Shown in pieces: positions 1 through 64,000 of a stretch of 64,000 nt of DNA. The first letter of the stretch is position 1, and each line of letters begins with the position of its first letter. The stretch covers positions 5,001 through 69,000 of the forward strand of contig NC_060022.1 of NCBI RefSeq assembly GCF_021134715.1, in the 5' to 3' direction. This stretch comes from Daphnia pulex (lineage: Eukaryota; Arthropoda; Branchiopoda; Diplostraca; Daphniidae). The notes beneath the pieces were generated by a model. It made no database searches. It was not told the origin of the DNA and saw nothing but the letters and a program-made list of their open reading frames with translations. The translations under genes and the position numbers were made by a program.

Positions 1-214
1 AACCTAACCTAACCTAACCTAACCTAACCTAACCTAACCTAACCTAACCTAACCTAACCTAACCTAACCTAACCTAACCTAACCTAACCTAACCTAACCT
101 AACCTAACCTAACCTAACCTAACCTAACCTAACCTAACCTAACCTAACCTAACCTAACCTAACCTAACCTAACCTAACCTAACCTAACCTAACCTAACCT
201 AACCTAACCTAACC
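1..214. repeat. Telomere repeat tract (AACCT)n
   Basis: Forty-two uninterrupted AACCT units followed by a partial AACC. AACCT read inward from the sequence end is the C-rich strand of TTAGG, the ancestral arthropod telomere repeat maintained by telomerase. No variant units are visible, and the tract passes directly into satellite DNA without spacer. This marks the left end of the window as a real chromosome terminus; the tract is probably truncated by the assembly. Confidence 0.97.
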
Positions 215-3200
215 ATCAAAATCGCGTTTAGTTCCAACACTTGCCACTTGGTGGCGCTGCTTTCCAGACTTACTAAAAATGCTCAGAAACAGGCAATCGA
301 GGATATATTCTTGATCAGCGTTTCACGCTGAGCACGATGAGATCAAAATCGGGTTTAGTTCCAGCACTTGCCACTTGGTGGCGCTGCTTTCCAGACTTAC
401 TAAAAATGCTCAGAAACAGGCAATCGAGGATATATTCTTGATCAGCGTTTCACGCTGAGCACGATGAGATCAAAATCGGGTTTAGTTCCAACACTTGCCA
501 CTTGGTGGCGCTGCTTTCCAGACTTACTAAAAATGCTCAGAAACAGGCAATCGAGGATATATTCTTGATCAGCGTTTCACGCTGAGCACGATGAGATCAA
601 AATCGGGTTTAGTTCCAACACTTGCCACTTGGTGGCGCTGCTTTCCAGACTTACTAAAAATGCTCAGAAACAGGCAATCGAGGATATATTCTTGATCAGC
701 GTTTCACGCTGAGCACGATGAGATCAAAATCGGGTTTAGTTCCAACACTTGCCACTTGGTGGCGCTGCTTTCCAGACTTACTAAAAATGCTCAGAAACAG
801 GCAATCGAGGATATATTCTTGATCAGCGTTTCACGCTGAGCACGATGAGATCAAAATCGGGTTTAGTTCCAGCACTTGCCACTTGGTGGCGCTGCTTTCC
901 AGACTTACTAAAAATGCTCAGAAACAGGCAATCGAGGATATATTCTTGATCAGCGTTTCACGCTGAGCACGATGAGATCAAAATCGGGTTTAGTTCCAAC
1001 ACTTGCCACTTGGTGGCGCTGCTTTCCAGACTTACTAAAAATGCTCAGAAACAGGCAATCGAGGATATATTCTTGATCAGCGTTTCACGCTGAGCACGAT
1101 GAGATCAAAATCGGGTTTAGTTCCAACACTTGCCACTTGGTGGCGCTGCTTTCCAGACTTACTAAAAATGCTCAGAAACAGGCAATCGAGGATATATTCT
1201 TGATCAGCGTTTCACGCTGAGCACGATGAGATCAAAATCGGGTTTAGTTCCAACACTTGCCACTTGGTGGCGCTGCTTTCCAGACTTACTAAAAATGCTC
1301 AGAAACAGGCAATCGAGGATATATTCTTGATCAGCGTTTCACGCTGAGCACGATGAGATCAAAATCGGGTTTAGTTCCAACACTTGCCACTTGGTGGCGC
1401 TGCTTTCCAGACTTACTAAAAATGCTCAGAAACAGGCAATCGAGGATATATTCTTGATCAGCGTTTCACGCTGAGCACGATGAGATCAAAATCGCGTTTA
1501 GTTCCAACACTTGCCACTTGGTGGCGCTGCTTTCCAGACTTACTAAAAATGCTCAGAAACAGGCAATCGAGGATATATTCTTGATCAGCGTTTCACGCTG
1601 AGCACGATGAGATCAAAATCGCGTTTAGTTCCAACACTTGCCACTTGGTGGCGCTGCTTTCCAGACTTACTAAAAATGCTCAGAAACAGGCAATCGAGGA
1701 TATATTCTTGATCAGCGTTTCACGCTGAGCACGATGAGATCAAAATCGCGTTTAGTTCCAACACTTGCCACTTGGTGGCGCTGCTTTCCAGACTTACTAA
1801 AAATGCTCAGAAACAGGCAATCGAGGATATATTCTTGATCAGCGTTTCACGCTGAGCACGATGAGATCAAAATCGCGTTTAGTTCCAACACTTGCCACTT
1901 GGTGGCGCTGCTTTCCAGACTTACTAAAAATGCTCAGAAACAGGCAATCGAGGATATATTCTTGATCAGCGTTTCACGCTGAGCACGATGAGATCAAAAT
2001 CGCGTTTAGTTCCAACACTTGCCACTTGGTGGCGCTGCTTTCCAGACTTACTAAAAATGCTCAGAAACAGGCAATCGAGGATATATTCTTGATCAGCGTT
2101 TCACGCTGAGCACGATGAGATCAAAATCGCGTTTAGTTCCAACACTTGCCACTTGGTGGCGCTGCTTTCCAGACTTACTAAAAATGCTCAGAAACAGGCA
2201 ATCGAGGATATATTCTTGATCAGCGTTTCACGCTGAGCACGATGAGATCAAAATCGCGTTTAGTTCCAACACTTGCCACTTGGTGGCGCTGCTTTCCAGA
2301 CTTACTAAAAATGCTCAGAAACAGGCAATCGAGGATATATTCTTGATCAGCGTTTCACGCTGAGCACGATGAGATCAAAATCGCGTTTAGTTCCAACACT
2401 TGCCACTTGGTGGCGCTGCTTTCCAGACTTACTAAAAATGCTCAGAAACAGGCAATCGAGGATATATTCTTGATCAGCGTTTCACGCTGAGCACGATGAG
2501 ATCAAAATCGCGTTTAGTTCCAACACTTGCCACTTGGTGGCGCTGCTTTCCAGACTTACTAAAAATGCTCAGAAACAGGCAATCGAGGATATATTCTTGA
2601 TCAGCGTTTCACGCTGAGCACGATGAGATCAAAATCGCGTTTAGTTCCAACACTTGCCACTTGGTGGCGCTGCTTTCCAGACTTACTTAAAATGCTCAGA
2701 AACAGGCAATCGAGGATATATTCTTGATCAGCGTTTCACGCTGAGCACGATGAGATCAAAATCGCGTTTAGTTCCAACACTTGCCACTTGGTGGCGCTGC
2801 TTTCCAGACTTACTTAAAATGCTCAGAAACAGGCAATCGAGGATATATTCTTGATCAGCGTTTCACGCTGAGCACGATGAGATCAAAATCGCGTTTAGTT
2901 CCAACACTTGCCACTTGGTGGCGCTGCTTTCCAGACTTACTAAAAATGCTCAGAAACAGGCAATCGAGGATATATTCTTGATCAGCGTTTCACGCTGAGC
3001 ACGATGAGATCAAAATCGCGTTTAGTTCCAACACTTGCCACTTGGTGGCGCTGCTTTCCAGACTTACTAAAAATGCTCAGAAACAGGCAATCGAGGATAT
3101 ATTCTTGATCAGCGTTTCACGCTGAGCACGATGAGATCAAAATCGCGTTTAGTTCCAACACTTGCCACTTGGTGGCGCTGCTTTCCAGACTTACTAAAAA

Positions 3201-6200
3201 TGCTCAGAAACAGGCAATCGAGGATATATTCTTGATCAGCGTTTCACGCTGAGCACGATGAGATCAAAATCGCGTTTAGTTCCAACACTTGCCACTTGGT
3301 GGCGCTGCTTTCCAGACTTACTAAAAATGCTCAGAAACAGGCAATCGAGGATATATTCTTGATCAGCGTTTCACGCTGAGCACGATGAGATCAAAATCGC
3401 GTTTAGTTCCAACACTTGCCACTTGGTGGCGCTGCTTTCCAGACTTACTAAAAATGCTCAGAAACAGGCAATCGAGGATATATTCTTGATCAGCGTTTCA
3501 CGCTGAGCACGATGAGATCAAAATCGCGTTTAGTTCCAACACTTGCCACTTGGTGGCGCTGCTTTCCAGACTTACTAAAAATGCTCAGAAACAGGCAATC
3601 GAGGATATATTCTTGATCAGCGTTTCACGCTGAGCACGATGAGATCAAAATCGCGTTTAGTTCCAACACTTGCCACTTGGTGGCGCTGCTTTCCAGACTT
3701 ACTTAAAATGCTCAGAAACAGGCAATCGAGGATATATTCTTGATCAGCGTTTCACGCTGAGCACGATGAGATCAAAATCGCGTTTAGTTCCAACACTTGC
3801 CACTTGGTGGCGCTGCTTTCCAGACTTACTAAAAATGCTCAGAAACAGGCAATCGAGGATATATTCTTGATCAGCGTTTCACGCTGAGCACGATGAGATC
3901 AAAATCGCGTTTAGTTCCAACACTTGCCACTTGGTGGCGCTGCTTTCCAGACTTACTAAAAATGCTCAGAAACAGGCAATCGAGGATATATTCTTGATCA
4001 GCGTTTCACGCTGAGCACGATGAGATCAAAATCGCGTTTAGTTCCAACACTTGCCACTTGGTGGCGCTGCTTTCCAGACTTACTAAAAATGCTCAGAAAC
4101 AGGCAATCGAGGATATATTCTTGATCAGCGTTTCACGCTGAGCACGATGAGATCAAAATCGCGTTTAGTTCCAACACTTGCCACTTGGTGGCGCTGCTTT
4201 CCAGACTTACTAAAAATGCTCAGAAACAGGCAATCGAGGATATATTCTTGATCAGCGTTTCACGCTGAGCACGATGAGATCAAAATCGCGTTTAGTTCCA
4301 ACACTTGCCACTTGGTGGCGCTGCTTTCCAGACTTACTAAAAATGCTCAGAAACAGGCAATCGAGGATATATTCTTGATCAGCGTTTCACGCTGAGCACG
4401 ATGAGATCAAAATCGCGTTTAGTTCCAACACTTGCCACTTGGTGGCGCTGCTTTCCAGACTTACTAAAAATGCTCAGAAACAGGCAATCGAGGATATATT
4501 CTTGATCAGCGTTTCACGCTGAGCACGATGAGATCAAAATCGGGTTTAGTTCCAACACTTGCCACTTGGTGGCGCTGCTTTCCAGACTTACTAAAAATGC
4601 TCAGAAACAGGCAATCGAGGATATATTCTTGATCAGCGTTTCACGCTGAGCACGATGAGATCAAAATCGGGTTTAGTTCCAACACTTGCCACTTGGTGGC
4701 GCTGCTTTCCAGACTTACTAAAAATGCTCAGAAACAGGCAATCGAGGATATATTCTTGATCAGCGTTTCACGCTGAGCACGATGAGATCAAAATCGGGTT
4801 TAGTTCCAGCACTTGCCACTTGGTGGCGCTGCTTTCCAGACTTACTAAAAATGCTCAGAAACAGGCAATCGAGGATATATTCTTGATCAGCGTTTCACGC
4901 TGAGCACGATGAGATCAAAATCGGGTTTAGTTCCAACACTTGCCACTTGGTGGCGCTGCTTTCCAGACTTACTAAAAATGCTCAGAAACAGGCAATCGAG
5001 GATATATTCTTGATCAGCGTTTCACGCTGAGCACGATGAGATCAAAATCGCGTTTAGTTCCAACACTTGCCACTTGGTGGCGCTGCTTTCCAGACTTACT
5101 AAAAATGCTCAGAAACAGGCAATCGAGGATATATTCTTGATCAGCGTTTCACGCTGAGCACGATGAGATCAAAATCGCGTTTAGTTCCAACACTTGCCAC
5201 TTGGTGGCGCTGCTTTCCAGACTTACTAAAAATGCTCAGAAACAGGCAATCGAGGATATATTCTTGATCAGCGTTTCACGCTGAGCACGATGAGATCAAA
5301 ATCGCGTTTAGTTCCAACACTTGCCACTTGGTGGCGCTGCTTTCCAGACTTACTAAAAATGCTCAGAAACAGGCAATCGAGGATATATTCTTGATCAGCG
5401 TTTCACGCTGAGCACGATGAGATCAAAATCGCGTTTAGTTCCAACACTTGCCACTTGGTGGCGCTGCTTTCCAGACTTACTAAAAATGCTCAGAAACAGG
5501 CAATCGAGGATATATTCTTGATCAGCGTTTCACGCTGAGCACGATGAGATCAAAATCGCGTTTAGTTCCAACACTTGCCACTTGGTGGCGCTGCTTTCCA
5601 GACTTACTAAAAATGCTCAGAAACAGGCAATCGAGGATATATTCTTGATCAGCGTTTCACGCTGAGCACGATGAGATCAAAATCGGGTTTAGTTCCAACA
5701 CTTGCCACTTGGTGGCGCTGCTTTCCAGACTTACTAAAAATGCTCAGAAACAGGCAATCGAGGATATATTCTTGATCAGCGTTTCACGCTGAGCACGATG
5801 AGATCAAAATCGGGTTTAGTTCCAACACTTGCCACTTGGTGGCGCTGCTTTCCAGACTTACTAAAAATGCTCAGAAACAGGCAATCGAGGATATATTCTT
5901 GATCAGCGTTTCACGCTGAGCACGATGAGATCAAAATCGGGTTTAGTTCCAGCACTTGCCACTTGGTGGCGCTGCTTTCCAGACTTACTAAAAATGCTCA
6001 GAAACAGGCAATCGAGGATATATTCTTGATCAGCGTTTCACGCTGAGCACGATGAGATCAAAATCGGGTTTAGTTCCAACACTTGCCACTTGGTGGCGCT
6101 GCTTTCCAGACTTACTAAAAATGCTCAGAAACAGGCAATCGAGGATATATTCTTGATCAGCGTTTCACGCTGAGCACGATGAGATCAAAATCGGGTTTAG

Positions 6201-8440
6201 TTCCAACACTTGCCACTTGGTGGCGCTGCTTTCCAGACTTACTAAAAATGCTCAGAAACAGGCAATCGAGGATATATTCTTGATCAGCGTTTCACGCTGA
6301 GCACGATGAGATCAAAATCGGGTTTAGTTCCAGCACTTGCCACTTGGTGGCGCTGCTTTCCAGACTTACTAAAAATGCTCAGAAACAGGCAATCGAGGAT
6401 ATATTCTTGATCAGCGTTTCACGCTGAGCACGATGAGATCAAAATCGGGTTTAGTTCCAACACTTGCCACTTGGTGGCGCTGCTTTCCAGACTTACTAAA
6501 AATGCTCAGAAACAGGCAATCGAGGATATATTCTTGATCAGCGTTTCACGCTGAGCACGATGAGATCAAAATCGGGTTTAGTTCCAACACTTGCCACTTG
6601 GTGGCGCTGCTTTCCAGACTTACTAAAAATGCTCAGAAACAGGCAATCGAGGATATATTCTTGATCAGCGTTTCACGCTGAGCACGATGAGATCAAAATC
6701 GGGTTTAGTTCCAACACTTGCCACTTGGTGGCGCTGCTTTCCAGACTTACTAAAAATGCTCAGAAACAGGCAATCGAGGATATATTCTTGATCAGCGTTT
6801 CACGCTGAGCACGATGAGATCAAAATCGGGTTTAGTTCCAACACTTGCCACTTGGTGGCGCTGCTTTCCAGACTTACTAAAAATGCTCAGAAACAGGCAA
6901 TCGAGGATATATTCTTGATCAGCGTTTCACGCTGAGCACGATGAGATCAAAATCGGGTTTAGTTCCAACACTTGCCACTTGGTGGCGCTGCTTTCCAGAC
7001 TTACTAAAAATGCTCAGAAACAGGCAATCGAGGATATATTCTTGATCAGCGTTTCACGCTGAGCACGATGAGATCAAAATCGGGTTTAGTTCCAACACTT
7101 GCCACTTGGTGGCGCTGCTTTCCAGACTTACTAAAAATGCTCAGAAACAGGCAATCGAGGATATATTCTTGATCAGCGTTTCACGCTGAGCACGATGAGA
7201 TCAAAATCGGGTTTAGTTCCAACACTTGCCACTTGGTGGCGCTGCTTTCCAGACTTACTAAAAATGCTCAGAAACAGGCAATCGAGGATATATTCTTGAT
7301 CAGCGTTTCACGCTGAGCACGATGAGATCAAAATCGGGTTTAGTTCCAACACTTGCCACTTGGTGGCGCTGCTTTCCAGACTTACTAAAAATGCTCAGAA
7401 ACAGGCAATCGAGGATATATTCTTGATCAGCGTTTCACGCTGAGCACGATGAGATCAAAATCGCGTTTAGTTCCAACACTTGCCACTTGGTGGCGCTGCT
7501 TTCCAGACTTACTAAAAATGCTCAGAAACAGGCAATCGAGGATATATTCTTGATCAGCGTTTCACGCTGAGCACGATGAGATCAAAATCGCGTTTAGTTC
7601 CAACACTTGCCACTTGGTGGCGCTGCTTTCCAGACTTACTAAAAATGCTCAGAAACAGGCAATCGAGGATATATTCTTGATCAGCGTTTCACGCTGAGCA
7701 CGATGAGATCAAAATCGCGTTTAGTTCCAACACTTGCCACTTGGTGGCGCTGCTTTCCAGACTTACTAAAAATGCTCAGAAACAGGCAATCGAGGATATA
7801 TTCTTGATCAGCGTTTCACGCTGAGCACGATGAGATCAAAATCGCGTTTAGTTCCAACACTTGCCACTTGGTGGCGCTGCTTTCCAGACTTACTAAAAAT
7901 GCTCAGAAACAGGCAATCGAGGATATATTCTTGATCAGCGTTTCACGCTGAGCACGATGAGATCAAAATCGCGTTTAGTTCCAACACTTGCCACTTGGTG
8001 GCGCTGCTTTCCAGACTTACTAAAAATGCTCAGAAACAGGCAATCGAGGATATATTCTTGATCAGCGTTTCACGCTGAGCACGATGAGATCAAAATCGCG
8101 TTTAGTTCCAACACTTGCCACTTGGTGGCGCTGCTTTCCAGACTTACTAAAAATGCTCAGAAACAGGCAATCGAGGATATATTCTTGATCAGCGTTTCAC
8201 GCTGAGCACGATGAGATCAAAATCGCGTTTAGTTCCAACACTTGCCACTTGGTGGCGCTGCTTTCCAGACTTACTAAAAATGCTCAGAAACAGGCAATCG
8301 AGGATATATTCTTGATCAGCGTTTCACGCTGAGCACGATGAGATCAAAATCGCGTTTAGTTCCAACACTTGCCACTTGGTGGCGCTGCTTTCCAGACTTA
8401 CTAAAAATGCTCAGAAACAGGCAATCGAGGATATATTCTT
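215..8440. repeat. Subtelomeric satellite 1, 127-bp unit, about 65 copies
   Basis: Head-to-tail array with an exact 127-bp period (64.8 copies) and very few variants: ATCGCG versus ATCGGG, CCAACAC versus CCAGCAC, and TACTAAAA versus TACTTAAA. Each unit carries TTGGTGGCGCTGC (CTCF-like core with one mismatch) and a small hairpin, TCAGCG-TTTCA-CGCTGA. Short ORFs of 66 codons arise across unit boundaries in three places only because of the TACTTAAA variant and are not genes. Variants occur in blocks, which points to recent block amplification or gene conversion. The array ends inside a unit at a shared ATATTCTTG sequence where satellite 2 begins. Confidence 0.97.
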
Positions 8441-11400
8441 GATATTCTTGTTCCTCGTGTCAAGACGCATCTTTTAAGTGTATTTTGGTAAGATTCTGAT
8501 TTACTTTAATTTTGACAATAGATGGCGCTGACGTCGATTGTTTAAATTGAGTTTTAAAGCACTTCTACTGGTCGGATAACTTTTTAAACCCGATATTCTT
8601 GTTCCTCGTGTCAAGACGCATCTTTTAAGTGTATTTTGGTAAGATTCTGATTTACTTTAATTTTGACAATAGATGGCGCTGACGTCGAATGTTTAAATTG
8701 AGTTTTAAAGCACTTCTACTGGTTGGATAATTTTTTAAAACCGATATTCTTGTTCCTCGTGTCAAGACGCATCTTTTAAGTGTATTTTGGTAAGATTCTG
8801 ATTTACTTTAATTTTGACAATAGATGGCGCTGACGTCGAATGTTTAAATTGAGTTTTAAAGCACTTCTACTGGTTGGATAATTTTTTAAAACCGATATTC
8901 TTGTTCCTCGTGTCAAGACGCATATTTTAAGTGTATTTTGGTAAGATTCTGATTTACTTTAATTTTGACAATAGATGGCGCTGACGTCGAATGTTTAAAT
9001 TGAGTTTTAAAGCACTTCTACTGGTCGGATAATTTTTTAAACCCGATATTCTTGTTCCTCGTGTCAAGACGCATCTTTTAAGTGTATTTTGGTAAGATTC
9101 TGATTTACTTTAATTTTGACAATAGATGGCGCTGACGTCGAATGTTTAAATTGAGTTTTAAAGCACTTCTACTGGTTGGATAATTTTTTAAAACCGATAT
9201 TCTTGTTCCTCGTGTCAAGACGCATCTTTTAAGTGTATTTTGGTAAGATTCTGATTTACTTTAATTTTGACAATAGATGGCGCTGACGTCGAATGTTTAA
9301 ATTGAGTTTTAAAGCACTTCTACTGGTCGGATAATTTTTTAAACCCGATATTCTTGTTCCTCGTGTCAAGACGCATCTTTTAAATGTATTTTAGTAAGAT
9401 TCTGATTTACTTTAATTTTGACAATAGATGGCGCTGACGTCGAATGTTTAAATTGAGTTTTAAAGCACTTCTACTGGTCGGATAATTTTTTAAACCCGAT
9501 ATTCTTGTTCCTCGTGTCAAGACGCATCTTTTAAATGTATTTTAGTAAGATTCTGATTTACTTTAATTTTGACAATAGATGGCGCTGACGTCGAATGTTT
9601 AAATTGAGTTTTAAAGCACTTCTACTGGTTGGATAATTTTTTAAAACCGATATTCTTGTTCCTCGTGTCAAGACGCATCTTTTAAGTGTATTTTGGTAAG
9701 ATTCTGATTTACTTTAATTTTGACAATAGATGGCGCTGACGTCGAATGTTTAAATTGAGTTTTAAAGCACTTCTACTGGTCGGATAATTTTTTAAACCCG
9801 ATATTCTTGTTCCTCGTGTCAAGACGCATCTTTTAAATGTATTTTAGTAAGATTCTGATTTACTTTAATTTTGACAATAGATGGCGCTGACGTCGAATGT
9901 TTAAATTGAGTTTTAAAGCACTTCTACTGGTCGGATGATTTTTTAAACCCGATATTCTTGTTCCTCGTGTCAAGACGCATCTTTTAAGTGTATTTCGGTA
10001 AGATTCTGATTTACTTTAATTTTGACAATAGATGGCGCTGACGTCGAATGTTTAAATTGAGTTTTAAAGCACTTCTACTGGTTGGATAATTTTTAAAAAC
10101 CGATATTCTTGTTCCTCGTGTCAAGACGCATCTTTTAAGTGTATTTTGGTAAGATTCTGATTTACTTTAATTTTGACAATAGACGGCGCTGACGTCGGAT
10201 GTTTAAATTGAGTTTTAAAGCACTTCTACTGGTCGGATAATTTTTTAAACCCGATATTCTTGTTCCTCGTGTCAAGACGCATCTTTTAAGTGTATTTTAG
10301 TAAGATTTTGATTTACTTTAATTTTGAACAATAGATGGCGCTGACGTCGAATGTTTAAATTGAGTTTTAAAGCACTTCTACTGGTTGGATAATTTTTTAA
10401 AATCGATATTCTTGTTCCTCGTGTCAAGACGCATCTTTTAAGTGTATTTTGGTAAGATTCTGATTTACTTTAATTTTGACAATAGATGGCGCTGACGTCG
10501 AATGTTTAAATTGAGTTTTAAAGCACTTCTACTGGTTGGATAATTTTTTAAAACCGATATTCTTGTTCCTCGTGTCAAGACGCATCTTTTAAGTGTATTT
10601 TAGTAAGATTCTGAGCTTCTTTAATTTTGACAATAGATGGCGCTGACGTCGATTGTTTAAATTGAGTTTTAAAGCACTTCTACTGGTCGGATAACTTTTT
10701 AAACCCGATATTCTTGTTCCTCGTGTCAAGACGCATCTTTTAAGTGTATTTTGGTAAGATTCTGATTTACTTTAATTTTGACAATAGATGGCGCTGACGT
10801 CGAATGTTTAAATTGAGTTTTAAAGCACTTCTACTGGTTGGATAATTTTTTAAAACCGATATTCTTGTTCCTCGTGTCAAGACGCATCTTTTAAGTGTAT
10901 TTTGGTAAGATTCTGATTTACTTTAATTTTGACAATAGATGGCGCTGACGTCGAATGTTTAAATTGAGTTTTAAAGCACTTCTACTGGTCGGATAATTTT
11001 TTAAACCCGATATTCTTGTTCCTCGTGTCAAGACGCATCTTTTAAGTGTATTTTGGTAAGATTCTGATTTACTTTAATTTTGACAATAGATGGCGCTGAC
11101 GTCGAATGTTTAAATTGAGTTTTAAAGCACTTCTACTGGTTGGATAATTTTTTAAAACCGATATTCTTGTTCCTCGTGTCAAGACGCATCTTTTAAGTGT
11201 ATTTTGGTAAGATTCTGATTTACTTTAATTTTGACAATAGATGGCGCTGACGTCGAATGTTTAAATTGAGTTTTAAAGCACTTCTACTGGTTGGATAATT
11301 TTTTAAAACCGATATTCTTGTTCCTCGTGTCAAGACGTATCTTTTAAGTGTATTTTGGTAAGATTCTGGTTTACTTTAATTTTGACAATAGATGGCGCTG

Positions 11401-12742
11401 ACGTCGAATGTTTAAATTGAGTTTTAAAGCACTTCTACTGGTTGGATAATTTTTTTAAACCGATATTCTTGTTCCTCGTGTCAAGACGCATCTTTTAACT
11501 GTATTATAGTAAGATTCTGAGCTACTTTAATTTTGACAATAGATGGCGCTGACGTCGAATGTTTAAATTGAGTTTTAAAGCACTTCTACTGGTCGGATAA
11601 TTTTTTAAACCCGATATTCTTGTTCCTCGTGTCAAGACGCATCTTTTAAATGTATTTTAGTAAGATTCTGATTTACTTTAATTTTGACAATAGATGGCGC
11701 TGACGTCGAATGTTTAAATTGAGTTTTAAAGCACTTCTACTGGTCGGATGATTTTTTAAACCCGATATTCTTGTTCCTCGTGTCAAGACGCATCTTTTAA
11801 GTGTATTTCGGTAAGATTCTGATTTACTTTAATTTTGACAATAGATGGCGCTGACGTCGAATGTTTAAATTGAGTTTTAAAGCACTTCTACTGGTTGGAT
11901 AATTTTTAAAAACCGATATTCTTGTTCCTCGTGTCAAGACGCATCTTTTAAGTGTATTTTGGTAAGATTCTGATTTACTTTAATTTTGACAATAGATGGC
12001 GCTGACGTCGGATGTTTAAATTGAGTTTTAAAGCACTTCTACTGGTCGGATAATTTTTTAAACCCGATATTCTTGTTCCTCGTGTCAAGACGCATCTTTT
12101 AAGTGTATTTTAGTAAGATTTTGATTTACTTTAATTTTGAACAATAGATGGCGCTGACGTCGAATGTTTAAATTGAGTTTTAAAGCACTTCTACTGGTTG
12201 GATAATTTTTTAAAATCGATATTCTTGTTCCTCGTGTCAAGACGCATCTTTTAAGTGTATTTTGGTAAGATTCTGATTTACTTTAATTTTGACAATAGAT
12301 GGCGCTGACGTCGAATGTTTAAATTGAGTTTTAAAGCACTTCTACTGGTTGGATAATTTTTTAAAACCGATATTCTTGTTCCTCGTGTCAAGACGCATCT
12401 TTTAACTGTATTTTAATAAGATTCTGAGCTACTTAATTTTGACAATAGATGGCGCTGACGTCGGATGTTTAAATTGAGTTTTAAAGCACTTCTACTGGTC
12501 GGATAATTTTTTAAACCCGATATTCTTGTTCCTCGTGTCAAGACGCATCTTTTAAATGTATTTTAGTAAGATTCTGATTTACTTTAATTTTGACAATAGA
12601 TGGCGCTGACGTCGAATGTTTAAATTGAGTTTTAAAGCACTTCTACTGGTCGGATAATTTTTTAAACCCGATATTCTTGTTCCTCGTGCCAAGACGCATC
12701 TTTTAAGTGTATTTTAGTAAGATTTTGAGCTACTTTAATTTT
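8441..12742. repeat. Subtelomeric satellite 2, 151-bp unit, about 28 copies
   Basis: Head-to-tail array; unit starts at 8441, 8592, 8743 and 8894 fix the period at 151 bp. Units share GATATTCTTGTTCCTCGTG and TAGATGGCGCTGACGTCG; the latter is a full match to a Drosophila-type CTCF core (YAGRKGGCGC) followed by a TGACGT half-site like that of CREB/ATF factors. Divergence between units is higher than in satellite 1, and a 12-unit higher-order duplication is visible (displacement 1,813 bp). Apart from GGCGCTG and ATATTCTTG it has no obvious similarity to satellite 1. The last unit decays at about 12742 into AT-rich unique sequence. Confidence 0.96.
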
Positions 12743-12970
12743 TTAATATATTTTAATCCGAAACCCGACCGAAGCTTTATTTGCTTTATTAATAAAACAC
12801 TTGGACCATAAACAAATCTTTTTCATGATATACAATTCCGTAACCATTTTAAGCAAGTTTTTAAACTATTTGTAATAAAAGAAAGGAAAGTCATCTTTTT
12901 CCGCAGTGCATTGACAAATTTCAAATTTGTCACTAGAGGACCTTGGATATTGTAAATTTGTAATTAAAAT

Positions 12971-13169
12971 GTAGTTCTACTGTCGGCATTCTAATAATTT
13001 TTTTAATTGTTTGAGTTCTATTGTCGGACTTTTGAAATATTTAAAATTCAATTCATTCATCTCCAGTCCATTCGTTAAAAATTTGAATGGAGTTCTATTG
13101 TCGGACATGAAAACAATTTAACAAATTATTGGAGTTCTATTGTCGGGCACTGGAGTTCTATTGTCGGGG
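12971..13169 (+). repeat. Cluster of the 16-17 bp motif GGAGTTCTAYTGTCGG
   Basis: Five direct copies in 200 bp with irregular spacing (42, 75, 42 and 21 bp), all on the plus strand. A related copy lies 12 kb away at 25271-25291 (TGGAGTTCTACTGACTGTCGG). Irregular spacing distinguishes it from a tandem satellite. Function unknown; a protein-binding site cluster and the remains of a repeat family are both possible. Confidence 0.7.
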
Positions 13170-13269
13170 ATTTTTAATAATATTTATAAAAGGAGTTTTG
13201 ATGTCTTTGGAGTTTGGAGTTGTACTACTGTCGTTCGTCGTGGGGAAACTGTCGGTTGTAAGCCTATCA

Positions 13270-13304
13270 CTAGGTGGCTCAAATTAATGTCCACCAGGTG
13301 GCGG
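13270..13304 (+). promoter_or_regulatory. Pair of CTCF-like core motifs (left of FERM pseudogene)
   Basis: CTAGGTGGC at 13270 and CCACCAGGTGGCGG at 13291, same strand, about 24 bp apart. Both fit the YAGRKGGC core bound by CTCF in Drosophila and vertebrates. Binding is inferred only from the motif. Confidence 0.4.
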
Positions 13305-13320
13305 TGTGCCCATTCGTGAG

Positions 13321-14340
13321 TCACCAAATGACCAAAATTCCGCCATTATTTTTTCTTTTTTTGAGACCCGAGACCGCCCGAGACACTGGGAAGACGTCAA
13401 AGAAAGCTAAATGTAATGTGAATTCCGCAATTTTTCATTATGAGACTTGAAAAGGTAATATAAATTTTGATACATTAAGGATACTGAATGTAAAATATTT
13501 GTGTGTGATCTACACAGGTAAATCAGCTTATCATTTTCACTTGCAAATCCACTGATGACGTGTCCTGAAACATGCTCGCTGTTTTGCCGTAATGTCGTCT
13601 GGGGCTACCACCTGTATGGGCTTTAAGTCTCATCCCATGCAGAAATACTACATAACAGAAGTAACAATGTCCAATGTTCCTACAATAAGGCTATACATTC
13701 AGTTCATTGATAGACCCCTGTGCGTTGTGCTGATTGTAGAAGATTCTGATCAGTTAAGTGTGGAAATGTTCTTATTTCCAGTTGTTTGGGTAACCAGTTT
13801 TTTTTTTAATTATTATTTTCAATTGTTTTCTAAAAGTGTATTCTTTTTGTAAAATTTCTAACGTAAAAAAAATGTACTCAAAATCTATTTTCAGAGACGT
13901 ACTGAGGGCAAATGGGTTTCACATCCAGATGAAGTCTGAGCTTCTGTGGTGCTGTCTAACATGTTTGTGTTGTTGTTGCTGCAGCCAGCTGGGTGAATGG
14001 TGTGGTAAGATGCTGCTGCCATTTGGGTGCTGGTGTGGTAGGCTGCTGCGTGCAGTCCAAGGTGTGGTCACTGTGGTGAGCTAATGCATACAGTTTGTTG
14101 TGGTGGTGTTACCCTATAATGTGTCAATAGTCTTGGCCAATATTGCAATGGATATGCCAGGGGTGTAGTCTAAACTTAACAGGGATCGCTTGTTAAGCCA
14201 GAAGAGATGCATTTGAACTCGTTCTTTCGAGTCGAGGGAATTTTCTTTTGTTTTACCACCCGACAAGTTAAATATTTTCATTGCTTTTTTATTCGAACTA
14301 GATTATCTTCGAGTTGCAGTTTGCATCGTTTTCAACCGCC
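13321..14340. other. Intergenic, no supported gene
   Basis: AT-rich, with open frames of at most 86 codons that show no family resemblance. A GGTGTGGTA-type imperfect repeat occurs at about 13995-14075 next to a TGTTGTTGTTGCTGC low-complexity run. No RNA gene recognised. Confidence 0.4.
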
Positions 14341-14368
14341 CAGGCGAATGTATAGTAGCCTAAACATT

Positions 14369-14733
14369 GGAATTCAGCCACGTTATTGCCGCATTTCGCC
14401 TTGTAGAAGATGAAGACAGTTCCGATACAGACACTGGTAAAATTCGTTCTCTTGGGACGAACATTTCTCATTTTATCATTAATTTGACTGTTAATGTCTA
14501 TGTTTTTAATTTACTGGCCCACTCTTTCAGATGTGACGGCCGAGTCCGCCGCAACGGCAGTGATTCGTTGCGACAGTTTATTCCCATTTACCCCGGTATC
14601 TAGAGCAGCGAATGAGGTGAACGAACGAAAATTAATCATTTCATGGGAACAGGAGTTTTTGACCTGTCAATTAATTATATATAAGACAGGCTTATTTAAA
14701 GAGAGTATTTGTTTCATATTGGGATTTCTTTAA
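14369..14733 (+). CDS. Possible two-exon coding fragment, unrecognised
   Basis: An open segment ending at 14436 (acidic, ...EDEDSSDTDTG-like) is followed by a GT donor (GTAAAA at 14437) and a CTCTTTCAG acceptor at 14530. The exons join in phase and continue open to a stop at 14733. I do not recognise the protein. It lies just upstream of the FERM fragment and could be its decayed 5' part, an independent small gene or chance. No start codon is assigned with confidence. Confidence 0.25.
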
Positions 14734-14847
14734 TTTCTGGAAGGAATTTGTGGACGTGTCCATGTAAAGATCTTTTTATATACCTTTTTTAAAGATTTGA
14801 ATGACAGGGTTTGGATTGAAATGAAATGAATTTGAATCAAAATAGTC

Positions 14848-16616
14848 GCACACAATTTGGTGCTTTGCTTCCGGGTCAAGTTCTACCCGCCGGATCCGAT
14901 GCGATTTCAAGAAGCCACTCGCTACCTATTGTACCTGCAGTTGAAACGGGACCTCCAGCACGGGCGACTCTACAGTCCCGGCCCGGGTCACGACTTGGCA
15001 TTTCTCGCTGCTCTCTGCCTTCAGGGTATTTCTTTCTTTTCTTAGTTTAAAACGATATGTACTTTTTTATTTTAAAACATTTTTTTTTGTGATAAAAACA
15101 GAGGAATTGGGTGACTACGATCCTGAACGCCATCTCCCCGGCTACGTCTCTGAAATGAATTTGGTGCTAAACGCCTAAACCAGTCGGAGAAACTGGAAAA
15201 TCAGGTGAAAGAATTCCATTCGGGACGGGTCGGCGCACTGGTCGGCATTTCCGCCTCGCAGGCCGTCAACGCCTTTCTCAAAAAAGCCGCAAGACTCGAC
15301 ACTTATGGCGTCGATCTTCACCCAGTCAGAGTGAAAAACATTTCACATTTTACTATTCATTTTCGCATTTCTAATCCATTCAATGAATATAAACAGGATC
15401 CAAGAGGAGTTCGGCTCTACATCGGGACGAATCACAGCGGAGTGGCCACCTTCTACAACGGACGTCGGACTCGCCACTTTCGCTGGATCGACATCTCCAA
15501 GCTCAACTACGAAGGCAAAATGTTAATCATCCATCTCATCATCATTGAGGTATTCATTCATTATTATTTGCACTTGAAATTTTATCATAACTCATTTCTT
15601 CATTTTCAATTTGGATTCCAAAAGGATGCCAGAACTAAGGTAACATATTATTGATCCATTTCAATTTTAATTCAGGTCTGAAAAATGTCTTAAAATATTT
15701 TCCCTCAATTGGAATAATAAAATAAAACAGAAGAAACACACGGTGGGATTCAAATGCACCACTTCGTCGGCCTGTCGCCATTTGTGGCGCTACTCGGTGG
15801 AACAGCGCATCTTTTTCACGTTCACGTCGTCGGCGGAAATTCCAGCTGTCGTCACGGGCGGCAGTTTTCTTCTCGTGCGGATCCAAAGTTCGTTATTCCG
15901 GTCGGGTGGAACGCGAGCTGGCCCTGGAGGAGGTGGCCCTGCTGGCCGCAGCGGCCGCCGCCTCCATCCAGCAACACCCAGACGGAGGAGGAGGAGGTGG
16001 CCTCTGAGCCAATCCGCGGCGACGACGACGACTACGATGACGACTGTGACGAGGAGGCGACGGACGACTTTTCCTTCGATCGCCACCGTTCCGCCGAACG
16101 CAACACTCCCAATGGATCGAGGCGGAGTAGAAATCACGACGACTCGTTGCCAAGGCAACGCCATCACCCTCACGATCAAGACGGATTGTCTGCTACAACA
16201 CGAAACCACTAAATAAATTTTTAGAAATTCTTTTTTAATTCAATTTTAAAAACTAGTTGGACCGGAAGGACACGATAGTTACGAGGCGTCGTCGTGCGGG
16301 AGCGGAGCCAGTCAGGATGACCGCTCGGATGTGGCCAGTTGGGTGGCGCTGGACCTGCGGGGATTGCCCCGCCACAACCTGCAACACCAACAACAGCTGC
16401 ACCACCCACAACAGCAGCATCAACGGCTACGACACGCTGATGAACGACTCGGATTTCTACGGCTACGCCGGCAGCACGACGGGCAGCACGGCCGCCGATC
16501 CGTCCAACAACAGCTGGTCCCTCCATCCCTCCGACACTCAGGATCCTCATCACTGGAAACGCAGACGCAAAGCTGAAATCAAAATTCGGCTTCAACTTGA
16601 ATGTTATGGATGTTAA
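14848..16616 (+). pseudogene. Decayed FERM-domain protein gene (FRMD / EPB41L4-like)
   Basis: Several exons encode an unmistakable FERM (band 4.1) domain, the module that ties membrane proteins to the cortical cytoskeleton. Visible blocks: RVKFYPPDP and [17 protein letters not shown] (14870-15026), ELGDYDPERHLPGYVSE (15104-15160), LDTYGVDLHPV (15290-15330), LYIGTNHSGV and KLNYEGKM (15396-15549), KKHTVGFKC and CRHLWRYSVEQRIFF (15730-15830). Introns of about 65-90 nt with GT/AG ends separate them. Breaks: an 8-bp insertion/partial duplication near 15173-15180 puts a stop after MNLVLNA; an extra T in the T-run near 15864 shifts frame before RYSGRVEREL; a stop follows at about 16004; the Gln/His-rich 3' exon (16257-16616) switches frame again. 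No N-terminal FERM F1 lobe was found. It is likely a truncated subtelomeric copy, although consensus errors could mimic some lesions. Confidence 0.7.
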
Positions 16617-16769
16617 GGTAATTATTTTCGAAAAGCTGGATAATTTTTATTTACATTAAACTTGCCTTCCAACATTTTATTCAACGCCTCGTGGATACAA
16701 TAATAGAAAAAACTTAACTGGTGCAATTTAATGACGAAATTTAGGGAAAAAACGGAGAGTTGATCGTCG

Positions 16770-16804
16770 CCAGATGGCGTTGAAAATATATCCACCAGGT
16801 GGCC
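16770..16804 (+). promoter_or_regulatory. Pair of CTCF-like core motifs (right of FERM pseudogene)
   Basis: CCAGATGGCG at 16770 and CCACCAGGTGGCC at 16792, same strand and with nearly the same spacing as the pair at 13270-13304. The two pairs bracket the FERM fragment. Confidence 0.4.
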
Positions 16805-17271
16805 TTCTTGAATTCAATGCTGTCATTTGATTTCCGAGACGTTGAATTTGCAACGACAGTTAGAGACTTGTGTATATAATGACGTTCGTTTTCTGCAAAG
16901 GACGAATGTGCTCTGTGTTAAGGTACTCTTCTTTCTGTTTAAGGTTACATTTCTCGATCGTGACATAGTTAATCCTTGATGCATATAGGTGAAATCCTGC
17001 CTACTGTTTCGAGAACATCAAGTTGAGCCATCATTACGTGGTCACATACCCATTGGGATCTAAGACGCTTACTACCAGAATACTCCACTACCATTATTCC
17101 TTTCAGGTCTCTATTCTTCACTAAGCTCTCCAGTTTTGGTTATTAGATTTACTCAGATAATTCATCTTAACTTATCGTTTTGAGAAATTTAAGCACTCAC
17201 TTTTCTATTCAATACTTAACATTTTACTGATTATATATACATGTCAATGCATTACATTTCTTTCATGTCTT

Positions 17272-17580
17272 AGGTTCTGTCAGCCAGGTCAATTTGAAGC
17301 TGTTTTTGTCCAATGCAGAATATTTCGACTTGCTGCATGCCAACTGCATAAATTGGGAAGTGACCTTTCTTGCATGGTTATTGTTTTAGGAGAAATTTAG
17401 TCACTTACTGTCCTCGAATCAACAATGATAATTTTACAGACAATGCAATAACATTTATTTTTTATTTCAGGGTCTGTCATCCAGGTTAATTCACAGCTGT
17501 TTCTGTCCAACGTAGAACATTTCGGCTGACCTTGCTGCTTTCTAACTGCATTAATTGGGAAGCTACCTTTCTTGCACATT
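17272..17580 (+). repeat. Diverged direct duplication of about 110 bp
   Basis: 17272-17380 and 17468-17580 are two copies of one segment, both beginning GGTTCTGTCAGCCAGGT / GGGTCTGTCATCCAGGT and ending ...TTGGGAAG[TC]... CCTTTCTTGCA. Each is preceded by a pyrimidine-rich tract ending in a splice-acceptor-like AG (TTAG, TTCAG), so they might be duplicated exons of a non-coding RNA. No long open frame runs through either copy. Confidence 0.6.
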
Positions 17581-18889
17581 TACAAAAGTTTGTTGTTTTA
17601 TTGCTTCATATCTGATTTGTTTCATAGGTTTTGTTTAGGCACGACTGATATTGTCAATGATGCTGCCAGTCTAATGCTGTTGCCTGCCTGTTTTAAGGAA
17701 TACTGGATCAAAATCGAATTTTCGACGGTCGTTTTTCTATTTTTTTTGTTTTTGTTTACGTTGTGAGTGGGTTCTTTATTTGTTACTAAGTGTGTGGTTT
17801 TGAGTTCAGAAAGCTGCTTGTTTTGTTTGTTTGTTGTTTTTTTTTATTATTTAGCTTTTTTTTTGCGTCGCGCCAGAATTTACTTTGTCTTAGGTCTATA
17901 TGGAATGGTAAGTGGTAATGATAGTGGGAGAGGGGTGTTTACATATGCTGTCACGTTCCGGGGGCGTTTAGACCAGATACAAGGATTAAGACAAATAGAT
18001 AGGTAAGTACAAATCACCGCAAAGAAAAAGGAATTAATTTTAAAGAGACCCTAACATCACAAGAAGTAACCAAAAATTCGTCTTAGCCGAGTCCTAAGGT
18101 AAACACAGTCCGTCTAGTCAGACGTTGAAACGTTAGTCTCTCCAAATACTATTTATCCGTCGATGGTACGAATTTCAATTATCCATCATTCAGTTTTTAT
18201 TTCATAACTCGATATTTTATGTGCAGAATAATGGAAAAATGGGGAGGAAGGGATTGAAAGTGGCGGCCATTTTGAAATTCATTTTCTCTCCACCACAACC
18301 CGGAGATTTACATAAAAACTAGTCAAAACTGAAGACGAGTGAATTTTTTTTTCATGTTAACTAATTCAGACTCATTATTATACAAGTCATATTTTTATTG
18401 TTAATTCTATAGAAAATGGGGAAGAGACCACATTTAATCTGTAACTACTTTCTCCAAAACGTTCGTTTAAATTACAGACAGGACAGGATTGGTACCTTTG
18501 ATCCAAATCGTATTGATTCTTATGGATCAATAGAATAACTGGCGATCGAAATTGATGGACGGCTGCCGAGATTTGGGTATGATTTGACTTGGCCAGAACT
18601 GTATGTCAACGTGTCGTCAGGAGACACAGCACAAAAATGACTGGCAACTTCATGTCTTCCATAAGCTTTCTTTTCTATCTACAAATTAATTCCCATTTAG
18701 ATACAGCTGATGGGTGCCAAGGAGACTATTTATCCATGAAGGACATCATGGATGGTTGCTGGGACTTTTAATTACCGAAAATTGCACCTTCCGCTGACCA
18801 CTTTTCCCAGTCATGTAATAGACGAACTTTCTTCACTTTGGTTGTTTTGACCGACTCGATTTTGTGGCTGGAAAAAAGGCTAAACCCAT
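17581..18889. other. Intergenic, no supported gene
   Basis: AT-rich sequence with open frames of at most 79 codons, low complexity in translation and no family resemblance. No RNA gene or clear repeat recognised. It ends at the right boundary of the DIRS element. Confidence 0.4.
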
Positions 18890-19082
18890 AATTTGTAAAT
18901 TGTTCGAGCGAGCTTTAGCTCGCGATGAGCAATTTGGATTGTTGGGGGAATGGAGTGAAGACATTGACTGTGTGCGACCTCTATATTTCAGCTGCTTCTC
19001 AGCAAACAAAAGAACAACAAAAACGGGGGATAGGTGAGAGATGGCGCTCAGGTGGGCGGACCTTTCCCTTAGACACATCAGA
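18890..19082 (+). repeat. DIRS right inverted terminal repeat
   Basis: The inner 120 bp (from GACATTGACTGTGTGCGACC at 18960) is the reverse complement of the left ITR. The outer 70 bp (18890-18959, with the palindrome GAGCTTTAGCTC-like core) is unique to this end and reappears reversed in the ICR. It contains AGATGGCGC at about 19040, a CTCF-like core. Confidence 0.9.
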
Positions 19083-19363
19083 ATTGGAAGCAAAAACAAA
19101 CTGTGGATCTGGCTTAACGGAAAATGTGTAAGGTGATCCATGGTTCAAATGGCCTATTTGTTGTTGTTGTTCTGATCGCCTTTATTGGCGGGATTGGGTG
19201 AGCCACGGTCGAAATTGGATCTGCGGCTATCATTGTTGTATCTAGCAAAAAGATAGAAGGAAAGAGGAATTAGTGGGCCGTCAATAATCGGATGCTGCAC
19301 CTAATTCAAGTTAAATAACATAATGATAACGGGAATGAAGTGGGCGGGATGGGTGGTTAGAAG

Positions 19364-19475
19364 ACAGTCAATGTCTTCACTCCATTCCCCCAACAATCCA
19401 AATTGCTCATCGCGAGCTAAAGCTCGCTCGAACAATTTACAAATTGTCGGTAAATTCGTTCGACATTGACTGTGT
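19364..19475 (+). repeat. DIRS internal complementary region (ICR)
   Basis: 19364-19445 is the reverse complement of the right outer end; 19443-19475 equals the left outer end in minus-strand sense; the two are fused at ATT (19443-19445). This is the splint that lets DIRS elements template both termini from a circular intermediate. Its perfect preservation indicates recent activity or recent loss of activity. Confidence 0.9.
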
Positions 19476-19704
19476 CTTTAAAGCAAGATATAATCAGATA
19501 TAATAAGATATAAGATAAGACCCCCTGATGGTCGACAGTTACCAACGCCTGAAAATTGGAGCTCGTGGGAGCCCTGCTGGACTGTGTAACATGGATGCGC
19601 CACCAAATCGGCATTTCGTCTAAAAAAGGCGTCAATACTCTTTCATACGAATAGTTGTCGGAGGGTTCCTTCCCACCGTGCTGCAGCTCTTGCTGGAACG
19701 AAAA

Positions 19705-19896
19705 TTAACAAGGAAAAGCTAATACCTCCTTGACGCCAGACAACAGAGAGTTGTGGTTCCGTTGCTTACACCAACTGCTCCAAGCGACCTCAGCGGACTG
19801 GTATGCAGGGTGCGTATTCGATCGAATTGCTCCCAGTATGAGCTCGATAATTTCCTTCGGAAAGGTTCGTTCTTCCAGACAACTCCGGAGAACCAC
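19705..19896 (-). pseudogene. DIRS tyrosine recombinase N-terminal remnant
   Basis: About 60 codons containing RTFPKEIIELILGAIRSNTH followed by AYQSAEVAWSSWCKQRN. This is the SAM-like core-binding domain pattern of DIRS tyrosine recombinases (helix, then a T..Y...W..W.C motif). The downstream catalytic domain with its R...HxxR...Y residues was not found before the ICR at 19475, so it is deleted or eroded. Confidence 0.65.
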
Positions 19897-20073
19897 CGAG
19901 CGATAAAACAGATGGATTCGTTCCTGTCAATGGATGACCCTCCCCCAACGGGGAGATCAGCCTACTTGGATGGGAAGAGAAGGAGCGGAATTTCCGTTGC
20001 TAGCTCTATCAGGGACGAGAGGTCAGTGGTGTTGCTAGGGCAATCTCGGCTAGTTTCCTAGTCCTTATTCGTT

Positions 20074-20422
20074 TCATACTGCCCCCCTCCCTTCTTTAAA
20101 AAGGATGCATCCGACGCCCTGGACAAATCCGTCGTCGGGAAAAATGAGCGGACGGCCAGATGTAAAATCTGCCTTTGAAACCACCCAAGAAGGACTTCTA
20201 CGAGCCTCTTGTAAACGTGCCGAAAGCGTAAATTGCTCTCTTGACCTGATCAGATGATCATCCGGTTTGGAATCTAAGGGGATCCGAAGAGCACGGAAGT
20301 GTGCTGGGGCACTGCTATACCCGTGCGCCAAGATTAAAATCTCATCCCAATAAAGTTCGAGGCGAAGGTCGTTCTTCCGCAGGAAGGTTACCACTCCCCT
20401 TACTAGTCTGGTGAACGCCCAT
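20074..20422 (-). pseudogene. DIRS reverse transcriptase remnant
   Basis: A frame reading AFTRLVRGVVTFLRKNDLRL then ELYWDEILIL matches the DIRS/LTR-type RT stretch leading into the catalytic YxDD box. Here the box is YWDE, so the second Asp is replaced by Glu. A stop precedes AFTRL and the thumb/RNase H regions are not recognisable. The fragment cannot encode a working polymerase. Confidence 0.65.
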
Positions 20423-20686
20423 CACATTGAGTTTAAAACGAAGGAGGGGGGGCACGAATTCGAAGAAAACGCCCCCATTTAAACTGAAGGAATTTCAAAA
20501 GGCCTTCAAAAATAGGAAAAAATTTGAGACCGACAAGTATGAGTCAATCAAGTTCAACTTGGTGAGCCAACCCGCTCCCAAATAATTGGACGGGATCACA
20601 AATAGAATTTAGTTGTAGATATGGGGCCACCGTTGACAAATTCCACCGATCGAAAGCCGGTCTTGACAATTTAACATAAAAACGCG

Positions 20687-21478
20687 CTATGCGTCCAAGA
20701 GAAAAAACCCATAAAAGGAAAGGAGACTAGATTGGACATACCGAGATCCTTTAAAATTGGAATAGCGACCGCCTGAAGATGAAGGGGGGTGGCTGAAATC
20801 GCGATTCGATTGGCGTTGATCATGACCACCTTTAGATCCGGGCGCGCGAGGGGCTCCCGCGTTTTCGAGAGCGTTCAGAGTTTTCACTTGCTCGACCAGG
20901 GCCTGGGTGAACTTCGGACCGAAGAGGTGTTCTCCACCCGTTGGCAGGACAGCTTTGTCGTCTAGCAGTCCAATATTCTGCGGGTAGATTTGGGCCAGAA
21001 TGTTGCGGCGTCGCGCGTTCGTGATGTCGTGGTACACCACCGCCCAGAGCTTCAGAGCTGTTTTGACCGCCTTGGCGTCGGCTCGGGATTTCTTCTTTTT
21101 CTTGAGCCGACTTGCTAGAAACATGATGGGCTTGACTAAGTCAAGGATCTTGAAGGTTTGGTTCCTGTAGATTTTCTCGATTGGGTCGATGTTGACCTTG
21201 GCTGCCGAAGATGACTTAACTGCCTTCAGCCGGATGTAGAATGCATCATCTAGATTGGGGTTGATCAGCAGGTCGGCGTTCTTCTTTAGTTTGGGTCTAA
21301 AGGCCTCTCTAGCACTTTTCGCTCGAGTGTCATCTAAACCCGATACGACCCAGTCGGCCAAACTAGCTGACTTTTCACTTGAGAGACGAAATTTCTTTAC
21401 GCCTCCTCTTCTTGATGAGTCGGAGCCTGAACTACTAGAATTTGAGCTAGAATCGCTTGACTGTTCGGGATCCGACAT
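20687..21478 (-). CDS. DIRS Gag-like protein
   Basis: 263 codons, the first ORF of the element, starting 30 bp inside the left ITR. The N-terminus (residues 1-20) is a Ser/Asp-rich acidic stretch, followed by a basic conserved middle with a KKKKK cluster around residue 125. The C-terminal tail is Gly/Ser/Arg-rich (about 215-245), as in nucleic-acid binding Gag tails. No zinc knuckle is visible, as is usual for DIRS Gag. The frame is intact, but the C-terminal 15 residues are hydrophobic and may be a read-out into deleted sequence. Identification rests on position within the element and composition, not on a diagnostic motif. Confidence 0.7.
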   Translation of the reverse strand: MSDPEQSSDSSSNSSSSGSDSSRRGGVKKFRLSSEKSASLADWVVSGLDDTRAKSAREAFRPKLKKNADLLINPNLDDAFYIRLKAVKSSSAAKVNIDPIEKIYRNQTFKILDLVKPIMFLASRLKKKKKSRADAKAVKTALKLWAVVYHDITNARRRNILAQIYPQNIGLLDDKAVLPTGGEHLFGPKFTQALVEQVKTLNALENAGAPRAPGSKGGHDQRQSNRDFSHPPSSSGGRYSNFKGSRYVQSSLLSFYGFFLLDA

Positions 21479-21507
21479 GATGTTTGCACAACGAGAGCGA
21501 AAAGAGA

Positions 21508-21649
21508 TCTGATGTGTCTAAGGGAAAGGTCCGCCCACCTGAGCGCCATCTCTCACCTATCCCCCGTTTTTGTTGTTCTTTTGTTTGCTGAGAAGCAGCT
21601 GAAATATAGAGGTCGCACACAGTCAATGTCGAACGAATTTACCGACAAT
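21508..21649 (-). repeat. DIRS left inverted terminal repeat
   Basis: Reverse complement of the inner part of the right ITR, plus a 20-bp outer end (ATTGTCGGTAAATTCGTTC on the minus strand) that reappears in the ICR. The gag-like start codon lies 30 bp inside. Carries the same CTCF-like AGATGGCGC, on the minus strand here. Confidence 0.9.
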
Positions 21650-21738
21650 GAGAAGAAGAAGCAAATGTTTGTCGTGTGATTCTTCTTCCTACAGCCATAA
21701 TAGTACTTCCGGTTACGAGGCGTGGCACCTTGTGCAAG

Positions 21739-21746
21739 TTTAAATA
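21739..21746 (+). promoter_or_regulatory. TATA-like box of the Tyr-rich peptide gene
   Basis: TTTAAATA, 88 bp upstream of the start codon at 21834 and 90 bp from the DIRS left end. An arthropod-type start region (ACAGTCC at 21760) lies just downstream. Confidence 0.45.
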
Positions 21747-21833
21747 GTCGAGCTATAGACAGTCCAGCAGCAACAGTTCCTCAACTGACCAGCAGCTTTG
21801 CCAATAAGCTCCTCCACTTGTAAGCGATAGAAA

Positions 21834-22228
21834 ATGAAATTCGTGGTGAGTCCAATTTAATTCTCGATTATTTTAAAAACAAATTTAAAGTTAACTATTT
21901 CTGTTCACCTATTCAGATTGTGTAGGTTTGTTTAATGGCTGTGGCCGCTGCCGTTGACGAGAATAAACCGGATGATGCGGATCTCAACACCAACATCGAA
22001 GATCCAGCCGATCTGGACGTCGATGACTGGCACAGTCGCCGTTACTTTGGCCACTATTACAATCCCTACGGCTACTACAACCCCTACAGATACGGCAAAC
22101 ACTGGCGTGGTCGACGATCCGCCGCTGAAGACATCCAGCAGCCGGAAGCGGAAGCTAATCCCGTCGTCGACCAAGACGCTAACGAGAACCAAGACGCACC
22201 TCCCATTGTTGACCTAACTGGAATTTGA
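21834..22228 (+). CDS. Secreted Tyr-rich peptide precursor (unrecognised family)
   Basis: Two exons, 21834-21845 and 21926-22228, 104 residues. The first possible acceptor (21916) would give an in-frame TAG; the acceptor TGTGTAG at 21925 keeps the frame and yields a short signal peptide, MKFVVCLMAVAAA. After it come an acidic segment ending in HSRR, a 23-residue aromatic, basic block (YFGHYYNPYGYYNPYRYG then KHWRG), a second RR, and an acidic tail to residue 104. Acidic-basic-acidic layout with dibasic sites is the plan of neuropeptide and antimicrobial prohormones; the Gly before RR could donate a C-terminal amide. A cuticle or extracellular-matrix protein rich in Tyr-Gly is the main alternative. 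It has its own TATA box and poly(A) signal and is probably expressed. Confidence 0.75.
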
Positions 22229-22337
22229 AATTTCACTTGGCAATTCCGTCAAAATATTACGCTTCAAAATGTTGTTTTAACTCTGGAAACTGGATCTGCT
22301 AAAGGTGTTTTGTCATATTGCCTTTGGATTTTCTTTT

Positions 22338-22343
22338 AATAAA
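22338..22343 (+). terminator. Poly(A) signal AATAAA of the peptide gene
   Basis: AATAAA 110 bp after the stop codon at 22228, followed within 40 bp by a T/GT-rich stretch. Confidence 0.6.
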
Positions 22344-22902
22344 CTTCTTTCAGAAATAATTTCTTTGATATTCGAAATGAAATCATTTAAATCGTATTAA
22401 ATTGTGTGTCTCAGGAAAAGGTATAGAATTTAGAGAGCTCATTAACAGCATCATTTACTGTGGCCCAAAGGGATTTAAATTGACTTAAGGCTATAGAATT
22501 AATTAGATTTGGCATTTCAGATTTAGCATGTTAAAGGATTATGTTCAAAACAGATATCTAATCAAAAAAAATCTTATAAAAGTTAGTCTCAGATATAAAC
22601 TTACCGATCGTAATGCAACTGTTCACACAGACCGACAATTAATCGCCAACGTTCACATGCTGTTGCATCACGTCACTTTTTAAAAGGCCATCGGGCATCT
22701 AAAACAGCCACTGGGCAATTCCACACTTGTTGAAGAGGGGCGTTAAGAAGCATGTGAGAAGGAAACAAGTTCATGACCATTTAACTTTCAAGACCCCCCG
22801 TTTGACCTTGATCGATCAGCTGGTCTGACCTTACATGACCGTCGAGTCGTTGTGTGGAAGACCTCATTCGCTCTTGTTCTTTCGTTGGCTCAACACCTCG
22901 CC
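22344..22902. other. Intergenic, 5' flank of the BICC-like gene
   Basis: AT-rich, no ORF or RNA gene recognised. GC content rises in the last 120 bp before the start codon at 22903, as expected for a promoter and 5' UTR. Confidence 0.4.
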
Positions 22903-24885
22903 ATGGAATCTCTCAGCAGCTCTGCATCCGGCATTTTGGTATGTTAAAAATTTAATTCCTTTCATTTTAATTGTTGTGTGTGTGTTTCTTGATAAAAGAA
23001 ACTAAAAAGAAATCTTTTTTGAAATTATTTACAGTCTCCAGCAGCCACATTGTCGATGGAGGTGAGTTATCCTTACCATTCGCATCTCATCGGTAGATCT
23101 GGGCAAAATGTGAACCGCGTGATGGACGAGTCAGGGACTCGTATTCATTTCCCTGATCGTAATCGCATTGTCGGAGAGTACAAGTGCAACAACGTTATCA
23201 TTCGTGGACCCATGGCTAACATCGAACAAGCTCGGACTCGCATTCGGGTGAGTCATCCATCCACCGCACCAGTCGGCCATTTTGATTTGCCATTGTCTTG
23301 AAAACATGTTCTTCTCGTATGTGTAGATGGATATTCCCGTCGAGATTATTATCGATTGCAGCAATGAACGGATTGCATCCATCGGCCAAGTGTCCCTAGA
23401 AAGTTTCTTCTCCACCACTTATGACGTCCTGTTGCGTTTCTACCCGAAAATTGACGGTCTAAACTGTCAGGTGAACATCCGTGGCCAACACCATCGCATT
23501 CAACGTCTCAAAGAAGCAGTGACATTTTTTGGTCGAATGACACAGACCCAATTGGTACCCAAAAAAACAAAAAGTTGTAACGTTATTTCCATTAAATAAT
23601 CCGATTAATGGCAGGAATCGATGGGGATGAAAATCGAAACGTCGTTTGATCACGTGTGGCTTATTCACGACCACATTGACAAAATCGCTGCCGAAACCGG
23701 AACCGGAATTCGAATCCCGGATATTTCCAACTTGAAGGAGATGCCGAAAAAGTATTGCATCTGGATCCGTGGCCCTAGTGTCGATTCTGTTTACACCGCC
23801 AGTACGTTTCTCACTGTAAGTCATTTTCAATCTTTTCTTAAATTGTTGCAACATTTTTCTGAGCGATTTTCTACTGGTTGGGTAGGGACTTTTGCCGATG
23901 CAATTGATGGTCCAATTATCGTCGGATCGTATCAATCCTTGCCTCCTGACGGAAGCTCAAGAAATGGATGTTTTGTTTCACGTCGAACGTTCCGCCTTGG
24001 GTTCCCTACTGACTGTCCGACTCACTTCGTACGAATTGAATGCACGTAAGTCATGCCAATACATTTTAATTAATTGTAAATAAAAGGGCTTTTTTCATTA
24101 GGTAATTTGTACGAGATGTTGAGACGCTGCCTAGATCTGCCCGTCAGTCACGCTGTCGTGCCAAATTTGCCTCCCATTTGGTTGCATCGTGCAGATTTGG
24201 TTCGCAATACCTTCCGTAAATTTGCCAACTAATTTCTTTAACTTAAATTGGTCTTAATTATTAATTGTATCTTCTAGTTCCGACTACAAAGAAACTGTTA
24301 CAAGAGTTGTCATTTGTACAAGTCCAGCGTGGCACCAGTCCTCCTCTGCAGCTGAACGGAATCGTAGTGGGAACTCCGCAATCGCCAATCAGCACCGCAG
24401 ATTGCAGCCTCTCTTCCGCAAGCGTCTCTTCACCTTGTGAGTGTTTTTCCTTTAATAAGTTATTTGTCTTGGAATTTGTTTATTCACGATTTCACCTGGC
24501 AGGTGCTTCGAACGAGTCGTGCATTCCCGCATCGCTAACAGCCGCAAGATTCGACCCGAACTCGTCGCGTCATCTCTCCGACTTTTTGGGGACTGTCGGT
24601 TTATCTCACTACTCGGGTAAGAAATTGAATTTTCATTCTTTTGAATTGAATAATTGCATTTCTCATTTTGTATTGTTTTACAGATCTCTTTTTGAGAAAT
24701 GAAATCGACATGGCGATGTTTACAACTCTAAAGGATGAGGACCTCATCAGCATCGGCGTCACTTCGTTCGGGGCTCGCAAAATATTGCTCAATGCCATTC
24801 AGGGTAAGTTGTATTTCATCTTCCCTAAATGAATCAAAATTAATTTACAGGTTTTATTCGATTTGTTTTAGAATTGCGCATGTAA
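22903..24885 (+). CDS. Bicaudal-C-like RNA-binding protein, short form (KH + SAM)
   Basis: Ten exons: 22903-22938, 23035-23247, 23327-23554, 23615-23815, 23886-24045, 24102-24215, 24278-24436, 24503-24616, 24684-24803, 24872-24885; 452 residues. Bicaudal-C proteins bind mRNAs through KH domains and polymerise through a SAM domain to silence translation. Here a KH domain (about 20-83) has an intact GXXG loop, GRSG at 32-35, in SHLIGRSGQN. A KH-like segment follows (84-158). The third (about 160-227) has lost the loop: HDHI at 177-180. A SAM domain (394-448, with LISIGVTSFGARKIL) ends the protein. The usual length is about 900 residues: the first KH and the long Ser/Gly-rich linker are missing. 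It is probably a fast-evolving paralogue rather than the main Bicaudal-C. All splice phases agree. Confidence 0.9.
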
Positions 24886-25247
24886 TCGGAATCGTTTGCT
24901 TTGCGGAAACCAGGATTTTAGCTGAAATATCTTTTTTTAAATTAATATTTTAACTCAGAAGACACACGTAATCCCATTTCATTGATTCAATCTTCTTCTC
25001 CCCCCTTACTCTGACCCAGGACTTTCATTCGACCCTTCCTGTCGGACTCCTTCTGCTCGTTTCTCACTTTTGATCGTCCTGTATTGATTTCTTAACATTT
25101 GAACTGCTGAACATCGCATCCGCCATTGTAAATTGACATTTATTGAAAATCTTCATTACACGACTGACCCTGTTGTGTAATCTTTCACTTGCCAAACCTC
25201 TCCCGGCCCAACTTACTAAGCGCCATTTTAAAAAGATGAAAGTTCCA

Positions 25248-25281
25248 GAACTCCAATTTTTAAAAATTATTGGAGTTCTAC
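25248..25281. repeat. Short palindrome containing the GGAGTTCTA motif
   Basis: AGAACTCCAATTTTT and its near-complement AAATTATTGGAGTTCT face each other. The right arm continues into CTGACTGTCGG, linking it to the motif cluster at 12971-13169. TAGATGGCGATGG lies nearby at 25328. Confidence 0.6.
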
Positions 25282-25594
25282 TGACTGTCGGGTATTTTTA
25301 ATCCGCCGCAGTTGTAAATGTGAATCATAGATGGCGATGGAACTTGTATTTCGTCTGCTGAAAAAAGAGAATGTCTGCAATTGTCAACCTACGTGTTTCA
25401 ATGGTATTCACTAATTTCAGCAGTTTGTGTCAACTAGACCCATTTCTCATTATCCCACATCATTTCGCAAAAATTAAGAAATTTAAAAAGTCGACGGTAA
25501 CTTTCATCTTTTCAAACTTAGTGTCATTAGATTGTTTACACGAGAATGGCATGTGCTGTAAGAATGTAACCGGCTTTCTGTTAAAATTTATTAG

Positions 25595-25710
25595 GAATTC
25601 CGTTCGCTGGATCTGAGTCCCAACAAGTCGTTGAATATGAGATCATACAGACGCAAAGTATACAAGAGAGCAGCAGTACATCCTCCATGTTCCAACAAAA
25701 TGCCAACTGA
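25595..25710 (+). CDS. Possible alternative last exon (of the BICC-like gene)
   Basis: An acceptor TTATTAG is followed by an open frame GIPFAGSESQQVVEYEIIQ... of 38 codons ending in TGA, with AATAAA at 25929. Its phase fits the phase-1 donor at 24804 of the BICC-like gene, so it could replace the terminal four-residue exon. The 790-bp intron would be long for this locus. Chance or an unrelated gene remains possible. Confidence 0.25.
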
Positions 25711-25928
25711 TCAAGACTGGCCCTCAGTTAGGCCAGTTGCCAGGTTTTTCCATCCAGCTCGTGTCCTGCTGCCCTTGCATCAGGGCTGGGTTGTTCCGGG
25801 GCAACACCACCCGGTAAATTTGCCAATGCAGAGTTGATGAAGATCCCCAACTTTCTTCACTCGACACCACCCACTATTGAGAGACAATGCCAAGCATTGA
25901 AAAGTGAGAACAGTGTAATAGATATTTT

Positions 25929-25934
25929 AATAAA
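25929..25934 (+). terminator. Poly(A) signal AATAAA
   Basis: AATAAA in AT-rich context, 219 bp after the stop of the possible terminal exon at 25595-25710. Whether any transcript uses it is unknown. Confidence 0.3.
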
Positions 25935-26894
25935 GCTTTAACCATTATTTGTTTGTAGAATTCTGCATAGAATGCCGTAAGAGTTGGATATCAAGGAAAA
26001 GATTGAAAATCATTTACCCATCACAATCACAACAAGTGATTACCTCAATTCCTTCCCCTCATTGAGTGATGCCGAGCCAGAATTGTAACACTTCAGGTCT
26101 GAAAAGAAGAAAACAAAACCGCATTTTGATTTCCTGTTATAAGTAACTCTTTTTTTTCTTTTCTCCCCTCATGTAGGTGAAATTGAGCTCTTTGAAATTG
26201 GGCAACCATGCCAAGGATAAATTCCTCTTTTTCCTGTACCGGCTGTATGTTTTGTAAGAAACACTTCAGAACTATTCAGGTAAACATGTTCAACTTTCTA
26301 ACTGTGAGACTACAGACTTAGTTAGTCTGTGACTATCTCTTAACTTATTTGTTGTTGAATTTTAAGTTGTCTACCTGTAAAGGCTTGCTAGCTGTAGGTT
26401 CTTTTGCAACTTTTATTCTGAAAGATTTGTGTTTGCATAGTTTACTACAACTTATGTCATTTTTGTTTTTGTAATTTAAGACATTGTTTCCTTGATAGTT
26501 GATAGTAATTGAGTTTTTTTTTAGATTATCAGTCTGGTAAAAGTATGAGCTTCTTTGTTGCCACCCAACGTACACATGGATTTGATGCAGCCAGCTGAGG
26601 GCTTTAACTCTTGTAAGTAACATAAAATGACATTTATTTATCTAGATTAATTCATTTCGTTTTGGTTATAGGTTTAGTGTTTTATGTTCGCGTAGTTGCT
26701 GTCCGATCACGTTGTTGAAGCCTATGCTGGTGAAAGATCTTTCTACGTCAAGTTCAACTGGTGCTGGTGCTGATGTTGTGTTACCAAAGTTGCATCATAT
26801 TTTGTTAAATTGTCATCGTGACTATTGCAGTTTACCGGTTATAAGTTCAGAAGCAACAAAAACAAATATGGGATGTTCATGTCAAACAAATAAT
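25935..26894. other. Intergenic, no supported gene
   Basis: AT-rich, short open frames only, no recognised repeat, RNA gene or domain. Confidence 0.4.
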
Positions 26895-27140
26895 AAACAT
26901 GTTTTTTGGGGTAGGGAAAGGAAAGTGGTGGATGTTGGAGGGGGTAGGGAGGATATTTCAAGTTTGGATAAAAATTCAGTTAATCTATAACCCTACAAAC
27001 GTATCCCCACCAATTAATCTCCAAACCCCATAAACATATACCTTCCAATTCTTCAAACCCCGAAAACATACACTAACCAACCCTTAAATCCATACCATAC
27101 CCTTAACCCTATAAACCAATGTTAAACCTTAACCATGTAA
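26895..27140. other. Abrupt strand-composition switch (G-rich then C-rich)
   Basis: 26895-26965 is G-rich and nearly free of C on the plus strand, including GGGGTAGGG and GGGGGTAGGG 33 bp apart (potential G-quadruplex with one long loop). 26988-27136 is the opposite: C-rich with only about three G, including TTAACCC and AACCTTAACC runs resembling degenerate telomere repeats. No ORF. Confidence 0.55.
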
Positions 27141-27248
27141 TATCTGTAATAAAAAAAAGAAAAACATTACATGAACCAATTTTTATTTCTCTTTAAAAAT
27201 GTTCAAAAAATTCAATAAACAGAGCGTCCGGTTCAAGACGGTTTACTA

Positions 27249-27692
27249 CTGCACGAGTTTAAACGCAACCCGCCACCACCGCTGCGGCAATGAGACAAAA
27301 AGCGATGGTCTATTTGTGCGGAAATCTGCGTCAGTCAGGTTACAAATTTTTCAAACTCATCACTTCTGTCGAATTTTGCATCTAATCTATTGGTGCAAAT
27401 AGCGATCCTATGTGATTGGTAGTTAAGAAGATGGTTGTTTAAAAAACAAACAATGGTGAGTGTTTTTGGCTACACAGAACACCCCATTGTTTGTTTTTTA
27501 AACAACAATTTTCTTAACTACCAAACACATGATGGAATCGCGATTTGCACTAATAGACTAGATGCAAAATTTTACGCGAGTTGTTGAATTAGAAAAATTT
27601 GTAACTTGACTGACGGAGATTTGCGCAAATAATAAACCATGGCTTTTTGTTTCATTGGGTAGTGGGTTGCTTTGTTTAACTCGCACATGCTG
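27249..27692. mobile_element. Foldback / MITE-like element, about 444 bp
   Basis: Two inverted arms of about 209 bp (27249-27457 and 27484-27692), roughly 75-80% similar by eye, separated by a 26-bp spacer. The innermost 20 bp (GTTTAAAAAACAAACAATG and complement) are nearly perfect. No coding capacity. It is a non-autonomous inverted-repeat transposon, or a long hairpin able to give double-stranded RNA. No target duplication was identified with confidence. Confidence 0.75.
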
Positions 27693-27711
27693 TTATAGGA
27701 CATGTCTACGG

Positions 27712-27877
27712 CCCCCAGAGATATTTATCTGGACCGAGAAGAAGAGAGAAGTACGAGGCAAGTTTTACTGAGGAGATGTAGTCATACTAGGCTTCCGGGT
27801 TAGACTCATGAGTCATGACCCTCCAAAAGTTTTCATCGGATCATGGGCCTTCCAAGTCCCCGTTCGACCAGAGCCCT
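27712..27877 (+). repeat. Dispersed repeat, copy 1
   Basis: A 165-bp segment beginning GCCCCCAGAGATATTTATCTGGACC and ending CCTTCCAAGTCCCCGTTCGA, similar along its whole length to 30577-30740. It sits immediately right of the foldback element. Confidence 0.6.
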
Positions 27878-29110
27878 CCCCTCCTCCTGGTTTCACAGCG
27901 GGTGAGTGACCACCGGCGGGCGTTGGTTAGTGGTTAGTTAGGGAAACGGGGCCACAGAAAAGAAGGGAGCCCAGATATGCACTTGTAATTGAATCTATCG
28001 TTTAAACAATTTATCAGTCTTGAATTGCAGCATTCTCTCGTCGGTTTTTCACCTTGGTTAAAGGCCATGGCAAGTAGCGAAGGATTACCCTGTAGCAGAA
28101 TGAACATTAATTTGGATGTCAATAATATTCAAACAAGATTGTAGCGACAGAATAAGCAATACCTCAAATAAAGATGGCCAGCTTAAGAAAGTAAAAAGGG
28201 AGATTCAAGGGTAGCAGTCAACAGGGTAGTAAACAAGGAACCTTGTTGACTTTCTTGAAAGGACTTCTCATAAAGTCTGCCATGCAAATTTAGAAACCTG
28301 GAGTTTAGAACCTGTAAATAAAAAAATAAAAATAAGTCAGCTTGTTTAAAATTTGTGTCATCAATGTGCTTGACGTCTTTAATCTAAAAGAATAAACAGT
28401 TATCAGGAGTATACACTCAAAAGCGTCTCTTAAACATTAGATAGACGTGACTACGTGGAGATCAATATTTTAAATACATTTTAGACTGCAACGTAAAAGT
28501 TTCAGTGATGTGATAAGTAAACTTACAAATGAAACCACCAATCAGTTATCCAATCTTCTCTTGAGAAGATGAAATCAGAGATTTTCCTATTCTGGGCTTG
28601 GTGATCTAGCAATTCCAATACAATTATGACTCCTAATAGAAGACAAGAAGAGTATATGTTTCAGCAATACATGAAATGGATAAAGCTAGTGTTGGTTATT
28701 ACCTGTATCATTTCGATGGAACATTCAGTAGAATACAATGATTCTGAACAAAACATATGACGGTAGACTGCACGACGGCCACGACCTTTCACATTTCCTC
28801 CTATAAGTTGATGAGAAACATTAAGGTTATCCAACATGTACACGGAATAGAACACATCACCGACAAGTTAGAGAAGAAATCACTCGAATTTACCTATGAA
28901 TTCATTGGTAATTTCCGAAGAAAGGATAGCTTAACTTTTGACAGCAAACCGCCATTCCATAACTGACACAATCAACACGACAATTCACGCCATCTATTTG
29001 ACACATCTCAAAACTCAGTATTTGCAGGTGGTCTTAAGATACTCAAAAAACTTGAAAAGTCCATATTAGTTAGCTAAAACCTAGCATTCAATCCTTAGAA
29101 CTGTACAGAG
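27878..29110. other. Intergenic, no supported gene
   Basis: AT-rich between two inverted-repeat elements; longest open frame 69 codons with no recognisable domain; no RNA gene recognised. Confidence 0.4.
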
Positions 29111-29499
29111 AACAAAGCTCACTTGCTAGTTTAATGCAAATTTTCCGGAAGTATACCGGAAGTAAGCGATAGCGCCTTAACCATTGAGCTGCCGAACAAA
29201 TAATTCAAATATTCGTGATCTCCGTGAAATTTGGGGTCGATTAAATGTAATTTAAACGAAATCCAAAATTTGATCAAAATCGAGAATTTTCCTGGACTAT
29301 AGTTCAGGAAAATTCTCGAAACCGGAAGTACGCGTACGTAAAAAACAGAACATGAACTTTACCACAAATATTACGAGGATCACGAATATTTGGTTCTTTT
29401 GTACTTCAGATGAATATTTACTAAACTACTGACAGAAATGAGAAAACCGGAAGTAGAAAAAAAAAAAACATTATAAAAATCTAACAAGTGAGCTTTGTT
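29111..29499. mobile_element. MITE-like element with terminal inverted repeats
   Basis: Ends ACAAAGCTCACTTGCTAG (29112) and its complement CTAACAAGTGAGCTTTGT (29481), 389 bp apart. Internal blocks also face each other: ATTCGTGATCTCCG / CGAGGATCACGAAT, and CCGGAAGTA copies. The centre is a perfect 14-bp-arm hairpin (29281-29318, CGAGAATTTTCCTG / CAGGAAAATTCTCG, 10-nt loop). No ORF. Confidence 0.75.
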
Positions 29500-30576
29500 G
29501 CTGAAATAGAAACTGGCAGTTATCACTAAAAACTTCGTTAGTGGAAGCGAGAAACTTCTTCAGAGATGTGCAAAGTAAACGTAACTAAACTAAGCCTAAA
29601 CTAAAGCTTTTTAGCGTTAGAAAAAAAATGCCCGCTCTAGCTTGTTGACAACTTGACACTCAATTGAAAGAACAAACAATGGCAAATAACTTTGATACTC
29701 ACGTAATATTCTCACTTTCAAAATGTATCACCAATAGGCAAACAGGTAAAAAGCTACCACCGCAGCATCACAACAGACGAAATCCTCAAGGTGATAATGG
29801 ACGTCAGTCCAACTACTACAATGAGAGGCAGCTTGACATTCTTTTATGTGCCTTGTCTGTTAGTGATTCCAGATTGTTGACGAAATATCGTATCCCCTTT
29901 AGTATCACTTTTTAACTTTTAACTTTATTGATTTATTCCTGTCATTCTGCACTTTGCCTTACTTGTGATAAATCTTTCTTTTTCTCTGCAGGTTTCGATG
30001 GCCACTGATGATGTCCACTGTTAATGGAGATGCTGCCTAATGATGAGATGGTGAAAGGTGTACTTAAAGCTGTTGCTGCTGCTGTCCTTGGTGTCACAAT
30101 TCAATTTGTCGTTTGTTAATTTGTCTGTCATGTTAAATCTTTTCCATATCTGCCACTCTAATCTCATCCATGCAAAGTACACTGAGGCAACCTGATCTTA
30201 CATGATCTAGGAGTGATTCAATTGACAACTACGAGATAAAAAAACGTTCTGCTAAAACTTTCTTTCTATAATAACGAAATTTAATTAGTTGGAGCAGTAT
30301 ATGCTATGTAAATGAAAACAGAAAGATTCTGAAGGATGATGAAATATAAGTGTGGAAATTTAAGAAATAAATATAACACTTTATTTTAAAGATTTCGTAA
30401 AGAAAAAATAACTGTTTACGGTCTTTTTAACACTATTTTGTAAAAAAGTTTACCATCCTTCATCATACATATTTATATTTTACCCCTTTTAAATTAATTT
30501 TATTAATATGAAATGTTCAATTTTCCTTGCAAAGTTCCATCAATCAAGACAAGGGGAGACTGCCTTGATTGACTGT

Positions 30577-30740
30577 GCCCAAGGAGATTATCTGGACGAG
30601 GAAGGAGAGAGGAATGCGAGGCCAGTTTTGTTAGGGAGCGATAAGTCATAGTAAAGTACAAAAGTAGACTTCCAGGTAAGACTGATAATCCTCCAAAAGT
30701 TACATCAGATAATGCGCCTTCCAAGTTTCCGTTCGAGTAA
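30577..30740 (+). repeat. Dispersed repeat, copy 2
   Basis: Direct-orientation relative of 27712-27877: GCCCAAGGAGATTATCTGGACG at the left, CCTCCAAAAGTTACATCAGAT in the middle, CCTTCCAAGTTTCCGTTCGAG at the right. Small indels throughout. Confidence 0.6.
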
Positions 30741-31150
30741 TCATTTTACAAATTTTACGAATCAATAACAGTTAACATACTTCGGGACTTCTTCACAGGA
30801 TTACACCAGCAAGAAAGACTGCATGAAACACATCAATTTGATTTTATAATACGTTTCACCATCCAACTGCAAGAAAACCAACGGACAGCAAGGAAAGCTC
30901 AGACTTCACCAGGCTGTTAATCCTACTAGGAAAAACAATTACTATCAGCAAACAGTCAGTGACAAAACATAATGACAGAAGATGTAAGTTAAAATATACA
31001 ATCTTCAGAATTACTTTTTAAAGGAATTACAGTTGGCAAGTTTTCCCCATGTAAACTAGACTGAAATTTCTAAAACAGATGAGCAAAGAACTGGTCATCA
31101 ACTAACAATATCTGTAGCATTCAGGTTAGAAAGATGGTCAGCATAATTAC
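30741..31150. other. Intergenic, no supported gene
   Basis: AT-rich sequence with no open frame, repeat or RNA gene recognised. Confidence 0.35.
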
Positions 31151-31990
31151 TTTCATTCTAAGTCCAGTTTGCAGTTGGTGTTGCGGTAATTGTTCTTGTG
31201 TGACCATTACATAAAATCGTTACCGTATCAACGCCACTCTTCTTTAACATTTCTTCAGTTTCCATTTTGTCTGTCTTTGTTTTAATTGCATCAACAGACA
31301 GGTTCTTATCAGGCTCCAGTCTTCTTCTTTCTCAACTTTGACGAGTGACGACCAAACTTCTTCGTCAAATTCCAAACAGGACTGGTTGTTGCTAAAAAAT
31401 GTATCAGATTATTAATTTATTTCAGGCAAAATGGGCTATGGGCTGTTTAATCGTATGCACCTTGTCAACTGTATCGTGGAAGCCATTTGCCTCAGATTGA
31501 ATAGCTCTTGATAAAGTTTTAAAAAATTCCATCTTGGCAAGGAACTACATCTTCCATTACAGCAGACCAATACTTTTCTGGAATTCTTGCTTTTTCCGTT
31601 AAAACATTGTGGCAGTTTAGATGGGTAGATGTGGCTGGCACGGAATGTTCACATCAGGTTCAGGTTTGTTTTCTTCATGGCTGCTGAAAGTTGAATTTTC
31701 CTTCTTGCCCAATCTAAATTTAAAAAAAAAATGAACTGAAAGTGAAGAGATCAAGAAAAGAATGAATGAAAAGGATTATAATTAAGCAAGAAATACATGC
31801 ACATGTTCATTACTAGACTCATCTGGTTCACCCAGGATTCCCGGCAGTTATGCAGGCCATACAGAACATGAAATAGGGACAAGAGCTTAGTCTTGACTCT
31901 CCAGGTACAGCTTGTCGACAAACAAAATTGGCATTGATGGGGTATTCTTCAGTGACTTTTTCTTCAGTTGTGTACCTAAAAGGAAAAGTA
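31150..31990 (-). pseudogene. Possible decayed multi-exon gene, unrecognised
   Basis: On the minus strand, an exon-like segment ending at about 31840 (EEYPINANFVCRQAVPGESR ... ACITAGNP) is followed by a GTGAAC donor. A TTTAG-preceded segment near 31720 continues in the right phase (GLGKKENSTFSSHEENKPEP, then stop). Further right-to-left, coding-looking pieces appear in shifting frames (EKYWSAVMEDVVPC; AIQSEANGFHDTVDKVHTIK; LEFDEEVWSSLVKVEKEEDW; DAIKTKTDKMETEEMLKKSG) with stops between. Acidic, Lys/Glu-rich character without a recognisable domain. It may be a pseudogene or several small unannotated exons. Confidence 0.3.
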
Positions 31991-34900
31991 GACAAATTAT
32001 ATTTGAATTAATTAATTAATCTTCTAAATATCTGTTGATCAAATAAAAATCTACATGATAAAAATGTCTAACTATAAGTTGCACTTTCACCTGGTTAACA
32101 GAGCTTTCCATACTCATTCATTTGCAGTCACTCAATTCATTTAGCTGAAAAGAAGAAAAATAACAAAATTAAATCATAAACTAGAAATGCTTCAAATTAC
32201 TCATGAAAACTGTCGAACAAAACTTTTAGCAATTCCTTTTTTTTGATGAATTCTAACAAAACTTACCCAGCTTTACTAAATCAAGCTTACTAATTATTAT
32301 AGAATTCAAAACAACCAAAGAATTACCACAACCACAGCCATGAAACTAGTTTGATCATGCTCTGCCATTACCATGACCATGAGGTAAATGAAAACCTTTA
32401 CATCAATTGTTTTAGATCTAACTTTAATTCACCTTTACAATTTTGCTCATTTTCTGAACATAAACGAGGTTTTAAAATTAAATTCGTATCAACTGTTATG
32501 ATATGATCAATTTAAAAAGATTAGATTAAAATTGCATGTCCAATGGCTCCCATAGTCCAAACAATGAGCCAAAAGCAACTAGGCAAGTGTAGTAAGCACC
32601 AATCAAAAACAGAAGTAGCTATACATGCCTGCCCCCAAATCATTAATTTTTATGTTCGCTTGACTGGCAAACATGGCCGATGAACCAACCTGGCCATCTG
32701 TTGACAACTCTTGACACTACAACCCACCCGCACCGTAAGAAGGGAAAAAACAAAACAAACTTTGGTGGTAAATTCGTCGTTCGATAAAATTCAAGTACGT
32801 GACTTTGGCACGATCCGGCTCGGTCACGTTGCCTAGACTATTTTTAGTCGACAACTACTACACCCCCCCCCGTCTTAATCAAAATTGATGATAGTGGGCC
32901 CTGCAGCTCGGCTGCTTTTCCATGTACTACAGGAGACTGCGCAATTCAAATTCATCGACTATTTTTAAAATGAAGACTCGATCGAAAAAATAAAATGTCG
33001 ATAGGGCATGCACAGTGAAAAACTGTTGTGATATCTGATTGTCTTGATAACAAATTAAATTGGATGCCGCATCCAATTTTATTCATTCGATTCTTTTCCC
33101 GTATAGCTAAATTCGGATTATCTGATCGACGTTATAGTTTGGTCTTTTTTGGGAGGACGGGATCTCGGAAGTGATGGCCGATTTGACTCTCATCTGTTAA
33201 TACTGTTACGTATTGTCATGTGCGGTCGTCTAAACGACGGTACATAAAAACGCGCGCGTTATTGCCTCACATCCATCCGTAAAAGACCTCCCACGTTTCC
33301 AAATGCAATTGTGCAGCTATTGGCCAGGGTGGAGTATTAAAATGGAGAGTCTGCCCATAGATTCATACACATGCTGCCGGCTGCCGGCTGCTGTGGGTTG
33401 TGTGAATATAAACCAAATTAAGGGGGGTGACAGCATCGGCCATGAAAGAACCCAAGGGCGACATCAATCAATTGGCCAAACGGCTGTCTCCAAGTATCTT
33501 TAGTCTCTCTATGCTCTATATAGATGATGCCAATAATAAATGGCTCGTGTGTTTGGCTATGGTGAACGCGGCCGCCAAAACACCAACAATTTCCCACGAG
33601 GCCGTTATAATATAGACGCTGTGTGTCATCTATTATACATGTCGCTTCCGGTTTTCTGGGAAAAGGTCAATCCTGATAATAAGAATAACAATAATATCAA
33701 AGAAAAACTATGGCGACAAAGACAATCATGCGAATGGACTTATATCAGACTTTCTAAACATTATTGATGTTTGAGTGTGGGCTGCTGTTGATGCGGCGGC
33801 GGCCATATAACACTTTGTTATTAGACACACAGCACTCGCCCACTTTTTATAACGTGATCAATATGAGTAGTCTAGTCCAGTCTAGTAATATGTATCCATC
33901 AGCAGTAGGGGCTCTTTTTTGGTGCTCGTTCAACTTCCGGCTGCTCCTTCCGTGTCGGAATCAACCGGAAATGAATAATCAATACGTTGCTACTGTTGGC
34001 CCAAATATTATGTCTCTAATACCTAAGAATATCTATACACAGCGTAGAGCTAAATATTTAATTATAATAACAATAATACAAGATACGGTGTCTATAGTAC
34101 ATGTCTCCGCCATGCATAGTACGTGTGTCGAGAGCACTGCACTCGTGTGTTGCCATAATGATTGTGCATACGTAGAGCAGGAGGAGCTTTTTGATGTGAT
34201 TTCTCGATCCTTTTAGACCTTCAGTTGATCAATTCCCAGGCGCTTCCCTCATTTCCTCGAGTTGCCAGACCTTTGACATTCGTTTCCCCCCCTTCATCAG
34301 CATCCGGCAGGAGCAGAAATATTATGAGATAGAGAAATGTCTAATATAAATGGAGGCCTCAACATATCAAGGAAATAGCCGCCATATTTGCGGTCGATTC
34401 ACACGCAGTGTCGTGCGGGAGGAGCATCGGACGGCTGCGATGATGTCATGTCGATGATGGCCGTCGTCGTCTTTCTCGACATGATGTGTAGTTGTATACT
34501 ACTACTACACACAACATGTGTGAATGAGGCTGTATAAATATAGCAACGCCGCCTTATTTATCGATCGCTATATTGTTGTGTAACCAAAGCTCTTCAATTC
34601 TTGATCGACCAACTTTGGCCTGCCACTTCTCCTGTTCCTGTGCCCATATACACTTGGCTAAACAAAAAGTCGACAAAAAGATTCACCAGGCTTCAATTCT
34701 GATAGATGTAGACTTTTCTTTATTATTACGACGTTCGCAAAAATGATGTCCTACACTCGCCGTCCAATTGCATTAGCCAAAGTCGTGTAGCACGGGATGT
34801 TCTCATGGATGTTTCAAAGACGCAACTTTGACGTGGTCCTGTCCGATTTGAACTTTACGGGGAGAGAGACTGATGGACTTTTCATCCATAAATGGATTGG

Positions 34901-36908
34901 GTCGCACTATTAATTCAACAGTCAGACGAGCCAGCCTGCAGATCACTATGACTTGTCGGCTGTTGAATAAGTAAAATGGAATCAACAAAGAGAAAAAGAA
35001 AGAATATCTAGAACTGAGCCTCATTCACGATGGACGGCGAACATCAGAGTTGGAACATGCTGTGTAGGAGTTGATACATTTCTGATGGAGATTTTAGCAC
35101 ACAAGACTTTTGTTGTCTTTATAGACAGGCCAACTACAACAAAACAATCGATATAGAAGCGTCTCATTGTTCGTCTTGATTCATTCGACACCATTCCCAT
35201 CTCAAGATGGACCTTTTAAAATAGGTCAGGAACAGATAATCAAAGTTCAATTTCAACATTGATCGACGTCTAAAAATATCCGAAATCGAATCTAAATAGT
35301 AAGAGGAATGTGCCCTTTGATAAAAATAAGAATCGACGTATCTCTTTATAAAAGTTTAAAAGAATGAAATGCGGAATTTGACATATGACGGGAGCCGTGG
35401 GGTAAGAAGGAGCGAGTCAAGAAATTGCTGCTGCATAGCCTCTACACATTTTTGTCCCTCATATGTTTTGTTGGAAAAACAAATAACCGAAATCGATCGG
35501 GCCGGGGGCCCCACGTCAAGTCTATATGCTGTGCTGCCTGCTGCTGCACCTCTTGTATATTGGGTGGTGCCCATACCACTGCGCTGTATAGAGAAAGAGA
35601 CGGGAGATGGGGCTAGCTGCATACAACATGTATAAGGTGCTAGGCTATATAGGGACGAGTGGGGGCTTGGATATAGAGCTGTGGGTGGGGGCTATCTAGA
35701 TAGAGGGGGCTCCTATACATAAAGGAAAAAGGAGCGACTCTATATAAGTTTGTTCTTTCTTTTCTTTCTTTTCTGCTGTCTTGTAGTCTATACGCAGCGG
35801 TGGTGGCGCGGTGGGAGTTGATGGATATCAAGGGCGGAAAGCGCATCACAGCAGCAGCAGCCAAGCGACGACTGGGCTGTTCCCTTTTAGCTCCTTCCCC
35901 ATTTCATCCACCTCCTCCTTCTTCGTCAGTTGCTCACCAGACGCCGAGTCAAACGTCCACGGCTCTTTCTCTCTTCCCCCCATTTGCCCCAAAAGTCGAA
36001 ATCAGTTTCTACTCCAAAGCCAACCGAAAATTGCAAGTGTCTATACATCGAGTGCCGCACTGTGCTGCTAATTGTGTGTCTCATCAGTCAATGAATTCGA
36101 ATTGGCGGTTGTAACAATCTGCTATAGGCCTAAATTACATCTACTTTGAGACAGAACAAGAAAAAGAGTGTCAAGTGTCTAATACGGTGTCGTCGTGCTG
36201 CTGTGCTGGTTGATTCCGTCTATCAAGAGTTTTGGCAGACGGCAATTGTTACACAAGAAGAGTGCGAAATATAAAAATTTGTATCGATCCATCTGCTGCA
36301 TTGGCGGATGACAGCAGGAAAAAAAGATCCATGGATTGAAATTTGGATTTCCTACTCAACTGCCATTGATATACGGCATCTCCACTTTCCATATGACACT
36401 AGAGACCAGGCAAGTCAATCATCCATTAGTCTGAATCTAATCGAATAACAGAATAAAAATCTAAAAAAAAAGTTGGATTGGTTGAATGCAGCAGTGGCCT
36501 CTCGACCCACCAGCAGTTGGTTCTTATTTGTTTCATTTCTTTTTATACTACGTCTGAGCAAAAAGAAAAATAAAAGTTGGCCAGAGTCAAGTGCTCCGTG
36601 TTAGATAACTGAGCACTACAAATAGTGGGGGGTCACTTTATTCCTGCCATCCATCATCGTTTTTTCTTCTTCTTCTTTTTTCGACAATTTCCCCACATGT
36701 TCGCACCGAAAAAAACATGAAATATGATATTCCACTGCTGTGACGACGACGGACGCCGATATCATCAATCGAACAGCCTTTTCAGCAGCAGTCTAACTGT
36801 CACTGCGCCACTTCATCAGTTGTGAACTTGTGGTCGTCAATCACATCCCCCAACAGCAGCAGCAGAGCCCATCCATCCATCCCATCCAGCCCATCCCAGC
36901 AGAGAGCC
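31991..36908. other. Intergenic / 5' flank of DIRAS
   Basis: AT-rich to about 34.4 kb, then progressively richer in CAG/CTG and pyrimidine runs. No ORF with a recognisable domain; the 88-150 codon frames at 33764-34216, 35356-35635 and 35800-36114 are low-complexity. 36600-36908 probably includes the promoter and 5' UTR of DIRAS (CAGCAGCAGC- and CCATCCAT-rich). Confidence 0.4.
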
Positions 36909-39900
36909 ATGCCGGAACAGAGTAACGACTACCGGGTGGTCGTTTTCGGTGCCGGAGGAGTCGGCAAATCTTCACTCGTCCTCCGATTCGTCAAGGGCAC
37001 CTTCCGCGAGTCTTACATCCCAACCGTCGAGGACACTTATCGCCAAGTAAAAAAAGACAATTACAAATCAAAACTATTCCACAATCTTTTTTAATTATAT
37101 CAATTCAAATTTGCCGCTTTCTTCTCTCATTGAAACATGGGGAAGTGCTGCCAAACTTTGGCTGGTTGTTGCCAACTATACATGTATACGTAATGAGGTT
37201 TCTGGCTGACTCTATCTCTATATGCATATAGGGATGGTTCTAATCAATGATGTATCGAGTTAAAGAGGGTGCCAGGAACAAAGGCAACAAAAGAAAAGGA
37301 ATAGATTTGATAAGGAGAAAAAGCAGGCCTCCAATGAATGGGCAAAAAGAGCCTCCACTAAACCTCTTCTCAATTCGCATAGAGTGTCTAAGCTGATCTT
37401 TTCTGCTTCTTCCTCACGTTGGATATGGAAGGGGCCCGTCGCTGCAGTATTGATCGGCTCCAGCACACACGCAGCCAGAGGGCGCCCAGCACACACCCCG
37501 TTATATTCTCTGCTGTGTGTGTGTCTATATGAGAGAAGAGCAAAAAATAAAAACCCCAAAAAAAGGACGCGACCATGTTCTATAGACAGAGCAGAGAGAG
37601 TAGTGATGAGCTGTTGGTTCATCCGTGTTTGAATCAAACTCCTTTCCCTCCAATGACGTCACACCGACATTTACAACATCCGATGGTGCTCTAGACTATA
37701 ATACACATGTAGATTTCTATACAGCCTTAGCATGGGAATAAAAAAAGGGCTTAATGTGCTGTGGGGTTAAATATCGTCTGGCCATGTTCTTGAGACTATA
37801 TTTGGACAAGAAGCTTCACTTTGCGCCGACTCGGCCAGGGCCGGCCCAGGCTGTACATTTCACTCGCCGACGTCCCTCGTTACATCCTCCTGGATTTATA
37901 ATCCTCTACACGTCATATACGGATTCACAGGGATGTACACAGGGCGACCTAAAGGCCGGATAATACCAAGAGAGAGAGAAAAGCTGAATGGTTGCCATGG
38001 CCACCGGGACCCAAAAATAAAAAAATCCATATTCTCTATATTATTAGAAATGAAACGACTGGAATATTAGACACGTATACGTTCCTGGCAAAGCAATTTT
38101 AGATTGATCTGCCTGGCCATGGCCCCACTTTGCAATTTCAAAAAGGTCGCAATGTGTGAAATAAAAGGCGAATCCAATCCCTGCTAGCTGCATATCGTTA
38201 GACTCTTTTGCACACATGCACAAATGTCAACAGATCCTGCATATATCCGGCAGATAGCTTTTGTTTGCGCCACAGAGTGATGTTGGCTTTCAAGTGCTGC
38301 TCCTCTCTCTCTCCATGTTGGCAACCCAAAATATCTCACATGCTGATTCGCTATAAACAGATATCCCTATACATTTCCTTTTCTATTCATGAAACGAGTT
38401 TGCTACTGCTGCAGATTCCATGCCGACCAAAAACATATCGTGGGCGATACAAGTTTACTTTCCTCCCCCCTTTTTTGTGAAACCTATTTGACAATGCCGG
38501 GGCAGGGACAGGAAACGATATCCCCTATAAGATCCCTGAGCTATTTTTGAGTTGCCTGCAAAACTCGTCGATAAATGGTCGAGCAAAGGTCACACCATTG
38601 TCTCGTTGCACTTTGCAATTTCAAGTGTTTCAAGTTCAAATGGCTTTTTGCAATTCAATTGTTTACCCACAGACAAAATTGTGAGGTACAAAACAAGCCT
38701 GATCTGCAGTATTTCTACATATTACGAGTTATTTAATGAACCCTGATTGAGTCAACAAAAATGGCGAGAGAAAAAACAGATGCAGTCGCCTAATTCGGTA
38801 CGAATAATCGTACTGCGTAGCCCACCAAGTAACAATTGATAACCAATACCACCCAATAGTCAAAAAGGAAGAATAGAAATAGATTTGTCCTACCTTTAAG
38901 CCTGGGACAATATGCAGCCAGGTATCCACGAATGCTCCATCCATCCGCAGAAAAAGTTGAATCCACCAACCGGAATAGGTAAAAAGGGCGTCCTCGTGAA
39001 TACACCCACACTCACATGGATGTACACGAGGACAATTCAAAGAAAAGGAGAAAAAAAAAATCCGTAACTCGGGCAACAGTCTCCAATTGGGGTTCTGTTT
39101 ATCTAAATTTTAAAAAAAGTTAAAAATAGGTTTACGAATAATGTTGACAGAGAAACAACAAGTAATGAGACAGTGCTGCAGGGTAAACCTGAATTATTAA
39201 TAAATGGAAAGAATTGAAGGTTTCGATGTAACACACTGCGCATTTGTGCAAGTCATACACCATTATAAAGTCTAATCAAAGTAAAGAAAATCATTACCAA
39301 AGATGATAATGCCGGGATAGTTATTGCTGATGACAGGTCAATAGTAGCAGAAGCTAAACTTGCACAACTTGTAGTTTCGATGGGTGGCTCAGGTCTCAAA
39401 TCTGCAAAAAAGGAAAAGGTTATGTATAGTACAAACTGCCATGCATAAATAGTTAATCAAAATTAATCATAATAAATAATTACATCATGAATGTTAGTCA
39501 GGCACCAACATTTCATGAATTTGGAAAAGGTCTAAGTCTTCTATTTGAGCTTCATCATCATTGCATTTGTATTCTTAGTTTAATTTACCTGTCAAACAGC
39601 ATGGAATTCACAAGACGACCACAAGTTAGAAATTTGTTTTGTTGCCCAGTTTATCATGCAGTCAGCCAGTCACGTACACGTTTCCAAAAAAGTGATCGTT
39701 TTCTTTTCTTTAGAATCTTCAACCAGGGGCATGGAGAGACAACTTGTCGCGTGCCATTTTGGAAATTGTGAAACAAAGTGACAGCAGACGACACTAGAAT
39801 ATTCTAATTAGTTTAAGATATCGATACATTAAATGATTAAAAATCAACCCGTTCAAAAACGATTAAAACGACGACCAAAGCAGTTTTCTCACCCGCGTTC

Positions 39901-42900
39901 GACATCCGCTGGACGGATGGGAATTATTCAAGTATTAATAAGTTGGCCTCATCAAGTTAAACTTAGCTCACTTGCTACAGTCGAAGGAAAAGTAAAACTG
40001 TGCATGAAACACCCAGAAAATAACTTTTAAAAACCAAAGTGTCCACAATAAAACCCAGGACCTGTTTGGCTTATAAATTCCAATAGGGAAATAATAATAA
40101 ACCTTTTGTGCACCATCAGCGAGTCTATAATAATCTCCAATCATCGGGATAGAAGACATTTGAATGAATGGGTCTCGGACTAAAGTTTGTTATGCACGCT
40201 CACTAGGCCCATAGAATAGAAACGGAACGTTTTCTACAGCTTAAGCCAATAGAATAGGATGATGAAATCCAAGTGATGAAATGTCATTTCCCACTATAGT
40301 ATCTCTCGGTATTTTCTGGGCTGGTGCTGCTGGTGCATTATTATGCTGATTTAACCATGCACGGGTGCTCAAGGTTCGTTTTGGACAGGATCGCACACGA
40401 TCGATCGAGAGCCAGCACACGCTCCGCTAAATATCTTCCGCCTGTCCTCTCTTATTTATAACACTATGCATTCTGACAGCAATATGATGATAGTCTAATA
40501 GAACTTGATATGCCCAAATGCCAATCAATAAATCAGAGCTCGACAGGCTTACGACCTCATTCCAATCGATGTTTGAATTCCTCGTGTTGTATAATAATAA
40601 TAGAAAAAGAGAGAATGAATATCAAAAGGTGATAATTGATCATCTCTTTGACATGGGCGTCTCGGCACTCGGATTTCACGAGGGATATTATATTGGATGA
40701 TGATGCTGTGGACGTCGATCGATCATCGATAGTCGTGCTGCTACCTCATTTTCCTATTATATGAAATATAGAAATGTATTATAGGCCCGAACAAAAGGGA
40801 ATAGAGAGAGAGAGAGAGTTGATGGCTGATTTATTTATTTATCAAAATACGTTGGAGGGTCTTTGACGTCTTTCCCTGTATATCCACCAGCAACTGCTGC
40901 GTCGAGTGTATTTATAGGCCCTTATAGAATATCCTTCCGGCTGTCGGATCATTTATTTCCCGGCATTCTTTGCCCTACATATATAAAAGGTTGGAGATCT
41001 ACCCAACTTATACAAGTATAATATCCTTTGAATTAAGATCGAAAATAGCAGCAGTTACATTCCCAGAAAAGGGCTGAGAAAAATGAACGACGTCACATCA
41101 TCTGTTATATAGGATGAGCGCCTTTTTAGCGCGGGAAATCGGATGAAGCGAATAACTTGATGTTATTATCACATGAAAAGAAATCAAGATATATATAAGG
41201 CTCTGGCTCTCTGCGTATATAGCATATAGTGTGGGGTGATTCGTGACACCCACTCACACGTCTTTAGACTTATAGACCCGTGCTGTTGCTGATTCGATTC
41301 AGATAATTTTTATGATTATATTATTAGACTTGAACAGCTTCACATATATGCTAAAAAAAATTTATCAAATCTAATGAGACTGCTCATATCGTTGCATTGG
41401 AGCTCCTGATGCGTGGGAGAAAATACGGGGGACTCTTTCTTCTGCTGGCCAAATATAATTGGCTATCGCTGGAAACGATGAGAATGTCATCACTATGGAA
41501 AACCCGTCGTTGGGTTAATTACATGCTTCATATATGGCACATGATTTAGATATATCTATATATCAACCTATAACTTTAAACTAAACTGGCGGCCCTTGTC
41601 AGCATCAGCCCAGCAGGACTTTTATCCATTGAATGAAAATGACATGGGCACATAAATGATGGGTGAGATCAAGGATATCAGGACGAGGCCTGTATAATAG
41701 CAGCACAGATATATATCATTGCGAAATGAGGGGTTAGAGCTGATGACGAGCGAAATCTTTCCCGACACGGACTATACAACGTCTCCTGTATATTAAATGG
41801 CCTTTCATTATTAAAGGAGAGCATCAGCATGCAGTATAGTGTCCATTTGGCCGAAATTGCGGTATATATTATACCACACACATGAGATTAGATTTTCCAT
41901 CATCATTTTTAGCACACACGGCCGTCTGCTGAGATGCTGGGCGACATCATCAGCCAGAGACGGGCGAATTATATTTAATACGAGAGTTGATATTAATAAA
42001 TTTATGGTTGAGATATATCGTCATATATAGGCCGATTATTATATAGGCGATGCAGTGAATTCACTGTTAAAAAAGGTCTCGTTTATGGGTAAATACATAT
42101 TACCGAAAATTGTTACTATGTATCGAAAATCGGTAGGTTCTCCGTTTCGGTAGTTATAACCTTCGATTTTCAATAGCACGTCTCGACCAAAAATGTACAT
42201 TCTCAATTTTTGTTTCCTACTTTTTCCCTTCCTTTTGTCTAGTTAAAAAAACAGCCTAAAATGTATCAAAAAGGTACTGTTCCCTACAACATATAGAAAT
42301 GGCACAGCGGATCAGCATCCGACTGTGATGCCGGAGACCCGAGTTCAATTCCTACCGAAGTCTAATCTTTTATATGAGAATGGACGATTATTACTCTCGA
42401 TTTCCGAGACGGAAAACACGTCTCGGTTATCGTAGATTATAATATACGTTTCTAGTTGCCCGGTTTCCGAGGACTGTATGTCTCGAAAAACGTGAGGTAT
42501 TATTAACAGTGTTATAAATAGACTGCCAGCACAGTCGACAGGATGATGAGAATATAATATTAGACTCTGGTGGGTTGATACTATTTTTCTGAAATTTAAT
42601 TCTAATCAAAATTGACATTTATTGCTTTCAACTGAAAATATATACGAAGGTACAGCCATATCTGTTTCGGTCGCGGATACACATAAATATAGATTGGGCG
42701 CGGTTGAATTTGAATTTGAAATGTGCAAATATGCATAGATCAACCCCTGTGATGTTATGCAGACTTGCATGATGGGATGAGCTGCTGTCACTGGCGACGA
42801 ATTCAACCGGGCCAGCAAAAAGGGGGAAATATAAATGTAATAAAACTGGGCTGCTGCCGTGCGTTGTGAATAATAATTGAGATGAAACAATCGATCCAAA

Positions 42901-45900
42901 CTATAAAAAAAAGAACATTATATATAGTATATAGTCCCTGCAGAATGTGTAATAGCAGTTTGGCCATTATATTAGCACCAGCAAAGCCGGATTATTCGGG
43001 CCGCAATATAGCTAGAGACGACACTAACTCTCTTGGTCACAATAAAACCCTCGGCCCTCCCCACACATACGCCCAAATCAACCCACAACTGCAGAAACTG
43101 CTGCTGGACAGTGTGCTGGGTCAGCATAGATGCAACTAAATCGCCAATAGCACTTAATGCTATTGGACTCGACGGACAGTATAGCTATATAGCAATAATA
43201 AGGCTCTCTGCTATACATATAGACGGTGCGCGTTTATTAGAAATGTATATAAGTTGTGTGCTACTGCTGACCTCTCAGCAATATAGTGTTGGCCTCTATA
43301 AGCCCAGCACAGCAGCTAGAGCTCAACGAGTGGCATCGGGGGACTCTTTTATAAATAATCTTGAGCCTTTGCAGTATATTACCTTGACTCCGGCTCTATT
43401 TAGATGTATATATTTGATGTACTTTTATGTATCGCATTGATATGAGATATAGGGTAAAACAGCGAATTCCGGACAGCGATCCGACTTATGGCGTTTGTGT
43501 GTAAACCCGAAATGCGAATTTCCGGACAAAACGCGAATGCCCCGGACATTTTTTCGAATTCCGGACAGAAATATTTTTAAAAACTAATTATATCAATCGA
43601 TGCAGTTTTTAATTCTTAGTAAAATTGCTTAAGACATATAGTACAGTGCAATGAAAGTATTTTGAGATATTTCGATTTAAAAAATCAAAACATTGAGCTG
43701 TCAAAAACTGTTTTCGTCTGCCAAGACTTTTCGACCTGGGATCAAAACGACTTAACAACATAAAATTAATATTTTGCAAATCCCTTTCGTTTACTATATT
43801 TCACAAGAACAAATAGGCCTAGAATTCTAAAACAAAAAACGAAATTGAAATCCGTATTGGAATTCTGGAGAAATTAAAATAGAAAGTCGCCCATACGTGA
43901 CGCGAATGTCCGAAAACCACCGAAATTTGAAAATTTTCTTAGAATTTCTAAGTTAATATTTTTATAGAAAAATTGGTATCAATAAATGTAGAATTAAGTC
44001 CTCTTTATGTCTAGCTGCATAATGGTAACATGACGTTAATATAATTCGTCTAATTAATGAAGGTTCTTTCCCCATAAAGCCCTTGATGCGAATTCTGGAC
44101 AGCAGATGGAAAAAATATGACTAACACTGCATTACTCTTTATCCGTCGTATCTATATCAACATAGCTCAGCGGTATAACATCTGTCTACCATGCGGAAGG
44201 ACTGACGTTCGATACCTGCAGAGGGTAAATCTGCATTAAAAGATTTAGTAAAATCTTTTAGTCGTACATGCAATAAGAAATACAAAGCAAGCAACAGACA
44301 TATTGAAACAAAAATAATATGGACATCAGCTAGGTTCATACGTAATAATGGCTTCTTCTTAAACCATAAATATATTCAATAATACATAATTGTAACAATT
44401 ATTGAAATAAGTAAAATAATCTCAACTGTTACCATCACGCTATTTAATTTTAACGTTATTGCAGTTATGAGATTTGAACGTTCAACCTTCACGTTTACAA
44501 GCGGACCTTAACCCACACTGCCATAACGATACTTGTCTAAAACTATAAAGATCGATTAGCGAGCGGAGCGGACTATGTAGTCTGTCCGGAATTCGCATCA
44601 TGGCTCCTTATGGGAGCAAGACTGACGCTACATATAAGTGATTTTGAAAAAAATTTTACGCCCTTCGAACATTTTTGGGGGAATTTCAAGCAAAATGGGG
44701 TTACGGGCATGGGAATTAAATTAAAAATCACAAAGACTTTAATTATTTTACAATAAGAACCATTCCGGACGAAAGATACACCATTTTGGGGAATGGTAGT
44801 CATTATAAAACTAACTGCTCGATTTTTTTTCAAAAATTTTTTCACTAAAATTACTGAATTATTACGCCTTTTAAAAATATTGATAAACAAGTGGAACGGG
44901 AAAGAAAAATTATGACGACAGCTTTTTTGGATCTGCTAAGATTCGATCCTCTTGTCGCTCAAATCTTTTTTTTTAAATAATGGAAAAACTATACAAAAAA
45001 ACTTATAAACATTGCACATCAATCGATTCGCCTTACAATTCTGCGTCGATTGATGTATAGACATATTAAAAAACAGAAAATAGAAATTTTTCAAAATTTT
45101 CTGTCCGGAATTCGCGTCAGCTGTCCGACATTCGCATTTTGGCCTGTTTTCTATTTTCTTCGATATTTAAGAAAATTCTTAAAAATAACGACAAAACCTT
45201 ATATAATATTGTAGATCTTTCAATTCTCTATCGATTGATATAATTAGTTAAGGGATTTTTCTTGTTTTAACCTTAGAAATTCCTTACCCCGTAAAATATG
45301 TTTACTAACTGACAACACAGAGCCAAAGTTGTCAGCCGTATATAAAAATTGAGAAATTTCATTTCATGATAACTCAATTAATACAGCGTATTTTTAGATG
45401 CCCTTTGGCTCAATTGTGTATCCCCTGTCATATTTTGAAATTCATTCATTAGTTTTCGTTAATATTTCGTCGTTTTTTTATAATTGTAAATTGAAAAAAT
45501 CGACTTTTTTGTCCGGCATTCGCGTATCCGAGATGCTGTCCGGAATTCGTTGTTTTACCCTAATATGGTTGATGTCTATACATAACGTGCTGCTGCATTT
45601 ATGGATGATTGCAGCTATAGCCCTATTATGATAATCTATAACCAGCTTTTCTGTCTTGGTCGCCGTGTTCGATCGTCCGACAGGTGATAACGTGCAACAA
45701 GAATTCCATCTGCACCCTGCAGATCACCGACACGACAGGGTCGCACCAGTTCCCGGCCATGCAACGGCTCAACATTTCAAAGGGCCACGCCTTTATCATG
45801 GTCTACTCCATCACGTCCAGGCAATCCCTCGAGGAGCTCAAACCCACCTGGGAAATCATCCGAGAAATCAAAGTTTGTTCATTTCTTCCTTCCTTCTCTT

Positions 45901-46830
45901 TATTCTATTCTATTCTATTAAATAGACTTTGATTTGATTCATTTTGATTTCTTTTCAATTTTGGCTTTTGATTATTTCGTCACGGCGACAAATTTGATTT
46001 CTCTTGCGCAATAATCTGTAGGCCTATTTAATAAATCTATGCCAATTTGGTTCCAAAAGGGTTCGCTGGAGAATGTGCCTCTGATGTTGGTGGGCAACAA
46101 ATGCGACGAGACGGACGCCAGAGAACTGACGGCCAAGGAAGGCGAAGAACAGGCCAGGCAATGGTCCTCCCACTTCATGGAAACGTCGGCCAAAACCAAC
46201 TACAACGTCAAGGAACTCTTCCAAGTACGTCTTACATTACATCCAATCGATGTACTATACATATATTATGAAATAGATCTATATGTGAGCGAATCTATAA
46301 GGAATTATGTCAATCCCATATAAGCTGATGGCAATCCAATCCCACCATCGTCCGCCCCTTATAGTCTATGATATAATAAAAGTTAGTAGTATTGATATTA
46401 TTCTACAAAGACTTGATGCGTATTGAGAAGCAGCCTGAGCATGCGGGAATCTTTTTAAATCGGGATTGCGATGGGGCTTCTCTTTTCTTCTTCTACTTTC
46501 TCTAATAAAATGGCGTCGCGATGACAATCGTCGGCGACCGTGTGTGACGTCAACACTAAGCGAACGAACGAACGAACGACGCACACAATTGTCTTTTGTT
46601 TCGCTGCTGCACGACTGTAGATCATCACGAGCTTATATCGGTTTTCTTTCTTTCTTATTTCTCCTTTTCTTTGATTTGTAAAGGAGCTCTTGAGTTTGGA
46701 TAAGAACCGAGCCATGTCACTTCAACCGGATTCCAAGAACAAGGCCAGTCGCTCGGCCTCGGCTCCACCGGGAACATCTGGCGCCGGATCGTCGTCGGAG
46801 AAACTCAAGGACAAGTGTCGTCTGATGTGA
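36909..46830 (+). CDS. DIRAS2: DIRAS-family Ras-like small GTPase
   Basis: Four exons, 36909-37046, 45684-45872, 46060-46224 and 46684-46830; 212 residues (human DIRAS2 199). G-motifs: P-loop GAGGVGKS 14-21, switch I IPTVEDTY, switch [13 protein letters not shown] from 62, NKCD 122-125, ETSAK 150-154, and a C-terminal CRLM prenylation box (209-212). The TTGSHQ switch II, without the Ras catalytic Gln, is the DIRAS signature; the family is known for low GTP hydrolysis and a high GTP-bound share. It acts at the plasma membrane and in animals is mainly neuronal. Start chosen because [10 protein letters not shown] is nearly identical to vertebrate DIRAS. Exon 3 has a weak acceptor (TCCAAAAG at 46052-46059). 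Intron 1 is 8.6 kb and holds two repeat elements. DIRAS1 versus DIRAS2 orthology is not resolved here. Confidence 0.95.
37047..42061. other. DIRAS intron 1, left part
   Basis: AT-rich with many TATA/ATAT runs and an (AG)8 tract at 40803-40818; no supported ORF or RNA gene on either strand. Confidence 0.45.
42062..42511. mobile_element. Inverted-repeat element with tRNA-like insert (intron 1)
   Basis: Starts CACTGTTAAAAAAGGTCTCG and ends ...TATTATTAACAGTG; the ends remain partly complementary inward (GTCTCG / CGAGAC). 450 bp, no ORF. The left end forms the perfect palindrome CAGTGAATTCACTG (42053-42066) with its flank. Inside lies a tRNA-like block (42298-42361). Confidence 0.6.
42298..42361 (+). 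repeat. tRNA-like sequence (SINE head or decayed tRNA)
   Basis: TGGCACAGCGGATCAGCATC resembles an RNA polymerase III A box / D arm, and GAGTTCAATTCC a B box / T arm, 36 nt apart as in tRNAs. An anticodon-like loop CTGTGAT (GTG, His) sits on an imperfect stem. No acceptor stem pairs well, so it is not a functional tRNA gene. Confidence 0.5.
42512..43451. other. DIRAS intron 1, middle part
   Basis: AT-rich, with open frames up to 135 codons (43033-43440) of low-complexity, non-family character. Nothing else recognised. Confidence 0.4.
44163..44226 (+). repeat. tRNA-like sequence inside the TA-flanked element (1)
   Basis: ATAGCTCAGCGGTATAACATC (A-box/D-arm-like) and GACGTTCGATACCTGC (B-box-like). 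No clean cloverleaf, so taken as a SINE head or decayed tRNA. Confidence 0.5.
44466..44527 (-). repeat. tRNA-like sequence inside the TA-flanked element (2)
   Basis: On the minus strand TATGGCAGTGTGGGTTAAGG (A-box/D-arm-like) is followed by GGTTGAACGTTCAAATCTC (T-arm stem-loop with GTTCAAATC). It faces the block at 44163. Confidence 0.45.
46560..46577. repeat. CGAA microsatellite
   Basis: Four CGAA units in DIRAS intron 3. Confidence 0.7.
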
Positions 46831-49800
46831 ATTTATACATACGCGATTATTCCTCATCAGACTCCTCCTCCTTCCACCATATTCCCACACTATAAACACA
46901 CACGTCTACACACTTGATCAACGTACTATACTATATTATAAATAAGACTGAACTGCTATAAATTCGATTCCAAATGGGCTACGTACATCGAAATTTCGTT
47001 TATTACATCATATTTCATCAGCACTCAATCCATCGGTATATATATTGATTGATATGATATTATTATAATATACAGTCATTGATGGGAATCAGCTTCAGAA
47101 GCTGTGATTGGCACGTTATTGTATAGGCTGGCTGCGTTATGGGTTTAGGCTTTATTTTGTAAAAATAAATAGTTACGACGACATGATAGTATACCCGATC
47201 AAAAGAAATCTGTTTTTTTCTCTTTTAATTACATAGAGACTTTTATCATTCATCTGACAGATGTAGAAGCCCGTGTACAGAATTTTGATTTGTTATTTTA
47301 TTCAAATTCAAATTGTCGATACCACATCATTCGCGTCCGCTTATTTAAAAAAACAAAAACAAAATGACTATACCAAATTTTACAGGAAATTCACATATAT
47401 CAATCAAAGATATTGGTACGTGTATAATAGGCTTAGCCTACATCATTTCAAAAAATGTGTAATACAAAATAGAGAGAGACACAGACGAGAGACTATTATG
47501 GAGCTCAGCATTCGATTGGTTATTATCATTTTGTCCCAGACAATTTTGTATCATAGGCAATTATCAAACACTATCAATGATGTAATAATAATAATAATAA
47601 TAAATAGCCACTTTCGCGTTTCCCCTCAATATATACCTTTTTGTATAATCATGATAGGGCAGAGCAGGTTATTAAATATTAAAATACTCGAAGCGCATGA
47701 TGGGATATATATAAATAGACGTAAACTTTCCGGATAAATTAATTGTACAATATGCCAACATCATCACCACTATAAATTACATTAAAAATTATAATTCGAT
47801 ATCTATTTATATGCTGCTGTGCGGTTTAACTCCTTCATTAACCTTTTTTTCTCTCGTCGTATAATAATAATAATATACATATAAATATCTATATCCCTCA
47901 CACTTCCTATACATTATTATTATTGTTATTATTACGATGTTTTGTATACTCATTTCCTCCCGCTCTCGATTTTTTGTAAACCTCACGGAAATGATAGACG
48001 AAGACGAGACAAACAGACACACAAAAAGATACAAAGAAAAAAAAACATTTCTATGAAATTAGCCGGGTGCGGTCTCTATATTAAAAATGATTGTTATTAT
48101 AAGGTATACATTTCAATATATGATGTATACTCTCAGCCACTCTGCAGCAATTTTCCATGTATTATTCTCTATTCCATCATATTATTACCCCCTCCCCTTT
48201 CTTTCTATTCAACTTCTATATATTGTGTGTGTCAATTTCTATTCAAATATCATCATCCAACCAATATCCTCTTTTAATGGACTGATTGTTCGTTATTATT
48301 CATTTGAGTTTTCGTTGGACATATTATCTCGACAATTCCTCTTCCTCTCTCTCTCTCTCCTCAATTTCGTATAAATATAATAATAAACTCAAAATGATTA
48401 CAAACACGTCTAGATATTCAAGCGTCGCACATTTATTCATTTAGGCCTACAATACGGTCATAATTATAGCTCACATTCTTTTATCGATTCGAGTCTCTCA
48501 CATCATCCCCTCGACGCCTACAGCCAAAGAAATGAGTTAGTCATCCAGCAGTTGACGTCTATTTCGATTTTGATACCATCAGAGTCTCAGCCGAAGGATA
48601 ATAATAATATCGATTTATATTTATATATCTGACATTTCGCTCTGTCAGCAAAATCAACCAAAAGCGTATCCTTTACTTTCTTTATTTTGGGATGATTTGA
48701 GATTATATTTCTTGTCTTCTATGAAATAACGAGCGTGTGAAACAAGTGCGTGTCACGAACAGGCTGCTGTTGTTGTTTGGTTGTTTTGTTTTGTTTCTCT
48801 CAGCGGGCGCCGATCGATAAGTTCAATACACAAGACATGAGGCGGGTGGAGGGGGGTTCCATTACGTGTTGATGAAACGGGCAAGTCTATAACACAGGAG
48901 CTGGGATTCCGGGATTCATTGGAAAAAGGGGATGGCAATGAAAGGAATATAATACAAATCAGCCATCAGAAATCATTCGGGTAAATATAACAGCCACGCC
49001 CAGATATTTTTGAAAAAGTCTATTATCAAAGGAAAATGTTCGTCCACCAATTTTGCCAGAACAAGGTCCGAAGGCTACGTGTATAACCATTAGAGAATAA
49101 ATTAGCAAAGAATAATTTCAAAGTCTTAATGATGCCAGCAATCAAGCGCTCGGCAAATGTATATAGCCTGTCCTACTATAATCCAAATAGTAGGCTATAA
49201 CAACAGTCTAATAATAATAATAACAAGAAGAATCTTTGTTTGTCATGTGCGTTTATTATAGTACGTGCTGCTGGCTGCTGGCTGTGCTGTGTTGATCGTT
49301 CATCATCTTCACATTAGTGCCTATTATTTTCTTCTACATCCTATAATTAAAAAAACAAACATGCGTCTATTCTATCAATTTATTTCTTGATTGTCTCCCT
49401 GCTGCCAAATAATGTGTATAGGTTATACATGCCGCGTGGACTCTTTATTTGGGTTGTTATCGATCCATCTCCGGCAACGCTGTTGTACATCTTTATATAG
49501 GCCTTGTATATTGGCTCATTGACGCACTTCTTTTTTTTTTTTAAATTCGCACTTTCATTCAAAAAATGAAATGAAACCAAATAATAAAACTGGCTAGATA
49601 TGCTGGGAGAAAAATAATCAAAATATTCATATGTGCTCAATCAAATTGCCATTTATGACCATACAGAGAGTCCAAATTTTCCGTTCGAGTCGGCTGCTGT
49701 GCCTATATAAACTCTACATGGAAAAGTTGATGTAGCAAATGTAAAACTGTCGAAAACTGTCCAGCAGATAGAGAGAAGTGATATGAACAGAGAGCCGCGC

Positions 49801-52800
49801 AATCGACCTTTCCAGCCGTTGGTCAATTAGAATATCCTTTCATCTCTGCTCTCTGCTGTGCTCGCTCTAGACTCTCGGGGTTCTTTTTTTGATACTTTGC
49901 TTCCATCATCATCTTATTAACCAGAGTGCCACAGGCTCCTTCCTCTTCCTGGCCAACTTCCTGTATATATACAAGTACTCCCATCACAGACGACGACCGC
50001 CCAGAAAACCCATTTCAAACCGATTGAAAATGATTTCAATGTTATATAGACTCCCGTCACTATATTGTCGCCTTTTATTCTATTCTTGTATAAATAAGAA
50101 GATGATTCTTCCAATGGCATTTATACTTTCATCTGATGCACTTATGGCGTCTGACATTCGAGCCACTTGATGTCGTACATTTTTCTGGTCTTTGCCAACA
50201 CTTTGGGTGCAGACCCCACAGCACACATCGACATCAGCAGATCAAACTGTTGAATTATTCCACTTGATGGCGGATCAACAATGATGGAATTGTCACACGG
50301 CAGCACCGCATGACCCCGCCGACTACCACCAAAAGTGGCCCATTGGGGTTCGTCGCAAATACATTTTATTTATCTTCCGTCTGTTTGACAATCGAATTCC
50401 GCCAAATTCCATTTCGACAAATCCAGCAGCAGTGACCCCATTTGTTCAAATTTCATTTCTCATTTTTCCTTTGGTTATTTTCGCTCAGCAGAGGTGAAAA
50501 TGTCGTACTGAGGAGAGTCGCCGGGGTCCATCGCCAATCCAATTATCCATCGACTTCCGCTCGCTGCTCAAAACGTCAAGATGAGGAGGCCGCTCAAGTG
50601 CAGCAGCAGCTCACGTCGACTGATACTCGTAGAAGAGATCGGACTAGGTATACGTGAGACACACGACACAGCGGACGGGCAGCCCAAATCGGCTTTTCAG
50701 ACCCGAAAATTGTATTTCATTTGGTTCAGCGCAGCACCGAGAGAACTCTTATTTCTTGTCTTTTCCAATTTGCGATTAGAATTAAATATGCATAGACATT
50801 TGGCACGTCACTCTACCCGTTCCAGCAACAGCAGAGTTCTTGGAATTCAATTAATTAGACGTCCTACCACTGCCGGTAGAGCTCTGAATTGGATTATCAA
50901 AATGCTGGAATATTAAAAGAAACTTCCGCGATATTATATATCCACTGTTGGATTCATGCGTTAATTTGATATACTCTGTTGAACATTGAAATCGAATTGG
51001 AATCGAATTAGAACCAAATTGACATAATGCGGCATCATCAGACTGTGTAGCAGATTTCCAATGATTCGACTCTATGATGCTGTTGGATTTATTTTTGATT
51101 GACTGACAGAGAAACGGCCTAATAATATGAGAACAAATGTCTATAGACGTCATCCGCATCAATCAATTCGATTCCACCAGAGAGTAGTCGAAATCTTCAG
51201 CAGTTGCCTAATAAATAAATAAATAATAAAGACATCAATCAACAATCGGGAGATCAATATCGCCTTGTCTATAGTTGTTATATCTTTGTTCTCAGACAAA
51301 AGAGTCGGGAATAAAAATCTATAAGGTAACCTGTCGAAATTTAACTTTTATTTCTTTTTTCCTTTAATGTTGGATATGTACTCCGGTACGTTGTGGTGGT
51401 TGGGACAGAACTTGGAGAGTGTCGCAGAATTCTATTCATCACGCTAAAAGTCACATGTGTCCCGCACTCCCGCAGGACTTTTTTCCTTTTTTTCCCGAAT
51501 TTTCAATTGCGATGCCACGGGGCAGAAAAAATGGCGGCCGTGACATTTGCCAATTGCAAATAAAAAAGTATCGACCATTTAAAGAAGAAAAGTAAAAAAA
51601 GTAAAGGACTAGAATATTCAATGAGTCGAAATAACCAAGAAAAAGAAGAAAAATCAGCTGCTGTTGGGGTCAATTGCAAAATGAATGGCACACGCCACCC
51701 ACCATCGCACCAGTTTATATTGCGGTCTGGTCCTTTTTGCTATTTCGGTCTGGCTGGGTCGTGTCTCTATGCAGTTGCTGTGGATCCATTAGATTATCGA
51801 TTCGTTTGCTTATTCCCTTTTAGAGAAAAAACATTTTCTTTTTCGATTAAGGAAAGCGAAACAATCGCCTCGGTGTATATACGCCGTCTGCTGCCTGTGC
51901 ACAGCAGAATAATCGATCAAATCTAAAAAAAGACGAAAGAGAAAAAAGGGCGTGGCTGGTGGCCATTCTAGAATCGCCCGGCTGTATACTACAAGCCACA
52001 GCCGCAGCAGAGAAGAACCAGCATCGGCCGTTAATGCAGTTATATATGTACGTACAACGTCGGTCGGGAAATAAAAAGGAGAAAGACAAATTAAGAATAG
52101 GCGGCGGCTGGCTGGCCGGCCCAGCAAATTGTAATCACCCAAAGGTTAGATCCCTCGATCAATCTACTACGGCAGCAGCAGGCCGGGCCGGGCCAGCCCG
52201 CAGCAATGCGATTATTCCCAGTTAGGAAATAAAAAAAAAAAGAAAATTGCCCTGAACCAAGATTTATAGAAGAGCCGGCCGGCCCTTAACATCTAACAAC
52301 ATGTCTGGCGATTTTCCTTGCGGTCGCTATATACCGAAATAATGGGCCCTCCAGCAGCCGACTCTTCCAGCTATTGCCCTTAGCCCCGCCCACCTAATAC
52401 AGAGTAGTACCACCACCACCAACCCAGCCCAACAAATGAAATACCTCCATCCAGGAGCAGCAGCGATATTTGATTGGAATAATAGAGTAGAGCAATATAT
52501 TGATTTGCATTTTGGTGGGGTAGCAGGAGTATAGGGTGAGAGTCACGTTCGGAATATCCCCACGTGACGAACCCTGCAGGATGGATGGATCAATTTTTTC
52601 TCATTTTTTAGTTGGCCCAGGGACGTCGCTGCTGATGTTCTGTTGCGGTCGGGTCGTAGTTTGCAGCTGACACACAACAGCCATTCCCTTTTTTCATCTT
52701 TTCTTCCGGAAAATTCCGGCGATGGAAGAGAATTTCATTATTAGACTCTGCGCACAAGAGAAATTGTATTGGTCTCTCAGACTCTAATGGAATGGAGGCG

Positions 52801-52860
52801 GTTATTCGTCATTAATGAGTCGTGATTGCGGAATGCGGATGATAATAGATTACAATCTAA
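46831..52860. other. AT-rich gap between DIRAS and TMCO4
   Basis: Begins with the DIRAS 3' UTR. Contains a (TAA)n tract at 47582-47603, CT and TAA runs (48346-48360, 49205-49223) and many TATA-like runs. Open frames reach 154 codons but are low-complexity and share no family features. No gene, RNA or complete mobile element recognised on either strand. Confidence 0.45.
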
Positions 52861-55800
52861 TCAGGTGGAATTGGCATCTCGACATCCGCCCACCTCCTCC
52901 TTCTCTCCTCCATCCGGAATGGGCCGGTCGTCCTGTTGACTCTGCCAATCCATCAGAAAACAAACAAAAAACAAATGCGCATCAGATCACAATTTCCATC
53001 CATCCATCCATCTCCTCGTCCCCACCCCATCATCGCAAGATGAGGGTAAACATTCCTCATGATCCGGTGGATGGAAGAGACGGGCGGATGTTGATGGATT
53101 GAAATAAAACAAAATTTCTTTCTTTTACGTTTCTCCATTCATCAAATTCCATCAACCCAAAAGACCCTGGGGCATGATTTTTTGTTCTTACTTGCGATTG
53201 TTGTTGCTGTTGTTGCGACGTGGTTGTTGTTGTTATCGGGATGACGCGGAGCAATGCGATAGCCTTGAGGCATTGGTCAGCTTTGGTCCTGTAGTCGCCG
53301 TGACCTACAACAACAACAACGAGGGGGAAATGCGCAACCAGAAATCAAAATGCCAGTGCGACGTCGTGTCTCGTCTGACGTTCCAGTGGGTCACGGCCCA
53401 GCCCAAAAAACCCCCAAAAAAGATAAAATGGCGCACCTACCGCTGATTAGATGAGAAAGGTCGACGTTGACGAGTTGATCGTGTTGGATATCGACGCCCT
53501 CCAGTCCCGCCACGTCATAAGCCGCCGACGCTGTCCGGCAAACAATTTTCAAGACCCAGTCGTTGCTGTTTGAGTTATGCCAGGGCCAGCAAAACGGACA
53601 GATGAGAAAATCAAATCAATTCAAATTTGGTAAAAAAATGTCAATTTTAAATTTTTAATACCGGGAAAAGGCGTTGACCAGTTGTCCGGCAACGACGTCC
53701 AGTAACGGCCGCCATTCACTAGGATTACCAGTGACGGGAGTGCCGATCAGAACAGCGTCCTGAACGATCCCTCGTCCACCTCTCCTGTGCAGCTCCTTGA
53801 AAAAGAAGAAAAAGGAGAAATCAATAGAAAAGAATTTCAACGTCAGCTGCTCCCATCACATTTGAATGGCACAAGTCCACACACGTGCCGGGCCCATAAT
53901 AAGCACAGAGAGCGGTGCTGGGCGGGGCTGCCTTAATAATAAGAATAGAATAAGAGGGGTTTAAAAATAAAAAAAACGCGGGACGACAAGTGCTGTATGC
54001 GTACACGAACGAAAAAAAAGGAGCCGGGACGACATATGATCGATCCGGCAGTGGAAATGAGAGGAGAGCTCACGGCCATCATTGATTCGCTTTTTCTCTC
54101 TCAACTTGTGTGTAGGGAAATAAAATTTTTAAGGATCGACTGAGCACTGGCCAATAATAATACCTTGAGGCAGAAATAGACGACCCGGGCTCCTAGGCTG
54201 AATCCAAGTAGAGTGACGGGCCGACGTCCGAATGTGCCATCCATCAACGTCTCGGCCAGCATTTGCCCGACCTTCGTCATTACACAAAGAAATAGAAGAA
54301 GAAGAATGAGAATGAGACGGACAGACTCGTCGTCAGCGCCATAATAATAAGGATCGCGTCATTATTATCTCCATCTGCTCCCATGTGTACGTGTGTGTAG
54401 TAGGGACAGACAAATCAGTGAGCTCATTGTTGTACATCACGCTGGGCAATTGAAATATGAATCTACCGGCTGGTCGGACTGCCGGGGGGGATGAATAAAC
54501 AAAAGAAACTGGCCCATCTTTGATTCTGATTTTGCAAGTTCTGGCACGTGTCACGGTCGTCATTCCCGAACGGCGGGAGGCCGAAAATAACAAGTTCACG
54601 AGCCCACCGTCGTCATAAGTAAACCCGACAGTCAATTTCATTTGGAAAGGGTAAGGCAGTGTCCATCTGACTATAACAAGGTCGCCCTCTTTTGGCCGTC
54701 GGGATCGACGGGATCGATCGGTGGACCTCCCGCGGTCCCGGGACCTTCTTTCTCAATGGAATAAGAAATGAACGAGAATGGAGTGCATTATACCTGGGCG
54801 CTCCGGTTACAGCAGACGTTCCATGGATTATCAATGACGGATGTCAAACTAAGGATCTATACATCAAAAACAAATTCATAAAAATAAATATCCATCAAAA
54901 GGATTTCACTAGGAAAAATGGAGGGAAATTTAAAATTGTCTCTTACGGTTCGTGGAAGAGCAACAGCCGTGACTAAACCTGTGCAAATAATTGGGACCAA
55001 TGACGCAATTTTTTTAAAAAACGAAAAGAATAAATAATAAATCTGTAATATGGGACTAGGATCAAAGGATTGGATAATGTATACCGTGAAAAATGGTCAT
55101 TTTAAGGACTTCGGTGGCCGCCATTGAAATGGCCAATCTGCAAACGGCATCGATGGCACGTCCCATTTCGGCCAGATATTTCGTCTCGTATTGGAGTCCG
55201 TACTGCTCCCGGGAATGAATCAATCCGTCAAACGATTGCATCAGACGTCGTTCAATGGATTCTTCTATTTCATCGTCGTCGTCGTCGCTATTTTCGTCTT
55301 CAAATTCTTCTGCCAATTGATTTTGATCGGGCGGCGGAAGCCAACCGGGACAGCAAATGGTGACGTGCAGTCGTGAGCCTTCGCCAGGTGACAGACGAAC
55401 AAAGAAAAACTCTTCAACGTCGCCCACTCGTTTGTTCATCTTGTAGCCCGACACGCCGGCGCCGGCCGCACCAAACAGCGAACCAATCACGGCCGCTCCC
55501 GCCACACTTCCAGCCGCTGCAGCTCCACCGCCCACACCTTTTTATTTCATTTAAATCTAATCAGATTTAAATTTGTAGGCAACTTTTGTGTGTGTTATTA
55601 TACCCAGGAGAGCCGCTAAACTTCCGGCGACCAGTGGTGCCACTAATCCGCCAGTCAGACCGACCAGAACGCCTCCGCCGACGGAAGCGGCTCCAATCCA
55701 TGCGAATTTCTTGGCTTTTTTCATTTTCATTTCCTTCTTCTCTCGTTCTTCTTCCCTTTTTCGTTGTAATTCGGCTAATGAATCAATCGCCAAAAATTAA

Positions 55801-56420
55801 AAAGTCATAAAATGTCGACTCACTGCAAAGTTTTGGTACGGAGTCCTCGTTCCACTCGATGGACGATGGCGTCTTCCAGCATTTCAAAGTGTTCCACGCT
55901 CAATCCAAACAGTTGGGTGGCCCATTCGTGAAGGATAACTCGAATACGAGCGTCATAATTGCCTACAACAACAAAAACAAACAAAATACAAAATGAGTTG
56001 TCTGCAATCCAATATTATCTGTTGATAATAATAATAATATTATACTACCGAGCATTAGAGCCCATTGTAATGCGTCGTAAACGACTCGGGTTCCGTCACC
56101 GTGAAATTCCGGCTCCTCCAATAACATTTGAACGTACGGATCTCTGGTGTGGCCCGACTCGGATTCCATCAGCAATTGCATCATCGGCTCGCACTGTCAG
56201 ACTCATTATAATAATAATTGAAATGTCGATGAATATAAAAACAAGAAAAGAAACAACAAACCCGCATGAGTTTGACGTGCTCGAGCAGACGACGCAGGGA
56301 TTGCTGGCGAAATTCAGGATCACACGACTCGTGGCTGTGACGTTCATTCAAACTCAAGGCCAACAGCGAGGCATAGGCGTAACGAGCAGGATCGCTCCAA
56401 TCGGCTGCAGTAGTAGCCAT
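52861..56420 (-). CDS. TMCO4: TMCO4-like transmembrane / alpha-beta hydrolase-fold protein (DUF726)
   Basis: Twelve exons (minus): 56262-56420, 56049-56193, 55840-55962, 55604-55774, 55085-55537, 54947-54978, 54794-54856, 54164-54271, 53662-53795, 53441-53565, 53192-53304, 52861-52941; 568 residues (human TMCO4 634). A Lys/Glu-rich coiled coil (about 143-165) leads into a Gly/Ala-rich hydrophobic region (165-235) of two or more membrane segments with SVGGGVLVGLTGGL. A strongly acidic loop (DDDDDEIEE) follows, then SVIDNPWNVC, and the nucleophile-elbow motif GFSLG with Ser407. Its enzymatic activity is not established in the family. Exon 3 uses the weaker GTACCA donor because the nearer GTGAGT breaks the frame. 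The last exons encode a Thr/Gln run (SQQQQQQSQ). Starts head-to-head with EIF4E3 569 bp away. Confidence 0.92.
52997..53012. repeat. CCAT microsatellite
   Basis: Four CCAT units in the last TMCO4 intron. Confidence 0.7.
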
Positions 56421-56989
56421 TCAACGTGTAATAAATGACCAAATTGCGTGTATCACTTGAAGGAGGGAATTTGGTTGAAAGAAAACCAAGCAAACGCCAT
56501 AAACCAGTTTATATTGAGACTGTGAGCTATAGAGAAAGCCGAAAAACGGGAATGAATATAAATTGTTGACGAGCTTCGGGCTATGTAATCGCAGCCAACA
56601 CGATAAGGTCAGCTGACCACACAGATAACACACACGGCGAGTCTCTCTGATCTTTAGATTCGAGCAACTGAAACAAATACAAAGTGAACCACAACTGCTG
56701 CACCAGTTTTTATCAAATCGACAGTTGATGGACTGAAACCCGCATGACATAGTCTATACAGTTAGTGGAACAGATATCGACTATTCTTGTTCAAGGACCA
56801 GAAATTGAGGTCGCACCCTATTTTATTAAAGCAACGCTAAACATTTCATTCGAGCTGCGTAACGTAATCGTCGGAATCAACAGGAAGATATACAAAACAG
56901 ACGTTGCTAAGCAGACGAAGCAGACGACGACGCCTTCCGACTTATTACGAAATCTGCTGACACACCAACACACACAGCACAAAAATAAT
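56421..56989. promoter_or_regulatory. Probable bidirectional promoter region TMCO4 / EIF4E3
   Basis: 569 bp between divergent start codons. No clear TATA box on either side, as common for housekeeping genes. The EIF4E3 5' UTR frame is open upstream (from 56765) but lacks family similarity, so the start at 56990 is preferred. Confidence 0.45.
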
Positions 56990-57925
56990 ATGTCGAATCC
57001 AGTCAACTTGCTTCAAACCGCTAATAATGATTGTAATTTGTCACAATCTCCGGCACTGTCAGCTCACACCATCAGCACCATTCACGACCAGGAATGTAGT
57101 GGAACCCCACTGAATACTTCATGGAGTTGGTTTCTGGACAAGTATATTCTAATTTTTGCTGTTCACCCAGCAAACAGCTGCTGCTCAGACTGCACCTATG
57201 TTTACTTTGGCTTTTTATATCGACGATTATTAGGACTGTTCGCGGAGTTTCGGCGGCCGAGTACGAGGCCAATCTGAAAAAGATTTACACCTTCTCCAAG
57301 GCTGAGACGTTCTGGTCAGTGTACCACAATATTCCTTCCGTTGCAGAGATTCAGATGAGGTACAGCTACCATCTGATGAGGGAAGAAAGACGCCCGCTGT
57401 GGGAAGAACCTTACAACCGTAATGGGGGCACCTGGAAGATCAAATGCTTCAAACCTGATACTGTAAGTCTAGACCCTTTTAGCGCTGAAGGCTGGAAATA
57501 CTAAACAACTTCTTCTTGATTATATTATTGCCAGGTGACAGTCTGGAGGGAACTGCTGTTGGCTGCCATTGGAGAACAATTCTGTGATTATGTGGAACCA
57601 GGAGATGATATTTGTGGAGTGTCTGTTTCTGTCAGAGACAGAGATGATATTGTTCAGGTAATATTAGGCTCATTTTCAACTCTGACAAAAATTTAAGTCT
57701 CTATCATACATTTTAATAGATATGGAACATAGACAGCACTAAAGCTGACAAAGCCAGGATAATTCAGAAGATTCAAGAGCTTTGTCCCAATATAGAGTTC
57801 CAGGCTGTCTTTTACAAGCGTAAGAATGATTTGTTGTTTCTTGAGCTATTGGAACATGTCATTACCTTTTTTTAATTTTTAATTTAGCACACCAAACTCA
57901 CCATGCTTATGAAGGCGCCAAATAA
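56990..57925 (+). CDS. EIF4E3: Eukaryotic translation initiation factor 4E type 3 (class III eIF4E)
   Basis: Five exons: 56990-57141, 57234-57462, 57535-57657, 57720-57819, 57888-57925; 213 residues (mammalian 4E3 about 207-224). The eIF4E fold binds the mRNA 5' cap. Landmarks: TSWSWFLDK (the position equivalent to human eIF4E Trp43 is kept), [12 protein letters not shown] (Tyr61 where classical eIF4E has Trp56, the class III hallmark of Cys/Tyr), RRPLWEE (Trp107, equivalent to Trp102), [40 protein letters not shown] and the terminal HHAYEGAK. Class III proteins bind cap with one aromatic and compete with eIF4E. Start at the Met of MSNPV gives the usual short variable N-terminus. Tail-to-tail with EBP2, 360 bp away. 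Confidence 0.95.
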
Positions 57926-58201
57926 TAATAATAGGGTATACGCTGCCACGTACGCATAAAAATGACGGGAATAAGATTCGTCTAAATAATTTACACCTGT
58001 CAAAAAAATCTATCCCCGTATCATTAGTTCTTGTTTTATATTTTGTTTTCAGAGGGAACCAAATAAGGTCGTTCCCATTCAGTAGTTGCGTAATAGGGAT
58101 AATATTTACCCGCTTTCAGTCGATCTGTTTTATCTTCAAAAAGAAAAAAGAGTATAATACTTGTACATTCAAGAAAACCTGGCCAAATATGTGTAAATAC
58201 G

Positions 58202-58207
58202 AATAAA
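58202..58207 (+). terminator. Possible EIF4E3 poly(A) signal
   Basis: AATAAA on the plus strand, 277 bp after the EIF4E3 stop and 79 bp before the EBP2 stop. Confidence 0.4.
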
Positions 58208-58285
58208 GTACACGCGATAAAAACGTCATTACTGTGTCACATCGTTTAATTCATTGGAAAGCAAGTCGTTTAAACATTTAGTTTT

Positions 58286-59545
58286 TTAACGTTTACGGGC
58301 ACCACCACCACCTTTGGCTTTCTTGCCTCCTCCTTGTTTCGCTCGGCCGCCTGGTCCACCTCGTCCTGCTTTGCTGTTTCTGTCGTTGCCGGAATCTTTT
58401 TTCATGTTGTTCTTCTTTGAACCGCTTTTTTTGCCACCAAAGCCAAATTTGTTTTCTTTCGACGCGCGTTTATCACCTTTGCCTCCTCTACCCTTCACGG
58501 CACCCTTGCCTTTACCCTTGCCTTTGACTGGGCCTTTGCTCATGGGTTGACTATAGAATTAAAAACGACAATTAAATATAGCACAACATTAAAATAATTA
58601 AAAATATAGTTGGCATTACAAGACTTTGGATTCGTTCCTTTCCTTCGTCTTTTGCTTGGTGATTTCCACCATGTTTTTCTTCTTGCCGCCGTCATCGTCG
58701 AGGAAATCGAGTGAAGCCAATTTGCCTTCGCGGTATTGCTTGACTTTGGAAAGGAGCTCCTTCTTCTCCTTGGCGCGTTGAAGACCAACTTCAATTTGGA
58801 CTTTTTTACCATATTTCTTGAGCTCTCTGAGTTTTTTAACTTTCTGACATTTTTCCTGGGCCATCTGCTGCGTAAGAACTCGCCTTTTGACCTATCACAA
58901 ATAATAATGCTGGTATTACAGCTCCTTGACAAAACATTTAACAAAAAAATCACCTTCAACATGTGATCGTCAGATTTTGCCATTTGAGCAAAATAGTCTT
59001 CTGGTCTCTTTGTGGGAATTCCTAGTGTTTTGAGTCTGGCAAGCCCTTCAATGATGGCACTCTGTGCTTGGCGGTAAAACAATGTTTCCCTCTGCAGATC
59101 ATCGACGATTCTGTCCCCAGGAGTTTCAATCTTGTACTGTGGTTCAGTATCCTCTTTGCCATTGAGAATGCTATCGACAATTGGCTCTAGTGATGTGGTC
59201 AAGTCAAGTCTTTCAACCCAGTCCAACTTCAGATGTATATCGCTTAGCTTCGAATTCAGCAAGGTCTGAAGAAGATATAAACACATTAGCAAAATGACTC
59301 AACTTGAAAAGAAAATGTACGCATTACAGTGTTGTTGGTAAAGGTCCGTGCAACTTCTTCTTTTTGGTTCAATCCGGGTTGCACCTCGCCTCTCTGATAG
59401 GCTTCTAGCAGCTGAAAATAACAATTGAATATTGAGCAACACAAAATGGAAAAAAAACGACAAAACTAAATACCTCTTCATCAGAATCAACTTCACTTTC
59501 ATCGCTATCAGAGCTGGATTCATTGACGGGGAGTTTTCTCTTCAT
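58286..59545 (-). CDS. EBNA1BP2: rRNA-processing protein EBP2 (EBNA1-binding protein 2 homologue)
   Basis: Five exons (minus): 59474-59545, 59328-59411, 58954-59265, 58620-58891, 58286-58550; 334 residues (human 306). Ebp2 acts in the nucleolus in 27S pre-rRNA processing and large-subunit assembly. N-terminus KRKLPVNESSSDSDESE is acidic. The conserved core spans about 50-230, with KLDWVERLDLT, ETLFYRQAQSAI, GIPTKRPEDYFAQMAKSD and MAQEKCQKVKKLRELKKYGKK (coiled coil). The basic Gly/Lys tail (about 250-334, KGKGKGKG, FGFGGKKSG, GGGARKR) is the nucleolar-type C-terminus. Exon 4 ends at a GTAATG donor right before an in-frame stop; the join to exon 5 is supported by phase and by the family tail. 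Head-to-head with DCAF15. Confidence 0.95.
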
Positions 59546-60222
59546 TGTGAATTAATAATTATCAACTCTTTTTTAGGCGTCCTTAACCACGAGTTGACGG
59601 CACCGCAATTCTTTCTGGCAGAAAAGCAGACAAATTTCAAGCACGTGTTTATACCTTTATGGAGTCACCCTAGCGGGAAGGCATTGAACCTCTTTGTACG
59701 GCAGCGTCTCATGGGGTTAGGCAACCCGTGAAACTGAAAGGAGACGTGGCCTTGAGTTTTTCTTGTTCGACGTAAACAAAGGTTGCCGTTCCCGTCCTTC
59801 GATGTTCTGTAGCAAAATACAGATGATAGAGATAGAGAAGAGGAAGAAATATGGTGTTGCTCATTTTCTATCTCGCCAACTAGTGACTGCTGCGTTAACT
59901 AGTAAATGTTAGGCCAGTCTCGCGAGTTATTTTAAATGTAGGGGGTGGAGAATCAGGATTTTGGATCCCGTCTACGTAAGCGCTAGTGTCGGCCACATTT
60001 TTCGGCTGGTTTTCATCTCTCATCTGTGTAAATCAATCAAATCTATGGATTCTGTTCTATCTTTCCATTATTATTTCCACGTCGGACGTTCGGCTAATTT
60101 TGAGTTTGAAATCGTTAAAATGGTTCTGTTGTTTTGTTGTTGTCACTTTTTCTGAAGACAAATTAACGGCGCTTCTATTGTGGCCTTTGGTTGGTTGCTG
60201 TTGGTGTCAAAATTCCTAGTAA
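59546..60222. promoter_or_regulatory. Probable bidirectional promoter region EBP2 / DCAF15
   Basis: 677 bp between divergent starts. No TATA box seen. No ORF with similarity. Confidence 0.4.
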
Positions 60223-63150
60223 ATGATGTCAAGTTTGCCTAGAAGAAAAGCTGCTGAGAATATTCTTAACAAAATTCACCAAAAGCAGGTATGAATTCCT
60301 GTTTCATAAATTTCAACCAATCTAAGTTACTTGTTTATCTGTTTGAGTAAAGACCATGTGGTTTATTGTGAATTTGCTTCGTGTAAATTGTGGTCTTCTT
60401 TGTTTCCCCCCAAATCTCCATAATGGCTCATTATCATATTGTTTACACTTTTGCTGTTTTTAGCTGACTGGAAAGTGGGAAAACTACAACTACGGACAGG
60501 GTAAAGCTTCACTCTTTGGACGCCTGAATGAAAGGCTAATCTTTCAACTAGACAAAGTAATTCCCATGTCAGCCTTAGAATCAGGGTAAAATCTCTACAT
60601 TTTTAACTATCACCAAAATCAACTAATATCCGAATTTTTCAACAGACATATTCTTCTTGGGTTTTCAAAATGTGCTCAATTTTTGTTGACATACACACAT
60701 TCAATGGAGCTGGAAGTAAATCTGCTGACTGTGGTCCACAAGTAAATATTCAACTAAAAATAGCAGCTTTGCACCCTATTGTGTCATCTAACTATTTAAA
60801 AACAAAACAGGTACAAGCTACATTGGTGGAATTTTGTGCCTTACAAACAGGCCAGCAAGGTTGCAGAGGTTACTTTGTTCAGCGATCAAGGAGTGTCTCT
60901 GGCTCTGCAAATAGTGTTGTGCTATTGGCCAGGTGATTCTACTCGTTTACTAGTCCATGGAAGCAGGTAATCATTTTTTGTTTGTAAAAATTGTTGCTCT
61001 TCTCATACTTTATCATTTACATATTTTGGTTCATTAGCATCCGGCCTGAAGGAGAAAGTCGCGAGTGTTATCTAACCGTCACATCAGTGCCATCTGTAAA
61101 TTGTTCCGATTGCCATCGAATCGCCCAGTCGTTTGAGGATGAGGATTTAGCTGCAAGTTGGGATAGTTGCGTTCGTTTCAGCTGTCTTCGACACGGCTAC
61201 ACAATCCATAGCAATTACTCAACTGTGCCGCCTTACCCGACTTTCATCGGCTCTGTTTCTCTACGTTGCGACGGGACTATAGTGATCAACACGGCAAATT
61301 TCTTGCATGTCCTGTCTTTTCAAGTAGAATTTCCGTCGGTTGGCTCTGATGGCGAGCAAGACTTTCTCCTATCCCAGCCATTGGATGATGTGAATCAACA
61401 ACTCCCAGCCATTCATCCTGAATGGGAGGATGAGTCCGAACGCTCGTATTCTTTTTCTAACGTTCGATCAACTTCCTCAACGTTCAGCGTCACTTCCAAT
61501 ACGCCTAACATGTCGCCCAACTTTACCTCGTCAAGCAATCAACGAAAATCTATAAGTAGTCCTATGCCTCATGGCAACAGCAGCAGTAACCAAGAGTCAG
61601 AGTATGATTTCATGGAAGACACCTCAGAACTCCCCCGTGAAACAATCTCCGCATTTCGTAAGCGTCGTCTGGCTGATAAAAAGTACGAGTTTACAGACGA
61701 GAATACAGAGAACATCCCTCTGAAAGTAATGAGGAAAAGACGCGATCTCGAACACCAATTACAGCAACAGCAGCAGCAACCCTTTGTAGTCGTCTCGGGT
61801 TCCAAAGATGTCAATGAAGATTGGGAATGGAACTTTAGTTGCACAGTTGGTACGAATGACGTGCTCCGACCCTTCAATTCAAACATCCCGACTCCCATCC
61901 GGTCTCCTGATTGGGACCGACTTGGCGAACTAGTTGAGGATATCCGGCCGCCTATTGAACCTCAAAGAGAACCTTCAAAGCTGGCTGAGCCGCCAACTTG
62001 CGTCGCTCAATTTCAACGAAGATACTTTGAAGTGGACGACGAACTAGTCAGTGTTATTACGGATATTGAAGGTAGATTTGGTGCCATAACTTGATGATAA
62101 TCTCATATCCTGATTCGTTTTCTTTGTCCGGCTTTCTAGATGATGACCTCAGTAGCAGTACGGGCTATCACAATGCCTTGCCGTTAGAAGTTCACGGAGC
62201 TGGATATAATCAAATGGCCATGGTCTCGAACGCTAAAGCCTTTCGACTGGTGCGTTTGTAGCGATTTAACTTGTTAATACTAAATACTTTTATTTTTTAA
62301 TGGATTTTGTTATATTTAATTCTGCAGAAATTACCTCATGTCTGCGTTAAACAGATGAGCATAGACACTGAACAATTTTGTCATGAAATGGCACAACGAC
62401 TATGCACTCAAGCGCAAAAGAAATATTGGTTTTGCAGTGATTTCAACGTAGAAATTATCGATTTATGTCTCGAAACAAATGACGTCGTAGCAGCTGGTAA
62501 GTGTCTTTTCTCTGCACCAAAAAGCGTGTGGTGGTCATCACTCATTTTATGAGATTGCATGTGACGAATATCAATTATATTGCTATTACTATATTTTCAG
62601 CTTATATGCTTGTCGAAGCAGATGTCCCACGGACCAATCAGTAAGTTTTTTTTCTTCCTTTTTTTTGTAAGGCGATTAACGCTAAATCATTTTCCTTCTC
62701 TGCAGGAAAATGCAACGATGTTTGTGCCAAGCTAGCGTCTTTTTCGCCTGGAATACGGAAACCGGACAGCATCGAATCATTGATTACGATTTACCCGTTG
62801 AGATTGCAACACTTTCTACCCAAAACCAATCGGTTTCTACCAGGTAACTATTTTATTACAAGATAATACTTGACGATTTAACCGATGTGTTATGTCTTTA
62901 ATCCTTGAATCGATAGATCCGGTTGGCATCCAGCCAAAGATATTGGCCGACGTTTACGGAAAGAACTAATGACTCCAGAAAAACCCGTTTACACTCTGAC
63001 AAACATCCCCGAACTTACAGGTTTATTTGCAATAATTCATATGTTATTGATTTTATGTTAACTTTCCTTTCCTTTACAGGGCGATCGTTCAATGTAATCT
63101 ATGATCCATCTCGAACATTCGCTATTGTCTTGTATGACAAGAAATATTAA
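60223..63150 (+). CDS. DCAF15: DDB1- and CUL4-associated factor 15 (DCAF15) homologue
   Basis: Eleven exons: 60223-60288, 60464-60585, 60646-60741, 60811-60966, 61038-62071, 62140-62249, 62328-62496, 62601-62640, 62706-62843, 62917-63020, 63080-63150; 701 residues (human 600). DCAF15 is the substrate receptor of a CRL4 ubiquitin ligase and, in humans, the target of aryl-sulfonamide glues that recruit RBM39. Similar blocks: GHILLGFSKCAQFLLTYT, HWWNFVPYK, a CxxC pair (NCSDCHR), LRHGYTIHSNYSTVPPYPTF (human HGFMLHTKY...PFPTF), and a C-terminal domain with KKYWFCSDFNVEIIDLC and IYDPSRTFAIVLYDKKY. The 345-codon exon 5 carries a Ser/Thr/Gln-rich disordered insert longer than in human. Two adjacent Met codons open the frame; all phases agree. 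Tail-to-tail with the sorting nexin, 91 bp apart. Confidence 0.93.
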
Positions 63151-63241
63151 AACGATTATTATGTTACTAGACTCTTTGTTATTACAATTTTCGATATAAC
63201 ATGTGATACAATAAGGAGGAACGCTGACGTTTAAGGCAAGT

Positions 63242-64000
63242 TTAAATCTGTGCTTGAGATTCGTTTTTCACTATAGGCAACGCTTTTGACCAAGCATTTA
63301 ATGACTAAACCAAAATATTTCAAATGTTACTTGAGTGAAGCAATCAACAAATTAGTTACTTTAACATACCTGTTCATACATCTTGATGTGCAAGTCAGCC
63401 ATTTCTTGTAAAATATTCTTCAGGTCCCGTGACTTGACTTGGTTCCAGCGTTCAAAATCGGCGCGCAAATTTTCGTTAGCACATTCCATTTTATCTCGGC
63501 TTACCTAAAATTTAAAAAAATAATTTTCAGTGCTACCACGTACTACCAGACCAGTACCCTCCAAAAATGATATGCTCACCTCGACTTGCACGGCCAGCGT
63601 ACTAGCGCCGGTCTCTAGCTGTTGCATTCGTTGTTGTTGAACTTGCTCCGGGCTTTTCCACATATTCATCCCGAACATTACGGGATGGTCGCTAAGCGGG
63701 GCAGTTTCCAACTGTAAGTATTTACCCATTCCAGATAGCTATATTTCGAGTTGAAGAATAGTTTATAAATCGTATTATTTTACTTGTGTCTGTTCGGCCT
63801 TCACACGGCATAACTGTTCCATTTGAACTTCATAATCAATTTGGGCATTATCTCGATTGCGAAGAGAGTCCTTGGCGGCTTCGGTATACAATCCGTACTC
63901 ATGGAGGGGCTTACAAAATCCAAGTTCAAAGTTAAGCTAGTGCACGTCAAAATAATTTAAAATCCTGTTACCACTGAGAGACTTGGTTTCTGACAGTCAA
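63242..64000 (-). CDS. Sorting nexin (SNX4/7/30-type, SNX-BAR), C-terminal part
   Basis: Minus-strand exons 63972-64000 (partial, cut by the window end), 63784-63909, 63580-63711, 63370-63504 and 63242-63304. They encode the end of a BAR domain: PLHEYGLYTEAAKDSLRNRD, a long helical stretch rich in Gln/Glu (MEQLCRVKAEQTQ, QQQRMQQLE), MECANENLRADFERWNQVK, QEMADLHIKMYEQ and a final SLNAWSKALP. HEY.LY...K and CAN..L.ADFERW...K are typical of the SNX4/SNX7/SNX30 group, which bend and sort endosomal membranes for retrograde recycling and autophagy. The PX domain would lie beyond the window. Which of the three subfamilies cannot be settled from this part. Confidence 0.8.

Follow-up and report, generated by a model that had tools for sequence, protein, structure and literature searches.

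Layout of the chromosome end

The window (the whole stretch of DNA that was analyzed, 64,000 nucleotides from Daphnia pulex) begins with 42.8 copies of the telomere repeat (AACCT)n on the plus strand, at positions 1 to 214. According to TRF, this is followed on the same strand by satellite 1, a 127-bp unit present in 64.8 copies (positions 215 to 8443), and by satellite 2, a 151-bp unit present in 28.5 copies (positions 8441 to 12742). Matrix scans identified one CTCF-like site per unit of satellite 1, the 19-mer TTGCCACTTGGTGGCGCTG (first at 241 to 259, last at 8369 to 8387), and 28 CTCF-like sites in satellite 2, the 15-mer ACAATAGATGGCGCT (first at 8515, last at 12593), all on the plus strand. 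The satellite-1 core TTGGTGGCGCTGC is found 65 times on the plus strand and 0 times on the minus strand, and the satellite-2 core TAGATGGCGCTGACGTCG 27 times and 0 times, respectively. The 28th core of satellite 2, TAGACGGCGCT (positions 10176 to 10190, plus strand; fly score 10.4), is the only altered one. An earlier note on this DNA had claimed one core per 127 bp in about 65 copies, one core per 151 bp in about 28 copies, and thus some 90 same-strand candidate sites in 12.5 kb, and these counts are borne out by the 65 and 28 plus-strand cores and by the TRF copy numbers. Among 64 satellite-1 units in the window, only 4 are distinct.

Just inside the arrays, two CTCF-like sites lie 24 bp apart on the plus strand (positions 13264 to 13306). 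The second, TGTCCACCAGGTGGCGGTG (13288 to 13306), reaches 24.9 of 29.3 bits and is the one outstanding site of the window outside the arrays when scanned with the human matrix; the first is weaker. A second plus-strand pair, 25 bp apart (positions 16764 to 16807), scores 12.9 and 13.8 bits, and a same-strand pair resembling those of the window (24 to 25 bp) was also observed at one fetched locus elsewhere in the genome (L111). Positions 13079 to 13214, just inside satellite 2, belong to a dispersed repeat that occurs many times in the genome. An open frame on the plus strand at 15154 to 15651 encodes a FERM C-terminal domain (PF09380, E 4.9e-7) and is perhaps the first gene inside the arrays.

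The repeated motif and its candidate reader

The units were scored with the CTCF matrices of human (MA0139.1) and fly (MA0531.1), which may not represent the preference of Daphnia CTCF. With the human matrix, the best scores are 19.7 of 29.3 bits for satellite 1 (p 1.5e-7) and 15.3 to 15.8 of 29.3 bits for satellite 2 (p about 2e-6); with the fly matrix they are 18.3 and 18.2 of 23.7 bits. When single units were shuffled with their dinucleotides preserved, 0 of 5,000 (satellite 1) and 1 of 5,000 (satellite 2) shuffles matched the human score, and 0 of 5,000 matched the fly score for either satellite. Column-permuted human matrices matched the scores in 0 and 2 of 3,000 cases for satellites 1 and 2, with 0 matching both together, and column-permuted fly matrices in 0 and 0 of 3,000. 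Both satellites therefore score highly with these matrices and above composition-matched controls, and the comparison with shuffled units proposed in the earlier note comes out in favor of the real units. The motif is a real and specific sequence feature, a predicted CTCF site, for which CTCF is a good candidate reader.

Whether this arthropod has CTCF at all had also been raised as a point to be checked. A CTCF orthologue is present at C12:6177420, with 68% identity (E 9.9e-66) to the human fingers, the next best match showing 42%. Fingers 5 to 7, in the usual numbering, keep the helix stretches TSGELVRH, SKLKRH, and KLKRH, and finger 4 differs from its human counterpart at several helix positions. 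A single CTCF gene in D. pulex is also described in the literature (PMC2889900).

A 136-bp form and the kinship of the satellites

The D. pulex assembly (133,188,837 bases in 13 contigs) was searched for related units. A 22-mer around the core of a third, 136-bp form has 634 + 558 = 1,192 exact copies in the genome, and a 23-mer of the 127-bp form has 359 + 246; the reversed-pattern controls gave 0 in both cases, and positions were taken from the first 100 matches listed for each. The 136-bp unit makes up most of the first 10 kb of C5, of an inner part of the C10 left end, and of an internal stretch of C12. Its site, TTGCCACCAGGTGGCGCTG, scores 26.2 of 29.3 bits with the human matrix (p 3e-10) and 21.7 bits with the fly matrix (p 7e-9). 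At one place in the site, the 136-bp unit reads CCACCAGG and the 127-bp unit CCACTTGG; the latter presents a T instead of the A strongly favored by CTCF and scores about 6.5 bits lower. Bodies of the 127-bp type in the internal C12 array carry CCACCAGG, and the weak 127-bp form is therefore probably the derived one. Within 136-bp arrays, at least 21 spacings between neighboring sites are 32 bp, reflecting a second copy of just the site.

The 127- and 136-bp units align along their length with a score of 215 (best of 500 shuffles, 37), and still with 159 (28 in shuffles) when the core is masked. A chimeric unit on C12 (L032) joins the two forms; it was not counted as proof of kinship. The 151-bp unit shares with the 136-bp unit a collinear ungapped block outside the core, with 29 of 43 and 37 of 60 identities, each reached by 0 of 1,000 shuffles; the 43-base window was picked after two shared words had been seen on one diagonal, and the 60-base window was not so picked. 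A 30-base window with 19 of 30 identities was reached by 61 of 1,000 shuffles and is not significant, and when satellite 2 and the 136-bp unit were aligned locally with gaps, only a 12-base word was recovered, reached by 5 to 6 of 500 shuffles. Direct comparison of satellite 2 with satellite 1 gave a weak or nonsignificant result, as 27, 90, and 182 of 1,000 shuffles were as good with windows of 30, 43, and 60 bases, respectively. The longest word common to the two satellites is ATATTCTTG (9 bases), versus TGGCGCTG (8 bases).

These alignments overturn the view of the earlier note that the satellites are unrelated, as both are linked through the 136-bp form, closely in the case of satellite 1 and distantly in that of satellite 2. 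Its statement that GGCGCTG is almost the only sequence they have in common likewise gives way to the longer shared word. Because the satellites are related, two independent origins of the motif were rejected, and the two motifs are most likely one inherited site rather than independent gains. The CTCF reading proposed in the note thus holds insofar as the motif beats shuffles and the gene is present, but the two satellites do not serve as independent witnesses for it. Judged from the alignments, the two arrays locally represent a single subtelomeric satellite family with 136-bp, 127-bp, and distant 151-bp forms. The long satellite-2 array is special to this chromosome end, as 28 of the 42 genome matches to a satellite-2 26-mer (at most 3 mismatches) are located in the window.

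The possibility that the motif is read by another DNA-binding protein, such as an E-box factor of the Snail/ZEB kind, YY1/Pho, E2F, or a reader of the palindrome GCCACC-A-GGTGGC, draws on the CAGGTG E-box and the exact palindrome within the 136-bp core, on the partial resemblance of the 151-bp core to YY1/Pho, and on the many other C2H2 zinc-finger matches in the genome (158 matches). However, in ten hand-picked sequences from units, borders, and flanks, the CTCF core never shows more than 1 mismatch, whereas the E-box, YY1/Pho, E2F, and palindrome motifs need up to 2, 4, 3, and 6 mismatches in the same ten, a comparison that leans toward CTCF because most of the ten were found by the CTCF scan. 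Each of the four other readings fits some unit types but not all, and we regard a reader other than CTCF as improbable.

Orientation of the arrays at chromosome ends

Arrays of the family adjoin or lie near the telomere repeat at several ends and were found at 14 of 24 ends (C1R, C2L, C2R, C3R, C5L, C6L, C7L, C7R, C8R, C9L, C9R, C10L, C10R, and C12L), where "end" is used loosely, since at C2R and C8R the distance between the contig end and the inner edge of the array is about 122 kb and about 78 kb, respectively. Spot checks of the other 10 ends (the first 10 kb of five left ends and the last 600 bases of five right ends, with one or two additional 301-base pieces from each of the 10) revealed no array. 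Such checks can miss arrays, since C12L has none in its first 10 kb, yet its array border lies at 24.7 kb.

In array stretches chosen by hand at the 14 ends, all 350 of the 350 sites scoring at least 15 bits face the chromosome interior and 0 face the telomere. Weak echoes of about 10 bits occur on the opposite strand in 136-bp arrays because the 136-bp core is nearly palindromic. At nine other ends, the core TCAAATAGGTGGCGCC is present at the inner border of the array beside 151-type sequence, and it points inward in 9 of 9 cases. The comparison with other chromosome ends that the earlier note had suggested thus yields more than 1,000 near-perfect 136-bp copies, directed inward wherever they were placed, and it strengthens the CTCF reading. 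The shared orientation may reflect common descent of the chromosome ends rather than 14 independent events.

The internal C12 array near 8.2 Mb has 70 sites, and in the parts read each of them lies on the plus strand. In this region (C12:8192000-8205500), units of 136 and 127 bp are mixed, and a short TTAGG stretch is present outside the border; the array is possibly a relic of a former chromosome end.

Three other types of end repeat, with units of 328 bp and 496 bp and of the CACGCC type, lack the site, their best scores being 6.2, 5.1, and 10.3 bits, respectively. The 328-bp satellite adjoins the telomere at the left ends of C2, C9, and C10. At the C2 left end (positions 1 to 10000), nearly every 328-bp unit includes a short block that resembles the telomere repeat but is oriented the other way (29 matches in 10 kb). 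The right contig ends of C4 and C11 carry the short CACGCC-type repeat without telomere repeat or CTCF-like satellite.

These layouts bear on the idea that the sites serve mainly to drive telomere-repeat RNA from the arrays, by analogy with human subtelomeric CTCF sites, which promote TERRA (PMC5727389). Satellite 1 does abut the telomere in the window. At the left ends of C9 and C10, however, about 8.6 kb of telomere repeat is followed by the 328-bp satellite, which has no site, and the CTCF-like array has its inner border about 40 kb (C9) and 52 kb (C10) in, the sites at 136-bp steps on C10 beginning at 17.8 kb or before. The likeness to human telomeric-RNA promoters is one of position, and we consider such a main role highly improbable.

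CTCF-like sites elsewhere in the genome

In 153,961 hand-picked non-satellite bases, the human matrix found 21 sites of at least 12 bits versus 4.4 in shuffles, and 6 sites of at least 15 bits versus 0.8. A genome-wide search with a vertebrate CTCF 14-mer pattern also gave an excess, 30 matches versus 1 and 29 versus 3 in controls, but one 14-mer accounts for 27 of the 30 and 27 of the 29. All 20 of the 20 fetched CCAGCAGAGGGCGC sites (out of 27 places in the genome) share their flanks at about 99 to 100% identity and belong to one dispersed repeat, near-identical copies of which, each with its CTCF-like site, lie on most chromosomes (L052-L071). A second genome-wide pattern gave 230 matches versus 14 and includes satellite units on C10. 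Among its first 20 non-CACCAG places, which were fetched, 11 of 20 CASYAGATGGCGC sites lie in one repeat family; of the other 9, 3 were assigned by eye to another family and 6 are without a partner. The genome-wide excess was accordingly rejected as proof of the preference of Daphnia CTCF, as it stems largely from dispersed repeats and satellite units. The second dispersed repeat occurs in two subtypes and carries CACTAGATGGCGC (L093, L097-L100, L103, L104, L106, L107, L109, and L110). Several CACCAGATGGCGC sites form facing pairs about 1.65 kb apart, for example, C4:1868142 (plus) and C4:1869789 (minus), as if they lay within the inverted ends of a mobile element.

Conservation of the core

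Units were collected with the core masked, so that loss of the core would not hide a unit; the locus overlapping the window (L018) was left out, and units covering less than 65% of the reference were excluded from the haplotype counts (166 to 155, 201 to 185, and 54 to 42). Of 141 windows compared in the 151-bp family, none varies less than the 11-bp core (rank 1), which shows 0.0097 changes per position per haplotype versus 0.064 elsewhere. For the 136-bp arrays, the corresponding rank is 30 of 126 windows, and for the 127-bp arrays it is 56 of 117, which is no clear signal of conservation in a comparison of low power, since these arrays are homogenized.

These results are relevant to the possibility that the satellite originated in the amplification of some sequence, perhaps a mobile element, in which a CTCF-like site was present by chance; homogenization would then have copied the site without any role at chromosome ends, whether or not CTCF is bound. 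Such sites do exist in at least two dispersed repeats of this genome, as seen with CCAGCAGAGGGCGC (20 of 20) and CASYAGATGGCGC (11 of 20 fetched); the core shows no excess conservation in the 127- and 136-bp arrays; and the 127-bp arrays have spread a change that weakens the site. On the other hand, the core is retained in the 151-bp family and in the border units despite divergence of the remaining sequence, and some units duplicate the site alone. We regard passive amplification as a serious but doubtful explanation.

Discussion

Our results establish that many ends of D. pulex chromosomes harbor a satellite family with a CTCF-like motif in its unit, directed inward wherever it was read at the ends, and that the genome encodes CTCF. 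The explanation that we favor, at close to an even chance, is a single satellite family whose unit is built around a CTCF site, with CTCF binding at least the 136-bp and border units and the arrays acting as a boundary of the chromosome end. We infer CTCF binding, the boundary role, and the either/or chromatin state described below from sequence features. The binding would take place in vivo, and the arrays, with all sites facing inward, would form a chromatin boundary between the chromosome end and the interior.

The nucleosome core comprises 147 bp. A unit of 127 to 136 bp is shorter than this, and CTCF on every unit and canonical nucleosomes would therefore be mutually exclusive. This raises the possibility that an array is either bound by CTCF and open or packed into nucleosomes and silent. 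In vertebrates, a CTCF motif facing inward stops loop extruders that come from the interior; if this rule holds in crustaceans, the inward motifs would do the same here. In a further and rather unlikely elaboration, inward arrays of tens to hundreds of predicted CTCF sites would bracket the ends as an all-or-none barrier to both loop extrusion and silencing, outnumbering the other strong sites of the genome, a proportion that rests on one strong site in 153,961 bases.

Titles in the open-licence literature on Daphnia satellites, telomeres, and CTCF and on arthropod subtelomeric CTCF pointed to no description of such a satellite. If our explanation is correct, this would be a satellite outside the centromere whose repeating unit is a protein-binding site. 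Under the rather unlikely all-or-none model, it would join human CTCF/TERRA and fly Mod(mdg4)/TAS-R as a third case of insulator proteins at subtelomeric repeats, with the site built into the unit. For human TERRA starts, CTCF sites number a few per end, whereas here there are tens to hundreds, one per satellite unit.

In Drosophila, the subtelomeric tandem repeats TAS-R are bound in tandem by the insulator protein Mod(mdg4)-N and block enhancers, and the authors of that work regard the cause of this convergence on insulator proteins at subtelomeres as an open question (PMC9723646). The protein is a different one, fly telomeres consist of retrotransposons whereas those of D. pulex consist of AACCT repeats, and binding is demonstrated in the fly and predicted here. 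A near-perfect CTCF site in each unit at many ends would make the question of convergence testable in a small animal.

The D4Z4 macrosatellite of the human 4q subtelomere is likewise arranged in tandem; it contains a CTCF site and insulates in a CTCF-dependent manner, and CTCF binding is lost as copies are added (PMC2639723). This cautions that long arrays may be silent and bound at their edges only. The D4Z4 unit is 3.3 kb, in contrast to 127 to 151 bp in D. pulex, where the family is present at 14 of 24 ends. The DXZ4 macrosatellite is bound by CTCF in one chromatin state and is heterochromatic in the other (PMC3491370); it is X-linked, has a large unit, and is not subtelomeric.
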